Source of the DNA: Verrucomicrobiota bacterium
GTDB taxonomy: Bacteria > Verrucomicrobiota > Verrucomicrobiia > Limisphaerales > JADLHS01
Reading direction: 5' to 3'
Assembly: GCA_029573725.1 (NCBI GenBank)
Contig: JAKQDQ010000181.1
Coordinates: 62,001-126,000 of the forward strand
Length of the DNA: 64,000 nt
Position numbers and translations under genes: made by a program. Below are positions 1 to 64,000 of this stretch, one piece after another; position 1 is the stretch's first letter, and the number at the start of each line of letters is the position of its first letter. The notes under the pieces were generated by a model, which ran no database searches, was not told the DNA's origin, and saw nothing but the letters and a program-made list of their open reading frames with translations.

Positions 1-161
1 GGCATCCCGCGCCGGATCTGCCCCTGATCCACCAGGGCCTTGAACCCGGGATTCAAGGTCGCGTAAACCGACGCGCGTTCGCGGCGGCGCGATTCAATCG
101 AACTGGTCGCGCACCCGGCCAGGAGGCTGACCAGAACAAGCATCCAGAATCCGTTTCTCAT
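1..161 (-). CDS. Putative lipoprotein, N-terminal fragment (runs off left edge)
   Basis: An ATG at 161 on the minus strand opens a frame that continues to base 1 without a stop. The product begins MRNGFWMLVLVSLLAGC, a classic type II signal peptide with lipobox L-A-G-C and the lipidated Cys at residue 17. The mature part then reads through SRRRERASVYATL and GFKALVDQGQIRRGM. Short lipoproteins with an ALVDQGQI-x-x-GM segment are common in Verrucomicrobiota, but I know of no assigned function. About 53 residues are visible. It is divergent from the sulfatase at 260, with about 100 bases between them. Confidence is good that it is a lipoprotein gene and low for any role. Confidence 0.7.
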   Translation of the reverse strand, partial: MRNGFWMLVLVSLLAGCATSSIESRRRERASVYATLNPGFKALVDQGQIRRGM

Positions 162-259
162 GGGGCGAACGCTACCCGATCGGCGTGGTCAAGTCCTGCA
201 AAAAACGGTGCGGATTTTTTGAGTCGCCCCGCCCCCGTCTGGCGGCGTACCCTTGCGGG

Positions 260-1705
260 GTGAAAGTCCCGTGGCTCCGCCTGGCCGGCCTGCTGGGTGT
301 CGCTTGGTTGGGGACCGCTGCCACCCCGGCTGCGCGTCCGCCCAACATCATTATCATTTACACCGATGATCAGGGATATGCCGATGTGGGGGTGTTCGGC
401 GCGCAAGGGTTCCAGACGCCCCACCTTGATCGGCTGGCGCGGCAGGGGGTGAAATTCACCAACTTCCATGTGGCACAACCCGTCTGTTCGGCTTCCCGCG
501 CGGCCTTGCTGACCGGTTGCTATCCGAACCGGATCGGCATCCATGGCGCGCTGGGGCCGCAGGCCAGGCACGGGCTCCACGCCGCTGAAGTGACGCTCGC
601 CGAGTTGCTCCAACAACAGGGCTACGCCACCGGCATGGCGGGCAAATGGCATCTGGGCCGGCCGCGCCCGTTTCTGCCCGTGCATCACGGATTCGAGGAA
701 TACTATGGGCTGCCCTATTCCAACGACATGTGGCCGCACCATCCGGAAGCGCGCCCGGGGACGTATCCGCCCCTGCCGCTGATTGAGGGCGATCAAGTGA
801 TTGATCCCGAAGTCACACCCGCAACGCAAACCCAGCTCACCACCCGGTACACCGAGCGCGCGGTGCGGTTCATTGAGCGCCATCGGACGCGTCCATTTTT
901 CTTTTACCTCGCCCACTCCATGCCGCACGTGCCGTTGTTCGTGAGCGAGAAGTTCCGGGGGCGGTCGGCACAGGGCCTTTACGGCGATGTGATCATGGAA
1001 ATTGACTGGAGCGTGGGCGAAGTGATGAACGCGTTGGAACGTTGCGGCCTTGAACAGGACACCCTGCTGATTTTTGCCAGCGACAACGGTCCGTGGCTCA
1101 GTTATGGCCACCATGCCGGCTCGTCGGGTCCGCTTCGCGAAGGCAAGGGGACGAATTGGGAGGGCGGCACGCGTGTGCCCTGCATCATGCGCTGGCCGGG
1201 CCGGCTTCCGCGTGGCCAAACCAACGATGCCCTGTTCATGAACATTGACCTGTTCCCCACCCTCGCCCGCCGGGTGGGCGCCCCCCTGCCACCGCACCGG
1301 ATTGACGGCCTGGATGTCTGGCCGCTGCTGAGCGGTCAGCCGGGCGCGACCAATCCGCACGCCGCCTATTTTTACTATTACCACCAAGGTCAGTTGGAGG
1401 CGGTGACCACCGGTGATGGCCGCTGGAAGCTGCAACTGCCGCACGCGTTTCGAACGCTGGCGGGCCGGCCCGGGGGCACCAACGGCATCCCGGTGAAGTA
1501 CGCCCAGGCCCGGGTCACCTCCCCGGAACTTTACGATTTGCAAAACGATCCCGGCGAAACCACCGACGTCGCCGCGCAACAGCCGGCAACGGTGCAGCGC
1601 CTGCTCGCGTTGGCGGAAGCAGCCCGAGATGATCTGGGCGACACGCGCACCAAGCGTGTCGGCCGTGGGTTGCGCGAGCCGGGACGTGTCGGCCCGGATG
1701 ACTAA
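260..1705 (+). CDS. Arylsulfatase-family sulfatase (secreted, Cys-type)
   Basis: This is a sulfatase of the alkaline-phosphatase superfamily, expected to remove sulfate esters, probably from a glycan. With the GTG at 260 it is 481 residues and starts with a Sec signal (MKVPWLRLAGLLGVAWL, Ala-rich cleavage zone near 25). An earlier in-frame GTG at 185 would add 25 residues without signal character. The metal site YTDDQGY (34-40) is followed by the modification motif C76-S-A-S-R80 and A-A-L-L-T-G. A second metal-ligand region SDNGPW and the late GKGTNWEGGTRVP block are also present. The residue after C-S is Ala where aerobic FGE substrates have Pro; CxAxR is accepted by the radical SAM maturase anSME. 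No anSME is in the window. It heads a plus-strand run of glycan-degradation genes. The substrate is unknown. Confidence 0.9.
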   Translation: MKVPWLRLAGLLGVAWLGTAATPAARPPNIIIIYTDDQGYADVGVFGAQGFQTPHLDRLARQGVKFTNFHVAQPVCSASRAALLTGCYPNRIGIHGALGPQARHGLHAAEVTLAELLQQQGYATGMAGKWHLGRPRPFLPVHHGFEEYYGLPYSNDMWPHHPEARPGTYPPLPLIEGDQVIDPEVTPATQTQLTTRYTERAVRFIERHRTRPFFFYLAHSMPHVPLFVSEKFRGRSAQGLYGDVIMEIDWSVGEVMNALERCGLEQDTLLIFASDNGPWLSYGHHAGSSGPLREGKGTNWEGGTRVPCIMRWPGRLPRGQTNDALFMNIDLFPTLARRVGAPLPPHRIDGLDVWPLLSGQPGATNPHAAYFYYYHQGQLEAVTTGDGRWKLQLPHAFRTLAGRPGGTNGIPVKYAQARVTSPELYDLQNDPGETTDVAAQQPATVQRLLALAEAARDDLGDTRTKRVGRGLREPGRVGPDD

Positions 1706-1839
1706 GCCGCGCCGGGTGACGAACCTGTGTGTTTGGCCTCGTTCGGTGTCACGGCAGGGCTGCCGGCAATCTCCGTTTTGTGTTCCGGGATTGCCCTGTC
1801 CCCCGCTCGTCCGCCAAGCTGGGCGGAATTGAAAACATC

Positions 1840-4800
1840 ATGCCTCCTGTCACCGAGCACTGGCCGCGCCCCCCGGGGGACCGAACACGTCGCGAGTTTT
1901 TGCAACAGCTGGGTGGTCTGAGCCTCAGCGCGGCGGCCGCTCCCCTGCTGGCGGGGTCGGTCCGGGCAGACCCGGCGCCGGCGTTGCCGGACCCCGTGCT
2001 TGCCTTTCCCGGGCCGTGGCAGTTCGCGCTGCCCAAACGGTCCATCATCGTTGTGAGCGACCAGCAGCTGCGGGACCTGCAAGACCCGGACCAGTTGGTG
2101 GACCTGAGCTTGAGTCCGACGCCGCATCGAACCACGCTGCGGAAAATTTGCGAGCAAACCGCAGCCGCGGGCGGGCGCACGGTGGTTCTCGCGTTTGACG
2201 AATTTTGGACCCAATACCGGCCCGGGCAAGGGGGTCAACCCCGCGAGCTTACGCCGGATACCGACGAGTACATCCACTGCGTGGCGCGCCTGGGCGAGAC
2301 GCTCAAACACCACGGTTTGGGGTTTGAATTGAGTCTGCTCAGCCCATTGGAAATTGGCCGGGGTTACACCCGGCAAACCGGCGAGCGGGGGCGCTGGGTG
2401 CAATACCGTGAAGGCTATCGTGATCCCGCCACGGGGCAGTACACGGTTTCGCTGTGGGAACAGCGGTGCTGGACAAACAACAAGGGCACTTTCAACATCC
2501 AGCGGGACGGGGTGCGGGTCTTCGCCTTTGCGGAGCACCGTGTGGGCGGCACAAGTTATTACGCGGTCGATCCCGGGGACATCGTGGAACTGCAAGCTCC
2601 GCCGCAAATCGAGACGGACAACGCCTCGGTGGGCAGCACCCGGGCGCGGCGCATGACGGTGCGGGGGCGCGGCGAGACGCACCTGGGGGCGCGGGACCGG
2701 GTGCTGGTCGTGGTCAGTTATGCGACCCCGGAAATGGATTATTTCAGTCCCCGCGCGCTGCCGTTTTTGCAGGACCTCATTCAGCGGTACCACGCGGCGG
2801 GCGTGCCGCTCAACGGCCTGTACGCCGACGAGATGCACATCCAACAGGACTGGGGCTACTTCAGTCACCACGACGAGGGACAGTTTGCCTTTCGCTATCT
2901 CACGCCCAATTTTGCGCGGCGCTTTGCCGAATGTTACGGTGCCGAGTTTGCCGACCTGGAAAAGTTCCTCGTTTACTTCAGTTACGGCCAGCACGGTTTC
3001 CGTCCGGACCTGGAGGCGCGTTTGCCCGCGCAGCACGTCCTGGGGGGCGGCGCGGATGCCATTCAACAGACCTTTCTGCTGCGGCACCGCTACTTTGAAC
3101 TCCTCCAACAAGGCGTCGTGGATCTGTTTGTCCAGGCCAAGCGCTGCGCCGAGGAGAAATACGGGCACGCGTTGGAATCGCGCGCGCATGCCACCTGGGC
3201 GCAGAGTCCGACGATTGACCACTGGCACACCGGCGGATTGCGCAAACCGCCGCGGCAATACGAATACACGCCCGATTTTCTCTGGTCGAACACCGTGCAG
3301 CAATCGGCATCCGCGTGCAGTGATTATTTTGCGTGGAACGATTTTCTCACCGGTGGGGGCAACGACCACGCCGAAGGCGGCTGGTCGGATCGCGATTACT
3401 ACGGCGTGGCGCTGGCGTGTTCGACCGGGATTTTGAACCGTGTCCCCTACGCGTATGCGGCGGCCTGGGGCATGCCGGCCGCGGTGCAGCGCCGGCATCA
3501 GGCGGTGTGCGACGCTTTCGGCGCCGCGGCCAGTCCCTGGTTTCAAGCGGTGCAGGATTCACAGCATCGCGAGGTGGACGTGCTGATGCTCTACCCGCTC
3601 TCCCTGGTTGCCTGCGAGGAACGCTTTGGTTCATGGATGGTGCAATACGGTTACGCGAATTATGTGACGCCGCGCAAATTGCTGGAGCGGGGCCGGGTGA
3701 CGGCGGACGGCCACATTGTCATGGCGGGCCGGCGTTTCGGCACGCTGGTGGTTTTGTTTGAGCCGTTGCCGCCGCCCGGGCTGCTGCCATTCATGGAGCA
3801 ATTCGTGGCTGAGGGCGGCAGACTGGTTTGGTCCGGACCGCCCCCGCGGCTCGATTTTGCGGGCCAGCCCGTGTTGGAACGCTGGCAGAACCTTTTTGGC
3901 GTTGGCCGGGTGGCGTTCGGGGTTGCCGGGCAGGCTGCGCCGGGGCGACAGGTTCGCTTTGCCGGTGCGCTGCAGCATGTGCCCCCACAACTGCTCCTTA
4001 CGGATTTTCTGGTGGACTTGATTTATCCGGTCGAGCCCGGGACGGCGGCGGCAGGCGTGGCACGGGTGAATCAACAGTTCGTCGGCGTGCAGCGGCGCAC
4101 GGGCGGTGGTGGTGTGGCGACGTTCCTCGGGTTTCGTCCGCGGGACGACCAAGCCGCATCGCTCGGCGAGGAAGCGCGCACCTGGTTTGAAATCCTGCTG
4201 GCGCTGGGAGCGTATCCGAAATCGCGGCCGGAGCTGCCGTGGGAGGACAACCCGAGCGTTGTTTCGCGCACCACGCCCTATCTGGCATGCCGGTTTCCCA
4301 ACGGCGCCACCGCAGTCGCGGCGCATTACCGGGCGCACGAGGAAAGCTGGTCTGGCAGCTTTCATCGCGACGCCCGGAAAGATGCGGAAGCCCTTGCACA
4401 GAATCCCCTGCCGTCCGACCGCCTGGAGCTGCGCGATTTCGCCGTGAACGGACACCGCCTCGGCTTCTGCGGGGCGCTGGCGTTGGCATTTCGTCTGGAC
4501 GCGGACGGCAGGTTGATCGCATTTGCCGGTTACGATTGTGCGCAGATTGACATAGACGATCGGACGCACAAGTTCGCGTCCCAGCCGGTGGTGCTGGCGG
4601 CCTGGGCGCCGGTACCCTCCGAACGCCGCGTGCCGGGCGGGGCGGTCTTGGAACTCTGGGTGCAAGGCGCGGCGGAGTTTCGAATTCCACTGGCCGGGTC
4701 CATCAAGGCGGGACGTTTGTTCCATGCCGGTGCGCGCCCGGGCGCCGTGGGGGACGTCGTTGCCAGCGCCATTGCGAACGGCGAATTATGCTTTAACTCG

Positions 4801-4842
4801 TCCACGACCGAGCGGCAGCACTTGTTTCTGGTCCCGGGCTGA
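1840..4842 (+). CDS. Large Tat-exported protein, putative GH42-like glycosidase of unknown family
   Basis: This is a 1000-residue protein that I cannot assign to a named family. The ATG at 1840 was chosen because it puts a Tat signal (T-R-R-E-F-L-Q at 16-22, then an Ala/Leu-rich h-region ending around V-R-A-D) at the N terminus; the open frame extends back to 1729 with no signal character. Residues about 60-560 look like a TIM-barrel hydrolase: alternating hydrophobic strands and acidic turns such as LNGLYADEMH (E331) and ASACSDYFAWNDF. Residues about 630-720 (FGTLVVLFEPLPPPGLLPF, FVAEGGRLVWSGPP) resemble the class I glutamine-amidotransferase-like trimerisation domain that follows the barrel in GH42 beta-galactosidases. 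The C-terminal part is beta-rich. It lies between a sulfatase and a sugar dehydrogenase, which fits a glycan-active role. The catalytic residues are not established. Confidence 0.7.
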   Translation: MPPVTEHWPRPPGDRTRREFLQQLGGLSLSAAAAPLLAGSVRADPAPALPDPVLAFPGPWQFALPKRSIIVVSDQQLRDLQDPDQLVDLSLSPTPHRTTLRKICEQTAAAGGRTVVLAFDEFWTQYRPGQGGQPRELTPDTDEYIHCVARLGETLKHHGLGFELSLLSPLEIGRGYTRQTGERGRWVQYREGYRDPATGQYTVSLWEQRCWTNNKGTFNIQRDGVRVFAFAEHRVGGTSYYAVDPGDIVELQAPPQIETDNASVGSTRARRMTVRGRGETHLGARDRVLVVVSYATPEMDYFSPRALPFLQDLIQRYHAAGVPLNGLYADEMHIQQDWGYFSHHDEGQFAFRYLTPNFARRFAECYGAEFADLEKFLVYFSYGQHGFRPDLEARLPAQHVLGGGADAIQQTFLLRHRYFELLQQGVVDLFVQAKRCAEEKYGHALESRAHATWAQSPTIDHWHTGGLRKPPRQYEYTPDFLWSNTVQQSASACSDYFAWNDFLTGGGNDHAEGGWSDRDYYGVALACSTGILNRVPYAYAAAWGMPAAVQRRHQAVCDAFGAAASPWFQAVQDSQHREVDVLMLYPLSLVACEERFGSWMVQYGYANYVTPRKLLERGRVTADGHIVMAGRRFGTLVVLFEPLPPPGLLPFMEQFVAEGGRLVWSGPPPRLDFAGQPVLERWQNLFGVGRVAFGVAGQAAPGRQVRFAGALQHVPPQLLLTDFLVDLIYPVEPGTAAAGVARVNQQFVGVQRRTGGGGVATFLGFRPRDDQAASLGEEARTWFEILLALGAYPKSRPELPWEDNPSVVSRTTPYLACRFPNGATAVAAHYRAHEESWSGSFHRDARKDAEALAQNPLPSDRLELRDFAVNGHRLGFCGALALAFRLDADGRLIAFAGYDCAQIDIDDRTHKFASQPVVLAAWAPVPSERRVPGGAVLELWVQGAAEFRIPLAGSIKAGRLFHAGARPGAVGDVVASAIANGELCFNSSTTERQHLFLVPG

Positions 4843-4972
4843 AGCGCCCGGTGAGGCGGGTCTTCACCCGGCCGGGAAACGATGCAAGGCAATCTCTTGT
4901 GGCGCAACCTTGCTTCATCGCGCGCCATCATTACACTGAATCTCCAGTCTGACTGCACGTCCATTAACTAAC

Positions 4973-7900
4973 ATGTGTTTCAAGAATCGCTTCCCGCTTG
5001 TCGTCCTCAGCCTGGCCGTCGTGCTCGGGCCATCCCTTTCCGCGCAAACGCCAGAATGGATCTGGCATCCCAACGACGGGCAGCCCGTAGCCAACCAGGA
5101 GCAGCGCATTTTCCGGAAGGTCTTCATCCTGGCAGGCCCGGTGGAGCGCGCAGTTCTGAGCGTGGCCGCGGACAATCACGCCGAGGTGACGCTCAACCAG
5201 TCCGGCGTTCACGCCATCCACGGGCATGAACGCGCCACCCAGCTCAACGTCACCGCCGAGTTGCGCCGCGGCACCAATGTCATCACGATTGTGGGGCGGA
5301 ACGATGACGGACCGGCAGGTTTGCTGGTTCAATTGCAGATCACCCCGGCGCAGGGCCCGCGCCAAACCATCGTCAGCGACGCGAGCTGGCAGGCGTTGAC
5401 CCCTCCGGCGACGGCCTGGGATGTGGCGCACCTTCCGGCCGGCGGCTGGGTGGCGGCGCGCAGCCTGGGCGCCGTGGGGACGGGGCCGTGGGGCGATCCC
5501 TTCAAGGTGGCGCAGGCGACGCCGGCCGAAAGTCTGGTGGTGCCGCCCGGTTTCAAGGTGGAATTGATTCATACGGCCGCTGCGGATGAGGGTTCGTGGA
5601 TTTCGCTGGCCGTGGATCCGCAAGGTCGCTTGACCATTTCGCCGCAAAGCGACAGCCAGCCCCTGCTGCGCTTCACACTGGATCAGAGGGGGCAGGTGCG
5701 ACACATTGAACCGGTGCCCGCGCCGCTGCACCAGGCCATGGGCATGTGTTACGCGTTTGGCAGTCTCTATGTCAACGGGCATGGGCCCGAGGGCACGGGA
5801 CTCTATCGGGTCACCGACACCAATCACAATGATCGCTTTGAGGCGGAGGAGGTGCAGTTTTTGAAAAAAATTCCCGGTGAAGGCGAGCATGGTTATCACG
5901 CGGTTTTGCCCGGACCGGACGGCCGGCTCTACATGATGAACGGGAATCATACGAAGTTGCCGGAGGGCATCACACCCGACTCGCCCCACAAAAATTACCA
6001 GGAAGACTTTTTGCTTCCGCGCCTCTGGGATGCCAATGGTCACGCGGTGGGGATCATGGCCCCGGGCGGCCAGTTGTTGCGCACGGACCCCGCCGGGAAG
6101 CAGTGGGAGTTGTTGCTGGCGGGTTTTCGCAATGCCTATGACTTTGATTTCAGCCCGGAGGGGGAGGTTTTCACCTTCGACAGCGACATGGAGTGGGATT
6201 GGGGACTGCCCTGGTACCGGCCGACCCGCATTTTGCATTGCGTCCAGGGCGGCGAATACGGCTGGCGTTCGGGGTCAAGCAAGTGGCCCGAATATTATCC
6301 AGACAGTTTGCCGGCCGTGGTGGACATTGGAATTGGTTCACCCACCGGCGTGAAGTTCGGCACCCACAGCCGGTTTCCGGCCAAATATCAACGCGCGTTC
6401 TTTGCGGCCGATTGGTCGTACGGCCGCATCCTCGCGGTGCATCTGCAACCGCACGGCGCCAGCTACACCGGTACGACCGAGGAATTCGTCAAGGGCACTC
6501 CGCTGAATGTCGCGGATTTCGAGTTTGGCAGGGATGGGGCAATGTATTTTGTGACGGGTGGACGCGGGACGCAGTCGGGTTTGTATCGCGTCAGTTACAC
6601 CGGCAAAACGCCGGGCTTTTTCAGCCGGCTGTTTACCCGGGAACAACCGGCGGTGCCGCGTGCGGAAGCCCGGGCGGCCGCGCGGGCGCGCGCGTTGCGG
6701 CATGAGTTGGAGGCGCTGCAGGGCAAGGTGAACCCCGAAACGGTGGCTGCCGTCTGGCCGCACCTGGGCAGCCCGGACCGGTTCATCCGCTATGCCGCGC
6801 GGATCGCGCTCGAATGGCAGGACGTGCAACAGTGGAAGGATCGCGCCGTGCAGGAGACCGATGAGCGAACGGCGTTGACGGCCTTGCTGGCGCTGGCCCG
6901 TTGCGGCGGGGCGGAAACCCAGCCGGAACTGTTGCAGGCCCTCGCCCGATTCCCCACGGCCACGTCGGAGGAGTGGGCGCTGGAAAAATTGCGGATCCTC
7001 GAATTAAGTTTCATCCGGCAGGGACGCCCGGCACCCGGGGTCGCGGCGCGCGTGGCCGAAATCCTGGACGCGCATTATCCCGCCGCGAGTTTCCCGCTGA
7101 ACCGCGAGCTGTCGCAACTGCTGGTCTATCTGCAGGCGCCGGACGTGGTTGCGAAAACGCTGGCGTTGCTGGATGAGGCGCCGACGCAGGAGGAGCAGGT
7201 TTATTATTTGTACACGCTGCGCCAGGTGAAATCGGGCTGGACGCCGGCGCAACGGGAAAAATATTTCGGCTGGTTTGGCACCCTGCGGCAGGGCAGCCAT
7301 CCCGAGGTCACCTATCCCCGCGGAGGCACGTACAACGTCTGGACCAACCAGACGCACGCGCGCCAGGTGCATCCCCCCGAATTGATTCAATGGTTCAAGG
7401 ACGTGGGGCGCGATTACGGCGATGGCGCCAGCTACAACAAATACCTCGTGCGGATCCGCAAGGACGCCATTGCCACCCTGACCAGCGCTGAACGTCAGCA
7501 ATGGCAATCGTTGCTGGAAATCAACCTGGACGGACCGGTCTGGAAGCCGACCCGGCCACGGCACTTCGTCAAGGAATGGACCCTGCCGGATTTGTTGCCC
7601 GCCCTGCCCGGGGTGGCGCGCGGCCGCAATTTTGCCAATGGCAAGGCCGCCTTCAACGACGCGCAATGTGTGGCCTGTCACCGCTTCGCCAACGAGGGCG
7701 GATCGGTGGGGCCGGAGCTGGCCGGCGTGGGCAGCAAGTATTCGCTGGAAAGCATCCTCGAATCCATCATCGAACCGTCCAAGGTCATTTCAGATCAATA
7801 CCAGAATTTCAACATCTGGAAAAAGGACGGGGACGATGTGTCCGGCCGGATCATTGATGAGAACGCGGAACGGGTGGTCGTGCTGCCCAACATGCTGGCG

Positions 7901-8071
7901 CCGGAGGTCACGGTGGAAGTGCCCGTCACGGAAATCGCCCGGCGCGAACCGTCCAAGGTTTCCGCCATGCCCAACGGCCTGCTCGACAGTCTGAGCCGCG
8001 ACGACATTCTGGACCTGCTGGCGTACCTCCAGGCCCAGGGCAAGGCCGGGGCGCCGAATTTTAAGCCGTGA
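4973..8071 (+). CDS. PVC-type dehydrogenase: jelly-roll, beta-propeller, HEAT-like region and C-terminal cytochrome c
   Basis: This is a secreted 1032-residue oxidoreductase of the kind annotated in Planctomycetes and Verrucomicrobia as membrane-bound dehydrogenase domain plus haem-binding domain. In order: Sec signal 1-24 (cleavage near L-S-A-Q); jelly-roll carbohydrate-binding-like module about 28-175 (EWIWHPND, FRKVFIL, SVAADN, VSDASWQAL, GPWG); a sorbosone-dehydrogenase-like six-bladed beta-propeller about 185-545 (LVVPPGFKVELI, GLYRVTDTNHND, GFRNAYDFDFSPEGEVF, YGWRSGS); an Ala/Leu-rich helical HEAT-like stretch about 580-800; and a single c-type haem site C899-V-A-C-H903 followed by GSVGPELAGVGSKYS and ESIIEPSKVISDQYQN. 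It probably oxidises a sugar and passes electrons to its own haem. The jelly-roll is shared with the GH106 protein of the same locus. The ATG at 4973 has a good signal peptide directly behind it. Confidence 0.85.
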   Translation: MCFKNRFPLVVLSLAVVLGPSLSAQTPEWIWHPNDGQPVANQEQRIFRKVFILAGPVERAVLSVAADNHAEVTLNQSGVHAIHGHERATQLNVTAELRRGTNVITIVGRNDDGPAGLLVQLQITPAQGPRQTIVSDASWQALTPPATAWDVAHLPAGGWVAARSLGAVGTGPWGDPFKVAQATPAESLVVPPGFKVELIHTAAADEGSWISLAVDPQGRLTISPQSDSQPLLRFTLDQRGQVRHIEPVPAPLHQAMGMCYAFGSLYVNGHGPEGTGLYRVTDTNHNDRFEAEEVQFLKKIPGEGEHGYHAVLPGPDGRLYMMNGNHTKLPEGITPDSPHKNYQEDFLLPRLWDANGHAVGIMAPGGQLLRTDPAGKQWELLLAGFRNAYDFDFSPEGEVFTFDSDMEWDWGLPWYRPTRILHCVQGGEYGWRSGSSKWPEYYPDSLPAVVDIGIGSPTGVKFGTHSRFPAKYQRAFFAADWSYGRILAVHLQPHGASYTGTTEEFVKGTPLNVADFEFGRDGAMYFVTGGRGTQSGLYRVSYTGKTPGFFSRLFTREQPAVPRAEARAAARARALRHELEALQGKVNPETVAAVWPHLGSPDRFIRYAARIALEWQDVQQWKDRAVQETDERTALTALLALARCGGAETQPELLQALARFPTATSEEWALEKLRILELSFIRQGRPAPGVAARVAEILDAHYPAASFPLNRELSQLLVYLQAPDVVAKTLALLDEAPTQEEQVYYLYTLRQVKSGWTPAQREKYFGWFGTLRQGSHPEVTYPRGGTYNVWTNQTHARQVHPPELIQWFKDVGRDYGDGASYNKYLVRIRKDAIATLTSAERQQWQSLLEINLDGPVWKPTRPRHFVKEWTLPDLLPALPGVARGRNFANGKAAFNDAQCVACHRFANEGGSVGPELAGVGSKYSLESILESIIEPSKVISDQYQNFNIWKKDGDDVSGRIIDENAERVVVLPNMLAPEVTVEVPVTEIARREPSKVSAMPNGLLDSLSRDDILDLLAYLQAQGKAGAPNFKP

Positions 8072-8085
8072 TTCCCGTGCCGGCA

Positions 8086-9375
8086 ATGTCTAGTCTGCAC
8101 CCCGGATTTATGAACAGCGTTAAACAACTGAAAACCATCACCCGTCACACCCAGGCCAAGGTCGCGGCCGAATTGTCGCGCACCGGCGGTCTGCTCCGGC
8201 TGGCGCCCAACTGGGTGCCCCGCTCCTTTTTGCAGCCGGGCCTGCGGCTCAAACTGCATCCGGACGATACGTACGCCTATGGGGCCCATCGCGGTGGCAT
8301 TGACGAACGCTGGTTCGCCTCCACCACCGAAGCGGCGAACGCCGGGCGCGTGCCGGATGAGGGGCTGAGTTATTGCGTGGTCGGGCGTGAACGGTTCACC
8401 CTGCGCCAGGCGGTGGAAGACGCGGGCGCCACGCTGGTCGGCAAGGCGATCTGGAACAAGTACGGGCGTTGGCCGGTGTATTCCAAGTTCTTCGACAACA
8501 TGGGGCCCATTCCGCACCACATGCACCAGAATGCCGCCCAGGCGAAACGGGTGGGGCAGGAAGGCAAGCCGGAGAGCTATTATTTCCCGCCGCAGCACAA
8601 CAATGTGGGCAACCATTTCCCCTACACCTTCATGGGTTTGGAGCCGGGCACAACCAAGGCCCAGGTGCGGCAATGTCTCGAGAATTGGAACCGGGGGGAC
8701 AACGGCATCCTCGATTTGTCCAAGGCCTACCGGCTCAAGCCGGGCACCGGGTGGTTGATCGGGCCGTGCATCCTGCACGCGCCCGGTTCACTCTGCACCT
8801 ACGAACCGCAATGGGGCAGCGACGTGTTCGGGATGTACCAAAGCATGGTGGAAGGCCGCTACGTGCCGTGGGAGTTGCTGGTAAAAGACATGCCCCGGGA
8901 CAAACACCGTGACCTGGACTTCATCGTGGACCAGCTGGACTGGGAGGCGAACGTGGACCCGAACTTCAAGGACAATCACTACCTCGAACCGGTCCCCGTG
9001 GCCGACACGCGATCCGAGGGGTTCGTGGATCGGTGGATTGTTTACGGCCGGGTGAAGGGCCGGCAGTATTTCACAGCCAAGGAGCTGACGGTGGCGCCCG
9101 GCGTCCAATGCACCATCCGGGATCGCGGCGCCTACGGACTGATTTGCGTGCAGGGCAAGGGCACGATCAACGGTCAGCCGCTCAATTCACCCAAGCTGAT
9201 CCGCTTCCACGAGCTGACCGAAGACGAATATTTCTGCAGCGCCGACGGAGCGCGGGCCGGAATCACGTTTGAAAACACGAGCGGGACCGAGCCGTTGGTG
9301 ACGTTGCGTTACTTCGGTCCGGACGTGAATCCCGATGCGCCGGCGCTGGGCGCGTACCGGAAGAATAAATTCTGA
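8086..9375 (+). CDS. Cupin / class I mannose-6-phosphate isomerase-like protein
   Basis: This is a 429-residue soluble protein related to the double-cupin type I phosphomannose isomerase fold, so it is probably a metal-dependent sugar or sugar-phosphate isomerase or a related cupin. Metal-ligand candidates are the cluster I-P-H-H-M-H-Q-N (around 142-149), the later P-Q-H-N-N-V-G-N-H-F-P block and a C-terminal cupin half (about 325-420: APGVQCTIRDRG, YGLICVQGKGTING). The start is uncertain: a GTG at 8068 overlaps the stop of the preceding gene (GTGA), and ATGs exist at 8086 and 8110. I list 8086. Overlap or near-abutment with the dehydrogenase implies translational coupling and a shared sugar pathway. 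The exact reaction cannot be read from sequence. Confidence 0.75.
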   Translation: MSSLHPGFMNSVKQLKTITRHTQAKVAAELSRTGGLLRLAPNWVPRSFLQPGLRLKLHPDDTYAYGAHRGGIDERWFASTTEAANAGRVPDEGLSYCVVGRERFTLRQAVEDAGATLVGKAIWNKYGRWPVYSKFFDNMGPIPHHMHQNAAQAKRVGQEGKPESYYFPPQHNNVGNHFPYTFMGLEPGTTKAQVRQCLENWNRGDNGILDLSKAYRLKPGTGWLIGPCILHAPGSLCTYEPQWGSDVFGMYQSMVEGRYVPWELLVKDMPRDKHRDLDFIVDQLDWEANVDPNFKDNHYLEPVPVADTRSEGFVDRWIVYGRVKGRQYFTAKELTVAPGVQCTIRDRGAYGLICVQGKGTINGQPLNSPKLIRFHELTEDEYFCSADGARAGITFENTSGTEPLVTLRYFGPDVNPDAPALGAYRKNKF

Positions 9376-9462
9376 ACCGCGCTCGCGCCGCGGCCTCCAG
9401 CCGGACGCCGACACGCGGTGAATAGGCGTTGGCCCGGGCGTTCCGCGCCGCAAAAGCGACCG

Positions 9463-11277
9463 TCAGTGATTCAACGGTGCCGCGGCGGAGGCTGGCGGCG
9501 GCCCGGTATTCGTTGCGAGCGCAGGATTTGCCGGGCCGGGTGAGGTGTCCCCGGTTGATGACGGTGCGGCGGCGGCGGAGGGTGGCGCTGGCGTTTGTGC
9601 GGAGGGATCCAGCGGATGTTCCTGCGCATGCCAGCGGCGGGAAACTTTGCCGTCCCAGCACGCGAGATTCAAGGGGTACACATCCGGATCGAAGATGACC
9701 TGGTAGAAGTGCCAGACCAGGATCGCCAGACAGGCGAGGATGGCTTCGTAATAATGGATGGTCAGCGCCACATCCACCGTCCAACGTGGCAGCCAATGGG
9801 TGACGACCATCTTGAACCACACCATCAACCCGGTCACCCCCATGACGAGGGTGCCCCAGATGACCGCCCAGTATTCCATTTTTTCCGGATAACCGAAGCG
9901 GCCTCGCGGCGGTTTGTCCCGGCGCAAACCCAGCAGCCAGCACCCGGTGCCGACCGCCTCCGTCAGGTCCTTTTTTGTCGGCAGAAAATCCCGCGCCAGC
10001 CTGCGTCCCTCCCGCGTGAACGCCAGATAGCCCAGGTGATACACGCCCACCCCCAGCAGCACCAGGCCGGCGGCACGGTGCGACCAGCGGCGGAACGGCT
10101 CGCTGGATCCCAATAATGTGCCCGGCCAGGAATCCGGGAATTTCAGCGCAAAACCGGTCACCGCCAGCACGATGAAACTCAGGGCCAGCACGGCATGTTG
10201 CCCGCGCTGCGAACGGTTCATCCGCACAATCGGACGATCCGCCGAACGGAAGTGCGCGACCAGTTTCTTGCGCAGCACGAGGAGATGGTGCGTGAGCATG
10301 CTGCCGATGGTGACCGCGATCAGCACCCGATAAATGCGGCGCACCCACCAGCTGGCGGCCGTGCCCGGGGCGTTTGCCGCCGGAGGGGTGGCCGGGTCCA
10401 CGTGGATCTTGCTCAAGGCGAATTTTTCCGTCGCGCCGGGATGGCACTTGCCGCAGGTCTGCACGAGGTGGGCGGGGTGGATGGTGGACTGGCTGTCGGA
10501 CGAGGGGAGAATTTTGTGGTAGCCGTGACAGCTCGCGCAATTGGCCACCACGGTCGAACCATACGCGCTCGCCAGCCCATGATAACTGTCGAAAAAGGTG
10601 CGTACACGATCCGGCGGCAGATTGTAGCGGGTGTTGATGCGCTCCGAGGCGTGACAACGACTGCAGACTTCATGCGCGGTTGTACGCACTCCGGCGGTCC
10701 CGGTCCGCACCGGGAGCTGGTGTTCCAGATGGCAATCCGTGCAGGTGGGTGCATCCCGCACCCCGGCCGCCAGTGCCCGACCGTGCACGCTCACGGCAAA
10801 ATCCCGGGCGGCTTCCATGTGGCATGCGCCGCAAGTTTCGACCTGATGGGAAGCCGACAGGGGCGATTGCGGCAGAAGCGGCGGGAAGACTGCGTGGGTG
10901 CCATGACAGTGCTGGCAGGTGGCCGCGTCCGGGCGTCCGGCCTCAATCGCCTGCCCGTGCGCGCTCGCGCCATGTGTCGCGCTCTGCCGCGCATGGCAGG
11001 AACGGCACTGGACCGGTTGAGCGGCAACGCCGTCATCCGGATGTTCCAGGGTGAGATCCTCATGGCAGGCGGCACAACGGATGTCCTGGTGCACCGAGGC
11101 GGCGAGTTCGGCGGCATCCACGAACAACGAGATCGCGCGACCGGCCGCGTCAAGCCTGGTTAGCGTTTGGTCCGCATGACATTCCAGACACCCGCTGTTT
11201 TTCACCGGCTCGTTCGCGCGGGCGGCCAGCCCGGTGCCGAGTGCCACCAGGACCAGGATTCTGCTCCCGACACCCAT
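9463..11277 (-). CDS. Nine-haem cytochrome c fused to a b561-type membrane cytochrome
   Basis: This is a 604-residue respiratory protein. The ATG at 11277 gives a Sec signal (MGVGSRILVLVALGTGLAA); the open frame extends upstream but only as Arg/Pro-rich shadow sequence. Nine CxxCH motifs start at C30, C68, C91, C121, C149, C179, C205, C247 and C275, with extra His residues for bis-His ligation. Residues about 310-560 form a membrane domain with four or more helices ([89 protein letters not shown]) with paired His as in cytochrome b561 / formate dehydrogenase gamma-type subunits. The tail (570-604) is Pro/Ala-rich. It probably moves electrons between periplasmic donors or acceptors and the quinone pool. 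It converges with the sugar-dehydrogenase run, suggesting a functional link. Confidence 0.88.
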   Translation of the reverse strand: MGVGSRILVLVALGTGLAARANEPVKNSGCLECHADQTLTRLDAAGRAISLFVDAAELAASVHQDIRCAACHEDLTLEHPDDGVAAQPVQCRSCHARQSATHGASAHGQAIEAGRPDAATCQHCHGTHAVFPPLLPQSPLSASHQVETCGACHMEAARDFAVSVHGRALAAGVRDAPTCTDCHLEHQLPVRTGTAGVRTTAHEVCSRCHASERINTRYNLPPDRVRTFFDSYHGLASAYGSTVVANCASCHGYHKILPSSDSQSTIHPAHLVQTCGKCHPGATEKFALSKIHVDPATPPAANAPGTAASWWVRRIYRVLIAVTIGSMLTHHLLVLRKKLVAHFRSADRPIVRMNRSQRGQHAVLALSFIVLAVTGFALKFPDSWPGTLLGSSEPFRRWSHRAAGLVLLGVGVYHLGYLAFTREGRRLARDFLPTKKDLTEAVGTGCWLLGLRRDKPPRGRFGYPEKMEYWAVIWGTLVMGVTGLMVWFKMVVTHWLPRWTVDVALTIHYYEAILACLAILVWHFYQVIFDPDVYPLNLACWDGKVSRRWHAQEHPLDPSAQTPAPPSAAAAPSSTGDTSPGPANPALATNTGPPPASAAAPLNH

Positions 11278-11482
11278 ACAATTGTACGATGGTCGGAAGG
11301 TGCAGCGGCGACTCCACCGGACTTGTCCAAAGCCACGCCGATTTTGCAGCCTGGCAGGGCGGAGTGCCGCTCCCTTGCGAGGCGAACCGGCGCGCGCACC
11401 GGCGCTCCCGCCCGGGCCTGCGGGCTTCCTGCCGTGTCCGCCTGCCAGCTTCCTGCGGCCGCGGCGGTCACCATTCGAATGT

Positions 11483-14131
11483 TCAATTGCCGGCCGGCCG
11501 GGTTCGGATTTCCAGGACGGCGACGGTTTGCGGTGCGAGCCGGATCGCCCAGCCACGGCCCTGAGGCGCAAGGATCGTGTTGGAAAGCAGTTCCTTGAGG
11601 GGGCGGTTGGAGAAAGCGATTTCGTCCGTTGCGCTCAAGGTGATCAAACCTGCCTGCGCCTGCGGGGTGTCGTTGAACACCGTGAGGAAGCATTCACCGG
11701 TGTCGAAGTCTCCGAAGCGTTCGAGCCACAGTTGTGGATTGTCGCAGCGCGCGGCCGTGATGGGGTGCCAGCCGGCGGCGGTGATGCGCTGGAATACGGG
11801 GATATATTGCTTGAACAACGCGCGGTCGCGATCGTACCAGCGTCTGGCCGAGGTCCAGTAAGGGTCCCTGGATGCGGCGTCCTGGTCAAAAAATCCCGGC
11901 CAGACGCCGTAGAACAGGCAGCGCTGAAAAAAACGCTCGACCCGCTCGGAGGTGAACTGCGCGTAATCCGTGTTCATGAGGAGGCAGTAAGGCTTCTGAA
12001 AACTGAGCGCCCGGCGGAAATTCATGACGGCGTCGGAATCGGGCAGGTATTCGCCGCGGGGCAGCCAGTTGACTTCCGTGCCGAGAACATCCAGCAACGG
12101 CGCGGGGAAGGCGAAATTCCAGAGCACCGCGTTGGCGAACAGGAGCCGGCCCTGGTGATGCATCTGCGCTGCGATGTCGCGCGCAAAGGTCCAGGTGTTG
12201 AACATCATCAACTGCGCCGGACGCCCCGCGCGATCGAACACCAGCGGCACCGTCGCCGGGCCAAAATGGTCACGCCGATAATTTAACTGAGTGCCGGACA
12301 TTTCGAGCGAATCCAGATACACGCCGTCCAGACCGGCGTGCGGCTGGTTGGGGGCGGCGGGAGCGTTCCGCTTGAACGCGGCGGCAATGTCCCGGCGCAT
12401 GACCGACGCCTTTGTAAATTTGAACGCGTCGGACGACGGCAGCTCCGGATCCGGGTTCAGGGTGAATACGCCGCCGTCGCACCAGGGCGCGTTGACGAGA
12501 TAGAGCGAAAAACTTCCGTCGCTCGTGTTGATGCCGCTGGTCAGCGTCGCGGCGGCCATGGCCTGCTGTTCCGCGCCGCGCGCGCCGGCGAGATCGTTCG
12601 TGAGCACCTGCAGCGCGGCTGCGTAAGTGCGCGGCACTTCGGGCGGCAACGCAAGCCAATAGGTCATCGGTTCAACATAGACAAAGCTGGCAATGCCGTG
12701 CTGATCGTCAAATGCCACATGCGGCGCGCCTTCCTGGAATCCAAAACCAAAGTCTGCAAATCCGGGCACCTTGGCGATGTCGGTGAACGGCATCCAGACC
12801 CCTTCGCGACGGACGCGTTTGACGAATTGCTCCGGGAAGATGGCGTAAAATTTTTGCAACGCGGCCCGAAACCCCCATTCGGGATCGAAACGAAAACAAA
12901 CCAGGCGAAAATCCGCGCCGGCCGGGAACCGGCGCGTGTCTTTCGTCAGGGCAAAATCGTACGCGATGAAGAACTGTCGCGTGCCGGCATGGTACACCAG
13001 GCGGTATTGCGCGGGTTGAGCCATGTCGAGGCCCAGCCCCAGCCCGACGGACTCATTCCAGATGGCCGCCAGGGGATAGCGGGACATCTTGTTGTTCGCC
13101 CCGCAACCAACAGGCACCAGCTGGGCAAACTCGTCGTGGCCGTGGATGCGCCGGCTCGCGCGCATGTCATCCCCCCACTGCCATCCGGTCGCGTCCACGG
13201 GCAACGCGAACAACAGGGTAATGGCCCGATCATGGCCCGAGGTGTCGGTGACGCGCCCGGAGATGACCAGGTGGTCGGGCTGGCTTTCGATCCGGGCGTT
13301 GAGGGCGAGCTTCAGTTCGGAACAAGTGCCGTTGGCAAAATCGAACACGTCCGAGTTGGCGGCAAAGTCGCGAGCCAGAAAACCGGAGGGCGCGCCCGTC
13401 GCCAGCTCGGTGGCGCCGATTTGCAGCGATGTTATGGTGTTGTCGTGCCGGGTGAATTTCAGCCCGTCGCCGGTGGCGTAAGCGCGTCCGGATGCCGTTG
13501 GCCGGCGCGGCGCTTCGGGAAGTGCCTGAACCGGCACTCCTTGAAACGTGAAGGCGCCCGCCGGGGTGGGAATTTCCTCCAGCGACACGTCATCGAACCA
13601 TACCTTGCCCGTGTGGCCGCGGAACAGACAGTGCAGCGTCAGCGATTGGATGGGTTTGTCCGGCAGCAAAACCAACCGGCGCTCCTCCCAGTCGTGCGTG
13701 CCGCAACTGAAGCTGACCGTCTGTCCCCACAACGGCGTGCCGTCTGCGTAGATGATGTCCAGATAGAGCGAATAGCCATTGTCGGGACTGCCGGTCACGT
13801 TTTCCGCTTTGCTCCAGCCGCGAATGCTCAACGGCACCAGGTTGGTGTGGTTGAGGGTGATGGTCTGGCTGGCGCCGAATTCGCCCTCGCCTGCGCGTCG
13901 TTCGCAAACGATCGCCTGAGATTGAGCGCGTCCCTCGCCCGGCACCACGTGGAACCCCTGCTGCCAGCCCTGCCAGTGGGCGGGCCCGGCTGTCGGTGTT
14001 GCTTCGAATCCGCCATTTTGAAGCACTGACTTGCCGCCGCCTCCGCGCGGTTGGACCACGTGCAGCACGGGGGCGGCGGAGCCGGCCAAGGCCATCGCCA
14101 ACACGCTGAGCTGGTAAAGATGCGGTCTCAC
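11483..14131 (-). CDS. Secreted CBM-bearing putative glycoside hydrolase, family unknown
   Basis: This protein has about 882 residues from the GTG at 14131 (RPHLYQLSVLAMALAGSAAP resembles a signal peptide). A GTG at 14170 and an ATG at 14095 are alternatives and none has a clear Shine-Dalgarno. Residues about 35-190 look like a CBM4/9-type jelly-roll (VLQNGGFEATP, GWSKAENVTG, HDWEERRLVLLPDK, GKVWFDDVSLEE). The middle has beta-sandwich character with a WQWGDDMRASR segment. The C-terminal half looks like a TIM barrel: GVYLDSLEMSG (Asp near 604), LMMFNTWTFARDIAAQMH, LLFANAVLWNF, LGTEVNWLPRGEY and FYGVWPGFFDQDAASRDPYW. It ends with a beta-domain (QTVAVLEIRTRPAGN). It lies directly upstream, in transcription order, of the cytochrome gene (205 bases between). 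The substrate is unknown. Confidence 0.7.
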   Translation of the reverse strand: MRPHLYQLSVLAMALAGSAAPVLHVVQPRGGGGKSVLQNGGFEATPTAGPAHWQGWQQGFHVVPGEGRAQSQAIVCERRAGEGEFGASQTITLNHTNLVPLSIRGWSKAENVTGSPDNGYSLYLDIIYADGTPLWGQTVSFSCGTHDWEERRLVLLPDKPIQSLTLHCLFRGHTGKVWFDDVSLEEIPTPAGAFTFQGVPVQALPEAPRRPTASGRAYATGDGLKFTRHDNTITSLQIGATELATGAPSGFLARDFAANSDVFDFANGTCSELKLALNARIESQPDHLVISGRVTDTSGHDRAITLLFALPVDATGWQWGDDMRASRRIHGHDEFAQLVPVGCGANNKMSRYPLAAIWNESVGLGLGLDMAQPAQYRLVYHAGTRQFFIAYDFALTKDTRRFPAGADFRLVCFRFDPEWGFRAALQKFYAIFPEQFVKRVRREGVWMPFTDIAKVPGFADFGFGFQEGAPHVAFDDQHGIASFVYVEPMTYWLALPPEVPRTYAAALQVLTNDLAGARGAEQQAMAAATLTSGINTSDGSFSLYLVNAPWCDGGVFTLNPDPELPSSDAFKFTKASVMRRDIAAAFKRNAPAAPNQPHAGLDGVYLDSLEMSGTQLNYRRDHFGPATVPLVFDRAGRPAQLMMFNTWTFARDIAAQMHHQGRLLFANAVLWNFAFPAPLLDVLGTEVNWLPRGEYLPDSDAVMNFRRALSFQKPYCLLMNTDYAQFTSERVERFFQRCLFYGVWPGFFDQDAASRDPYWTSARRWYDRDRALFKQYIPVFQRITAAGWHPITAARCDNPQLWLERFGDFDTGECFLTVFNDTPQAQAGLITLSATDEIAFSNRPLKELLSNTILAPQGRGWAIRLAPQTVAVLEIRTRPAGN

Positions 14132-14693
14132 GAGGTCATTCGTTACTGGTCCCCCAATCCACTTCACCACCGTCGCGCGCCGCCGCGATCCGGCTCATTT
14201 CTGCACTGCGAATATCTGTCGCACGGCTTCCGGACATTTCGGGCCGTTTACGGGGCCGGGTTCGAGATGGCAGCCTTCGGTTCATTCGTTCCAGCGGGGC
14301 CCGGGCATGATTCCTGGACCGTCCGGGCGGACGAGCGACCGTTGTTTCGCCAACGCTGGGGCCACGCGAAATCGTTCCGGGATATTGTTGCCATGGCGTT
14401 GGGGAAGGGATAGCCAAAATTGTCAACCCGCCGGTCGGGTTGTCGGGCTGGCCGGCCAACGCAGCTTGCGCAATGCCGCCGCCGGCGGCACCCACGGTGA
14501 CGACTTCCCCACGCTGCGCCTTTGCGAGCGCGCGCTGAATTCGCGTCGTATTGCCCGCTCTCAACCGCGCGCGGGAATGAAGTGGATTTTGATACCGATT
14601 CCCGTGGTGTTCACTCGGGCGTGGAGCGACGTTCCGGGAGGCGGGAGTGAGTGGCGGTTCGCTGGCCGCCGCGGCCGTGAACCATGAGCCGGT
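14132..14693. other. 562-base intergenic stretch, mostly featureless apart from a gene relic
   Basis: This lies between the start region of the 882-residue glycosidase-like gene and the stop of the GH106 gene, both on the minus strand. I see no intact coding frame. The only recognisable content is the SGNH-hydrolase-like remnant listed separately at 14432-14573. No tRNA fold or clear rho-independent terminator was seen. Confidence 0.5.
14432..14573 (-). pseudogene. Decayed N-terminal fragment of an SGNH/GDSL-type hydrolase
   Basis: Read on the minus strand, this stretch encodes R-A-G-N-T-T-R-I-Q-R-A-L-A-K-A-Q-R-G-E followed by V-V-T-V-G-A-A-G-G-G-I-A-Q-A-A-L-A and QPDNPTG. The spacing and wording match the start of secreted SGNH hydrolases, which read roughly GN-x-x-R-I-x-x-x-hh-x-K-A-x-x-G-E-x-h-T-h-x-h-h-G-G-S-I-T-x-G-A. 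Here the nucleophile Ser of GGSIT is Gly, and the frame loses all family resemblance after PTGG. Neither flank has the rest of the enzyme. Recognition is by eye only; a chance GC-rich reading frame is the alternative. Confidence 0.4.
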
Positions 14694-17600
14694 CTAACGC
14701 AAGCCCGTGGTTGAGGTCAGCAACCGCACCGGGCCGAGCAGCCCGGATGTCAGCAGGGGCGTGTCGGGTGCAAACGGATTCCAAGTGGTCCATGCCACCT
14801 GCTGTTCCTTGGGCAAGGCCGCGTCGCCGATCAGCCGGTTCGGCCACAGATTCGCCACCTCGATCACGAGGTGATTGTCGCCGGATTGCAACGCGTCGGT
14901 GACGTCCACGCGGAACGGGTGGGTCCATACGGTGCCGAGGTCGTGACCGTTCAAGTTCACCCGCGCCATCACTTCCACCTGACCCAGGTCGAGATACCAG
15001 GATCGCCGGGAGGAATGTGGCTTGCGGTCCGCTTTGAAACTGGTCCGGTAAGTGGCCACGCCGCTGAAATGGCGCACGCCCGCATCGTCGTGTCTTGACC
15101 AGTCCACCAGGCCGGTGAAAGTCAGGTGGTCCGGCGCGCCGCGCTGCGCCTGAAATTGCACCCTCCACGGCCCCGCCAATTCCAGCACCGGATGAATGTC
15201 AGCCCGGTTATGGTGCGGGACCTCCCGGCCGGGTGGCCGGCCCGGCTTGCGGAAGAGCACGAACCAGGAAGTGTACGGTTCAAACGGCAATGGGACGAAC
15301 GTCCGCCCGTCCCGCTGTTCCCAGAATTGCGCCGCTTGAATGTCGCCGGTCAACGGATTCCACAGCTCGGGAATCCTGTCTTGAACGCGAAATGCGGCCG
15401 TGGCGGTGCAGGCCTCATTGCGGCGATTTGCGACGAAGTAGATTTCCGTTTCCCCGTCACGTCGGTGGGCGTAACGCAACGGACCGTCCGATTCGAAATC
15501 CGGCGGCACCCGGTCGCCGCGCAACAGCGCGGCCAGTTCGGCGTAGTCGGGATAAACCTCGAGCGGCTCGGCCACCGGGGTTGGCCGGCCCCAAGGAGGC
15601 ATGCCGAATAGCCCCAGCTCCATGGCGGCGCGCCAGCCGGCAGGGGCCGCCCGGTTGGTGGGCCATCCATCGCCCACATGGATCGCCGCCTGCCAGGTCG
15701 CGTCCGAGACCGCCTCCCAGTGCGTGCCGTCCGCGAACCGGACCTGCAACGCGGCGATCAGTCCGGCCGGGTTCGGGGCATCCCCACCGTTCCTCACCAG
15801 AACGGCGATCCAATTCGTCTCCGGCTTGAGGAGCGGAGTCACGTCGTATTGCTGCACTTGGTGGAAATTGCTGCCCGTGCCCAGCTCGTGTCCATTGAGC
15901 CAGAGCGTGAACTCGTTGTCTGCGGCAACGGAAATGCGCGCGGCGGCAATTTGATGGCCGGGCAGACTTACTGCGCGACGGAAATGGCGTTTGCCAACGG
16001 GAGCGGCAGTTGCGGGTCGGCCTTCCTCGCACCAGATCCATTTTGCGGTTTGCAACGCTTCACCCGGAAAAGTGTGGGCCGGCTGGCGCGAGGCCGGTGC
16101 GGCGCCGCGCACGACGCGGCCCTGCCCCAGGCGGCGCTCGCGTGTTCCCGGTGCGCCCCACAGTTCCGCGGCCAGTTCCCGCACCTCGGCATCGCACCGT
16201 GGATAATCCGTCAGACTGGGGGATTGGCGTGGTGGCCGGCCATAGACCGTCGCGCCGGCGGTGACGAGCGCCTTCACCCGGGCGAGCAACCGTGGCGTCA
16301 TCATGTCCACGCAGGGCAGGGCCAGGACGCGATAACTGGTGCCATTGGTGAAGGTAATCCGGCCGTGTTTCACCGTGGCGCGCATCAATGTTTCCGGGGA
16401 GCAGGCGTCGAAGTTGTATTCGCGGCGGTCCGGCGGATTTTCCACCACGGCAGATTGGGGCGGACGAAAAACCTGCGGCGCGCCTTCCGGGGTGAGATAG
16501 AGAATATCCGCCACCGCGACGCCGCGCCGCAGCAATACCTGACAGCGGGCCAGGTAACGGTGGTAATCGCCGACCAGGTCCCACCAGGTTTGCGTCCGTT
16601 CCCAGTGCACTCCATACGGTCCCATCGTCATGCCGGGCCAGCGGCCCAGCCACGGCTGGTGCGCGTAACGATGAAACACCATCCGGTTCACACCCGCGCC
16701 GAAGGCCCAATCACCCAGCCCCTTCAAATTTCCCGGATGCAACCGCCAGCGTTCCTTGTCGTCCGAGGTGAAGGATTCCGCGGCGACGATCGTTTTGCCG
16801 CCGGTGTGCGCGATGGACGCCGCCTCGAAGCAGCTGAACCACGTGGCGAAACCGCTTGCCCAAAATTCACCCATCGGCACGTCCGCCACCGCGCCGAGAT
16901 TCAAATCGGCCGTGGGATTCATGTCGTACGGTTCAATGGAAAGACCCAGACCCAGCTGGTGCGCCAGCGTTTTGAGGTGCTCGGCGTGGTGGGCCAGCAC
17001 CAGTTCCTGCGCGGTCTGACGCACGTCCCACAGGAAACGCTCGGTGATGGTCCGGCTCGTCACGAGGTAACCCGCGTAAGCCGGCAGAAAACGCAGCGGA
17101 TCGTACCCGCGCCGGTTTTGGAATTCCGCACGGAACGCCGCCGTCCAGTTCTGCGCGCCCATTTCCCAGCTGTCAATGTGCAGCGAAGTCCAGCCGGCAT
17201 CGCGGCGCTGGTCCGGCCCGAGTTCGCGCTGCAGGGCGCCGATGAAATGCGCGAAGTGCGCGTCCAGGGCCGCCGGATCGAATTTGTCGGATTCCAGTCC
17301 CAAACCCGCCGCCGGGGCGGGGCGGGTATTGGCCCCGGTGCTGGTGCGTCCAAACCGCATCACCGTCCAGCGCCCCGGCGGCACGGTCCAGGTCAATTGC
17401 CCGCGCGCTTCCAGTTGATCCGTGAGATCCAGAATCGTTTCCGGCGCAATGGCGGCGGGGTCTGGTTGCGTCGTGTCATCAGCCGTCATGGGAATGAAAG
17501 GTTTGACCCCGGGCATGGAGGAAAACGGATCGCGCACGTAGAGGGCCTTTTGATCCAGGTCCGCGATGCGCGCCTCGCCTGCCGGAGTGGGAAAAGCCAG

Positions 17601-18161
17601 GACGGCGACCTCGCGGTAAAATTCATTTTGCGCCTGGAGCAGTTCCGGCGGCAGTCCGCCGGTGCCGAAGTACGGTGGGCGCGGAGCCGGCTGCGGCAGC
17701 GTGGCCCGGAAATTGGTTGGGCCCACCACCTCCACTGCGCTGGCGACCAGGAACTGCATGGATTGTTCCGGTTTGACCCAGGGCCCGCCGCTGCCCGTCC
17801 ACCCCGGCCCGGCGTTCAGCGTCATTTGCAGCCCCAGCCGTTCCGCCTCCTGGACTGCATGTTTGAAATTCCGCCGCCACTCCGCGCTCATGAATTTGAC
17901 CGGCCCCTTCGGGATGCCCACATCCACCTCCATCAGGATCACGCCGCCGAGTCCGGCGCGGTGCATGGCTTCCAGATCGGCGGTGATGCCTTTCCGGCTC
18001 GAATGACCATCCATCCACATCCAGTAGGTCCACGGTCGCGCGGAGGGAGGCGGATGCTGAAAGTCCTGTTCCAGCGGATCAGGTCCACCGGCTGGACCGA
18101 CCGACCGGAGGGCCAGCAGCAAGCTGATCCCAAACGCCAGACGTGCGAGGGACGGATTCAT
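14694..18161 (-). CDS. GH106 family alpha-L-rhamnosidase
   Basis: This is a 1155-residue secreted glycosidase that matches GH106 rhamnosidases by its opening (PLEQDFQHPPPSARPWTYW, then MWMDGHSSRKGITADLEAMH and GLGGVILMEVDVG) and its barrel segments (LGLQMTLNAGPGWTGSGGPWV; GWTSLHIDSWEMGAQNWT; GLSIEPYDMNPTADLNLGAV; AAESFTSDDKERWRLHP). A Sec signal covers 1-20. Residues about 705-860 are an inserted jelly-roll (TAKWIWCEEG, FRRAVSL, SVAADNEFTLWLNG, VSDATWQAA, PPWG) like that of the dehydrogenase at 4973-8071. The C-terminal 1040-1130 part (WYLDLGQVEVMARVNLNG, LGTVWTHPFRVDVTDAL) is the GH2-type sugar-binding sandwich typical of the family. It removes terminal rhamnose from pectic or other rhamnose-containing glycans. 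ATG at 18161. Confidence 0.9.
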   Translation of the reverse strand: MNPSLARLAFGISLLLALRSVGPAGGPDPLEQDFQHPPPSARPWTYWMWMDGHSSRKGITADLEAMHRAGLGGVILMEVDVGIPKGPVKFMSAEWRRNFKHAVQEAERLGLQMTLNAGPGWTGSGGPWVKPEQSMQFLVASAVEVVGPTNFRATLPQPAPRPPYFGTGGLPPELLQAQNEFYREVAVLAFPTPAGEARIADLDQKALYVRDPFSSMPGVKPFIPMTADDTTQPDPAAIAPETILDLTDQLEARGQLTWTVPPGRWTVMRFGRTSTGANTRPAPAAGLGLESDKFDPAALDAHFAHFIGALQRELGPDQRRDAGWTSLHIDSWEMGAQNWTAAFRAEFQNRRGYDPLRFLPAYAGYLVTSRTITERFLWDVRQTAQELVLAHHAEHLKTLAHQLGLGLSIEPYDMNPTADLNLGAVADVPMGEFWASGFATWFSCFEAASIAHTGGKTIVAAESFTSDDKERWRLHPGNLKGLGDWAFGAGVNRMVFHRYAHQPWLGRWPGMTMGPYGVHWERTQTWWDLVGDYHRYLARCQVLLRRGVAVADILYLTPEGAPQVFRPPQSAVVENPPDRREYNFDACSPETLMRATVKHGRITFTNGTSYRVLALPCVDMMTPRLLARVKALVTAGATVYGRPPRQSPSLTDYPRCDAEVRELAAELWGAPGTRERRLGQGRVVRGAAPASRQPAHTFPGEALQTAKWIWCEEGRPATAAPVGKRHFRRAVSLPGHQIAAARISVAADNEFTLWLNGHELGTGSNFHQVQQYDVTPLLKPETNWIAVLVRNGGDAPNPAGLIAALQVRFADGTHWEAVSDATWQAAIHVGDGWPTNRAAPAGWRAAMELGLFGMPPWGRPTPVAEPLEVYPDYAELAALLRGDRVPPDFESDGPLRYAHRRDGETEIYFVANRRNEACTATAAFRVQDRIPELWNPLTGDIQAAQFWEQRDGRTFVPLPFEPYTSWFVLFRKPGRPPGREVPHHNRADIHPVLELAGPWRVQFQAQRGAPDHLTFTGLVDWSRHDDAGVRHFSGVATYRTSFKADRKPHSSRRSWYLDLGQVEVMARVNLNGHDLGTVWTHPFRVDVTDALQSGDNHLVIEVANLWPNRLIGDAALPKEQQVAWTTWNPFAPDTPLLTSGLLGPVRLLTSTTGLR

Positions 18162-18352
18162 GCAGGGTTGGGCGGTTGTTTCCGGATGCCCAGCTTAAGC
18201 GATCGGCGCCGCCAGCGGCAATGAATACGTTGCGCTGCCTTCCGTTTGCGGAAACAAGCAGCCGGGGCGACAGACTGATCCGCGGGGCTGGCGGCTGCCG
18301 CGGACCGGGAAACCCGGGCGGATGAGGTTTGCGTGTGGCGCTCGGTTCCGCC

Positions 18353-19852
18353 TCATGGCGGCAGCCGACGAAGGTGCAGCACGGCATCGTCCGGTCCGGG
18401 CGGTTGAAACGTGCGGACCTCGCCGCCGTCGATTTCCACGGTGGCGATGGGAAATTCCCCGGTCGCGGGGTTCAGCCATTGGGCTTTGAACTTCGCGTGC
18501 GGTGCGGCGGACAGATTCACGGTGAAAGGCGCGCTGGTTGGCGAATAAATCACGTATTCCTCGCCGGATGCGGCGAGACAAATCCCGGTGCTGGCCACCT
18601 GCCCGGCAGGTTGCATCTGCCAGAAGCGGACGCCCGACTGGTGGAAGAACCGGGCGCAATGGCCGGCCAGGTCGTAGGCCTGATCGCGTCCCGTCATGCG
18701 GTCCGCAATGGCGGCGCGCAAATCCCAGCCGAAGCTGGAATCGTTCTGATTCACCCAACCTGCGCCCGCCAAGGTTGTTTCCCAGACGCTGCGTCGGATT
18801 TCATCCAAGAACGGCTTCCCGCCGTCAAACTCCGGCACCGGTTCGCTGCAGAGGTACGGCCTGGGCGGCCTGGTGTGAAAGCCCTTTGCGAACACGGGAA
18901 AATTTCCGGTCCAGCCCTGCGGATGCAACGTAATCACGTCCACCTTGGGATCGCGGTGCGGGTCATCGCCGCTGATGCCGTCCGTGTTCGAGAGTAGCAG
19001 GTTGTCACAACGCGCCCGGAAAAACGCGAGGAAATGTTGCTCGTGGCGCCGGCGGGCGGCCGGAGCATACCACTCGCCTTCATTGAACATCTCGAAAACC
19101 ACGTTGGAAAACGGCGCCAGTTCCCCGATGAGTCTGGCGCAAAAGCGCTCCTGGAAATACTGATTGCGCTGCCGCCAGTTCCATGTTGCATCCAGGCGCT
19201 CCGGCAGTTCGTGGTCATAATCGGCCAGCTCCACATACTGCCACCGGGCGGACAACGGTCCGTTGCCCAGCGCCTGATTGAAGGGATGCCCCGCAAAGCA
19301 CTGCTTCGCCCACCCGTCATGCACCGTGATCGACACGATGATGCCCCGGCTCTCGGCGTGCGCCACCAGCGCCTTCAGCCGGTGGAAATAGAGCGGGTGG
19401 AACTCCTGCAGATTGAAATTGGCGGCGTCGGGACCACCCGGCCAGGGCCAGAGTTCGGGGGCGTCGTAGCCGAGGCGCCGATCGCCCGACTGCATTTCCG
19501 CATTCGTGCCCTTGTACGCCCAGAGCAGCAGCAGGTTGATGCCGCGTCGCGCCAGCGCCTCCACGTACGCCGCCTGATCGAAGTTCGTGCCACATTCCAT
19601 CCAGCCCTGCGTGACCGAATCGCCCACCAACAGGAGCGGCCGGCCACGCCAGGTGAGATAATGCCCCGCCGACGGTCCCGAGGTCAGCACCCTTACCTTT
19701 TCGCCGGCCAGTCCCAGGGACACCGCGACCAGGCTCCAACCGAGGATGCCCGTCCTGAGAAGGAGCGCGAACGGGGCGGTTTTGAGCTGGTGCCGGACGC
19801 CATTCTCCGGATGTCTGGGCGGCTGTCGCCGACGTTGCGCCTGGTGGTTCAT
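18353..19852 (-). CDS. DUF4038 / GH140-like secreted glycosidase
   Basis: This is a 499-residue secreted protein. The ATG at 19852 was chosen over an upstream one at 19960 because it sits just before a basic N-region and a hydrophobic h-region (FALLLRTGILGWSLVAVSLGLA). The barrel begins with YLTWRGRPLLLVGDSVTQGW and runs through VEALARRGINLLLLWAYKG, ESRGIIVSITVHDGW, FSNVVFEMFNEGEWYAP (Glu near residue 257, a good acid/base candidate) and PRPYLCSEPVPEFDGG (a second Glu candidate). This matches the collagenase/apiosidase-like DUF4038 family, whose characterised member GH140 cleaves apiose linkages in rhamnogalacturonan II. The C-terminal 70 residues form a small beta-domain (KFKAQWLNPATGEFP). 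With GH106 next door, a pectin-like substrate is plausible but not proven. Confidence 0.8.
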   Translation of the reverse strand: MNHQAQRRRQPPRHPENGVRHQLKTAPFALLLRTGILGWSLVAVSLGLAGEKVRVLTSGPSAGHYLTWRGRPLLLVGDSVTQGWMECGTNFDQAAYVEALARRGINLLLLWAYKGTNAEMQSGDRRLGYDAPELWPWPGGPDAANFNLQEFHPLYFHRLKALVAHAESRGIIVSITVHDGWAKQCFAGHPFNQALGNGPLSARWQYVELADYDHELPERLDATWNWRQRNQYFQERFCARLIGELAPFSNVVFEMFNEGEWYAPAARRRHEQHFLAFFRARCDNLLLSNTDGISGDDPHRDPKVDVITLHPQGWTGNFPVFAKGFHTRPPRPYLCSEPVPEFDGGKPFLDEIRRSVWETTLAGAGWVNQNDSSFGWDLRAAIADRMTGRDQAYDLAGHCARFFHQSGVRFWQMQPAGQVASTGICLAASGEEYVIYSPTSAPFTVNLSAAPHAKFKAQWLNPATGEFPIATVEIDGGEVRTFQPPGPDDAVLHLRRLPP

Positions 19853-20171
19853 TTGATCATTGGCGGGTGTGGCACGGATCAAAATTGGTGTATTGAGAGG
19901 GATTTTCGTCACGACGGACCCGAACACAATTGCGTTTGCGTCCGGCGGGTTGTGGCGCACAGACTGGCTGCAGCACTTTGACGGTGCAGGGACCGTCCAT
20001 GACTCGGAATCGCGATTTTGTCATCGACTGGGGCGCATCTTTGTTTCCACCGGCTCGCCCAATGGTTACCACGGATGTGGAAATGCCCGGTGCGTTTGGG
20101 AGGGGCCCGCACCGGCCCGGGACCGTCGTGGGGGCACGGGCGCGTCAGCCGTGCACTTCCCCTGCGGGCCG
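19853..20171. other. 319-base intergenic stretch, nothing recognised
   Basis: This is the leader of the DUF4038 gene and the region behind the SUMF1-fold gene, both minus strand. It is slightly richer in A/T near 19880-20050. I see no coding frame with protein-like composition, no hairpin followed by a T-run and no tRNA. It may hold the promoter of the DUF4038 gene. Confidence 0.4.
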
Positions 20172-21599
20172 TCAGTGGGCGGGAAGCACACTCCGAAAGC
20201 CAACCGTGTTGAATCCATCGTCGGGAGTGGCGCTACCACGATTCGCCACGCGACAACCATTGGCTTGCGTGGCCCAACTGCCACCGCGCAACACCCGGAA
20301 CATTCCCGAAGCCGGCCCAAGCGGATTGGTTTCGGCGGCGACGGCGTAATACGTGTCCGACCACCAATCGCTGCACCATTCCCAGACGTTGCCGGCCAGG
20401 TCATATACTCCGTAGTCGTTGGCCGGAAAACTCCGGGCGGGACTGGTGTACGGAGTGGTGCCTTGGGAGAAGTCGGGATGATACCCATTGGTTGTGCTCG
20501 TGTCGTATGCCTGCAGTGGCTGGCCGTTTTGCCAGAAACTGTAGAAGTTGGCGCGCGCGTGCGAAATCGTGTCGGCATCCGCCCACGGAAAGCGGCGCCC
20601 CGCGGTTCCTCCGCGCGCGGCCTTTTCCCATTCGGCTTCCGTGGGCAGCCGGTAACCTGCGTCCCACAACACCCATGAATTTTGAATGCCGACCACGCCG
20701 TGGCGGTAGACAATTGTCGTGCCGGGGTTGGCGTAATAGGCCGGCACCCGGCCTTCGCGTTCGCTGCGCGCATTGCACCACTTCACCGCGTCATACCAGG
20801 TCACGGAATGCACCGGATGATTGGAAGCCACGCCGCGAATTCCGGCGGAAAAGTCGTAGCCATTGGTGATGGCCCATTGATAAACCTCCTCCCAAAGGGT
20901 CTGGGTGATTTCCGTGGGGTCCATGTAGAACGCACTCAGGAGGACCGTATGGACGGGTTGCGCATCGGCAAGGCCATCAAGGGCATCGCCCATTTGCGAG
21001 CCGCCCGCGGGGATATACACCATTTGCGCGGGCGGGGGTTGGTTGGTGCCCGGTCCGATCACGCGATAAACGCGCGGAACATGGAAAGGCGTGGTGTCAT
21101 CCACTATTGCGTAGGGACTGGCCGTTACGATCACGTTGGTGAGCGTGGTCCAGGCGGACTGCATGGGGTCGGGCGTATATTGCACCTCGTTGGTGACCCC
21201 GGTTTCACTGGCGATGATCAGCCGGCGTACAAATTGTGGCGGTGCCAGTGTCGCGACATGTCCCGTATCGGTGGCCACGCGGTAAAACCGGTGCGGGCTG
21301 GGCGGCAGGGCGGTGTCGAGGATCTGGTAAGGTGAATGCGTCACAGTGACGTTGCTCAGCACCGTCCAGACCGGTGGAGCAAACACGGACGTAAACTCGA
21401 TCTGGTTTTGGATTCCGGGGTCGCTTTGAATGGTCAGTTGTGCGATCGGAGTGATGCTGACGATTTCCGGAGCGGCTGCGACGGTGCAGCGGGTCGGGCC
21501 GGTGGACAGCAGCGCCGCCAGCAGCGCCGCCAGAGCGCAGCAATGGCCACTCCAACCGTTGCGTCGCAGTTGGGCCGGGTGCGGGTGCTGGGCGTTCAT
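20172..21599 (-). CDS. Secreted SUMF1/FGE-fold protein with two N-terminal repeats, lacking one FGE cysteine
   Basis: This is a 475-residue exported protein. A hydrophobic signal (ALAALLAALLSTG) is followed by two tandem copies of a roughly 65-residue beta-repeat (about 50-110 and 122-182), each with W-T-x-L-x-N-V-x-V-T-x-S-P-Y and ending h-Y-R-V. The SUMF1 (formylglycine-generating-enzyme-like, C-type lectin-like) domain occupies about 192-472: MVYIPAGGSQMGD, FYMDPTEIT, HPVHSVTWYDAVKWCNARS, YRLPTEAEWEKAARGG, DLAGNVWEWCSDWW, LRGGSWATQANGCRVANRG. In true FGEs both copper-binding Cys lie in GGS-x-x-C-x-x-x-x-C; here the first position is T444 and only C449 remains. It is therefore unlikely to activate sulfatases. 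A structural, binding or other enzymatic role in the glycan locus is more likely. ATG at 21599. Confidence 0.85.
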   Translation of the reverse strand: MNAQHPHPAQLRRNGWSGHCCALAALLAALLSTGPTRCTVAAAPEIVSITPIAQLTIQSDPGIQNQIEFTSVFAPPVWTVLSNVTVTHSPYQILDTALPPSPHRFYRVATDTGHVATLAPPQFVRRLIIASETGVTNEVQYTPDPMQSAWTTLTNVIVTASPYAIVDDTTPFHVPRVYRVIGPGTNQPPPAQMVYIPAGGSQMGDALDGLADAQPVHTVLLSAFYMDPTEITQTLWEEVYQWAITNGYDFSAGIRGVASNHPVHSVTWYDAVKWCNARSEREGRVPAYYANPGTTIVYRHGVVGIQNSWVLWDAGYRLPTEAEWEKAARGGTAGRRFPWADADTISHARANFYSFWQNGQPLQAYDTSTTNGYHPDFSQGTTPYTSPARSFPANDYGVYDLAGNVWEWCSDWWSDTYYAVAAETNPLGPASGMFRVLRGGSWATQANGCRVANRGSATPDDGFNTVGFRSVLPAH

Positions 21600-21809
21600 G
21601 AACGTGGTGCCGGGCCCGGCGGCCGGCGGGCGGGGCCGGGCGATGATGTTCGTGCGGTTCTCATGGGCTGCTGGTGTCCGAGTTGCCGCCGGAAAATCTG
21701 CGCCGGCAACCGCGTTGGCTGACCAACGAAAGCGCCATTCCCGAGCAGCGGCCCCATGCTAGCCATTTCCGTTGGGCTGAAAATACTTAATTGCACCGGG
21801 AAGCCAGGC

Positions 21810-21835
21810 TTGACGGGCGGCAAAAAAAACGTCAA
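21810..21835 (+). promoter_or_regulatory. Inverted repeat in the leader of the OPT transporter gene
   Basis: TTGACG (21810-21815) and CGTCAA (21830-21835) form a perfect 6-base inverted repeat around a 14-base spacer containing an A8 run. It ends 10 bases before the ATG at 21846, and the Shine-Dalgarno-like GGAG lies in between. It could be an operator half-site pair or a weak hairpin over the ribosome-binding region. The arms are short, so chance is possible. Confidence 0.25.
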
Positions 21836-21845
21836 ACGGAGATCC

Positions 21846-23828
21846 ATGTCTGATCTGCCGACTTCCACCGCTGCCGCGCCACCCTGCCGCCCTCCAGCCG
21901 ACCTGCCCCTGGCCGGCTTCCGGGGCAGCCCGGAGGAGATTGACCGGCAATGGTTCGAACAGGTGTATCGCGGGCGCGGCGATTCCATGGCGCAATTAAC
22001 CGCGCGCTCCGTTTTGATGGGGGGGATTCTCGGCATGTTCATGGCGGTTTCCAACCTCTACACCACGTTAAAACTGGGCTGGAGCTTTGGCGTGGCAATC
22101 ACGGCTTGCGTGATTTCGTTCGTCGTGTGGAATGCGCTCCGTGCCCTGTCCGGGGGCAAGCTCTCCCAGATGACCATCCTGGAAAACAACTGTATGCAAT
22201 CCACCGCGTCCGCCGCGGGCTATTCCACGGGCGGCACGGTGGGGACGGCCATTGGCGCGTTGCTGCTGATCTCCGGTCACCATCTACCCTGGGCGGTGGT
22301 GACTGTTTTCGTGTTCTTTACGGCGGCGCTGGGCGTATTTCTTGCCATCCCAATGAAGCGGCAGATGATCAACTACGAACAGTTGAAATTCCCCAGCGGC
22401 ATCGCGGCGGCGGAAACATTGCGCAGTCTGTATTCGCACGGCCGGGAGGCTTTGCAAAAGGCGTACTCGTTGATCATCGCCCTGGGGTTCGGTGGGCTGG
22501 TGGGATTGCTGCGGACCTGGGGCACGTTGATCGAACAACTCCGGCACACGGGGCGACCACAAGTTTGGCTGGAGAAAATTCAAGCCGTCATTCGTATCCC
22601 GGAAGAAATGGTGTTTGGCGGCCTGCTCAATCCGCTCCACCGCGGGCATCTGCAGGGACTGACTTTCGAGCCGAGCGTGGTGCTGATCGGCGCCGGCATG
22701 ATTGTGGGGCTGCGCGTCTCGCTCTCCATGCTGTTGGGTGGCGTGCTGTTGTATTACATCGCCGCGCCACAATTGCTGGCCTTGGACGCGGCTCACGCGG
22801 GTCTGGCGGACTGGGTGCCGTCCTTTCAGGTAAACGCGAACGGGGATTTTTATCCGGTGCGTTGGGCGCTTTGGGGCGGCACGTCGGTGATGGTGTTTTC
22901 CAGTCTGGCTTCGGTGGCGCTGCAATGGCGCACGTTGGCGCGCGCCTTCAGCCTGTTTCGCAAACGCCAGGGGACCGCGGCGGGTGGGGTGCTGGATCAA
23001 ATCGAAGTTCCCAATTCCTGGCTCATCGTGGGGTTGATTCCCATCAGTGTCGGCATGTTGCTGGTGCAGTATTATGCGTTCCAGATTTCGCCAGGGCTGG
23101 GCGCGATTGCCATTGCGCTTTCATTCGTCATTTCGCTGGTGTGCTGTCGGGCCACGGGCGAAACCGACACCACGCCCGTCGGGGCGATGGGCAAGGTGAC
23201 CCAGCTGCTTTACGCCGTGCTCGCCAAGGGGCATGTGACGGCGAACCTGATGTCTGCGGGGGTCACGGCCGGCGCCGGCGGCAGCTCGGCGGATTTGTTG
23301 ACGGACTTGAAAAGCGGCTACCTGCTGGGGGCCAATCCGCGCAAACAATTCCTGGCGCAATTCATCGGCATCTTTTTCGGCACGCTGGCGATCGTGCCCG
23401 CCTGGTATGCCATGGTGCCGGACAAAGCGGCGCTGGAAGCTTTCAATCCGCCCGCCACGAACATGTGGAAGGCCGTGGCCGATTTGTTGACGCAAGGTGT
23501 TCACATGCTGCCCACCACGGCGCGGTACGCCATCGTCATCGGCGCGTTGGTGGGCGTGGCGCTGCCCCTCATGGAAAAGCTATTCCCGCGATGGCGCCGC
23601 TTTCTACCCTCGGCGATGGGTTTGGGGCTTGCCTGGGTCATGCCGTTTGCCAACGTGTTTTCCTTCGCCATCGGCGCAGTGCTTTCTGAAATCTGGCGGC
23701 GGGTGCATCGTCAGTCCGGGGAGGCGTTCAACATCCCGATTGCCTCGGGATTGGTCGCGGGCGAATCACTCGTGGCCGCGTTGATCGCCATTCTCTGCAC
23801 CCTCGCGGGGTTCCTGGCGGTCAAATGA
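21846..23828 (+). CDS. OPT family oligopeptide transporter
   Basis: This is a 660-residue inner-membrane transporter of the oligopeptide transporter superfamily, probably proton-coupled uptake of small peptides or a metal chelate. The ATG at 21846 follows GGAGATCC and precedes a soluble N-tail (MSDLPTSTAA); an ATG at 21756 lacks a ribosome site. Typical OPT segments are present: LTARSVLMGGILGMFMAVSN, LYTTLKLGWSFGVAITACV, ENNCMQSTASAAGYSTGG, FFTAALGVFLAIPMKRQMI, EQLKFPSGIAAAETLRSLYS, GLRVSLSMLLGGVLLYYIAA and TAGAGGSSADLLTDLKSGYLLG. About 14-16 hydrophobic helices can be traced. It is divergent from the SUMF1-fold gene and followed 61 bases later by a dienelactone hydrolase gene. Confidence 0.92.
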   Translation: MSDLPTSTAAAPPCRPPADLPLAGFRGSPEEIDRQWFEQVYRGRGDSMAQLTARSVLMGGILGMFMAVSNLYTTLKLGWSFGVAITACVISFVVWNALRALSGGKLSQMTILENNCMQSTASAAGYSTGGTVGTAIGALLLISGHHLPWAVVTVFVFFTAALGVFLAIPMKRQMINYEQLKFPSGIAAAETLRSLYSHGREALQKAYSLIIALGFGGLVGLLRTWGTLIEQLRHTGRPQVWLEKIQAVIRIPEEMVFGGLLNPLHRGHLQGLTFEPSVVLIGAGMIVGLRVSLSMLLGGVLLYYIAAPQLLALDAAHAGLADWVPSFQVNANGDFYPVRWALWGGTSVMVFSSLASVALQWRTLARAFSLFRKRQGTAAGGVLDQIEVPNSWLIVGLIPISVGMLLVQYYAFQISPGLGAIAIALSFVISLVCCRATGETDTTPVGAMGKVTQLLYAVLAKGHVTANLMSAGVTAGAGGSSADLLTDLKSGYLLGANPRKQFLAQFIGIFFGTLAIVPAWYAMVPDKAALEAFNPPATNMWKAVADLLTQGVHMLPTTARYAIVIGALVGVALPLMEKLFPRWRRFLPSAMGLGLAWVMPFANVFSFAIGAVLSEIWRRVHRQSGEAFNIPIASGLVAGESLVAALIAILCTLAGFLAVK

Positions 23829-23889
23829 GCGGAAATGACCGAAATTGGTTTTGCTTTTGCGTCCGCTTGCAGCGTAAGAATGAGGTCGG

Positions 23890-24666
23890 ATGAAAAGATT
23901 GCTTTTTGCCTCGCTCGTCGGCGCCAGCGCGGTCACGGCGCCCGCAACCATTCAAACCAGGACCATTGAATACCAACAGGGTGAAACCACGCTGGCCGGA
24001 GTGCTGGTGTATGATGATGCCATCAATGGACCGCGTCCGGGCGTCCTGGTGGTTCATCAATGGCTCGGCTTGACGGAGTATGAAAAGTCCCGCGCCGTCA
24101 TGCTGGCCAAGCTGGGTTACGTGGCGTTTTGCGCGGATCTCTACGGCAAAGGAATCCGCCCCAAAGACACCAGTGAAGCCGGCGTCCTGGCCACCAAATA
24201 CAAAACCAATCGTCCCTTGCTGCGCGCGCGGGTCAATGCGGGATTGGACGAATTGAAGCGCAGCCCACTGGTGGATGCAAAGCGCGTCGCCGCCATTGGC
24301 TATTGCTTCGGCGGCACGACGGTGATTGAACTGGCACGCAGCGGCGCGGAGCTTAACGGCGTCGTCAGCTTCCACGGCGGATTGGATTCGCCCACGCCGG
24401 CGGACGGCCGCAACATCAAATGTAAAATTCTGGCCTGCCACGGCGCCGACGATCCTTACATCAGCGCGGCCGATCTCGCCGCCTTTGAAAACGAGTTGCG
24501 CACGCACCAAGTGGATTGGCAGTTGATTGCCTACGGCGGCGCGGTGCATAGCTTCACGCAACCGATGGCGGGCGACGACAATTCCAAAGGCGCGGCGTAC
24601 AACAAGGCCGCCGACCAACGCTCATGGGAAGCCATGAAGCAATTCTTCGCCGAAGTGCTGAAATAA
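23890..24666 (+). CDS. Dienelactone hydrolase family protein (exported)
   Basis: This is a 258-residue alpha/beta hydrolase with a short signal peptide (MKRLLFASLVGASAVTAPA), so it is probably periplasmic. The nucleophile elbow is G-Y-C139-F-G-G, with Cys as in dienelactone hydrolases. The remaining triad fits D187 or D188 in H-G-A-D-D-P-Y and H220 in GAVHSFTQP. The HQWLGL segment after strand 3 is typical of the family. The substrate is unknown; many such exported homologues have no known target. GAGGT precedes the ATG at 23890 by a few bases. Confidence 0.9.
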   Translation: MKRLLFASLVGASAVTAPATIQTRTIEYQQGETTLAGVLVYDDAINGPRPGVLVVHQWLGLTEYEKSRAVMLAKLGYVAFCADLYGKGIRPKDTSEAGVLATKYKTNRPLLRARVNAGLDELKRSPLVDAKRVAAIGYCFGGTTVIELARSGAELNGVVSFHGGLDSPTPADGRNIKCKILACHGADDPYISAADLAAFENELRTHQVDWQLIAYGGAVHSFTQPMAGDDNSKGAAYNKAADQRSWEAMKQFFAEVLK

Positions 24667-24737
24667 TTTGGAACCGAATCCAGACGCCAATACCGCGCGC
24701 AAAATCTTGGCGGTTGAGAGGGGATGTTTCTCTGAAG

Positions 24738-24766
24738 CTTGGAGTTTGAAATCTGGAGCTTTGATT
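24738..24766 (+). repeat. Degenerate tandem pair of about 14 bases upstream of rsmD
   Basis: CTTGGAGTTTGAAAT (24738-24752) is followed directly by CTGGAGCTTTGATT (24753-24766), two imperfect copies of a C-T-T/G-G-G-A-G-type unit ending TTTGA. Read in reverse this is the AAGCTCC-AAACTTC-like wording often seen in intergenic repeats of related bacteria. It lies immediately before the rsmD start codon and so is transcribed with it. Family status is inferred only. Confidence 0.3.
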
Positions 24767-24767
24767 C

Positions 24768-25358
24768 ATGCGCATCACAGGCGGACAAGCGGGCGGACGG
24801 ATTCTTAAAGTGCCCAAAGGCCTGGCGGTACGGCCGACGATTGAGCGCCTGAAGCAGGCGTTGTTCAACTCGCTGGGGGGGCGGGTGGTGGACGCGCGGG
24901 TGCTCGAGTTGTTTGCCGGCAGTGGCGCGTTGAGTTTGGAAAGTTTGAGCCGCGGGGCGCAGTCCGCCGTTTGCGTGGAATTATCGCCACGCCACGCCGC
25001 CTTCATTCGCTCCAATGTGACGGCCGCCGGCTTGCCGGTGGACCGGCTGATTGTGCGCACGCAGGATGTGTTTGCGGCGCTGCCCCAACTGCGCGCCGCG
25101 GGACAGCTCTTTGATTTGATCCTCGCCGATCCACCCTACGGCGAAAAAAATCGCGCGTGTCGTTCGACCTCATTCGCGCAGCGGCTGTTGGACGATCCGC
25201 ACCTGCCCGGGTTGCTGGCGCCCGGCGGGCGCTTGGCGCTGGGGTACGCCCGGCGGGATCGTTTGGAGACCCCGCCGGTCTGGCGGGAACACAAACAGCT
25301 CCGGCACGGCGACAGCGTGATCGGCTTTTGGAGCGTGGAAGCGCCGGAGGGCATTTAG
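24768..25358 (+). CDS. rsmD: 16S rRNA (guanine(966)-N2)-methyltransferase RsmD
   Basis: This 196-residue class I SAM methyltransferase modifies G966 of 16S rRNA during 30S assembly. Family hallmarks in order: MRITGGQAGGRIL at the start, R-P-T-I-E-R-L-K-Q-A-L-F-N-S-L (22-36), SAM motif ELFAGSGALSLE (47-58), and the catalytic D121-P-P-Y-G. The length is normal for RsmD (about 180-200). The stop overlaps the stop of the convergent hglS-family gene by four bases (25355-25358), so the two transcripts overlap tail to tail. Confidence 0.93.
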   Translation: MRITGGQAGGRILKVPKGLAVRPTIERLKQALFNSLGGRVVDARVLELFAGSGALSLESLSRGAQSAVCVELSPRHAAFIRSNVTAAGLPVDRLIVRTQDVFAALPQLRAAGQLFDLILADPPYGEKNRACRSTSFAQRLLDDPHLPGLLAPGGRLALGYARRDRLETPPVWREHKQLRHGDSVIGFWSVEAPEGI

Positions 25359-27040
25359 TCCGCGAGTGCGGCAGCGGCGGTTTCCAGCTGCGCCTTTTCG
25401 TCCGCGCGCAACTGCTCCAGCAACCCCAAATCCGCGTATGTTTGCAGCTGGGATTGGGCCTGCAACCCGGCATAGGTGGCGTTGGCGTCCACAATTTTGC
25501 GGTCCAAAATACCTTCCAGATCCGCCTGCGTGTAAACCGGACGTTCCGGGGCCGTGGCGCGCGTGCCATACTGACTGAGATTGGAAGCGAAAATGCCCGC
25601 CGCGCTGACCGGCAGGAAATCCTCGTACCGCAGCCCTTCGTAATCTACGCAGCCCCGCTCGATCAGCTCGTTGAGGTCGGTGGTGTGGAGTTGCCCTCGC
25701 TGGGCGAGGCCTTGCGGGGTCGCCTGGTAGCGCGCGTACACCAGTCCGGCGCGCACCAGTTCCCGCAAGGTTTTCGGAAACGGGGCAAACGCCCGGGCGC
25801 ACGCCGCCTCGTATGCCGCAAAATCGGTTTTGATCCCGTCCGGATTTTGCTCCCGCGCCGCGTCCGCCATGGCGAGACACTCGTCATAAAGCGCGCGTCC
25901 TTGGGGGGTGGTGGCATAGAAGCGCTGCTCGATCTCGCCAAAGCGCGCCGTATGCACGGCGTCCACCACCGAACCGTCGGGGTTGTGGAATTGCACGGGC
26001 TCCGTCAACGCCTTGTAGGCGTCCTGCCGCAACAACACCGGCGTATCCTGCGGCGGACCTTCCGTGAAATCCTTGAACCCCGAATGATTCAACGATTGCA
26101 AATCCAGATCGGCCTGCTGCAACCGCTGCAGCAGTTGCGCCGCGGTTTGCCGGGCGGCATCGGGCGGCACCACCCCCGCCTGAAACCCATCGAACGCGGA
26201 GCGCTCCATGTGTTTGAAATGTAAGCGCATCCAGTCGCGATCCGCACGCGCCACGGTGCGGGACAATGCCGTTTGGGCGCGCGTTTCGAACGTGGCGGCG
26301 CTCAATTCGCCCAGGCAGAACTTCATCGCCGCAGTGTAGAGATCCATGCAAAACGTGTTGGGCGTCAGATGATTCAGGTGGTGCGACTGAAAACAGGCGA
26401 TGTCCGCGGCAATTTTGAAGCCCGTGCGGCACAGCTCCTGGTACAAGGGATAATCCCGCGCGTGCCCGGTCCATTTGAAAATGCCGTTCACCCCCTCGGC
26501 AATCAACGCCTTCGCATCCTCCCAATCCAACCCCTCCTGCGCCTCGTTTTTGGCAACCAGCTGTCTGGCCCGCTCGGAAAAGACTTCGCGCGTGGCCAGC
26601 AGCGCTTCGATCCGGGCCCGGGTGGCGGGGTCGAAAAAATCCGTCAGCAGCAACGACGTAAAAATGCGGTGATCGGGATTGACTCGCGAACGGAACGCGG
26701 TGGCAATGATCGGCTGGCTTTTCACGCCGACGTTGGCCATGTCATAAAAATTATGCGGCTCCATGGCGAAGGCGGCAAAGAACTGGCAGACCAGGCGGTA
26801 TTCCCCGGGTTGGCCAATGCGAATGGCCCCGTGCCGTTCACGGCTGGACTCGTCCAGTTCCGCATCGGTCAGCGTGAAACCGCGATGTCGCTGTCCCAAC
26901 AGGTGGCACACCGCCCGGTTGCATTCGCGGTTCACCAGCAGGGATTTATCGTAGAGCGGCACTTCCGCTCCGAACATCTCGGACAACTCGGCAAACAGCC
27001 GGTGTTGCATTTCAATCTTGTCAGCAAAGGCGTCACTCAT
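25355..27040 (-). CDS. hglS: 2-oxoadipate dioxygenase/decarboxylase family (HglS/YdcJ, DUF1338) with an extra insert
   Basis: This 561-residue iron enzyme belongs to the DUF1338/YdcJ family; the characterised HglS converts 2-oxoadipate to D-2-hydroxyglutarate in lysine catabolism. Iron-ligand positions are visible: H70 in R-E-R-H-G-A-I-R, H224 in H-H-L-N-H-L-T-P-N, and Glu 369 in H-T-A-R-F-G-E-I-E-Q-R. Other family text includes EGPPQDTPVLLRQDAYKAL and YEDFLPVSAAGIFASNLSQ. It is about 100 residues longer than E. coli YdcJ. Most of the excess is a helical insert at about 231-315, between HLTPN and EGPP. ATG at 27040. It is isolated from other lysine-degradation genes in this window. Confidence 0.88.
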   Translation of the reverse strand: MSDAFADKIEMQHRLFAELSEMFGAEVPLYDKSLLVNRECNRAVCHLLGQRHRGFTLTDAELDESSRERHGAIRIGQPGEYRLVCQFFAAFAMEPHNFYDMANVGVKSQPIIATAFRSRVNPDHRIFTSLLLTDFFDPATRARIEALLATREVFSERARQLVAKNEAQEGLDWEDAKALIAEGVNGIFKWTGHARDYPLYQELCRTGFKIAADIACFQSHHLNHLTPNTFCMDLYTAAMKFCLGELSAATFETRAQTALSRTVARADRDWMRLHFKHMERSAFDGFQAGVVPPDAARQTAAQLLQRLQQADLDLQSLNHSGFKDFTEGPPQDTPVLLRQDAYKALTEPVQFHNPDGSVVDAVHTARFGEIEQRFYATTPQGRALYDECLAMADAAREQNPDGIKTDFAAYEAACARAFAPFPKTLRELVRAGLVYARYQATPQGLAQRGQLHTTDLNELIERGCVDYEGLRYEDFLPVSAAGIFASNLSQYGTRATAPERPVYTQADLEGILDRKIVDANATYAGLQAQSQLQTYADLGLLEQLRADEKAQLETAAAALAD

Positions 27041-27177
27041 AAGCAGTCACTCGTTGGCGCACGCCCTGCAGACTATTCTCTTCTCCACGTTCGCGAAAGG
27101 ATTTCCGTCCGGAGCCCGGCACTTTTTCGGCGCAAACGCAACTTTCCTCCTTTCCCAGATGCTGCTACGCTCGGCCG

Positions 27178-28563
27178 GTGAGTTTCTTCCTGCACCGAAG
27201 CGAGCTGCGCGACCTTTACGACAAGGTCGCCGCCGGGGAACGCATTTCCGAAGCCGACGCGCTGCGGTTGTTTGAATCCAAAGACCTCAACGCGCTGGGC
27301 GCGATTGCCGACTTGGCGCGGCAGCGGAAGGTTGGTGACCGCGCCAGCTACATCGTCAATCGCTACCTCAACTACTCGAACTACTGCATCTTGAGCTGCC
27401 AGTTCTGCGCGTTCCAGCGCAAGAAACGGGACAAGGATGGGTTCGAATTGAGCATCCCGCAGATGGTCGAGAAGGCGCGCGAGGCGTTGCGGCTCGGGAT
27501 CACGGAACTGCACATCGTCGGCGGGCTGCATCCCTCGCTGCCGTTCAGCTACTACACGGACATGCTCAAGGCATTGAGCGCGCTGAACGATGAGCTGGTG
27601 GGGCGCGCTTCCCCGCGAGCCGATGGGAAAGCCGAAGGCGGCGCGTCAGGAGCCTCGCCCCGCCGCCTGCAGCTCAAATGCTTCACCGCGAATGAAATCC
27701 TGCACCTCGCCTGGCTCGGCAAAAGATCCACAAAAGAGACCCTGATGGAATTGCGGGAAGCCGGGCTGGATTCGCTGACCGGCGGCGGCGCGGAAATTTT
27801 TCGCCAGGAAGTCCGCAGCGCCATCGCCAAGGGCAAGGAATCCGCTGCGGAATGGCTCGAAGTCCACCGCACCTGGCATCAACTCGGCGGACGCAGCACC
27901 TGCACGATGCTTTATGGGCATGTGGAATCGCTGGCGGATCGTGTGGATCACCTGCGGCAACTGCGTGAACTCCAGGATGAGGCGCGCGCGAATGGGTTCG
28001 GTCATATCCAAGGACCCCTCACCCGACCTCCGGCCACCCTCTCCCCATCCAATGGGGAGAGGGACGGGGTGAGGGGCTCTTCAGAAGCTAATTCTGCAAA
28101 ACAATCTCAAGCTCGCGCTCCTTATGGCGGCTTTGTCGGCTTCGTGCCGCTGGCGTATATGCCACAGGACAACGACATTCCCGTCGAACACGCACCGACG
28201 GCGTTCGATTCCCTGCGCACCATCGCCGTGAGCCGCATCTACCTCGACAACTTCGATCATATCACCGCGTATTGGGTGGGCCTGGGGATGAAGCTGGCGC
28301 AAGTGGCGTTGAGCTACGGCGCGGACGACCTGCACGGAACGATCATCGAGGAGCACATCTTCCACATGGCCGGCGCGACCTCGCCGCAATTGCAGACCGA
28401 AGCGGACATGCTCAAAGCCATCCGCGAAGCCGGTCGCACACCGGTGCAACGGAATACGTTTTACGAGCCGATCCGCGTTCTGGAACGCGCGTCTGTTGCC
28501 GATGAGGCCGAACCGCCGTCAGGCAAATCGAAAGTGTTGGCAGACAATCTGGCGACGGCGTGA
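27178..28563 (+). CDS. mqnE: Aminofutalosine synthase MqnE (radical SAM), with two in-frame inserts
   Basis: This 461-residue radical SAM enzyme of the futalosine menaquinone pathway joins the enolpyruvyl compound made by MqnA to SAM-derived adenosine. The cluster-binding motif is C70-I-L-S-C74-Q-F-C77-A-F, preceded by RYLNYSNYC. Other family text includes ELHIVGGLHPSLPFSYYTDM, LTGGGAEIF, STCTMLYGHVE, VPLAYMPQDNDI and SYGADDLHGTIIEEHIFHMAG. Two regions absent from ordinary MqnE interrupt conserved blocks: residues about 141-161 (DNA element 27600-27661) and about 280-318 (DNA element 28015-28076 plus flank). The reading frame survives both. Start is the GTG at 27178. Menaquinone use fits an organism with multihaem respiratory cytochromes. 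Confidence 0.93.
   Translation: MSFFLHRSELRDLYDKVAAGERISEADALRLFESKDLNALGAIADLARQRKVGDRASYIVNRYLNYSNYCILSCQFCAFQRKKRDKDGFELSIPQMVEKAREALRLGITELHIVGGLHPSLPFSYYTDMLKALSALNDELVGRASPRADGKAEGGASGASPRRLQLKCFTANEILHLAWLGKRSTKETLMELREAGLDSLTGGGAEIFRQEVRSAIAKGKESAAEWLEVHRTWHQLGGRSTCTMLYGHVESLADRVDHLRQLRELQDEARANGFGHIQGPLTRPPATLSPSNGERDGVRGSSEANSAKQSQARAPYGGFVGFVPLAYMPQDNDIPVEHAPTAFDSLRTIAVSRIYLDNFDHITAYWVGLGMKLAQVALSYGADDLHGTIIEEHIFHMAGATSPQLQTEADMLKAIREAGRTPVQRNTFYEPIRVLERASVADEAEPPSGKSKVLADNLATA
27600..27661 (+). repeat. 62-base GC-rich element with inverted ends inside mqnE
   Basis: The element begins GGGGCG (27600-27605) and ends CGCCCC (27656-27661), perfect terminal inverted repeats. The next bases of each arm (CGCTTCC versus AGGCTCC on the opposite strand) are still similar. 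Translated in the mqnE frame it gives the Gly/Ala/Arg-rich G-R-A-S-P-R-A-D-G-K-A-E-G-G-A-S-G-A-S-P, which interrupts the normal MLKAL...LKCFTA connection. It looks like a small palindromic (REP/MITE-like) insertion tolerated in a surface loop. Confidence 0.6.
28015..28076 (+). repeat. 62-base REP-like palindrome inside mqnE
   Basis: The outer arms CCCCTCACCC (28015-28024) and GGGTGAGGGG (28067-28076) are a perfect 10-base inverted repeat. The inner arms CCCTCTCCCCAT (28037-28048) and ATGGGGAGAGGG (28052-28063) are a perfect 12-base inverted repeat with a 3-base loop. CCCTCTCCCC/GGGGAGAGGG palindromes of this kind are widely dispersed extragenic elements in bacteria; here the element is translated as part of MqnE (LTRPPATLSPSNGERDGVRG). 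It could fold as a strong mRNA hairpin. Confidence 0.8.
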
Positions 28564-28576
28564 AATTCGCGGCACG

Positions 28577-29715
28577 TCACTTTAACACTGCAGCCGGCCC
28601 GCGACCTCTGGCAAGCAGGGCTATCTTTTTGGTCGTAAGCTCCACAACGCAGATTTGATCTTCGCCAAGTTGGAAAACGGCCCGGTCATCCGGTGGCAGA
28701 ATTGCGTTTCGCGCGTTCCATTGTGAGAACAGGGTCTCCCACGCAAAGCGAGTGCTTTCGCCAGTCTTATTATTTTTGAAGCGCATCCCCTCGACGGGCC
28801 AGAGCCGGTCCATATCTCCCAGTTGGTGTCACTCTGCCCACCCATTACCAATGCATCGCCGAAGTTGAACGAAGTGCCGCGTCCGTTTGGCCAATGCTCC
28901 TCGATTGGCTCTGCAGCGGTTGTACTACTTTCAATTGGCGACAGAATGATTGAAATGGTTGCGTCCTCGTCGCGCCGGGCATCCCGGCGGATGGCCAGTT
29001 CCCACTGGTTGGTCTGTCCGACAATCGGCTTGATCAGCAATCGGTCGTTACGGTTCGTTGAAATGACGTTTCCCAAGATTTGCGAGCCATGGTGAACGTG
29101 CCCGTCTTGAGCTGAAATGTAATAGAGTTGCAGATTGCCTGGCAGGTGTATTTCAGACGGCTGCACAACATTCATGCGCGTGTAGAGCGACTTGCCGCTT
29201 GCACCCCAATACCATCCAAACAACAGAACATAGCTAACAGTCTGCGCCAGCAACGAGGCTTTGAAGCTGCGAAAAAACCATTTCTCCTGTCGAAAAAAAC
29301 AGAGCGCAACGAAAGGTAGTTCCAGAAAAATTGTCATCAGATAGGTGGTGACGACGAAAATCCAAAATAGCCGCCAGGCGTTGTATAGATGCCAGTCCAA
29401 TTTGGTTGCGATGCCACCGACCAAGGCCCATCCGCCAAGCCATGCTGAAAGGTAATTGGCCGCAATCATCAAACCGATGCAACGCGCCCTTGGGCGTTTG
29501 AAAACCAACGCGATGAGCAGCCCTTCGCCGAGCCCGATGAGTGCATTTCCGAAAACCAGGTGCAACATCCCCGCCCACATCAGCGGCGTGCCGGCATTGG
29601 CGCTGGCAACCTGGGGGATCAATGCCACCACGCCCGCAAGCAGCAACTGTATTCGGCGTTGCCTGCGGCGGAAATACGCCGGTTGACATTTTGAGCCGGG
29701 CCAATTGCTTCTCAT
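28577..29715 (-). pseudogene. Polytopic membrane protein of unknown function, apparently frameshifted near 28813
   Basis: From the ATG at 29715 the frame encodes a lower-GC membrane protein. It has five hydrophobic segments (LLLAGVVALIPQVASA, MLHLVFGNALIGLGEGLLIALVF, AANYLSAWLGGWALVGGIA, WRLFWIFVVTTYLMTIFLEL, LAQTVSYVLLFGWYWGASG), then a roughly 150-residue beta-rich tail. After Q-S-D-T-N-W-E-I the frame turns into Arg/Ser-rich nonsense (WTGSGPSRGCASKII...) and stops at 28621. The neighbouring frame, entered at 28813, continues convincingly as MDRLWPVEGMRFKNNKTGES...VFQLGEDQICVVELTTKKIAL and stops at 28577. One base appears to be missing around 28811-28817. A sequencing error is the alternative to true decay. 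I do not recognise the family. It follows the GH5 gene by 28 bases on the same strand. Confidence 0.6.
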
Positions 29716-29743
29716 TGGCCGCGTGGCAACTTCAGCTCCGCCA

Positions 29744-30769
29744 TCACGGCGTCTTGGGAATGAGCGCGTGCAAAATCGGTTCAACCCAGGCCTCGCGCTT
29801 TACGTCGTAGAGGATGAAGTCGCTGTCAAACTGCCAGTAGGCCCAGCTCCAGCCCCGCGCTTCGGCCGCGCGGGCCACGGCAGCGGTCCAGCGGACGCGC
29901 GAGTCCATGTCGCCCCGATCGTAAGCGCCGAATTCACCCAGCAACAGCGGGCGCTGGTGTCGTCCGGCCCAGGCCTGGGCTTGATCAAAGACCCGATCGA
30001 TGGCGGCTTTTTCATCGGCGGTGCCGTTCCAGGTGACGCCTACTTTGTCCTGCCGGTTGGCCCAACTTGCGCCCTGATGGGTGAATTCGAACGGCGCATA
30101 AAAATGCACGGTGACAATCAAATGCCGGTCTGTTTCGGGCAATTGCAGCTGGTCCAGATAACCCACGGCGTTCCAATGGGCGGGGCCGACCACCACGCCC
30201 CGCGTCGGGTGGGTTGCTCGAATGATGGCCAGGGCCTCGGCGAAATACTCGTTCCACAGCGCGGGGGTGAGCTGTTGGGACGGCTCGTTGAGGACTTCAA
30301 AATAAAGCGTCGCCGGCGCGTTTTGATAATGGGCGGCCATCTGCCGCCAGAAGGCCAGAAAAGGCGCGCGGTTTGCGGCGGCGTCCTTTCCCAGCGCCTG
30401 AAACTCGTGCAGGTCCAGAATGACCGCCAAACCCTGCCGTTGTGCCTCGGCCACCGCCCAATCCAAGGTTGTGAACCACGCAGGCCGGAGCGCCCAATGA
30501 TTGGTGCGCTCCATGTGGCGGAAGGCGTGTAAATTGATGCGGACGGAATCGAATCCGGCGGCCTTGAGTTTTGCGAAATATTCGGTTTTGAACCGCGCCT
30601 GATCCCGCGAGCGCCAGATCGGATCGTAGCCCAGGATGTTCACTCCGCGCCCGAGCCGCTTGTTCAAAGCGAAGGCGTCCGGTGGACCGGCCGGGGCGGC
30701 GGCTGCAGGCCCGCCGCCGAGGCCGAGGCTGAGCCCGCAGAGAAGGAGAAGGACGTTGCGGATTTTCAT
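29744..30769 (-). CDS. GH5-type secreted glycoside hydrolase (endoglucanase-like)
   Basis: This is a 341-residue secreted (beta/alpha)8 glycosidase. The signal peptide is MKIRNVLLLLCGLSLGLGGGPAAA. GH5 hallmarks are RGVNILGY (41-48), GFDSVRINLHAF, LAVILDLHEF, the acid/base E162 in Y-F-E-V-L-N-E-P, H222-x-Y224 in VTVHFYAPFEF, and the nucleophile E279 in L-L-L-G-E-F-G-A. The closing strand WAYWQFDSDF is also typical. It probably cleaves beta-glucan or beta-mannan chains outside the inner membrane. It stands alone, away from the GH106/DUF4038 cluster, and is divergent from the aminotransferase gene. Confidence 0.92.
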   Translation of the reverse strand: MKIRNVLLLLCGLSLGLGGGPAAAAPAGPPDAFALNKRLGRGVNILGYDPIWRSRDQARFKTEYFAKLKAAGFDSVRINLHAFRHMERTNHWALRPAWFTTLDWAVAEAQRQGLAVILDLHEFQALGKDAAANRAPFLAFWRQMAAHYQNAPATLYFEVLNEPSQQLTPALWNEYFAEALAIIRATHPTRGVVVGPAHWNAVGYLDQLQLPETDRHLIVTVHFYAPFEFTHQGASWANRQDKVGVTWNGTADEKAAIDRVFDQAQAWAGRHQRPLLLGEFGAYDRGDMDSRVRWTAAVARAAEARGWSWAYWQFDSDFILYDVKREAWVEPILHALIPKTP

Positions 30770-30901
30770 GGTGCGCCCAGTTTAACGCGCTGCAGAAATT
30801 TCGGATATGACAAAATTGCCGCGCCGTTGAGAGGCGCAGAGCGCGGGAACGCGCCAGCGATGATTCGCTTTTGTCGCAGCCTGTCGTTAACCTCCCGTCC
30901 A

Positions 30902-32101
30902 ATGCAATACAAGCTTTCGCGTCCCCGGCCGAATCGCTTCCGGCATCATTGGAGTCTCCGGCGGGGAATGATTTTTCTGAACCACGGTTCCTTCGGTGCG
31001 TGTCCGAAGCCGGTTCTGGAATTGCAGACGCGCCTCCGCCGCGCAATGGAAGCGGATCCGGTGCAGTTTTTATGGCGGCACTACGACGAGCGGCTGGACG
31101 CGGCGCGGCGCGCCTTGGCGCAATTTCTCGGAGCGGCCGCGAAGGATCTGGTGTTCGTTCCGAACGCCACCACGGGGGTCAACGCCGTGGTCCGCTCGTT
31201 GCGCCTGCGGCGCGGGGATGAACTGCTGACCACCAGTCTGGATTACAACGCGTGCCGCAACGTGTTGACGGAAACCGCCCGGCGGGTCGGGGCGCGGGTT
31301 GTGGTCGCGCGGATTCCGTTTCCCCTGGAGTCAGCCGGACAAATCCTCGCGGCGATTTTGCGGGCGGTGACGCGGCGCACCCGCTTGTTGCTGCTGGATC
31401 ACGTGACCAGCAATACGGGTTTGATTCTGCCCGTGCAGGAGGTGGTGCCGGCGCTGGCGGCGCGCGGCGTGGATACGTTGGTGGATGGCGCCCATGCGCC
31501 GGGAATGTTGCCGCTGAACTTGCGTCGGCTGCGTCCCGCTTACTACACGGCCAACCTGCACAAATGGGTTTGCGCCCCGAAAGGCGCGGCGTTTCTTTAC
31601 GTGCGCAAGGATCGCCAGGAGCATATCCAACCCACGGTCATCAGTCATGGCCACAACCGTCCGCGTCCCGGTTTCACCCGTTTCCAGGACCGCTTTGACT
31701 GGTCGGGGACGTGGGATCCATCGCCGTGGCTGTGCGTGCCGGAAACCCTGCACTGGATGGGACGGTTGCTGCCGGGTGGCTGGCCGGAATTGCGCCGGCA
31801 CAATCACGTCCTGGCGGTGCGGGCCCGGCGGATGTTATGTGCGCGCTGGAACGTCGCGCCGCCCTGTCCGGAAGCGATGCTCGGCGCCATGGCCACCGTG
31901 CCGTTGCCCGAGCGGTTTCAGGGGCGCCGCAGCTGCGGCAAGATGGATGAATTGCAACGGGCGCTTTACGATCGGTTCGGCATTGAAGTGCCGGTGAATC
32001 ACTTTGGCGCGCCGCCGCGCCGGTGGTTGCGCGTTTCCGCGCAACTCTATAATTCGCCAGCCGATTACGAATATCTTGCCGCCGCTTTGGAACAACTTTG
32101 A
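30902..32101 (+). CDS. Class V aminotransferase-fold PLP enzyme (isopenicillin-N-epimerase / cysteine-desulfurase-like)
   Basis: This is a 399-residue fold-type I PLP enzyme. Visible landmarks are FLNHGSFGACP (25-35), VFVPNATTGVNAVV (84-97), the PLP-pyridine-contacting D-G-A-H (195-198), and the Schiff-base Lys K221 in T-A-N-L-H-K-W. The wording (NHGSFG, NLHKWVCAPKGAAFLYV) matches the family annotated as isopenicillin-N epimerase-like aminotransferase V, whose true substrates are mostly unknown. The ATG at 30902 was chosen because family homology starts within 20 residues; upstream sequence to 30827 has no protein-like character. It converges on alaS with 18 bases between the stops. Confidence 0.87.
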   Translation: MQYKLSRPRPNRFRHHWSLRRGMIFLNHGSFGACPKPVLELQTRLRRAMEADPVQFLWRHYDERLDAARRALAQFLGAAAKDLVFVPNATTGVNAVVRSLRLRRGDELLTTSLDYNACRNVLTETARRVGARVVVARIPFPLESAGQILAAILRAVTRRTRLLLLDHVTSNTGLILPVQEVVPALAARGVDTLVDGAHAPGMLPLNLRRLRPAYYTANLHKWVCAPKGAAFLYVRKDRQEHIQPTVISHGHNRPRPGFTRFQDRFDWSGTWDPSPWLCVPETLHWMGRLLPGGWPELRRHNHVLAVRARRMLCARWNVAPPCPEAMLGAMATVPLPERFQGRRSCGKMDELQRALYDRFGIEVPVNHFGAPPRRWLRVSAQLYNSPADYEYLAAALEQL

Positions 32102-32119
32102 GCCGACATCCGCTGGAAC

Positions 32120-35050
32120 TTACCCGAGCAGGCGTTTCACCTGCGCCAAAGCCTCGTCCAGCCTGGTCGCATCCCGGCCCCCGCCGCGGGCGTGATCCGG
32201 CTTGCCGCCGCCTTTGCCTCCCACGATGGGGGTAATCTGCTGGATGATTTTGCCCGCTTGAATTTTCGCGGTGAATTCCGGGGCCACCGTCGCCACCAGG
32301 GAAACGGCGTTTTCGCCGTAGCCGCCCAGCACCACCACGCCTTTGAACCGGCCTTTGAGTGCATCGGCGATCGCCTGCAGAAAATCGCCCTCCGCCGCGC
32401 CCAGGTTGTGGGCAATGAACGGGGTGTTGTTCACGGTCTGGGCGCGCCCCAGCAACTCGCTGGCCGCATTGGAAGCGTTGCGCTGCAGCGCCAGCTTGAC
32501 CTCCTTTTCCAGCTGCTTCTGCTGAGCCAGCAAGGCCTCGATTTTTTTTTCCAGCTCGTGAACCGGCGCATTCACCCGGCCGGCCAGGTGCTTGATGAGC
32601 GCCACTTCCCCGGTGGCTCGCTGGTAGGCTTCCAATCCGGCCACGGCTTCGATGCGGCGCACCCCGGCGGCGATGGCATTCTCGCCCGTGATGCGGAACA
32701 AACCGATCTCGCCGGTGGCGCGCGTGTGCGTGCCGCCGCAAAGTTCCATCGAGTAGCCATCCAACTGCTGCGGCCGGCCACCGATCTGGACCACGCGGAC
32801 GCTCTCTCCGTATTTTTCGCCAAACAAATGCATCACGTCCGGGCGGGATTTCACTGCCGCAAAGGGCACTTCCGCCCAGCTTACTCCCGCATTTTCGAGG
32901 ATGCGTTCGTTGACAATTTTTTCGATGTCGGCCACCTGCGCCGGCGTCAGCGGCGCGCTGTTGAAATCGAAGGTCAGCTTGTCCGGTCCGACAAACGAAC
33001 CCTTCTGCGTCGCGTCGCGACTCACCACCTCGTGCAGCGCCCAGTGCAGCAAATGCGTGACGGTGTGATGGCGCTGAATCGCGGCGCGGCGGGGTTTTTC
33101 AACGGACAATGTGAGTTGTGAGCCGACGGCGGGGGCATCGCCACCACCCTCGACGAAGTGCAGCCAGGTGTTGCCGGATTTTTGCGTGTTGGCGATGCGC
33201 CAGAGCCGGCCGTCGCCGACCAGCTCGCCGGTGTCGCCGACCTGACCGCCCATCTCGGCGTAGCACGCGCTGGTGTCGAGGATCACGGCGGTCTTGTCCT
33301 TGAGCGAAACGACTTCCAGCACTTTCGCGTCCACCGACAGGTGGTCGTAGCCGACAAACTTCGTGGGCGTGGTGGTTTCGATTTGCGAGAGCGAGATGAC
33401 CTCCTTCTTCTGCGCGGCGCGGGCGCGGGCGCGCTGCTCCTCCATCAACTTCTCAAAGCCTTCCTTGTCCACGGTCAAACCGCGTTCGCGCGCCATCAAC
33501 TCGGTGAGGTCGAGCGGGAAGCCGTAGGTGTCGTAGAGTTCAAAGGCAAACTTTGCGTCCAGAGGCGGGTACTCAATTCCCAAATCAGCAAGTTTTGATT
33601 GAGCGTCGGAATTTAGGTCGAGCGTCCTCGTCGCACCCACTTCAGAACTTGCGAACTCTTTGTAAACGGTTCGGAAGCCTTGCCCGGCTGTTTTCATCAG
33701 CACCAAATCGGAAACCAAGTTCCACCAATGCTTGTCGAAGAGTTCAATTCCCCGGTCCAGCGTCTTGTTAAACGCGTCCTCCTCATTCCGGATCACGTCC
33801 TGAATCTGGTGCTGCCGGGTGCGGATTTCAGGAAACACGTCGCCCATCGTGTCGGCGAGCACGTCCACGAGTTTGTAGAAAAACGGTTCTTTGAAGCCGA
33901 GCGTCCGACCGTAGCGCACGGCGCGGCGCAGGATGCGGCGCAGGACGTAATTGCGATCCGTGTTGCCGGGTTGGATGCCGTCGGCGATGGCAAAACCCAA
34001 GGTGCGGATGTGGTCGGCAATAACGCGGAACGCGACGTCAATTTTTTCCTGCTCCGTATCGCCGGGGCTGTCGGGTTTCGGGAGCGTGCTGCCGTATTTC
34101 TTGCCGCATAATCGCTCCAGTTCATCAAAAATGGGTCGGAAGATGTCGGTTTCGTAGTTGGAGATTTTGGCGCCGGCAAAATCCGTCAGTCCTTTTGTGC
34201 CCTGGAGGATGCTGGTGACGCGCTCAAAACCCATGCCGGTGTCCACATGCTTCGCCGGCAGCGGGGTGAAGGTGCCGTCGGGGTTGGCGTTGAATTGAAT
34301 GAAGACCAGGTTCCAAATCTCCATGCACTCGGCGCGGCCCTGGTTGACGAGCGCGCCTTTTGTGTCGCCAGCCGGCGTGAGGTCCATGTGCAGTTCGGAG
34401 CACGGGCCGCACGGGCCGGTCTCGCCCATCATCCAGAAGTTGTCTTTTTTGTTGCCGGGGATGATGTGCGTTTTTGGGTCCAGCCCGGCCGCAATAAACT
34501 GGCGGGCCCAATACAGGGCGGCTTCCTGATCGGAAACTTCAAAGGGTGACGCGTTGGGATCCGGGGCGATGAACGTGCGCGAGGTCAGCGTCAGTGCGAG
34601 CACCTGTTCCAGTTCGATGGCCCATTGCTTTTCCCAACCCGGGGTGCCGAGGTACGGACAGAAGACCGTCGCATACAGGCGCGCCGGGGGAAATTTCCAT
34701 TTGCCGACCACGAGTTCCCACGCCCACGGGATGGCTTCCCGCTTGAAGTAATCGCCAAAGCTCCAGTTGCCGAGCATCTCAAAAAATGTGTGGTGATAGG
34801 TATCCAGCCCGACATCTTCGAGGTCATTGTGCTTGCCACCAGCGCGGATGCACTTCTGGGTGTCCGCCGCGCGGCCCGGCGTGTAGGGGCAGGGAGTTTG
34901 CCCCAGGAAGATGGGCACGAACTGGTTCATCCCGGCATTGGTGAACAGCAGGTTCGGGCTGTCGGGCAGCAGGCTCGAGGAGGGGACTATGGTGTGTTGT
35001 TTCGACTGGAAAAAGTCGAGGAACGACTGGCGGATTTGTGACGAGGTCAT
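32120..35050 (-). CDS. alaS: Alanine-tRNA ligase, with an atypical AT-richer insert
   Basis: This 976-residue cytoplasmic alanyl-tRNA synthetase starts at the ATG at 35050 (M-T-S-S-Q-I-R-Q-S-F-L-D-F-F). Class II catalytic text: PSSSLLPDSPNLLFTNAGMN, KCIRAGGKHNDLEDVG, HHTFFEMLGNWSFGDYFK, ETGPCGPCSELH. The editing domain has HTVTHLLHWAL and the Zn-site S-M-E-L-C-G-G-T-H. The C-terminal C-Ala/DHHA1 part ends VGGKGGGKPDHARGGG. Between R-G-I-E-L-F-D-K and F-A-F-E-L-Y-D-T-Y-G-F-P-L-D lie about 57 residues where E. coli AlaRS has about a dozen (bases about 33565-33735). This stretch is visibly AT-richer than the rest of the gene. Frame and motifs are intact, so the enzyme should be active. Confidence 0.95.
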   Translation of the reverse strand: MTSSQIRQSFLDFFQSKQHTIVPSSSLLPDSPNLLFTNAGMNQFVPIFLGQTPCPYTPGRAADTQKCIRAGGKHNDLEDVGLDTYHHTFFEMLGNWSFGDYFKREAIPWAWELVVGKWKFPPARLYATVFCPYLGTPGWEKQWAIELEQVLALTLTSRTFIAPDPNASPFEVSDQEAALYWARQFIAAGLDPKTHIIPGNKKDNFWMMGETGPCGPCSELHMDLTPAGDTKGALVNQGRAECMEIWNLVFIQFNANPDGTFTPLPAKHVDTGMGFERVTSILQGTKGLTDFAGAKISNYETDIFRPIFDELERLCGKKYGSTLPKPDSPGDTEQEKIDVAFRVIADHIRTLGFAIADGIQPGNTDRNYVLRRILRRAVRYGRTLGFKEPFFYKLVDVLADTMGDVFPEIRTRQHQIQDVIRNEEDAFNKTLDRGIELFDKHWWNLVSDLVLMKTAGQGFRTVYKEFASSEVGATRTLDLNSDAQSKLADLGIEYPPLDAKFAFELYDTYGFPLDLTELMARERGLTVDKEGFEKLMEEQRARARAAQKKEVISLSQIETTTPTKFVGYDHLSVDAKVLEVVSLKDKTAVILDTSACYAEMGGQVGDTGELVGDGRLWRIANTQKSGNTWLHFVEGGGDAPAVGSQLTLSVEKPRRAAIQRHHTVTHLLHWALHEVVSRDATQKGSFVGPDKLTFDFNSAPLTPAQVADIEKIVNERILENAGVSWAEVPFAAVKSRPDVMHLFGEKYGESVRVVQIGGRPQQLDGYSMELCGGTHTRATGEIGLFRITGENAIAAGVRRIEAVAGLEAYQRATGEVALIKHLAGRVNAPVHELEKKIEALLAQQKQLEKEVKLALQRNASNAASELLGRAQTVNNTPFIAHNLGAAEGDFLQAIADALKGRFKGVVVLGGYGENAVSLVATVAPEFTAKIQAGKIIQQITPIVGGKGGGKPDHARGGGRDATRLDEALAQVKRLLG

Positions 35051-35215
35051 GTAAAGCGTCGCTTGACGATTCGTAAACGGAAACTGGCAGCTCCCGGCCA
35101 TTGACGGAAGCTCCGATCTGGGCGGTGAATCCGCGGCCCAAATTCGGGTGGGGACTTTAGCAAAAGTCGGCGCGGCGAGGCGAGTTGAAGTTTTGGTCCT
35201 CGAATCGGGCGCGGT

Positions 35216-36400
35216 TTACCACCGGAGCAGGTGCCGCCAATTGGGTTCAGGGCCAAAATTGAACTGGCACAACAGGCCGATGCTGTGCGCCCCGCCACCC
35301 TCCTTGCGGTCGGCATCCAGTCCGTAGCCATAGCGCAGGATGACGCGCCAGGCGTCACTTTTGGAGGTGTAGGAAAGATCCGGCCCAACGCCCGTGTGCC
35401 AGTGGGTGGACTGATTGAAACCGGGGATATATTCCACGTGCGCCGTGGTGCCGCCCAGGCGCAGTTGCCAGCGGTGATCGGCGGAGAGCGAAAACGAATA
35501 GGAGACGCTCAAATGTGTGAAGCGCGCCGCCGAAATCTCTTGATAATAATAGCCGGGCAGGATCAGGGGAAACTCCGCAGCCAAGGGGAGGACTCCGCCC
35601 AGGCGCGCCGCACTGAAGCGGTCGGAATGATGCGAGCCGCCGGTCGTCAGCGCCGCCGTGAACTGCATGCCGATGTTGGTCCAGGAATAGTTCAACCCGG
35701 CGTAGAGCCAGTAAGTGCCCACGCCCGGAACGACCTTGCGGTCATTGGCAAATCCGTAATACCGATCATCGACCAGCCGCCATTCGTGTTCGTACCAGAC
35801 GGATAATTCCATGGCGAGATCCGGATACAACACGGGCTCCCGCCCGGCCAATCGCAATCCGGTGCGTACGGACAGGTTGACCCGTTCATCGGGCAGTTCA
35901 AACGTGGGCGCCGTCTTGCTGGTGGCGTCATAGGTGGAGTAGTGGAAGCCGCCGCTCAACACGTAGTTTAACGGGATCAGCTGATCCGGATTGAGGCGGT
36001 GATACAACCGCAACCCGGCGCCGCCGCCGTAACCGTTGAAACTCTCATCGCGCAGATAATGGCCCTGGCGGATTTCGTAATAATTGTCGCTGAACCCGCC
36101 GCCACTCACGGCCAGCCCGAGATCGGTGTGGGGGGAGAGCGCTTCGCGAAAACCCAGTTCCCCGTCAAAATACACCGGCGCCACCGCCACCCGCAGCGCC
36201 AGGTTGGTCTGCCGAAATGCGGGGTTGTTGTAGTAGTAATAGGCGTACGCCGCTTGCGGGCCGCGGCCGGCCAGCGGCTGATCGTAACCCAGGTGCAGCA
36301 GATTGCGCGGGTAAGGATCAATCTGGGCGTGAACCGGCAGCCCGGCACAGACGGCCAGACTCAGAAGCGTCAACGCAGTTGCCGGATGCCGGAAACCCAC
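35216..36400 (-). CDS. Outer-membrane beta-barrel protein of unknown function
   Basis: This is a 394-residue protein with a Sec signal (GFRHPATALTLLSLAVCAGLPVHAQ). It is followed by alternating polar/hydrophobic strands rich in Tyr, Gly and Trp, for example AYAYYYYNNPAF, LALRVAVAPVYFDGELGF, GYGGGAGLRLYHRL, HLSVSYSFSLSADHRWQLRLGG and RVILRYGYGLDADRK, ending in aromatic-rich NFGPEPNWRHLLRW. The composition and strand periodicity indicate a 14-18-stranded barrel. I see no TonB box or plug and no enzyme motif. The start is a GTG at 36400. It lies behind alaS with 165 bases between and may have its own promoter. Confidence 0.75.
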   Translation of the reverse strand: MGFRHPATALTLLSLAVCAGLPVHAQIDPYPRNLLHLGYDQPLAGRGPQAAYAYYYYNNPAFRQTNLALRVAVAPVYFDGELGFREALSPHTDLGLAVSGGGFSDNYYEIRQGHYLRDESFNGYGGGAGLRLYHRLNPDQLIPLNYVLSGGFHYSTYDATSKTAPTFELPDERVNLSVRTGLRLAGREPVLYPDLAMELSVWYEHEWRLVDDRYYGFANDRKVVPGVGTYWLYAGLNYSWTNIGMQFTAALTTGGSHHSDRFSAARLGGVLPLAAEFPLILPGYYYQEISAARFTHLSVSYSFSLSADHRWQLRLGGTTAHVEYIPGFNQSTHWHTGVGPDLSYTSKSDAWRVILRYGYGLDADRKEGGGAHSIGLLCQFNFGPEPNWRHLLRW

Positions 36401-36527
36401 CGCGGCAGCTTAATCGGCGGTGGTGGCTTCGGCGATACGTTTCTTGAAAATGAAACATGGCCAGGGGGCACCAGGCGCTAGGCCGGATTTCCTTGTCGTC
36501 GAACGGGCATGACTCGGTTGGCGCGGG

Positions 36528-37037
36528 TTAATTTCGTTCCGATTGCCGGCGCGCCTGCTCGTTTTTTCCCCGTTGCTCGGCGAAAAACGTGAGCAGAAGC
36601 TGCCGGCACTCCTCCTCCCGCACGCCGGCGGTGATCGCGCAACGGTGGTTTAGCGTGGGGAATTGCAGCAGGTTCAGCGCGCCCCCGGCTGCGCCGGCCT
36701 TCGGGTCGCGCGCGCCGAACACCACGCGCTGGAACCGCACATGCACCATGGCTCCGGCGCACATCGGACACGGCTCCTTGGTGACGTAAAGCGTGCAGTC
36801 GGTCAAACGCCAGTCCCCAACGGCCTGCTCGGCCTGGGTGATGGCCAGCATTTCCGCGTGGGCGGTGGCGTCCTTGAGCAACTCCACCTGGTTGCCGGCG
36901 CGCGCAATGATTTGTCCGGCGCGCACCACGACCGCACCAACCGGGACTTCTCCGGCCTCGTGCGCCTTGAGTGCCTGGCGCAGGGCTTCCCCCATGAAGT
37001 AATGGTCGCTTTCCCGGTCAATGATGGGATCCTTCAT
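36528..37037 (-). CDS. tadA: tRNA-specific adenosine deaminase TadA
   Basis: This 169-residue zinc deaminase converts the wobble A34 of tRNA-Arg(ACG) to inosine. The zinc and catalytic motif H60-A-E62 and the second zinc site P-C90-P-M-C93 are present, with the family context EVPVGAVVV, NAT/DATAHAEMLAI and CAGAMVHVRF. The ATG at 37037 opens at M-K-D-P-I; an upstream frame to 37085 adds only low-complexity Ala/Pro. The C-terminal tail is Arg/Gln-rich. It is divergent from pyc, with 209 bases between the starts. Confidence 0.92.
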   Translation of the reverse strand: MKDPIIDRESDHYFMGEALRQALKAHEAGEVPVGAVVVRAGQIIARAGNQVELLKDATAHAEMLAITQAEQAVGDWRLTDCTLYVTKEPCPMCAGAMVHVRFQRVVFGARDPKAGAAGGALNLLQFPTLNHRCAITAGVREEECRQLLLTFFAEQRGKNEQARRQSERN

Positions 37038-37246
37038 TTCAAGTGGCGGTGGACTGGCTGCCGCGCGACTACCATATCCGGTCATGGCTTGGTCGCAAGC
37101 CCGGTTCGCGGAACCGCCGCCCGCATGATTCCGGCGGCCCGGGGAGCTGCCGCGCCAGCGGCGCCGGCGGGCGCGCGCCGCCCCGCAGCCATTCCAAGAT
37201 TGCTTGCCGCGCCTGAATGGAGTTTCATAGCCGCTGTTTTGATGTT

Positions 37247-40200
37247 ATGAGTTCTGCCACACCAACCCCGCCCGTGCTGCCGCGTAAATTGCTTGTCGCC
37301 AATCGGAGCGAGATTGCCATTCGCGTTTTCCGCGCGGCCACGGAGCTTGGGTTGCGGACCGTGGCGATTTACGCGCAAGAGGACCGGCTGGCCATTCATC
37401 GCTTCAAGGCGGACGAGGCGTACTTGGTTGGCGTGGGCAAAGGGCCGGTGGGCGCGTATCTGGACATTCCCGGCATTATTGCGCTGGCGAAGGAAAAGGG
37501 CGTGGATTTCATTCATCCCGGCTATGGGTTTTTGGCGGAAAACGCCGAGTTCGCGGAAGCCTGCGCCGCGGCAGGGATCACCTTTGTGGGCCCGCAGGCA
37601 AAGTTGCTGCGCTTGATGGGCGATAAAACCGCCGCGCGAACACTGGCGCAAAAAGTGGGCGTGCCGACGTTGCCGGGGACGGCTGAACCGGTGGCGCACC
37701 GCCGGGAAGCCTTGAAAATTGCGAAACAAATCGGCTTTCCACTGATGATCAAGGCGGCGTTTGGGGGGGGCGGTCGCGGCATGCGGGTGGTGCAGCGTCC
37801 GGGGGAACTGGCGGCGCTGCTGGATGAAGCGCAGGGCGAGGCGGGGCGCGCATTTGGTAATCCGGCGGTTTTCCTGGAGCGCTACATTCCGCGCGCCAAG
37901 CACATCGAGGTGCAGATTCTCGGCGACCAACACGGCAACGTGGTGCATTTGCACGAGCGCGATTGCTCGGTGCAACGCCGCCATCAAAAGGTCATTGAAA
38001 TTGCGCCGGGCGTGGCCCTGGACGAGGCGGTGCGCCGCGATCTGTGCGCGGCGGCGGTGCAGTTGAGCCGGGCGGTCGGGTACGACAACGCCGGGACGGT
38101 GGAATTTCTCTACGATCAGGACACGCAGGAATGGTTCTTCATCGAGATGAACCCGCGCATCCAGGTCGAACACACGGTGACGGAAGTGGTCACGGGCGTG
38201 GACCTGGTACGCTCGCAGATTTTGATTGCCGACGGCAGGCGGATGCACGATCCCGAGGTGGGAATTCCGTCCCAGGCTCAGATTGCGCGCCACGGGTACG
38301 CGGTGCAGTGCCGCATCACCACCGAGGATCCCGAGAACAAGTTCCAGCCGGATTACGGGCGCATTTTGACCTACCGTTCGGCGGGCGGATTTGGCGTGCG
38401 TTTGGATGGCGGCATGGGCTTTGCCGGCGCGGTCATCACGCCGTTCTACGATTCCCTGCTCGTCAAGTTGACGGTGAGTGGTCCGACCTTTGCCACCGCG
38501 CTACAGCGCATGGGGCGGGCGCTGGCCGAGTTCCGGATTCGCGGTGTAAAAACCAACATTCCGTTCCTGGAGAACGTCATTCACAATGAAATTTTCAAAA
38601 GTGGCCGGGCGTCCACGACCCTCATTGACACCAGTCCGGAACTGTTCAAGTTCAAACCGCGCCGCGACCGCGCCACCAAGCTGCTGACCTTCCTGGCGGA
38701 CGTGACGGTCAATGGGAATCCGCACGCCAAGGGCTACGTGCCCAGGGAGCCGCTCGCGCCGGCGCGCGTGCCGGTTTGTGATCACAAGCAAGCGCCGCCG
38801 CCCGGCACGCGGCAGTTGTTGTTGGAGCTCGGCCCAAGGAAATTCGCGGAGTGGACGCTGCGGCAAAAGCCGTTGCTCGTCACCGACACCACGTTTCGGG
38901 ATGCGCACCAATCGCTCTTTGCCACGCGCCTGCGCACGTACGACATGCTGGCGGTGGCGGCGGCGGTGGCCCGTTGCACCCCGCGGCTGTTCTCCCTGGA
39001 AATGTGGGGTGGCGCGACTTTTGACGCGTCATTGCGTTTTCTCCAGGAGGACCCGTGGGCGCGGTTGCGCGCCCTGCGGGCCCGCATCCCGAACGTCTGT
39101 TTCCAGATGCTCTTTCGCGGCTCGAATGCCGTTGGCTACTCGAATTATCCGGACAACGCGGTTGCGGGTTTCGTCACGCACGCGGCGGCGGCGGGCATGG
39201 ATATTTTCCGGATTTTCGATTCGTTGAATTACCTGCCCAATCTCAAGGTGGCGATGGAGGCGGTGAATGCGACCCACGCCATCTGCGAAGGCGCGTTGTG
39301 CTACACCGGCAACATCCTCGATCCGGCGCGCGCCAAGTACTCGCTGAAGTACTACATCAAGCTGGCCAAGGAATTGGAGAAGATGGGCGCGCACATTCTT
39401 GGGCTGAAGGACATGGCCGGCCTGTGCCGTCCGCCCGCGGCGCGGGTGCTGGTGAAGGCCTTGAAGGAGGAGGTCGGATTGCCGGTGCATTTTCACACGC
39501 ACGACACCAGCGGCATTGCGGCCGCCAGTGTTTTGAGCGCCGCGGAAGCGGGGGTGGATATTGTGGACCTGGCCAACGCGTCCTTGAGCGGTTCGACCAG
39601 CCAGCCCAATCTGAATTCGGTGGTCGCGGCGCTGCAATTCACCCGGCGCGACACCGGGTTGAACCTGGCGGCATTGAATGAGCTGGGCGATTACTGGGAG
39701 CAGGTCCGGACGTATTACGCGCCGTTTGACACCGCGCCGAAATCCGGCAGCGCGGAGGTGTATCTGCACGAAATGCCCGGCGGCCAGTTTACGAACTTGA
39801 AGGAGCAGGCCGCCGCCATGGGCCTGGCCAGCCATTGGCCGGAGATCGCGCGCACGTACGCCGAGGTGAACCAGTTGTTTGGCGATGTGATCAAGGTGAC
39901 CCCGAGCAGCAAGGCCATCGGTGACATGACCATGTTCCTCGTCACGCGCGGCATCAAGCCCGCCGACGTGCTGAATCTGACCCCGGGCAGCGTGCCGTTT
40001 CCGGAATCCGTCATTGACATGGTGCGCGGTGGTTTGGGGCAGCCGCTGGGCGGCTGGCCCCGGAAGCTGCAGCACATCATTCTCGGTGACCGCCCGCCGC
40101 TGAAGGGGCGTCCGGGCGCGGGCTTGAAACCGCTAAATTTCAACAGGATCAAGGACGACCTGGCGCCCAAACTCAAACGCGAAGCCACCCTGGACGACGT

Positions 40201-40723
40201 GTTCAGTTACGTGATGTATCCCGAGGTGTTCACCGAATTCGCCCGGAAGGTGAATGCCAGCAGCGATGTGTCCGTGCTGCCGACTCCGGCATTTTTCTAC
40301 GGCATGAAGCCGGGCCAGGAAATCGCGGTGGAGATCGAGCCGGGCAAAACCTTGTTCATCCGGCTCGTGAACATCGGCGCGGTGGATCCGGAGGGGCGGC
40401 GCGCGGTCAATTTCGAGTTGAACGGGATGAGCCGGCAAATTTCCGTGCCCGACAAGTCGGTCAAGGCCACGGTCAAAACACGCGCCAAAGCCGATCCGGC
40501 CCGGCCGCTGGAAATCGGCGCGCCCATTCCGGGGTTGGTCACGGCCGTGACGGTCAGTCCCGGGGCCAAAGTGGCCAAGGGCGCCAAATTGGCGGTGTTG
40601 GAGGCCATGAAGATGCAAACCACCATTTATGCACCCGCCGACGGCGTGGTGGATCAATTGACGGTGCAGGTGGGCGAGGCGGTGGAGAGCAAGGATTTGT
40701 TGCTGCGCCTGCGCGCCCCCTGA
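37247..40723 (+). CDS. pyc: Pyruvate carboxylase, single-chain
   Basis: This 1158-residue biotin enzyme makes oxaloacetate from pyruvate, ATP and bicarbonate (anaplerosis). The biotin-carboxylase domain covers about 15-460: KLLVANRSEIAIRVFRA, IHPGYGFLAENAEFA, ATP-grasp GGGGRGMRVV, ERDCSVQRRHQKV, EMNPRIQVEHTVTE. The carboxyltransferase domain covers about 545-815: VTDTTFRDAHQSLFATR, the metal-binding region with HFHTHDTSGIA and GLKDMAGL. The tetramerisation/central part follows, and a C-terminal biotinyl domain has the acceptor K1122 in E-A-M-K-M-Q-T. The ATG at 37247 gives a short S/T/P-rich leader before the BC domain. The downstream gene of unknown function begins 121 bases later. Confidence 0.95.
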   Translation: MSSATPTPPVLPRKLLVANRSEIAIRVFRAATELGLRTVAIYAQEDRLAIHRFKADEAYLVGVGKGPVGAYLDIPGIIALAKEKGVDFIHPGYGFLAENAEFAEACAAAGITFVGPQAKLLRLMGDKTAARTLAQKVGVPTLPGTAEPVAHRREALKIAKQIGFPLMIKAAFGGGGRGMRVVQRPGELAALLDEAQGEAGRAFGNPAVFLERYIPRAKHIEVQILGDQHGNVVHLHERDCSVQRRHQKVIEIAPGVALDEAVRRDLCAAAVQLSRAVGYDNAGTVEFLYDQDTQEWFFIEMNPRIQVEHTVTEVVTGVDLVRSQILIADGRRMHDPEVGIPSQAQIARHGYAVQCRITTEDPENKFQPDYGRILTYRSAGGFGVRLDGGMGFAGAVITPFYDSLLVKLTVSGPTFATALQRMGRALAEFRIRGVKTNIPFLENVIHNEIFKSGRASTTLIDTSPELFKFKPRRDRATKLLTFLADVTVNGNPHAKGYVPREPLAPARVPVCDHKQAPPPGTRQLLLELGPRKFAEWTLRQKPLLVTDTTFRDAHQSLFATRLRTYDMLAVAAAVARCTPRLFSLEMWGGATFDASLRFLQEDPWARLRALRARIPNVCFQMLFRGSNAVGYSNYPDNAVAGFVTHAAAAGMDIFRIFDSLNYLPNLKVAMEAVNATHAICEGALCYTGNILDPARAKYSLKYYIKLAKELEKMGAHILGLKDMAGLCRPPAARVLVKALKEEVGLPVHFHTHDTSGIAAASVLSAAEAGVDIVDLANASLSGSTSQPNLNSVVAALQFTRRDTGLNLAALNELGDYWEQVRTYYAPFDTAPKSGSAEVYLHEMPGGQFTNLKEQAAAMGLASHWPEIARTYAEVNQLFGDVIKVTPSSKAIGDMTMFLVTRGIKPADVLNLTPGSVPFPESVIDMVRGGLGQPLGGWPRKLQHIILGDRPPLKGRPGAGLKPLNFNRIKDDLAPKLKREATLDDVFSYVMYPEVFTEFARKVNASSDVSVLPTPAFFYGMKPGQEIAVEIEPGKTLFIRLVNIGAVDPEGRRAVNFELNGMSRQISVPDKSVKATVKTRAKADPARPLEIGAPIPGLVTAVTVSPGAKVAKGAKLAVLEAMKMQTTIYAPADGVVDQLTVQVGEAVESKDLLLRLRAP

Positions 40724-40844
40724 CCGGAGGCCCGGAAAATCAGGATTGACCCCACCAAAACCAGGCTTTCAATATCCGCGGGGGCGGAGCGGAGCTGGCG
40801 GTTGACCGGCAGTCATCCGCCCCACACATTCGCACTTGCGCACA

Positions 40845-42281
40845 ATGGCCGACACACAAACGCATTTTTATCGCGCGGACGAAACGCAATTGGATCCGGA
40901 CCAGAAGGCCCTGCAGATCAACCGCGATCATGCCAAGTATGGGATCTTTGCCGAAATCGGCGCCGGACAGGAGGTCGCGCGCCGGTTCTTCCGGGTCGGG
41001 GGCGCCTCGGGCACCGTCGCCAAAACCATCTCCGCCTATGACATGGCCGTGAGCGACGCCATTTACGGTCCGACCGAGCGGTATGTCAGCCGGCAGCGAT
41101 TGCAGGCCATGCTGGACCGGGAGTACCACCTGTTGCTGCACCGCCTCGATGCGAGCCGCGGGGAACGCACCACGTTTTTCAGTTTTGCCAATACCGTCGC
41201 CACGCACAGCTACACCCGCAAACAGGAGGGACACGGCTGGATGGGCATTCGTTTCCAGGGCGAGCCGCGCCAGTCCCCCTCCGAGATCATTGTGCATGTG
41301 CGGCTGTTCGACTCCGAACCCGCCCGCGAGCAGGAGGCCATCGGCATCATTGGCGTGAACCTGATTTACTCCGCGTATTTCCTGCGGGCGCAGCCGGAAC
41401 GTCTGCTGGGCGCGTTGCTTGATGGATTGAACCGCCAGCGTGTGGAAGTGGACATGATCAAACTCTCCGGTCCGTGCTTTGCCGCGGTGGACAACCGGCT
41501 CATGACGCTGCAACTGGTGGAACAAGGCCTGACCCAGGCGGCAATGTTTCTGGCGGACGGAGAAACGGTGATTCCCGGCGAAACGCTCTGGCAGAAACCC
41601 GTGCTGGTCGAGCGCGGCAGTTTCCGCCCGTTGACGGCACCGATGTTCGACATGCTCGAGCGTGCCCACGAACAGTTTGAAACGGAGCCGGGACTGGACG
41701 GCGTGGCCCCGGTGGTCCTGCTGGAGATGACGCTGAAGCAATTGCAGGTGGGCGACGCGATTGACCGCCAGGATTTTCTCGATCGAGTGGACATGCTGCG
41801 CACGTTGAACCGCCCGGTGTTGATCTCCAATTTCCGCCGTTATCATCGGTTGGTTCATTTTTTGTCCCGCTACACGCAGAAAATGATCGGATTGCCGCTG
41901 GGCTTGATCCGGCTGCGCGATGTGCTGGACGCCAACAGCTACACCGACCTCGGGGGCGGTTTGATGGAGTCACTCGGGCAGATGTGCCGCCCGGGCGTCA
42001 AGTTGTACGTCTATCCGTGGCTTGATCGCCGCACCGGGCAGGTGATCACACTCGACAACTACCAACCACCGGAAGCGATTAAACATCTCTACGCCCATTT
42101 GCGCGCGAACGGTTTTCTCGAGCCGATCCGCCGCTTCAACCCGGATTACCTGGCGGTGGGGTCCAACCAGGTCATCACCGCCCTCAAGAACAATGACCCG
42201 CGCTGGGAAACCCAGGTGCCCGCCCCCGTGGCCGCACTGATCAAGGCCAAGAAGCTTTTCGGTTACGCCGCCCATCCCTGA
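40845..42281 (+). CDS. Conserved soluble protein of unknown function, 478 residues
   Basis: I do not recognise a characterised family. The protein starts MADTQTHFYRADE and has no signal peptide or transmembrane segment. The sequence is very protein-like and probably well conserved: YGIFAEIGAGQEVARRFFRVG, ASGTVAKTISAYDMAVSDAI, RTTFFSFANTVATHSYTRKQ, GWMGIRFQGEPRQSPSEIIV, EAIGIIGVNLIYSAYFL, MLRTLNRPVLISNFRRYHRL and SYTDLGGGLMESLGQM. The GAGQEVARRFF and GGASGTVAK segments look like glycine-rich ligand loops, but no known nucleotide-binding signature is complete. It follows pyc on the same strand and precedes a membrane glycosyltransferase by 69 bases. A cytoplasmic metabolic role is a guess. Confidence 0.75.
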   Translation: MADTQTHFYRADETQLDPDQKALQINRDHAKYGIFAEIGAGQEVARRFFRVGGASGTVAKTISAYDMAVSDAIYGPTERYVSRQRLQAMLDREYHLLLHRLDASRGERTTFFSFANTVATHSYTRKQEGHGWMGIRFQGEPRQSPSEIIVHVRLFDSEPAREQEAIGIIGVNLIYSAYFLRAQPERLLGALLDGLNRQRVEVDMIKLSGPCFAAVDNRLMTLQLVEQGLTQAAMFLADGETVIPGETLWQKPVLVERGSFRPLTAPMFDMLERAHEQFETEPGLDGVAPVVLLEMTLKQLQVGDAIDRQDFLDRVDMLRTLNRPVLISNFRRYHRLVHFLSRYTQKMIGLPLGLIRLRDVLDANSYTDLGGGLMESLGQMCRPGVKLYVYPWLDRRTGQVITLDNYQPPEAIKHLYAHLRANGFLEPIRRFNPDYLAVGSNQVITALKNNDPRWETQVPAPVAALIKAKKLFGYAAHP

Positions 42282-42350
42282 AACCGCCCGGCACCGGGTG
42301 GCGACGCGCAGGCTTTCCCTCGAGGGCCCTTTTCGGAATAATCCGGCGTC

Positions 42351-44105
42351 ATGCGGAACCTGATGGACCGACGGTTGCCGGCGCGGTGGGGCCGGGCGCT
42401 GCCAGGGCGTGCCTGGATTCTGGTGTTGCTGGCCATCGTCTTTGCCCTGACCGTGCGTTTCCGCCTGCGCGACATGCCGTTGGAACGCGACGAAGGCGAA
42501 TACGCCTACGTCGGCCAGCTGCTGCTCGCCGGCACGCCGCCCTATCAGGAGGCCTGCAACATGAAGCTGCCGGGCACCTACCTCGCCTATGCCCTCAGCA
42601 TGGCCGTGTTTGGACAGACTCCGACGGGCATTCATCTGGGACTGGCTCTCGTCAATGCGGCGACCATCTGGCTGCTCTATCGGCTCGGGCGCCGGCTGCT
42701 CGATGCCGTGGCGGGGGCGGTGGCAGCGGTGAGTTACGCGCTGATGGCGCTGAGTCCGGATGTGCTGGGACTGGCCGGTCACGCGACGCACTACGTTGTC
42801 CTGCCCGCGGTGGGCGGGCTGCTGATGCTGTTGAACGCCCTGGAGAAACGCAGCGCGTGGCGGCACTTTGCAGCCGGCAGTTTGTTCGGGCTGGCTTTCG
42901 TCATGAAACAGCATGGCGTCTTCTTCGGTTTGTTCGGAGGGCTGTACCTGCTCTGGGTGCGGTGGGCGGCGGCCAAATTGGTTCCCGGCGATGGCGGATT
43001 GGGCACGCGCCGCTTTCCGCGCCGGCGCGCCGGATCCTCCCGGAGCTTGGATTGGCGGGGACTGACCCGCGAACTGGGCAGTTACAGCGCGGGCTGCGTC
43101 TGTCCCTACCTGCTGGTCTGCCTGTGGCTCTGGGCAGCGGGGGTGTTCCCCGAGTTCTGGTTCTGGACGGTGACCTATGGCCGGCAATACGCCACGGGGA
43201 TTCCCCTCGTTGACGCCTCAGACATGATCAGCACCATGCTGCGCACGGTGGTGGGGCCCAATTTGGTTTTCTGGTTGTTGCCGTGGGTGGGAGCACTGAT
43301 GCTCTGGTGGGACGAGCGGCTGGATCGCGACGCGCGCTTTTTTCTGGTCAGTCTGCTGGCTTGCTCGGGACTGGCGCTCAGCGTGGGTTTTTACTTCCGT
43401 GAACACTACTTCATTCTCCTGCTGCCGGCGCTGGCCCTGCTCATTGCGGTGGCCGTCAGCCGCAGCCTGCAGCTGTTGCGTGGTGACCAGAGCGTGGAAT
43501 TGTTCCTGGCGCTCGGGGTGGTGGGAGTGGCCGGGGTGGCGTTGGCGTTGGTGCTCTTCGGCAACGGCGCGATTTGGTACACCCTGTCCCCCGAGCAGGC
43601 CGTGAACCGGATTTACCGTTCCACCCTGTTTAGCGATGCCCGCCGGGCCGCATCATTGATCGCCGCCGACACGCAACCGGACGATCGCGTCGCGGTGTTG
43701 GGTTCCGAGCCGGAGATTTATTTCTACGCGCGCCGGCGTTCCGCCACGAGCCAGATTTATATGTACCCGCTCATGGAGCGCCATCCGTATGCCGCGCAGA
43801 TGCAGGCCGACACCATCACGCAGATCGAACGGGCGCAACCTGCCTACGTGGTCTTTGTCCACAACCCCTTCTCCTGGCTGACGCGGCCGGACAGTGAACC
43901 GGCATTGCTGGACTGGTGGCCGGGCTATTGGGAAAAACATTACGCGCTCGTCACCACCATCAACTCCCAGACCGTGCTGCCCGAGACGTCCGCCCAGCCT
44001 GCTGCCGCCACCCCTGCGGCCAGGGATTATCTGCTTCTCCTAAAGCGCAAGACCGCGGCGACTGGCGGCCCGGCCGCCGCCGGAGAAAAATCTCCGGAAC
44101 GATAA
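42351..44105 (+). CDS. GT39/ArnT-like membrane glycosyltransferase
   Basis: This 584-residue polytopic protein of the GT-C type transfers a sugar from a polyprenyl-phosphate donor on the periplasmic face. After the first helix (AWILVLLAIVFALTV) comes the catalytic-type acidic motif L-E-R-D47-E-G-E-Y-A-Y. Eleven or so hydrophobic segments follow, including a HATHYVVLPAVGGLLMLLNAL region and LLVCLWLWAAGVFPEFWFW. Residues about 430-560 are a soluble C-terminal domain (VLGSEPEIYFYARRRS, YVVFVHNPFSWLTRPD). The tail is Ala/Pro-rich. The acceptor is unknown; glycan, lipid or protein glycosylation are all possible. ATG at 42351. Confidence 0.83.
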   Translation: MRNLMDRRLPARWGRALPGRAWILVLLAIVFALTVRFRLRDMPLERDEGEYAYVGQLLLAGTPPYQEACNMKLPGTYLAYALSMAVFGQTPTGIHLGLALVNAATIWLLYRLGRRLLDAVAGAVAAVSYALMALSPDVLGLAGHATHYVVLPAVGGLLMLLNALEKRSAWRHFAAGSLFGLAFVMKQHGVFFGLFGGLYLLWVRWAAAKLVPGDGGLGTRRFPRRRAGSSRSLDWRGLTRELGSYSAGCVCPYLLVCLWLWAAGVFPEFWFWTVTYGRQYATGIPLVDASDMISTMLRTVVGPNLVFWLLPWVGALMLWWDERLDRDARFFLVSLLACSGLALSVGFYFREHYFILLLPALALLIAVAVSRSLQLLRGDQSVELFLALGVVGVAGVALALVLFGNGAIWYTLSPEQAVNRIYRSTLFSDARRAASLIAADTQPDDRVAVLGSEPEIYFYARRRSATSQIYMYPLMERHPYAAQMQADTITQIERAQPAYVVFVHNPFSWLTRPDSEPALLDWWPGYWEKHYALVTTINSQTVLPETSAQPAAATPAARDYLLLLKRKTAATGGPAAAGEKSPER

Positions 44106-44468
44106 TGCCTCGAGACGGGAAACTTCTTTTGGGAGGTCGGGACAGGCTACCGCCCGCCGGCGTCGTTCGTGCCGATGGCCGCTCTCCGCAACCCGCGTCT
44201 CCAAAGCGGCTCAAGCTGGTGCCGCCGTTGTCCGGCCGCCGGTGACTCGTGCCTCCGCGTTGCGTTCACATGGCTTCGTTAAACACGGAGGGATTCTCCC
44301 CGGTGTCCGCGGCGGCCGCCGGGCCGATTCGAGCGGTTCGCAGAGGCCAGCCGCACAGAGTCCCCGCAACGGTTCGCCTTGGCCGAGCCGGAGATTTCCC
44401 GTGCGTTCATCGGTTGGGCTGCCACGAATTTCCCTTTTCGAGAGTCGGATTTCAGGCAAACTTCCGTC
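44106..44468. other. 363-base intergenic stretch, nothing recognised
   Basis: This lies between the GT39-like gene and the orphan lipoprotein gene, both plus strand. It is GC-rich and has several short inverted words but no clear terminator with a T-run. No frame has protein-like composition. A promoter for the lipoprotein gene is expected here, but I cannot point to one. Confidence 0.4.
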
Positions 44469-46100
44469 ATGATGCGGGAAGTTCAATCGTGGTCGATTTG
44501 TCTGGTGGCCGGACTGCTTCTGCTGGGATGCAAGCCGTCCACCGCGGACAAAAACTCCGGTTCATCCACCACCCCGAGATCAAACGACCTGGTTCTCGGC
44601 CAAATGCATTGGATCGGCAAACAGCAGGTCTGGGCGGCCACCAACACCTGGAAATTAAAGCAAATTTGGGCGCAGCCCGAAAGTCTTCTGCTCGAGACCC
44701 AGATCCTCGCCCGGCTTGTGACAACCCTGACCTCAATCCCTGCGACCCAGGGGGGCGGCGCCTCCGCTGCGGTTGCGACATTGCGGCCCATGTTGGAAGA
44801 TCTGCTCCAGACCGAATCTTACTGGGAGCTCTGGGGCGTTTCCAACAAGCCAACCACCCTGGCGTTGGCCATCCACCTGCCGGCCGAACGTACCGCATTT
44901 TGGCGGCTCCACTTGACCAACTTGCTGGACTCGCTCTCCGCCGGAAGCGCTTCACCGCCACGAGTGCAGTGGGATCACCTCGAACCTTGGACGATCCTGA
45001 CATTGACCCGATCCGACCACCCTGCGTCGTCCCCCGGCTTGCCGGCACATTTTCGCAACAAACTGGCCTCGACAACGCGTCCGGTCACTGACTCAGCCAC
45101 CAACTATTTTCTGGAACTGCAACTGGAGGCCGGCTGGTTGCAGGAACGGTGGGGCATTCCCGCGCTGCCGCCCCTCGAATCGCTGCATTTCGGCATGTTT
45201 GGCGCCGGGGAAACCGTGAAAACTCGCGGTGCCGCAACCTTTGCCCGGCCATTGGAACTGCCCCTGGAAGCGTGGAACATCCCCTCCAATTCCATCGGCC
45301 AGCCTCTGCTCAGTTTTTCCGCCGGACGGGGATTTGGGCCCTATCTGGCCGCCGCGTCATTCTGGCGGCAGCGCCGGCTCGGTGCCGCTCCCAATCAAAT
45401 CTTTTTCTGGTCCTTGGACAGCGCCCCCTGGTTGCATTTCTTTTCCACCCAGTCGTCCAACGCCGAACCCCAATTTCTCGCCCTCAAGGATTTTCTTCTG
45501 GAGGAGGTGAATCCGGAATTGATGTCCAATCGCCTCGGTTCATTCCAGTGGGTTACCAACGCTGACCAAGTGACCTGGCGGGGGGTGCCCTTTTGCAACC
45601 CCACCGTCACCCGCTCCGGGGCGATGCTTCAGGGCGGGTTCGTTGCGCCTACACCTCCGCACCGCACGCTGCCGGTGGAGTTCATCCAAAAATTAACCAC
45701 CGCAACCAACCTGGTGTATTACGACTGGGAAAGTTCCGGACCGCAAGTGGCCAACTGGCTCCAGATCGCGCAGTTGATGCGCCTGGCGTTTAGTCGCGCC
45801 CAACTGGCCCACACCAATGCCGCCGCGCTCTGGCTGCAAATGCTGCACACGAATCTCGCCTTTTGCGCCACCAGCATCAGCCTGGAAAGCCCCCGTACGC
45901 TTGCGTTTGCACGCTCGTCAACGATCGGCTTCAGCTCAACCGAATTGCAGGTACTGGCCGATTGGTTTGATTCGCCGAGTTTTCCGCGGGGACTCTACAC
46001 GTTCGTGACCCCCCGCAAAACATTGTCCAGAAGGCCGGCCCGCGCTTCTCAGCCATCGCCGGCCCGGCCTCAATCCCGCCCCTCCGCCAGTCCCAAATAG
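44469..46100 (+). CDS. Large lipoprotein of unknown function
   Basis: This 543-residue protein begins with two Met codons (44469 and 44472) and has a type II signal peptide ending L-L-L-L-G-C21. The mature protein has no recognisable catalytic motif. It is Trp/Leu/Thr-rich with amphipathic segments (HWIGKQQVWAATNTWKLKQI, LPPLESLHFGMFGAGE, NQIFFWSLDSAPWLHFF, TNLVYYDWESSGPQVANWLQ). Its composition recalls the large DUF-type lipoproteins of Verrucomicrobiota that take up one conserved alpha/beta domain. The C-terminal 25 residues are Arg/Pro/Ser-rich. It is followed 52 bases later by the GspC/PilP-like gene, so the two may be co-transcribed. Confidence 0.7.
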   Translation: MMREVQSWSICLVAGLLLLGCKPSTADKNSGSSTTPRSNDLVLGQMHWIGKQQVWAATNTWKLKQIWAQPESLLLETQILARLVTTLTSIPATQGGGASAAVATLRPMLEDLLQTESYWELWGVSNKPTTLALAIHLPAERTAFWRLHLTNLLDSLSAGSASPPRVQWDHLEPWTILTLTRSDHPASSPGLPAHFRNKLASTTRPVTDSATNYFLELQLEAGWLQERWGIPALPPLESLHFGMFGAGETVKTRGAATFARPLELPLEAWNIPSNSIGQPLLSFSAGRGFGPYLAAASFWRQRRLGAAPNQIFFWSLDSAPWLHFFSTQSSNAEPQFLALKDFLLEEVNPELMSNRLGSFQWVTNADQVTWRGVPFCNPTVTRSGAMLQGGFVAPTPPHRTLPVEFIQKLTTATNLVYYDWESSGPQVANWLQIAQLMRLAFSRAQLAHTNAAALWLQMLHTNLAFCATSISLESPRTLAFARSSTIGFSSTELQVLADWFDSPSFPRGLYTFVTPRKTLSRRPARASQPSPARPQSRPSASPK

Positions 46101-46152
46101 CAACTAAAAGTTCGGCGTGGTGTTTGCTCACAAAAACCGTTAGGGTCTGCAT

Positions 46153-46932
46153 ATGCAGCACGATTTTGGATCCCGGCTGACCACCCTCGGGTGGAGGATG
46201 GTGTGCGTGGGCGTTTTCATGGGGGCCACCGGCGCCTTTTGCGCGTTGACTGATGGCCATCCGTATGGCGCCATCACCGCGCGCAACGCCTTCAGCTTGA
46301 AACCGCCGCCCGCACAAACGAATGCTCCGGCGGCCACCACGCCGAACCCGGCCCCGGAAATTGAATTGCAGGGATTTACCACCATCCTCGGGCGACCACA
46401 GGTCCTGCTAAAAGTCAAAATCCGCGCCAAACCACCGCAACCAGCCAGCGAAAAGCCCCTGGTGATGGAAGTGGGGCAACGGGAAGGCGAGGTCGAGGTC
46501 ACCGCCATGGATGCTTATGCCGGCACGGTAAGTTTGAAGAACCAGGGCCAATTGGTGGCCTTGAACCTCAAGGACAATGGCGCCAAGCCGACACCCGGGC
46601 CCGCTCCCACGGCGCCTCCCGCCACCGGCGCCCGTCCCGCTTCGCCGGGCACTGCCACCCCGCATCAGGTCCCCAGTCAGGGCGGCGCCAGCGTCACCAC
46701 TGTGGGCGGCACGCCCAACGCCCTGCCCGCGCGGCCCATGCGTTCCAGCGGCGGCCCGCTCATCACCAGCCGCCCGGGAGCCGTTCAAAACTCGGGTGAA
46801 CAAAACCAGTTTGACGCGCGCAACCTCTCTCCGGAGGCGCGCCGTGCCTTGATTGAAGTGGAGCGGGAACGCACCCGTGCCGCAGTGGAGGCCGGGCGCA
46901 TGCCGCCACTGCCGCCCTTGCCGCCGCTTTAG
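46153..46932 (+). CDS. Secreted GspC/PilP-like proline-rich protein
   Basis: This is a 259-residue protein with one N-terminal hydrophobic segment (TLGWRMVCVGVFMGATGAF), a signal or anchor. Residues about 40-135 read ARNAFSLKPPP, IELQGFTTILGRPQVLLKVK, LVMEVGQREGEVEVTAMDAY, AGTVSLKNQGQLVALNL. This beta-pattern resembles the HR domain of type II secretion GspC and type IV pilus PilP proteins, in which a short processed peptide binds the secretin. Residues about 140-250 are Pro/Ala-rich with ARNLSPEARRALIEVERERT, and the end is PPLPPLPPL. The assignment is by pattern, not by an invariant motif. It converges with argG across 250 bases. Confidence 0.55.
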   Translation: MQHDFGSRLTTLGWRMVCVGVFMGATGAFCALTDGHPYGAITARNAFSLKPPPAQTNAPAATTPNPAPEIELQGFTTILGRPQVLLKVKIRAKPPQPASEKPLVMEVGQREGEVEVTAMDAYAGTVSLKNQGQLVALNLKDNGAKPTPGPAPTAPPATGARPASPGTATPHQVPSQGGASVTTVGGTPNALPARPMRSSGGPLITSRPGAVQNSGEQNQFDARNLSPEARRALIEVERERTRAAVEAGRMPPLPPLPPL

Positions 46933-47182
46933 GCGCTGCTGAAATCGCCTTGTCGTCGCGACCGGCAAACCGTTCAGTACCGCTGCTCGGGATGGAATGT
47001 CCCGGGTGCGAACGGAGTGGAACCGGGACCGCACGTCAGGCAAGATCGCCAATCCGCCTGGCGCAAGACAGGTCCGGTTGCATCCGGCGCTTCCCCGCGT
47101 CCGGCGGCCGGTCATCGGTTGTATTCACGGCCTGTTGGCGGCGCCCGGATTTTCTCCGCAGGGGTTCCGGGAGGCCAAGGCC

Positions 47183-48430
47183 CTACGCAGAGCGTACTCG
47201 GCTTGGTTTGTTTTTCCCCACCTTCGCCGCGACTTTCAGCCGCAGCGCGTTCAATCGGATAAATCCCGTCGCATCATCCTGATTGTAGGCCTGCGTCGGA
47301 TCGGCTTCCATGGTGGCGATGTGCGGATTGTAGAGGCTGACCGGACTTTTGCGGCCGGCGGCCATGATGTTTCCCTTGTAGAGCTTGACCCGGACGGTGC
47401 CGGTGACGTTCTGCTGGGATGCTTCGACGTAGGCCTGCAAGGCCAGGCGCTCCGGCGCATACCAGAACCCGTTGTAGATCAGTTGCGCGTACTTGGGGAT
47501 CAAGGCATCGCGTTGGTGCATGACTTCGCGGTCCATCGTGAGTGATTCCATTTGCCGGTGGGCAAACTGCAGAATCGCGCCGCCGGGGGTCTCATAGACG
47601 CCGCGTGATTTCATGCCTACAAACCGGTTCTCCACCATGTCCACACGGCCGACACCGTGTTTGCCGCCGATGCGGTTGAGGGTTTGCATCACGCCGAGTG
47701 GGGACAGCTTCCGACCGTTCACCGCGACACAATCGCCCTTTACAAAATCGAGGGTGACAAATTCCGGCTTGTTGGGCGCGTCTTCGGGAAACACGGAGAG
47801 CGTGGTGAACCAGCCGCGATATTGGGGCGCACTGGCATCGAGCCACGGATCTTCCAGCACCCCGGCTTCGTAGGAGATGTGCAGCAGGTTGCGATCGGAG
47901 GAAAACGGTTTTTTGGCACTGGCCTGCACGGGGATTTTTTTCTTCGCGCAATACGCGATCATCTCGGCCCGCCCGGGAAAGTCCCGGCGGAAACGTTCAT
48001 CGCGCCACGGCGCAATAATTGCCAGATCGGGCGCGAGCGCGGCCGCCGTCAGCTCAAAGCGCACCTGGTCGTTGCCTTTGCCGGTGGCGCCGTGGGCGAG
48101 GGCCTGCGCCTTTTCCTGGCGGGCAATTTCCACCATGCGCCTGGCGATGAGCGGCCGGGCGATGCTGGTGCCGAGGAAGTACTGGCCCTCGTAAATCGCC
48201 CCGGCGCGAATCATCGGAAAGATGAAGTCGCGCGCAAATTCCGCCTGGAGATCATCAATGTAGATTTTTGCCGCGCCGGTTTTGCGGGCTTTGGTGGCGA
48301 GGCCGCGCAACTCCTCTGCCTGGCCGATGTTGGCACAGAAGGCGATCATTTCCGCGTTGTATCGTTCCTTGATCCACGAGAGCAGCACCGAGGTGTCGAG
48401 TCCGCCCGAGTACGCTAAGACAATTTTCAT
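47183..48430 (-). CDS. argG: Argininosuccinate synthase
   Basis: This 415-residue enzyme of arginine biosynthesis condenses citrulline and aspartate with ATP. The PP-loop S-G-G-L-D-T-S is at 8-14, followed by [15 protein letters not shown], the citrulline-site text [15 protein letters not shown], and [19 protein letters not shown]. The length is normal (about 400). ATG at 48430. It is the last gene of a minus-strand run that also includes a phospholipase and a sugar dehydrogenase, which have no obvious biosynthetic link to arginine. The C-terminal Lys/Arg tail ([17 protein letters not shown]) is mildly extended. Confidence 0.95.
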
Positions 48431-48514
48431 GCGAACGAATTAAAGCGGCAAAACCGCGCGGGCGCAAAGCGGAAATGGAACCGGGGGGACGGCTGGAGGG
48501 CGGGAAACCTTGGT

Positions 48515-49333
48515 TCAGCGATAGAGCGCGAAGCCGAAGCGGATGACGTCCGAGCGGCGATTGTACAGCAGCAGGCTTTCGCCGTAGCCGGTGAAGTATT
48601 GGACGTCCAGATAAACCGCGGTTTTCGGGATGCGATAGGTCAGATCGAATTGTCCGCTGGGATGATTGCCCTTGTGTCCCATGCGGCCGATCGCGGACAG
48701 CTGGAGGTCTTTGTAGGCGAGCATGACGCGCAGGTCAAAGTAGCCGCGGAACTCATCCAGGTCCGGATTGTCACTCAAACCGCCCAGGTAGCCCCAGGCG
48801 CGCGGCTGCAGCGTCAGCTGCCAGCGGCCGGGAAACCCGAGCGTCAGGGTGGGACGAAAATAGGCGAGGTTCAGGCTACGGGAATTGGGGCCGCTTTTGC
48901 CGTTCGATTCATGCTGCATCCCAGCCTGCACGTCCAAATGCAACCAGTTGGTTGCCGCCCCGCCCAGGAGGTCCGCGTAACGGTAGAGCAGTTCCGGCTT
49001 GTAACTGGAATCGAAAAACGGCGCGGACGGGGCGCTCAAATCCCAGAGCGAGGTTTGCGTGTAGGCGAAGTTGAATCCGTTCAACCATCGCCGGTCGGAA
49101 TCGGCAATCTGGTAGCGGAAGCCGAACTGAAATTTGGCGTTCGGATCCTTGTGCCCGGCGATGAAGTAAATGGGTTCGTAAGGGAAAATATGCGCTTTGA
49201 AAAAGGCCACGGGATCGAAGCGGTCGCCTCCTGCAGCCGTCCCGGAGGGCGGAGGCCCGTCCGGCTGGGCCGGCAGGAGCGGGCTCCCTCCCAGGAGGGC
49301 AACCAACGCGAGGAGGACGATGGCCGTGCGCAT
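48515..49333 (-). CDS. pldA: Outer-membrane phospholipase A (OMPLA)
   Basis: This 272-residue outer-membrane phospholipase A1 hydrolyses acyl esters of mislocalised phospholipids. The ATG at 49333 gives a clean signal peptide (MRTAIVLLALVALLGGSPLLPAQ). The catalytic trio is visible as G-M-Q-H141-E-S143-N-G-K-S and S-R-S-L-N155, equivalent to E. coli His142, Ser144 and Asn156. The final strands D-V-Q-Y-F-T-G-Y-G-E-S-L-L-L-Y-N match the family C terminus. Ca-dependent dimerisation is expected from the family. It lies 74 bases from the sugar-dehydrogenase gene on the same strand. Confidence 0.92.
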   Translation of the reverse strand: MRTAIVLLALVALLGGSPLLPAQPDGPPPSGTAAGGDRFDPVAFFKAHIFPYEPIYFIAGHKDPNAKFQFGFRYQIADSDRRWLNGFNFAYTQTSLWDLSAPSAPFFDSSYKPELLYRYADLLGGAATNWLHLDVQAGMQHESNGKSGPNSRSLNLAYFRPTLTLGFPGRWQLTLQPRAWGYLGGLSDNPDLDEFRGYFDLRVMLAYKDLQLSAIGRMGHKGNHPSGQFDLTYRIPKTAVYLDVQYFTGYGESLLLYNRRSDVIRFGFALYR

Positions 49334-49407
49334 GATTTGTCGAGGACCGGGCGGGACCGGGGGCATGGTTGACGGCTGAAATGCCGCCGTTCCACGCCGG
49401 TGACGGA

Positions 49408-50643
49408 TCAATGCCCCGGCACGGTCAGATGGAAAATTTTGTCGTCGAAGCAGAGTACATAGATCTCGCCATCCGCCGTTTCGGCAAAGCTGGCGACATT
49501 CTTGGGCTGGTCCAACAGGGTGCCATATTCGGTGACCTTGCCGTGGGCGTAACGCAAGCCCCAAATGGTGCCGAGGTTGAAATCCGCGTACACGTAAACC
49601 CCGCGCAACGCCGGATATTTATGTCCCCGGTACACGTAACCTCCCGTGACACTCAAACCGGGGCTGTGATTGGGAAACCGGGCCTGGCTTTTCAGAGTGG
49701 CGTTGTGCGGATATTCGATGACCGGATCAAGGAACCGGGCGCCGTCCGGCCCGGGTTTGAAATGATGAAAGCCTTCCCGCACGGCCCAGCCGTAGTTGCC
49801 GCCTTTGACGACGAGATCAATTTCCTCCCACTCGTTCTGCCCCACGTCGCCGACCCAGAGGTCTCCGGTTTCCCGGTCCCAGCTGAAACGCCAGGGATTG
49901 CGCAGCCCGTAAGCATAAATTTCCGGACGGACGCCGTAACGATCTGGTTCGCCGACAAGCGGGTTGTCCATCGGAATCCCGTATTCCAAATTGGTGTCGT
50001 TGCGTCCCCGGCGTTTCGGGACGGTCGTGCGGCTGTTCACGTCTATGCGCAAAAGCTTGCCCAGCAGCACGGCGGTATTTTGTCCATTGCCGTGAGGATC
50101 ATTGGCCGCGCCACCATCGCCCAGGCCAATGTAAAGATAGCCGTCCGGACCAAAGCTGACTTGCCCGCCTTTGTGGTTGCCGTAGGGTTGGGGCACCGTC
50201 ATCAAAATCCGCTCGGAGGACAGGTCGGCTTTACGAGGATCGGTCGTTGAAATTTTCAACTCACTGATCACGCTGCGTCGGGGATTCTGTTGGTTGTAAT
50301 AAATGTAAAGCAGTCCGTTGGACTTGAACTGCGGATGAAAAGCGAGGCTGAGGAAACCTTCTTCGTTGTCCACATGCGGTTTGCGGTTTTCAATGTTGAG
50401 GAATTCCGTTGCCTCCGCGCCGGCACCGGTCTTGGGCAGGATCGTTGCCTTGCCGCGTTGTTCCACGATGACCACCCGTCCCGAACCATCCGGCACTTCC
50501 GTCAGCCAGACGGGACGTTCCAGCTTCAAGGCGGGAAACACGGGTTCCAAGGCGACGCGGGGCAGTTCCGCCTGCAGGGGACTGCCGGTCAGCAACGTCC
50601 CCATCCCAAACCCAAGAATACTACGGCACCAGATGCTCTTCAT
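49408..50643 (-). CDS. PQQ-dependent sugar (sorbosone/glucose-type) dehydrogenase, secreted
   Basis: This is a 411-residue secreted six-bladed beta-propeller of the soluble glucose/sorbosone dehydrogenase family, akin to Asd/YliI. The signal peptide is MKSIWCRSILGFGMGTLLTGSPLQA. Family text: PVWLTEVPDGSGRVVIVEQ, DNEEGFLSLAFHPQFKSNGL, GNHKGGQVSFGPDGYLYIGL, GDGGAANDPHGNGQ, GKLLRIDV, GLRNPWRFSWDRETGDLWVG, VGQNEWEEIDLV, GNYGWAVREG and the late GGYVYRGHKYPALRGVYVYAD. Unlike the dehydrogenase at 4973-8071 it has no fused cytochrome, so it needs a separate acceptor. The open frame extends upstream into the methyltransferase gene but is not protein-like there. ATG at 50643. Confidence 0.9.
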   Translation of the reverse strand: MKSIWCRSILGFGMGTLLTGSPLQAELPRVALEPVFPALKLERPVWLTEVPDGSGRVVIVEQRGKATILPKTGAGAEATEFLNIENRKPHVDNEEGFLSLAFHPQFKSNGLLYIYYNQQNPRRSVISELKISTTDPRKADLSSERILMTVPQPYGNHKGGQVSFGPDGYLYIGLGDGGAANDPHGNGQNTAVLLGKLLRIDVNSRTTVPKRRGRNDTNLEYGIPMDNPLVGEPDRYGVRPEIYAYGLRNPWRFSWDRETGDLWVGDVGQNEWEEIDLVVKGGNYGWAVREGFHHFKPGPDGARFLDPVIEYPHNATLKSQARFPNHSPGLSVTGGYVYRGHKYPALRGVYVYADFNLGTIWGLRYAHGKVTEYGTLLDQPKNVASFAETADGEIYVLCFDDKIFHLTVPGH

Positions 50644-50696
50644 GCCGCGATTATTGAGATTGTCCTCCCCGCAGGCAAACCGATTGTCGGAGAAAC

Positions 50697-51539
50697 TCAG
50701 GGCGGAAATCCAATGGCCAGCTTGACGGCGGAGTACTCGGGATGAATCGCGCCGCGCCGGGTGCGGATGATCAATTCCGGCTCCCGCCAGGTCTGGCCGC
50801 GAAACCATTCGGGCAAATCCCCGGCGCGCATCATGCCGAACAACGCAATCACCGGCGGTTCGCCTTCGCGAAAAACGACCGGCCGCTGGCGCACGATGAT
50901 CAGGTCGGCGGCGCGGGCCGCAGCGGTCACGCGGGCCAGTTGCGTTCGCCCGGCCGGGAAGACGCAGGCCAGGAAACCGCCCGCGGCGAGATGGCGTGCC
51001 GCGGTGGTGCAATAATCCGCAATTGTGCCGCGCAATTCGAAGCGACAGGCGAGTTTCTGGGGATGTTCGCTTTCCACTCCGGCGCCGGGGGGGAAGTAGG
51101 GTGGGCTGCCGGTGATCAGATCGAATTTTTCGTCCGGCGAGAGGAGATGGGGTTCGCGGAAATCCCCGTGGCGGATGTCGTACCGCTCCGTCAAGCCATT
51201 GTAACGCGCGGATTTTCGGGCGAGCGCAACGCTCTCGCCTTGGGCTTCAATGGTGACGAAGCGCGTGCCGGGCAGACGCCAGGCGCAAATCATCCCCACC
51301 GTGCCGAGACCGCTGCCGAGGTCCAGTGCCGTGTGCGCGGTGGGACACCAACTCGTGCCATACCATGCCACCAGCAGGTCGTCCGTGGAAAAGCGGTGGC
51401 CCGTGCGGAGTTGAAACAGCCGAAAATGGCCGCTGAGCGCGTCCAGGGTTTCCCCGGGAGCCGTTGCTGTCTGCGCATCCGATCCGGTCGGGACGGGGCC
51501 GGGTATGGCCCAACCTTTGAAATGAGGCGGAGCTTTCAC
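50697..51539 (-). CDS. tRNA1(Val) (adenine(37)-N6)-methyltransferase-like protein
   Basis: This is a 280-residue SAM methyltransferase. The start is inferred as the GTG at 51539, which overlaps the TGA of the preceding gene (GTGA), giving the N terminus K-A-P-P-H-F-K-G-W and then the TrmN6-type block FRLFQLRTGHRFSTDDLLVAWY. The SAM motif is L-D-L-G-S-G-L-G at 82-89, and the amino-methyltransferase motif is S155-P-P-Y-F, where TrmN6 usually has N-P-P-Y. HGDFREP lies between them. Homology to YfiC/TrmN6 is clear in architecture. The target base is inferred from the family. It is translationally coupled to the YfcE-like gene. Confidence 0.78.
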   Translation of the reverse strand: MKAPPHFKGWAIPGPVPTGSDAQTATAPGETLDALSGHFRLFQLRTGHRFSTDDLLVAWYGTSWCPTAHTALDLGSGLGTVGMICAWRLPGTRFVTIEAQGESVALARKSARYNGLTERYDIRHGDFREPHLLSPDEKFDLITGSPPYFPPGAGVESEHPQKLACRFELRGTIADYCTTAARHLAAGGFLACVFPAGRTQLARVTAAARAADLIIVRQRPVVFREGEPPVIALFGMMRAGDLPEWFRGQTWREPELIIRTRRGAIHPEYSAVKLAIGFPP

Positions 51540-52009
51540 CGGGGGTTGGGCAGCTTGATGAATTTTACCGCGGACTTTCCGGCGGCGGTTTCCAGCAATG
51601 CCACGCTGCGCTCCGCTCCGTATTTGGGCTTGCCCGCGTAGCCGGGATTCAGAAACCAGGTCCCGTTGAGCCGCTGCTGGAATTGCTGGTGGGTGTGGCC
51701 GAATACAACCAGTTGTGGTTGTTCCTGCTGAATCCGCGCCGCGAGTTCGCGGGTCAGGGCGTAGGGGGTCACGATGTGGTGCAGCAGCACCTTGAGAGGT
51801 CCGAGCGTTTTGACCTGGGTGAGCGGCAGTGCCAGACCGGCATCGGTGTTCCCCAGCACGGCGGTGACCGGCGCCAACCCGGCGAGCTGGGTGAGGATCC
51901 AATCCGAACCAACGTCCCCGGCGTGCAGGATGTGATCCACTCCGGCGAAAATCGTCTCGAGCCGCGGCTCAAAAAAATCATGCGTGTCGGAAATCAATCC
52001 AATTTTCAT
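51536..52009 (-). CDS. YfcE/MJ0936-type metallophosphoesterase
   Basis: This 157-residue cytoplasmic phosphodiesterase has the calcineurin-like fold. Metal ligands: D8-T-H10 in MKIGLISDTHD, H-A-G-D-V-G-S-D, the G-N-T-D motif, the central H-H-I-V, and V-F-G-H-T-H at the end. The length is standard for the small YfcE group, whose members hydrolyse artificial phosphodiesters and whose natural substrate is unclear. ATG at 52009. Its stop codon overlaps the start of the methyltransferase gene (bases 51536-51539). Confidence 0.88.
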   Translation of the reverse strand: MKIGLISDTHDFFEPRLETIFAGVDHILHAGDVGSDWILTQLAGLAPVTAVLGNTDAGLALPLTQVKTLGPLKVLLHHIVTPYALTRELAARIQQEQPQLVVFGHTHQQFQQRLNGTWFLNPGYAGKPKYGAERSVALLETAAGKSAVKFIKLPNPR

Positions 52010-52064
52010 GCGGGGCCAGGGTGACGGCTGCCGTGCCAGTCCCGCACGGCCGGGGGACGGACAA

Positions 52065-52700
52065 TCATGCCTCGGCCGCCTCGGGTTCGGCTTCTGGCGC
52101 GTCGCCGTCAGCTTCCTCCGGCGCGCGCGCGCCCGCGACTTTGTCGGCGGGAGACTCGGCGGCGGTGAGTTTCACGGAGCCGACAAACAAGGCGGTGAAG
52201 AGACCGCTGCTGAGCAGGGAATTCCGGAAAAATTCCCAAGTCGGCGGAAATCCGGGCAGGCCGACGGTCAGGGCCTGAATCCAACCGGCCAGGGTTTTGG
52301 CGTAGCCTGGATCGCTGAACCACGCGGCGGTATTGGTGATCAAAAAAAACAAAACCGCTCCCAGCAATCCGCCGCCGAGCAGTTTGAGCCAGTGCGCGCG
52401 CCGGGAGAACCGCCTGCCCAGCGCAATGACGACGGCGAAGCCTCCAAACTTCACCAGCATGGGAAGGCAAAAGACCGGAACGTGATAGTAAAACACGTCT
52501 AAAATGACATCCACCACCAGGAGGGTGCCCAGCGGCAGCCACCACGCCATGGCGCCGCGGAAAAACACCGCGCCGCAAAAGGCGATGGCGCAGGCCGCAT
52601 TGAAGTTCGGCGGCATCAGCCCCGGGACCAGCGACAAGGCCAGCCCCAGCATCAGCAACACCGGCAGGATTTTGCTCCACTTTTCTTTCAAGCCAGCCAA
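52065..52700 (-). CDS. DUF6580-type integral membrane protein
   Basis: This is a membrane protein of about 211 residues. Segments: ILPVLLMLGLALSLVPGLMP, P-N-F-N-A-A-C-A-I-A-F-C-G-A-V-F-F-R, WWLPLGTLLVVDVILDVFYY, VPVFCLPMLVKFGGFAVVIAL and LLGGGLLGAVLFFLITNTAA. The PPNF-x-x-h-x-A-h-x-h-F-x-G-A-x-F-R pattern and five or six helices fit DUF6580, a family of unknown function. The C-tail is very acidic/Ala-rich (EEADGDAPEAEPEAAEA). The start is uncertain: no ATG lies right before the first helix, and a TTG at 52700 gives L-A-G-L-K-E-K-W. An ATG at 52775 would overlap the divergent pseudouridine synthase gene, and an ATG at 52652 would cut into the helix. Confidence 0.72.
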   Translation of the reverse strand: MAGLKEKWSKILPVLLMLGLALSLVPGLMPPNFNAACAIAFCGAVFFRGAMAWWLPLGTLLVVDVILDVFYYHVPVFCLPMLVKFGGFAVVIALGRRFSRRAHWLKLLGGGLLGAVLFFLITNTAAWFSDPGYAKTLAGWIQALTVGLPGFPPTWEFFRNSLLSSGLFTALFVGSVKLTAAESPADKVAGARAPEEADGDAPEAEPEAAEA

Positions 52701-52719
52701 TGATAATTCTTCGGGCGAC

Positions 52720-53529
52720 TTGGACAAGCTTTTCGAGATTCTGCATGAGGACGCGGATCTGTTGATCATCAACAAACCCGCGGACTTGGTGTGTCATCCG
52801 ACCAAAGGCGACGTCTATTCCAGTCTGATCAGCCGGGTGCGCCTGCACCTCGGACCGGACGCGCAGCCGCGCCTCATCAACCGCCTGGATCGGGAGACCA
52901 GCGGGGTGACCGTGGTGGCCAAGAACCCGGCCAGCGCGGGAGAACTGGGGACCCTCTGGGCCGCGCGGCTGGTGGAAAAGGAATATCTGGCCATCGTGCG
53001 TGGGCATCCCGTGGAAACCAATGGATGGATCGAAGCCGCGTTGGGAAAAGACCTCCGGAGCGCGGTGGCGATCAAGGATGGCGTGAGAGCGGATGGGCTG
53101 CCCGCACGCACGGAGTTCCGGGTGGAACGCAAATTTGTGCGGACGACGCACCCGCGAACGGCCGTCCCGCCGCCCCATGCTTCGCCGGAGACGGCCGGAA
53201 CACCCGGGCAATCCTTCAGCTTGTTGCGGGTCATTCCCCACACGGGTCGCAAACATCAAATCCGGATTCATCTGGCATACCGCGGCCACCCGATCGTGGG
53301 CGATAAATTGTACGGGGGAGATGAGTCATTCTACCTGGCGTTGGTGGAGCGGCGCCTCACCCCGGAACAGCGTGAACGCCTGCTTCTGCCGCATCAAGCC
53401 TTGCATGCGCGCGTGGTTCGATTTGCGTGGCGCGGCCGGACATGGGAATTCGGCTGTGAGCCGGAACCCTGGTTCCGGGATTTCCTGAACGGTCCTCCGA
53501 CATCTCCCGAACCCGCACGCGGGAGGTAG
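52720..53529 (+). CDS. RluA-family pseudouridine synthase
   Basis: This RNA pseudouridine synthase of the RluA/RluD class is about 269 residues from a TTG at 52720. The catalytic motif is I-N-R-L-D57-R-E-T-S-G. Other family text: VLHEDADLLIINKPADLVCH, VEKEYLAIVRGHP, LLRVIPHTGRKHQIRIHLAY, GHPIVGDKLYGG, LHARVVRF. No ATG lies near the start of homology. An ATG in frame at 52504 is far upstream and would lie inside the divergent DUF6580 gene. A segment at about 130-165 (TTHPRTAVPPPHASPETAGT) is a Pro/Thr-rich loop. The target site (tRNA or 23S rRNA) cannot be decided from sequence. It opens the plus-strand nucleotide-metabolism run. Confidence 0.87.
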   Translation: MDKLFEILHEDADLLIINKPADLVCHPTKGDVYSSLISRVRLHLGPDAQPRLINRLDRETSGVTVVAKNPASAGELGTLWAARLVEKEYLAIVRGHPVETNGWIEAALGKDLRSAVAIKDGVRADGLPARTEFRVERKFVRTTHPRTAVPPPHASPETAGTPGQSFSLLRVIPHTGRKHQIRIHLAYRGHPIVGDKLYGGDESFYLALVERRLTPEQRERLLLPHQALHARVVRFAWRGRTWEFGCEPEPWFRDFLNGPPTSPEPARGR

Positions 53530-53590
53530 GGGGCGGGCTGATGCCGTTTTCCCGCTTGCATCCCGGGCTGGAGGGGCGAATCCTTGCCGC

Positions 53591-53971
53591 ATGGAAAAGC
53601 CGGATCAATTGCGCGAGCTGTGGCGGATGCAGGATGCCCTGAACCAACGCATTGGCGTCATGACTGCAGCCATGCCCGAAGCGGAGAAAGTGAAGTGGCT
53701 GTTGAATTACGCCCGCGCCATGTCGCAGGAACTCGCCGAATTGGTGGACAGTGTGCCCTGGAAATGGTGGGCCCGATATCAACAGTTCGACGAGCAGAAC
53801 GCCCGGGTCGAGGTGGTGGACCTGTTTCATTTTCTCATCAGCATGGCGCAGGTGCTGGGCATGAGCGCGGATGACGTGTTCGCGGCGTACTGCAAGAAGA
53901 ACGAAGTGAACTTTCAGCGGCAGGAAAACGGTTACCGGGTCAAAGACGAGCAGGATTCCCGGCACATTTGA
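53591..53971 (+). CDS. Dimeric-type dUTP diphosphatase (all-alpha NTP pyrophosphatase)
   Basis: This 126-residue all-alpha protein belongs to the dUTPase-2 / MazG-like superfamily and is expected to hydrolyse dUTP to dUMP. Metal-binding acidic residues are arranged E47-L-A-E50 in the first helix pair and E74-x-x-D77 in the second (R-V-E-V-V-D-L-F-H-F). These are followed by FLISMAQVLGMSADDVFAAY and C-K-K-N-E-V-N-F-Q-R-Q-E-N-G-Y, the usual K-x-x-x-N-x-x-R-Q-x-x-G-Y ending. It lies 61 bases after the pseudouridine synthase gene and 25 bases before the STAS-like gene. ATG at 53591. Confidence 0.87.
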   Translation: MEKPDQLRELWRMQDALNQRIGVMTAAMPEAEKVKWLLNYARAMSQELAELVDSVPWKWWARYQQFDEQNARVEVVDLFHFLISMAQVLGMSADDVFAAYCKKNEVNFQRQENGYRVKDEQDSRHI

Positions 53972-53996
53972 ACCGGACCTCCAGTGACGCAGGCGC

Positions 53997-54383
53997 ATGA
54001 ATCCCCTGGCCGAGTTGCAGCAGCAAGGCGATTGCGGGTTTTTCCGTCCCACGGGCGATGTGGAGGGGGCCACGGACGCCGAGCGGTTGAAACGGCTTAC
54101 CCAGGTGGTGGCGCTTGCGCATGCGCGCCGGATTCCCAAGCTGGTGTTGAACCTGACGGGCTGGAAAGGCCAGGCAATGCCCGATCTGGCGCACCGGTAT
54201 TTCATCATGCGCGAACTGGCCAGGGCGGCGCGCGGCGCGGTAAAGGTGGCGTTTGTGTTGCCCCCGCAGTTGATTGGCGAAGGGTTCGGCGTGCTCGTCG
54301 GCATCAATGCCGGCATGATGAACCGGATGTTCACCACGGAATCCGAGGCACTGGCCTGGTTGCATCAGGACACCGAAGCATGA
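53997..54383 (+). CDS. Small STAS/SpoIIAA-like protein
   Basis: This 128-residue cytoplasmic protein begins with a Q-Q-Q-G-D-C-G-F-F-R-P-T-G-D strand, followed by helix and strand units (AERLKRLTQVVALAHARRIP, KLVLNLTGW, HRYFIMRELARAA, VKVAFVLPPQLI, GINAGMMNRMFTTESEALAW). The order and length resemble STAS/SpoIIAA-type domains. The Ser that anti-sigma antagonists phosphorylate is not obvious, so a regulatory partner-switch role is not supported. A structural or ligand-binding role is equally possible. It sits between the dUTPase and hpt genes. Confidence 0.65.
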   Translation: MNPLAELQQQGDCGFFRPTGDVEGATDAERLKRLTQVVALAHARRIPKLVLNLTGWKGQAMPDLAHRYFIMRELARAARGAVKVAFVLPPQLIGEGFGVLVGINAGMMNRMFTTESEALAWLHQDTEA

Positions 54384-54443
54384 GATGCTGGCGTGGCCTC
54401 GCCGGCCTCCGGTCGTTTCCCCGGCCGGCCTCCTCCTCCCGAC

Positions 54444-55082
54444 ATGACTAAGCGTGCGACCACGGTGGCGGTGCGGGCGCCCGTGGCGCGGCGCTGGCGG
54501 AAGGAGATCGCGCATGTGTTGATCACGGACCGGATGATTGCGCGGCGCGTGGCCGCGTTGGCGCGGGAGATTGAACGCGATTTCACCGGCGGCGATCTGA
54601 TGGTGATTGCGCTGCTCAACGGCACCGTCATGTTCATCGGGGACTTGCTCCGGCAACTGTCCCAACCGCTGCGGCTGGATTTCATCGGGGTTTCCAGCTA
54701 CGGCCAAGGCACCAAAGCTGGCCCGCTGCAGTTCACGAAGGAACTGCGACTGGACGTGCAGGGACGCGACGTCTTGTTGGTGGACGACATTCTGGACACC
54801 GGCCGCACCCTGCGGCGCGTGCTGGCGAAGTTGCGCGCGTTGGGCCCGAAACGCATCCGCACCTGTGTGCTGCTCGACAAACCCTCGCGGCGGGTGGAAC
54901 CGGTCAAAGTGGATTATATCGGTTTCACCATTCCGGATGAATTCGTGGTGGGTTACGGACTCGATTTTGCGGAGAAGTATCGCAACCTGCCGTTTGTGGG
55001 CGTGTTGCGACCCGAGCTGTACTCGTCGCCCCCGCCGGCGCCGGCCCCGCGACGAGGTTCGTCCAGACCCCGGCGGCGGTAA
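54444..55082 (+). CDS. hpt: Hypoxanthine phosphoribosyltransferase
   Basis: This 212-residue purine-salvage enzyme makes IMP or GMP from hypoxanthine or guanine and PRPP. Family text: LITDRMIARRVAALAREI, LMVIALLNGTVMFIGDLLRQ, the substrate strand LRLDFIGVSSYG, PRPP loop V-L-L-V-D-D-I-L-D-T-G-R-T-L (110-123), LLDKPSRR, DYIGFTIPDEFVVGYGLDF and YRNLPFVGVL. The ATG at 54444 was preferred over an upstream ATG at 54393 that adds only Pro/Gly. After the normal end (RPELY) there is an unusual tail rich in Pro, Arg and Ser (about 20 residues). Confidence 0.92.
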   Translation: MTKRATTVAVRAPVARRWRKEIAHVLITDRMIARRVAALAREIERDFTGGDLMVIALLNGTVMFIGDLLRQLSQPLRLDFIGVSSYGQGTKAGPLQFTKELRLDVQGRDVLLVDDILDTGRTLRRVLAKLRALGPKRIRTCVLLDKPSRRVEPVKVDYIGFTIPDEFVVGYGLDFAEKYRNLPFVGVLRPELYSSPPPAPAPRRGSSRPRRR

Positions 55083-55165
55083 TCGGACAGCCAGGCGCGT
55101 TCACGCACAAACCCGGGGACCGGTCTGGACGCGGAAAAGGCGAGCCGCTACTGTTCCCCGCCGAC

Positions 55166-56503
55166 ATGACAAACCGACCTCCGCCCACCCCGCTGCACTG
55201 GCGGCTGCTCATTGCCACCGGCGTGCTTCTGCTGGGCGGCGGTGCGTTCCTGCTGCGACAGGTCATCGGGCCGCGGGGACAGGCGTTTGCCGGCATCTTT
55301 TGCTTTTTCGGTCTGGTGGCCATGTTCTCCTCCAACCTGCGGGCGGTGCGCTGGTCCACCATCGGCTGGGGTGTGGCCCTGCAACTGACCCTGGCCCTGC
55401 TCGTGCTGAAAGTGCCTTTCATCAAGACCCTGTTTGAGCTGGCCAAGGATGTCGTGGTCAGCTTCATCAATTTTTCGGACAAGGGCGGGGAGTTTGTTTT
55501 TGGCAATCTGGCGCGCCCGGGGGACATCGCGCTGAACCCGGGCCGCGAATTCCTGTTCATGTTCGCCTTCAAGGTGCTGCCGCCGATTCTGTTTGTGTCC
55601 GCATTTTTTACGATGCTTTACCACTACGGCATTTTGCAGCGCCTCGTGCGGTTCATGGCGCACGCGATGGTGCATTTGATGGGGACCAGCGGCGCCGAGA
55701 CGCTCTCGGTTTCGGCCAACGTGTTCATGGGGCAAACCGAAGCCCCGCTCATCGTGAAACCGTATGTGCCGCGGATGACCAATTCCGAGTTGTTCGCGCT
55801 GATGGCCAGCGGGTTCGCGCACATCTCGGGGGCGATGATGGTGGTGTACATCAGCTACGGCGCCGATCCGGTGGCCGTGTTGATCACCTGCATCATGGCG
55901 TGTCCGTGCAGCCTGTATCTGTCCAAACTGTTCCTCCCCGAAACCGCCACGCCCGAAACGGCGGGAGCCGTGCATCGGGAGCGGGAGAAATCGCCGTACG
56001 TGAACGGCGTGGATGCCGTGGCCTCCGGCACGACGGATGGCTTGAAACTGGCGTTGAATGTTGCGGCGATGCTGATTGTGTTCATTGCGTTCGTCGCCAT
56101 GTTCGATGCAATCCTGGGCAGGCTGGTTCCGGGTCTGACGCTGTCACAGCTGTTCGGCTGGGCCTTTTCCCCGGCGGCCTTTTTGATGGGGGTGGAAATG
56201 GCCGATGTGCCCAAGGTGGGCGCGCTGTTGGGCACCAAGCTGGCCACCAACGAGCACGTCGCCTTTCTGTTGATGAAGGGCTGGATGGCCACGCCGGATT
56301 TCATGAGCGAGCGCTCGTATGTGCTGGCCGCCTTTGCGCTGACCGGCTTTGCCAACTTCGCCTCCGTGGGCATTCAGCTCGGGGGCATTGGTGCCATGGC
56401 GCCGGAACGGCGGGCGGATCTGGCGCGCCTCGGCATGCGCGCCTTGTTCGTCGGATTTGTCGCAACGCTGCTGAACGCGGCCATTGCGGGGGTTTTGCTG
56501 TGA
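55166..56503 (+). CDS. nupC: NupC-type concentrative nucleoside transporter
   Basis: This 445-residue inner-membrane cation-coupled nucleoside symporter is of the CNT family. The nucleoside-binding G-Q-T-E-A-P motif is at 189-194, preceded by GAETLSVSANVFM. VFGNLARP, FKVLPPILFVSAFFTMLYHY, VSGSEAF-type equivalents such as MASGFAHISGAMMVVYISYG, and SPYVNGVDAVASGTTDGLKL are also typical. GFANFASVGIQLGGIGAMAP matches the second pseudo-repeat. It is the last gene of the run containing dUTPase and hpt, fitting uptake and salvage of nucleosides. ATG at 55166. Confidence 0.92.
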   Translation: MTNRPPPTPLHWRLLIATGVLLLGGGAFLLRQVIGPRGQAFAGIFCFFGLVAMFSSNLRAVRWSTIGWGVALQLTLALLVLKVPFIKTLFELAKDVVVSFINFSDKGGEFVFGNLARPGDIALNPGREFLFMFAFKVLPPILFVSAFFTMLYHYGILQRLVRFMAHAMVHLMGTSGAETLSVSANVFMGQTEAPLIVKPYVPRMTNSELFALMASGFAHISGAMMVVYISYGADPVAVLITCIMACPCSLYLSKLFLPETATPETAGAVHREREKSPYVNGVDAVASGTTDGLKLALNVAAMLIVFIAFVAMFDAILGRLVPGLTLSQLFGWAFSPAAFLMGVEMADVPKVGALLGTKLATNEHVAFLLMKGWMATPDFMSERSYVLAAFALTGFANFASVGIQLGGIGAMAPERRADLARLGMRALFVGFVATLLNAAIAGVLL

Positions 56504-56547
56504 CCGGCCCGCCCGCGCGGGGAGGTGGAGCGCGCAGCCCGCGGAGC

Positions 56548-56564
56548 CTTCCGGCTGTCGGAAG
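56548..56564. terminator. Hairpin between convergent nupC and GT2 genes
   Basis: CTTCCG (56548-56553), loop GCTGT, CGGAAG (56559-56564) form a perfect 6-base stem in the 82-base gap between two convergent stops. No T-run follows on either side, so it is at best a weak or factor-dependent bidirectional terminator. Confidence 0.35.
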
Positions 56565-56585
56565 AATCCTGACCGCGCGGTTGCG

Positions 56586-57407
56586 TCAGGGTTTCTCCCC
56601 GCGGCGCGGCACGGGCGCCCGCAGTTTTCTATACAACCATTTCTCCAGCGGACGCAGTTGCAACGGCCCGAGCCAGTTGTAAAACGGCGAGTAAATCAGC
56701 CGCACCCGCACGGCGGAGAGAAACATCGTCAAGGAGGTTCGGAAGAGTGACGAGGTGACTTTCGAGCCGATTTTATCGGTCCATTCGGTCGGCACTTCCT
56801 TGACGGTGAATCCCGCCCGTTTGAGCGAGACGATCAAATTCACGTCGAACGCCAGGTCGGCGATCCGCAGGTTCGCGTGAATTTTTTCAATCGCCGCCCG
56901 GCGCATCACTTTGCAGGGGCATTGCGTGTCCTTGATGTTCATCCAGAACAGGGATTGCACGACGAGATGGAAGCACCGGCTTGTGAAGCGGCGCAACCAG
57001 GGCTGGGCCTGATGCAGCACCGCCCCCGGCAACCAACGGGAGCCAATGATGCAGTCGGCCTCGTGGATGCGCCTGATCAGCGCGTGAAACGCCTGCGGTG
57101 GCGAAGCGCCATCGGCGTCCACGTAACCCACCACTTCGGCGGCGCCCGCCAGCTTCAACCCCTCGATCAGCGCGCCGCCCTTGCCGATCGGGTCCGGAAA
57201 ATCGCGGAACGTAATGAAGTCAAAATCGCGCGCCACGCGTTCCACCACGCCGCGGGTGTTGTCGCGGCAGCCGTTGAGCACGACGCAGAGTTGAAACGGG
57301 CCCGGGTAATGTTCCCGGAAATAGCCGCCAAATTCACGCAGCACCGGTTCGATGCGCGCTTCCTCATTGTACGCCGGAATAAGCAGCAACACACTGGGTT
57401 CGGCCAC
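56586..57407 (-). CDS. Family 2 glycosyltransferase, dolichyl-phosphate sugar synthase-like
   Basis: This is a 273-residue GT2 enzyme. Opening strand S-V-L-L-L-I-P-A-Y-N-E-E-A-R-I-E, GKGGALIEGLKLAG, and the metal site Y-V-D97-A-D99-G-A identify the GT-A fold. The layout resembles polyprenyl-phosphate mannosyl/glucosyl transferases (Dpg-like), which load sugars onto a lipid carrier for GT-C enzymes. The later D-T-Q-C-P-C-K and ADLAFDVNLIVSLKRAG blocks fit. Toward the C terminus there are one or two membrane-associated segments (SLTMFLSAVRVRLIYSPFYN). The start is a GTG at 57407. It could supply donors for the GT39-like enzyme at 42351, but they are 12 kb apart. Confidence 0.88.
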   Translation of the reverse strand: MAEPSVLLLIPAYNEEARIEPVLREFGGYFREHYPGPFQLCVVLNGCRDNTRGVVERVARDFDFITFRDFPDPIGKGGALIEGLKLAGAAEVVGYVDADGASPPQAFHALIRRIHEADCIIGSRWLPGAVLHQAQPWLRRFTSRCFHLVVQSLFWMNIKDTQCPCKVMRRAAIEKIHANLRIADLAFDVNLIVSLKRAGFTVKEVPTEWTDKIGSKVTSSLFRTSLTMFLSAVRVRLIYSPFYNWLGPLQLRPLEKWLYRKLRAPVPRRGEKP

Positions 57408-57525
57408 CCGTTTTCTTTAGCAGGTGGCCGCACGAAAGTCGAATCCAGATTCCGCGCGGGCCCGTGGAACGCGCAACGCGCTCGCGCCTCGACTTCCGGA
57501 CGCCCGAATCTAACATGGATGCGTC

Positions 57526-58656
57526 ATGTCAACCGTAGTCCGACTGCTTGCCGAACTGATCGCCATTCCGAGTGTGAACAGCGCCTTTCTCCCGGCCCGC
57601 CATCCGCATGCGGGGGAAAAGCGGATCGCCGAGTTCATCGCCCATGTCGCCACCTCGTCCGGCCTGGCCGTTGAATGGCAGCCCGTCTTGCCGCAGCGGT
57701 CCAACCTCCTGATCCGCTTGCGTCCACGCGGAAAGGCGCGGCATACCCTGTTGCTTGCGCCCCACCTGGACACGGTGAATGTGGTCAGTGACGCGCAACT
57801 CAAACCGGTCCGGCGCCACGGACGCATTTATGGCCGTGGCGCGTGCGACACCAAGGGATCGGTTGCCGTCATGTTGCAGGCGTTGCTCACGCTGGCGGCG
57901 GCACCCGCCCGGCCCGCCACCACTGAAATCATCTTTGCGGGGCTGGTGGATGAGGAGAGCGGCCAAAGCGGCTCCCGGCAGCTGGTGGCCAAACCATTCA
58001 AGGCGGACTTGGCCATCGTGGGCGAGCCGACCCGGCTGGCCCTGGCCACCGCCCACAAAGGCAGCGTGGGGTTGACCATTGAAACGCGCGGCCGCGCGGC
58101 GCACGGGGCCACTCCCTGGAACGGTCGGAATGCCATTCACGCCATGGCGCGCGTGGTGCAGTTGTTGACCCGGGACTACGCGGCGCAGTTGCAGCGGAAA
58201 CGCCATCGTTTGCTGGGGGCCGGCACGCTCAGCCTCGGCACCATTGACGGCGGGACGCAGATCAACATTGTGGCGGAGCAGTGTCGCCTGGGGGTGGACC
58301 GGCGCACGCTGCCGGGAGAATCCGCCGCGTGGGCGCGGCAAGCGATGGCCGGATTTTTGCGGGCGCATGGTTTGAATGCCAGGGTGTCCACCGTGAAGCT
58401 GAAATCTTGTCCCGCACTGGAGACCGATCCGCGGTTGCCCTGGGTGCAGCAGTTCCTGCGGTTGAACCGCCAGCCGCGGGGTGTGGGCTTGCACTATTTT
58501 TGTGATGCGGCGGTGCTGGCCGGCGGCGGGATTCCGAGCGTGGTTTTTGGTCCGGGCGATATCGCCCAGGCCCACACGGCCAATGAATGGCTCGGCATTT
58601 CACAACTGGAACAAGGCAGCGCAAAGCTGTTGCGCTTTCTGAAATCGCTTCCGTGA
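57526..58656 (+). CDS. M20 family metallopeptidase (ArgE/DapE-like deacylase)
   Basis: This is a 376-residue di-zinc amidohydrolase of the acetylornithine deacetylase / succinyl-diaminopimelate desuccinylase group. Zinc and catalytic residues: H80-L-D82 in APHLDTVNV, D108 in Y-G-R-G-A-C-D-T-K-G, and E143/E144 in GLVDEESGQSGS. The lid/dimerisation part (KGSVGLTIETRGRAAHGATP) and a closing VVFGPGDIAQAHTANEWL are typical. Substrate discrimination between acetylornithine, succinyl-DAP or a peptide is not possible by eye. The arginine gene argG is 9 kb away. It is 30 bases upstream of the flippase gene on the same strand. ATG at 57526. Confidence 0.87.
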   Translation: MSTVVRLLAELIAIPSVNSAFLPARHPHAGEKRIAEFIAHVATSSGLAVEWQPVLPQRSNLLIRLRPRGKARHTLLLAPHLDTVNVVSDAQLKPVRRHGRIYGRGACDTKGSVAVMLQALLTLAAAPARPATTEIIFAGLVDEESGQSGSRQLVAKPFKADLAIVGEPTRLALATAHKGSVGLTIETRGRAAHGATPWNGRNAIHAMARVVQLLTRDYAAQLQRKRHRLLGAGTLSLGTIDGGTQINIVAEQCRLGVDRRTLPGESAAWARQAMAGFLRAHGLNARVSTVKLKSCPALETDPRLPWVQQFLRLNRQPRGVGLHYFCDAAVLAGGGIPSVVFGPGDIAQAHTANEWLGISQLEQGSAKLLRFLKSLP

Positions 58657-58686
58657 AGGGCGTGGCTGGCGTATCGTCCCCGCCGC

Positions 58687-59994
58687 ATGGCTGCCGCCGC
58701 ACCAACGTCCGAAAAAAAACCTTCCGCCGCCGCAACGGGTGATTTTTTCCAACAAAGCGGTTGGCTGATGCTGGCCAACATCCTCGGCGGAATCCTGTCG
58801 CTGGGGGTGCATCTGCTCAACAAGCGCATCCCCGCCGCGGAGTATAGCATTTTTGGCACGTTGTTGATGGTGACGGCGTTTCTGCCGACACTGCCGCTGC
58901 AAATGGTGTTTGCGCAGCAGACCGCGAGCGCGCTGGCCCTGGGGCGGCAACGCCAGCTGGCGGCCACCATCCGGCGGGTCAGTGCGGGAATCATCGGGGT
59001 CTGGCTGCTGCTGGCGCTGGTGGTGTTGGGGCTGCACGGTTTCATCCGGCGCGTGTGGGAACTGGCGAGCGTCTGGCCGCTGGTGGCGACGTTGCTCGCG
59101 GTGTTGATGGCTTTATTGGCCCCGCTTTACACGGGGGTGTTGCAGGGCAAACAGGATTTTTTCTGGATGGGCTGGTCAGCCGTGGTCGCCGCGTTGGGGC
59201 GCATCGGCGCTGCCGCCGTGTTGGTCCTGGCGTTTGCGGGCGGGGCAACGGGGATGCTGTGGGGCGTGTTTTTGGGCGTGAGTTGCGGACTGGCCATCGC
59301 CCTGTGGCGGTCGCGGGAATTATGGCTGCTGCCGGGAGAAACGCTGGCGGGACATCAGCTCTGGCGCCAGGTGGGCCCGTTGATTCTCGGATTTGGTGTG
59401 TGTCAATTCATGTTCACAACGGATACGATGTATGCGAAGGCGTTTTTTCCCGGTGCGGAGATGAAGCAATACGTGGCGGCGGGCACATTGGCGCGGGCGT
59501 TGTTGTGGCTGGTGTTGCCGCTGGCGGCGGTCATGTTTCCGAAACTGGTCCACAGCAGCGCCAGATCGGAACACTCCAATCTCTTCGGCATCGTCCTCGC
59601 CGGGACGGCAATCCTGGCAATTGGCGGCGCCCTCGGGTTGTGGTGGGTCGGCCCGGTGGCGGTCAAAATCGTATATCAACCGGAGGATGTTCCAGGCACG
59701 GTGGCGTTGCTGCCCTGGTACGCCGGCGCGATGATCCCGCTGGCCCTGGCCAACGTCATGGCGAACGACCTGCTCGCCCGCTCGAAGTTCGCGGTGGTGC
59801 CGTGGATGGTGGCGGTGGCGCTGGGCTACGCCGTCGCCCTGCCGTTGATGCTGAAGCAGTTTCCGGGGCGGATGGAAGTCGTGCTGCAAACCCTGGCCGT
59901 CTTCAACACCCTGCTGTTTTTGGTTTGTGGCTGGTTCACCTGGCGGCGACCCGCCGCTACTCCCACTCAATCGTCCCCGGCGGCTTGCTGGTGA
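58687..59994 (+). CDS. Oligosaccharide flippase-like membrane protein (MATE/PST type)
   Basis: This is a 435-residue polytopic protein. About 12 helices can be traced, beginning [25 protein letters not shown] and running through [73 protein letters not shown] and [18 protein letters not shown]. The A-E-Y-S-I-F-G-T segment after helix 1 and the [12 protein letters not shown] region are usual in the polysaccharide transporter (PST) family, which moves lipid-linked sugars across the inner membrane. The last 38 bases overlap the end of convergent guaA. ATG at 58687. Confidence 0.82.
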
Positions 59995-61498
59995 TGTCGA
60001 AGACGCAGCGGTTCACACCTTTCACTTCGTTGATGATGCGGCTGGCGAGTTTTTCCAGCAGGTCGTAAGGCAGCTTCACCCAGTCGGCGGTCATGCCGTC
60101 CTGCGATTCCACCGCGCGGATGGCGATGGTGTAATCATAGGTGCGTTCGTCGCCCATCACGCCGACGCTGCGCACGGGCAGCAACACGGCGAAGCTCTGC
60201 CAGATTTTGTAGTACCAACCGCCGGCCTTCATTTCCTCGACAACGATGGCGTCGGCGTTCCGTAGAATTTCACAGCGCGCCCGCGTCACTTCGCCCAAAA
60301 TCCGCACCGCCAGGCCCGGCCCGGGGAAGGGTTGTCGCCAGACGATTTCCCGGGGCAAGCCCAGCGCTTCACCGAGCAGCCGGACTTCGTCCTTGAAGAG
60401 GCATTTCAGCGGTTCGACCAGCTGGAATTGCATGCGCTTCGGCAGGCCGCCCACGTTGTGGTGGGACTTGATCAACGCTGCGGGATTGCCGGCGATGGGA
60501 ATGGATTCGATCACGTCGGGGTAGAGGGTGCCCTGGGCCAGGAATTTCGCGTGACCGGCGTGCCGCGTGGCGGCCTCAAACACCTCGATGAATGTCCGGC
60601 CGATGATCTTGCGTTTCCTTTCCGGATCGGTGACCCCCTTCAACCGCGCCAGGAAGGTGCCTGCAGCGTCTGCGTATTGCAATTTGATGTGGAAATGCCG
60701 GCCAAAGACCTGGCGCACCATTTCGGCTTCGCGCGCGCGCAGAAGGCCATTGTTCACGAAGATGCAGGTCAGCTGGGGGCCGATGGCCCGGTGCAACAAG
60801 GCCGCCGCCACGCTCGAATCCACGCCGCCACTCAGCCCCAGAATGACCCGCTGACTGCCGACCTGCTCCCGGATGGCGGCAACCGCTTGGTCGATGTAAT
60901 TGCGCATCGTCCAGGATTTGCCGCAACCACAAACGCGATGCACGAAATTGGCCAGGATGGCCCTACCGCGCGGGGTATGCACCACCTCCGGATGGAACTG
61001 CAGTCCGAAGCATTTCTGTGCGCGGTTCTCGATGGCGGCGAATTCCGAATTGGCAGTGGTCGCCACGCTTTTGAACCCGCGCGGCAGTCTCGTCAGCTTG
61101 TCGCCGTGGGAGTTCCAAACCTGCAGCGTTTTCGGCAGCCGCCAGAACAACGGACAGGCCGGATCGCGCACGGTCAGGGCGCTCTTGCCGTATTCCCGTT
61201 TGCGGCCCGGTTCCACCCGGCCGTCCTGAAAATGCGCCAGCAACTGCATGCCAAAACAAATGCCGAGGATGGGCACGCCCAGTTCGAAAATCCTCCGGTC
61301 CGGTTTCGGAGCGTGCCTCAGGTACACCGAGGCCGGACCGCCCGAAAGGATGAGGCCGCGGGGGTTGAGCCGCGCGATGTCAGCCGCCGGGGTGTGGTAG
61401 GGCAGGATCACCGAAAACACGTTGCACTCGCGGATGCGGCGGGCAATGACCTGCGTGTATTGCGAGCCAAAATCAAGGATGACAATTTGTTCAGTCAT
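59957..61498 (-). CDS. guaA: GMP synthase (glutamine-hydrolysing)
   Basis: This 513-residue enzyme converts XMP to GMP. The glutaminase domain has L-D-F-G-S-Q-Y-T-Q near the start, the nucleophile C81 in [12 protein letters not shown], and [12 protein letters not shown]. The ATP pyrophosphatase domain has [12 protein letters not shown]. The C-terminal dimerisation part has [37 protein letters not shown] and the ending [16 protein letters not shown] at 61498. It lies 57 bases behind pilT on the same strand. Length and motifs are normal. Confidence 0.96.
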
Positions 61499-61555
61499 AC
61501 AATCGGTGCCGGCGTCATTTCGAAGTGGTCATCTGGCCCGGGCAGAAGGGACGGA

Positions 61556-62644
61556 TCAGCCCAGAATGCGGCGGCCTTCGTCGAGGAAAATGCCCTTGAA
61601 GTTCATTTCGAGCGCCTGCGGGTTCGTGGCCTTGGCCAGCGCTTCCTTTTCTGAAACGATCCCGTCTTTGACGAGCTGAAACAGCGATTGATTGAAGTTC
61701 AGCATGCCGTCATCGGTGCCGGTTTCGATGGCGGCGGCGAGTTTGTCGAGGCGGTTTTCCTCGATCAATTTCTTGACGGTGGGCGTGTTGATCATGATTT
61801 CCAGGGCGGGCGTCATCCGTCCGGCGAGGGTCGGGACCATGCGCTGGCACACCACCGCCTGGAAGGTGCTGGCGAGCTGGCGGCGAATTTGTTCGCGCTC
61901 GGAAGCTTCGAAGAAGTCCAGCACGCGGGTGACGGATTGCGGTGCGTTGGTCGTGTGCAGCGTCGAGAGCACCAGGTGGCCGGTGTCCGCCGCGCTCATG
62001 GCGGCCGAAAAGCTGATGCTGTCCCGCATTTCCCCGATCATGATGATGTCCGGATCCTGCCGCAGCACGTGCTTCAGCGCGTGGTGGAACGAGAGGGTGT
62101 CGAGCCCGACCTCGCGCTGCTCGATCACGGACTGGTTGTCCTCGAAGACGAATTCGATCGGGTCCTCCAGCGTGACGATGTGTTTTTTGAAGTTGGCGTT
62201 GATGTGCTCGATCATCGCCGCCAGGGTGGTGGACTTGCCGCTTCCGGTGGCGCCGGCCACGAGCACAATGCCGCGCGGCGATTCCGCGATCTGCTTGAGC
62301 TGCGGCAGCAGTCCGAGTTCTTCAAAGCTCGGCACCTGCGTTTTGACGTAGCGCATCGCGAGACACCACTGGCCGCGCTGCTGGAACAGGTTCGTCCGGA
62401 AGCGTCCCACCTCCGGCACGAAATAGGAAAAGTCCACTTCCCGCTCCTCCTCGAGTTTCTTTTTCAGGTGCGCGGGCGTGATGGCGGTCACCACTTTGTT
62501 CATCCATTCCGCGGAGGGATTGGGGCATTCGATCGCAATCAATTCCCGGTTGATCCGAAAAATCACGGGTGTGTTGATTTTGAGATGCACGTCCGAGGCA
62601 TGCCCGTCCACGGCCGTTTTCAAAATTTTGTAGAACAATTCCAT
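61556..62644 (-). CDS. pilT: Type IV pilus retraction ATPase PilT-like
   Basis: This 362-residue hexameric secretion-type ATPase matches PilT. The N-domain reads HASDVHLKINTPVIFRINRE, Walker A is G-A-T-G-S-G-K-S-T (131-139), the Asp box is HIVTLEDPIEFVF, Walker B is D-P-D-I-I-M-I-G-E-M-R-D, and the His box is TGHLVLSTLHTTNA. The PilT-specific A-I-R-N-L-I-R-E motif is not clearly seen; at the equivalent place there are AVVCQRMVPTLAGRM and NTPTVKKLIEENRLDK, which are typical of PilT/PilU paralogues. It powers pilus retraction or a related function. It is preceded by a PilZ-like gene and followed by guaA, all minus strand. ATG at 62644. Confidence 0.9.
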   Translation of the reverse strand: MELFYKILKTAVDGHASDVHLKINTPVIFRINRELIAIECPNPSAEWMNKVVTAITPAHLKKKLEEEREVDFSYFVPEVGRFRTNLFQQRGQWCLAMRYVKTQVPSFEELGLLPQLKQIAESPRGIVLVAGATGSGKSTTLAAMIEHINANFKKHIVTLEDPIEFVFEDNQSVIEQREVGLDTLSFHHALKHVLRQDPDIIMIGEMRDSISFSAAMSAADTGHLVLSTLHTTNAPQSVTRVLDFFEASEREQIRRQLASTFQAVVCQRMVPTLAGRMTPALEIMINTPTVKKLIEENRLDKLAAAIETGTDDGMLNFNQSLFQLVKDGIVSEKEALAKATNPQALEMNFKGIFLDEGRRILG

Positions 62645-62839
62645 GGGCCGAGGCTAGCAGAGCGACGACAAAACACCATCCCGGAAAAATGCGAAGTCAC
62701 CGCCAGCGGCGGCGGATCCGGTTTCGCCGGAGGGCGGCTGGATCGCCCGGCTTGCGACCCGCACGGTCCAGGAGCCGGTGATGGGGCTGTGTTTTCCGCC
62801 GGCAGGCGGAAGCAAAACCCGGGCGGGGCTCCCGGGGGG

Positions 62840-63169
62840 TTATTCCGGGTGGATGCAGCTCATGTGCTGCAGTTGCGCCTCCGCCTGTGGAGACAGGCTC
62901 GTGAACACCATGGAAACATGATAGCCTTCATGCTTGTTGCCCACGCAATCCACGACGACACCGGTGCAGTTAATGGGGGTCTGGTCCGTGGGAGAGACGA
63001 GCGAAACCGTCATTTCTACCCAGTTCGGGAAGGCGGTTGCGCTGCGGAATTCGATGCCGTTCTTGTGGATGACCACCGCATCGGGCGACAGGCTCAGGCT
63101 GATCTGCCGGGAGTTGACGGTGACGGGTTGTTCGGCGGCGGTTTGATGGCTGAATTTTCTCGCACTCAT
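62840..63169 (-). CDS. PilZ-like domain protein
   Basis: This is a 109-residue protein with a likely PilZ beta-barrel: PVTVNSRQISLSLSPDAVVI, WVEMTVSLVSPTDQTPINCT, GVVVDCVGNKHEGYHVSMVF and TSLSPQAEAQLQHM. The ending fits PilZ. The N-terminal R-x-x-x-R and D/N-x-S-x-x-G motifs that bind cyclic-di-GMP are not visible, so it may be a non-binding PilZ adaptor. It is 195 bases upstream of pilT on the same strand and divergent from the metallo-hydrolase. ATG at 63169. Confidence 0.55.
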   Translation of the reverse strand: MSARKFSHQTAAEQPVTVNSRQISLSLSPDAVVIHKNGIEFRSATAFPNWVEMTVSLVSPTDQTPINCTGVVVDCVGNKHEGYHVSMVFTSLSPQAEAQLQHMSCIHPE

Positions 63170-63273
63170 TTTATCTCAGACGCGGGAACCTAACATATTC
63201 ACCAGACGCGTCAAATTGTGGCCCTCGTAAAATAGTACGGACGGGTGGGCGACGGAAAATTAGCTGGCCTGCG

Positions 63274-63290
63274 GTGACGGATTCCGTCAC
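63274..63290 (+). other. Hairpin in the leader of the metallo-hydrolase gene
   Basis: GTGACGG (63274-63280), loop ATT, CCGTCAC (63284-63290) form a perfect 7-base stem. Fifteen bases later there is a T6 run that ends at the ATG (63306-63311). The stem and T-run are too far apart for a standard intrinsic terminator, but an attenuator-like or operator role is possible. Confidence 0.35.
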
Positions 63291-63311
63291 GTTGGCCGCC
63301 GGGGCTTTTTT

Positions 63312-64000
63312 ATGCGTGTTGCCAATTTGAATCCGGATGCCGACATTGGGGCGAGTTCCTGGTTTGTCGAAATTGAAGACCACCGCATTTTGCTGGACGC
63401 CGGCATGCACCCCAAGCGCGAGGGCCGCGACGCGATTCCGCTGTATCGGCTGATCGGTCGCCACGATGTCGAAGCGGTGGCGATTTCCCATTGCCATCAC
63501 GATCATGTCGGCACGCTGCCCCTGGCCTTGCGCCAGTTTCCCAAAGCGCACGTCATTCTGCCCAAGCAGAGCTATTTCATTGTGGAACGGGTGCTCCATA
63601 ATTCCGTGAACGTGATGACGCGCCAGCGCGAGGAACTCGGCATCAAGGATTATCCGCTCTACACGCACGACGAGGTGGATGAGCTGGCGCCGCGGTTCCA
63701 GGGGTTTCGTTACAACCGGGAAATCGAATGGGCGGCCTGGGAAAAGGCCAAGGCCGGATTTTTCTCGCCGGAACTGGAATTTTATGACGCCGGTCACACC
63801 CTGGGCTCGGCGGGCATCATGCTGCGCGGTCAGAGACAGACGTTGTTTTACACGGGGGATGTTTGTTTCCACGACCAAACCCTTCTGCGCGCCGCCAACT
63901 TCGACGGCGTGGAAGCCGAGGTGCTGATCTTGGAAACCACCCGGGGGGATCGCCCGGTGGCAACCGGCACCACCCGGGCCACCGAAGTGGATCGTCTGGT
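63312..64000 (+). CDS. Metallo-beta-lactamase-fold hydrolase, beta-CASP RNase type (truncated by window end)
   Basis: About 229 codons are visible before the right edge. The signature S-H60-C-H62-H-D64-H65-V-G-T is the Zn-binding motif of MBL-fold enzymes, followed by AHVILPKQSYFIVERVLHNS. H-T-L-G-S-A-G-I (around 163-170), YTGDVCFHDQ and VEVLILETTRGDR match the YSH1/RNase J-like beta-CASP group annotated as MBL-fold RNA-specificity proteins. ATG at 63312. The C-terminal beta-CASP and RMMBL parts lie beyond 64000, so the class is likely rather than certain. Confidence 0.8.
   Translation, partial: MRVANLNPDADIGASSWFVEIEDHRILLDAGMHPKREGRDAIPLYRLIGRHDVEAVAISHCHHDHVGTLPLALRQFPKAHVILPKQSYFIVERVLHNSVNVMTRQREELGIKDYPLYTHDEVDELAPRFQGFRYNREIEWAAWEKAKAGFFSPELEFYDAGHTLGSAGIMLRGQRQTLFYTGDVCFHDQTLLRAANFDGVEAEVLILETTRGDRPVATGTTRATEVDRL

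Follow-up and report, generated by a model that had tools for sequence, protein, structure and literature searches.

The mqnE gene and its two extended loops

The window analyzed here, i.e., the whole stretch of 64,000 nt taken from a 4.28 Mb assembly (G000), carries at 27178-28563 (+) the gene mqnE for aminofutalosine synthase, a radical SAM enzyme of vitamin K synthesis with 461 aa and a GTG start. The gene is read as a single frame without a stop over two palindromic elements, and this frame is still open upstream of the GTG. The NCBIfam model TIGR03700 matches the product with an E-value of 5e-129 (430.2 bits, against a curated cut-off of 434.55) in three stretches that have the inserts between them, PF04055 and PF19288 are matched as well, the radical SAM cysteines (CxxxCxxC, here CILSCQFC) are intact, and the closest solved structure is that of MqnE 6xi9. 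MqnE has a single match in this genome, three further matches being weaker, and homologues of MqnA/MqnD are present. Outside the loops, mqnE is under purifying selection, as are functional genes (dN/dS 0.04-0.13, with about 0.1 for the window gene versus its relatives). On the other strand, at 25355-27040 (-), lies a frame for an HGLS / 2-oxoadipate dioxygenase, which has 561 aa, matches its 451-position model in two stretches and may itself hold an insertion.

Both elements sit in loops that are extended with respect to relatives, in which the corresponding segments without inserts have 22 aa (loop 1) and 20 aa (loop 2). Loop 1 (27589-27663, +) has 25 codons versus one in relatives (net gain of 72 nt, 24 aa), and loop 2 (27982-28128, +) has 49 codons versus two in most relatives (net gain of 141 nt, 47 aa), the loop-junction sequence lying around GRASPRADGK and LTRPPATLSPSNGER. 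Judged by their lengths against these gains, the elements make up the greater part of loop 1 and less than half of loop 2. An AlphaFold model of the window MqnE, of mediocre quality overall (mean pLDDT 61), places both loops between a helix and a strand, with pLDDT under 50 (loop 1 follows helix 123-142 and precedes strand 165-167; loop 2 follows helix 252-271 and precedes strand 318-324). In 6xi9 the insertion points fall at uninterrupted chain, at junctions 172/173 and 277/278. The helix-to-strand loops of a radical SAM barrel are on the face opposite the active site, and loops facing away from the active site would explain why inserts may be tolerated.

Element 2 is a 62 nt palindrome at 28015-28076 (+), running from CCCCTCACCC (28015) to GGGTGAGGGG (28076), with an inner 12-base stem (28037-28048 / 28052-28063) and additional outer pairs, with which it spans about 28011-28080. 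The genome of the window has at least 11 further copies of nearly full length, with identities of 84-94%, plus many partial ones, and some of these copies are in frame in conserved proteins identified by Pfam, i.e., GyrB (L009), TrpE (L010), MutY (L026) and a protein kinase that has two copies (L004, L020). The GTAG foot is absent from this element, and no RAYT/Y1 transposase was found between two of its copies: the motif is present in four scanned Y1-transposase loci, never on both sides, and on C127 a copy lying some 170 bp away from an IS200-like gene is likewise on one side only. Given the missing foot and the lack of a RAYT flanked by element 2, we restrict the RAYT link to the GTAG/GGAG families described below. 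An Rfam search with element 2 gave a chance-level microRNA match only. The IS200-like transposase genes themselves (L102:880-2300, L101:1180-2200) are located amid arrays of short hairpins, of the type CCCCGTCAGGGGCGACATC on C127 and of the types CCGTCCCGGAGGGACGG and CCAGCCACGAAGTGGCTGG on C73.

Among the genes read, loop 2 is extended only in the window (G000) and in G001, G007, G010 and G025. In G001, G007 and G025 it is made up of hairpins with a GGAG foot (GGAGTTCCGGCTTCAGCCGG; GGAGCGCGGCGTTCACGCCGC; inverted GGAGCGCGGGCTTCAGCCCGC), a remnant of which (AAGCTCGCGCTCCT) is left in the loop 2 of the window, with element 2 placed within the older loop, and in G010 it holds a palindrome related to element 2. 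Judging from these remnants, loop 2 was probably already repeat-derived when element 2 arrived. Palindromes are also found in corresponding N-domain loops of the TrpE/PabB-type enzymes of G000 (L010:283-1860, -) and G007 (L153:1196-2824, +), and they differ, being of the element-2 family in the former and of the GTAGCCGCCGACG family in the latter.

Element 1 is better drawn, on the basis of family features, as a degenerate REPIN-like inverted pair of 68 nt at 27597-27664 (+), with the ends GGTGGGGCG...CGCCCCGCC and the inverted pair GGTGGGGCGCGCTTCCCCGCGAGCC ... GGCGCGTCAGGAGCCTCGCCCCGCC; the bounds given in a first-pass annotation of this DNA, GGGGCG (27600)...CGCCCC (27661), enclose 62 nt inside it. 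It has a GTGG foot at its left end, and its arms pair imperfectly. The GGTGGGGCGAGGCTCCTGACG arm together with the GTGG foot is REP-like, and GTGG is the foot of most GTAG-20 elements of Opitutus terrae, i.e., the main foot variant there (PMC3733652). About three related copies exist in the genome of the window, all weak: one in mfd (C87:239746-239815, L033; 73% over 69 nt), one in a class III aminotransferase gene (C87:309226-309278, L036; 69%) and a single REP of 26 nt (C71:656327-656351, L032).

On re-reading the sequence, both elements are where the first-pass annotation had placed them, each with 62 nt by its bounds and in frame without a stop, and the inverted ends GGGGCG/CGCCCC and the inner 12-base stem of element 2 are as it described them. 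Its central idea, that palindromes which are normally extragenic are here read in frame inside an enzyme, is upheld. The two elements fare differently in other respects. Repetition within the genome, which its reading requires of both, applies to element 2, whereas element 1 is nearly single-copy with weak copies, and the palindromic nature ascribed to both is strong in element 2 (fold versus shuffles: z -4.5, 0/200) but that of element 1 alone is no better than shuffles (z -1.9, 11/200).

Loop 1 in relatives of the order Limisphaerales

Named relatives among the matches are almost all Verrucomicrobia, mostly of subdivision 3 / Limisphaerales, and we aligned 108 Limisphaerales mqnE genes, from draft genomes that are mostly MAGs. 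Loop 1 is empty (exactly 22 aa) in 75 of these, which bears out the earlier expectation of empty sites in relatives, and filled (34-74 aa) in the other 33, with a constant insertion point between ...ALD/N and RLQLKCFT. Altogether 29 of the 33 inserts could be typed, giving 14 subtypes, which for the most part are REPINs with a GTAG or GGAG foot (the GGAG variant is defined from the sequences here, not from papers), while the four untyped ones appear decayed. A G-[TGC]-[AG]-G foot combined with a family-specific stem is present in 24/33. Many of the inserts are near-perfect palindromes of roughly 50-140 nt with two inverted hairpin arms and GTAG/GGAG feet (e.g., GGTAGGGCGCGTCACTCCGTGCGCGCC... 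in G010 and GGGAGCGCCGGCATCCTGCCGGCG... in G014), and those of four relatives fold with z-scores of -8.5 to -13. The insert family is dispersed within its own genome in 10 of the 12 genomes tested; for G007 and G056, no other copies of their own mqnE insert are among the matches listed.

On an mqnE tree built without the loop columns, and poorly supported at its deep nodes, the presence or absence of an insert requires 12 changes, with at least four of them forced by supported branches. The subtype requires 23 changes versus a shuffle mean of 23.4, i.e., no phylogenetic signal is visible in the subtype, though with one to three members per type this is a weak test. The "two independent events" originally proposed for the gene are thus too few, as loop 1 alone requires about 23 changes of element type on the tree and other enzymes are hit too. 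The left junction, GATGAAAT followed by GG, is common to three loop-1 families, and at two loci (L179 and L162) a partial REP adjoins a full REP in loop 1. These shared junctions and partial REPs suggest replacement at a pre-existing element. No target duplication and no empty/filled pair within one species were seen among these genes, and for this reason each jump is one that we infer.

In several relatives, part of the 3' end of mqnE or thrS occurs again at about 0.7-5 kb downstream from the complete gene, with 61-91% identity to the query proteins (L364:1205-1555, L365:7343-7765, L366:503-1132, L367:4506-5134, L368:579-1124, L373:485-601). Further in-frame palindromes occur in relatives in LeuRS, a Val/Ile-type synthetase, NAD-DNA ligase, DAP epimerase, a GMC oxidoreductase, RACo, and in PSCyt2/PSD1 and methylase genes (L125, L135, L145, L119, L147, L152, L157, L108, L112).

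RAYT transposases inside essential enzymes

RAYT-model matches were obtained in all 24 genomes searched, in 18 of them above the curated cut-off; the genome of the window has two such matches at 74-75 bits, below the cut-off of 80. In this genome, a RAYT on C33 (L408:1157-1998) is located between GTAG REPINs, which on both sides are of the type found in mqnE of G002 and G056, and a RAYT on C71 (L409:1713-2615) has a different long inverted repeat on its flanks (AGCGTCTGGACTGCGGTGGCTTTAGCACCGCT).

In other genomes, RAYTs are present in frame inside host enzymes. ThrS of G039 and G021 carries one at the same site, as a 578-nt unit bounded by inverted REPs of the GGGGAGCGCACGCG type, a family also present in mqnE of G007 and G039. 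AlaS carries one in G013, G016, G025, G033 and G039, in two different loops, and the REP family of the G013 insertion is that of the mqnE genes at L062 and L162. DnaE carries one in G010 and, in part, in G013, and the RAYT of G010 is bounded by GTAGTGGCAC, a family also seen in mqnE of G011. Wherever the bounding inverted REPs were compared (ThrS, DnaE, and AlaS of G013), they belong to families seen in loop 1 of mqnE, and as the same families bound in-frame RAYTs elsewhere, the mqnE inserts look like non-autonomous derivatives of such RAYT elements. The loci are L269:266-2752 (-), L270:854-3316 (+), L268:2-2428 (-), L273:494-4042 (-), L410:913-4263 (+), L411:457-3855 (+), L412:742-4503 (+), L271:2-4579 (+) and L274:2-1669 (+).

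The RAYT-bearing ThrS and AlaS are the only matches found for these enzymes in their genomes, of which G021, G033 and G016 are at least 96% complete. The insertions in ThrS and DnaE and three of those in AlaS have the HUH and YI..NP tyrosine motifs, with a variant of one or both in L411 and L412, and none of the proteins with an in-frame RAYT gave a match to a splicing domain. The alaS of the window itself (32120-35101, -) has no RAYT, and none was found in either loop of mqnE among the longest frames of the matches listed, mqnE being present in 277 of 320 genomes of the order. Taken together, the foot, the hairpin arms, the inverted pairs and the RAYTs with the same repeats point to REP/REPIN-RAYT elements as the source of most loop-1 inserts.

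A separate observation concerns thrS, which in G009 (L371, G009:C153) is split, with the N- and C-terminal halves in separate frames about 3.3 kb apart, the break being at the loop that carries the RAYT in other genomes. G006, G056, G014, G053 and G008 have a C-terminal ThrS frame without the N-terminal half in the stretch read (the loci other than L371 are L368, L369, L370, L372 and L374). Rfam gave no group II intron match in the five such loci searched; near thrS of G006 it gave two Acido-Lenti-1 RNA matches above the gathering score (L368:7659-7703, -, and 8867-8911, +).

Origin of the inserts and comparison with known systems

We consider it likely, with a probability of about 0.8, that mobile palindromic repeats have inserted in frame in two permissive loops of MqnE and that loop 1 has been refilled by different REPIN families. 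Palindromic repeats of mobile origin would have landed in frame in the two helix-to-strand loops, where they would be translated as short hydrophilic peptides. The insert of loop 1 would be a REPIN, i.e., a pair of REPs in inverted orientation whose foot is of the GTAG type (GTGG in the window), and REPINs would be the non-autonomous form of an element that, when complete, includes a RAYT (a single-strand HUH transposase). Loop 1 would then be re-used, with a REPIN arriving, decaying or being exchanged and another family following, both because insertions there may cost the enzyme little and because the resident REP or its edge could serve as a target for cleavage or exchange. Loop 2, on the other hand, would be a REP cluster of greater age, with element 2, which belongs to a second palindrome family, as a later arrival.

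The same pattern might be thought to stem from one ancient palindrome insertion that was inherited by all and then diverged, a common origin of the kind proposed for some RPEs of Rickettsia (PMC3767692). Several filled genes do share their flanking residues (NDE/NDEM), a loop length of 41 aa recurs in several of them, some decayed, and the filled sites are grouped on the tree (12 changes versus 28.5 in shuffles). However, the insert families are unrelated and most have other copies in their own genome, which largely refutes a common origin, many stems are near perfect and without decay, and filled and empty genes are interleaved within well-supported groups, so that we regard it as very unlikely. 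We give still less credence to the loops being selected host features (e.g., for regulation or partner binding) for which palindromes were mere raw material: loop sequence and length are unconstrained among relatives, in which the loops are often absent, and although several REP families keep almost the same reading frame from one gene to another, no more than 15 and 6 of the 33 inserts are free of stops in the other two sense frames, and such stops explain the preference in part. The least credible explanation is that whole mqnE alleles, rather than elements, were moved by recombination or horizontal transfer. It would suit a loop 2 that is common to family f1 and to G025 of another family, but it does not sit well with genus g47, where empty and differently filled sites occur together, nor with the dispersal of the insert family in the same genome (10/12).

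Building on the insertion of mobile repeats and the refilling of loop 1, a broader proposal, to which we would give somewhat less than an even chance, is that RAYT transposons of Limisphaerales live as protein insertions in single-copy essential enzymes, with REPIN derivatives circulating through permissive loops. If this were the case, AlaS (five genomes), ThrS (two) and DnaE (one or two) would hold the complete arrangement of REP, RAYT and inverted REP, the transposase would be produced as one domain within an essential enzyme, deletion at such sites would be lethal through loss of the host gene, and newly arriving REPINs would land at resident copies. With RAYTs in frame in essential enzymes, there may be a niche in which a transposon can be expressed and is hard to lose, and the inserts provide protein engineers with a natural set of loop insertions.

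The foot, hairpin arms and inverted pairs are traits in common with the GTAG REP/REPIN-RAYT systems, or REPtrons (Di Nocera et al. 2013, PMC3733652; the TnpAREP study of 2021, PMC8266576; Bertels and Rainey 2011, PMC3116915), which also resemble the Limisphaerales elements in having dispersed copies and RAYTs bounded by repeats. Intragenic, in-frame REPs encoding 20-30 aa have been reported before from many species, most often in the verrucomicrobium Opitutus terrae, and recB, in two Xanthomonas species, was the only gene in which different REPs occupied about the same site, the sites in other genes being different (PMC3733652). In comparison with that survey, a single loop has here taken up at least 13 subtypes over the order as a whole, and complete RAYT genes are present in frame inside essential enzymes. 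The repeats of TIRYTs/TIRtrons carry the motif GGGGWSAS (PMC3733652), which GGGGTGAG in element 2 fits; a degenerate 8-mer is a lead only and, unlike in TIRtrons, no transposase was found flanked by element 2 on both sides. Inteins are also in-frame mobile DNA in conserved enzymes, some with a nuclease-type domain, but the RAYT-protein inserts are without a matched splicing domain and are placed in loops, not in active sites.

The first-pass annotation had likened the elements to the palindromic elements of Rickettsia, a fair analogy, even if the REP features point to the REP/REPIN-RAYT group instead. According to the summary in PMC3767692, the RPEs described by Ogata and co-workers and the Wolbachia palindromic elements are in frame in exposed places of conserved proteins, different RPE groups lie near the same site in orthologues, and RPE-4, -6 and -7 could descend from one insertion. 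The palindromes of the window are similar in lying in frame in a conserved protein, here with its gene under purifying selection. The difference is that the loop-1 inserts come from unrelated families, most of which have copies dispersed through the genome that holds them, a distinction drawn from the description of RPEs. For different RPEs at one site in Rickettsia, the choice between a hotspot and common descent was left undecided (PMC3767692); here, unrelated families that are mostly dispersed in their own genomes make repeated occupation of one site the better reading. We found no description of RAYTs in frame in AlaS, ThrS or DnaE in a literature search that missed most subscription papers, nor, in the literature searched, of a single loop with such a number of unrelated families among the members of one order. 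In-frame REPs as such are known from Rickettsia and O. terrae, and what appears to be new in Limisphaerales is that different families have occupied one loop in succession and that transposases lie in frame inside enzymes.
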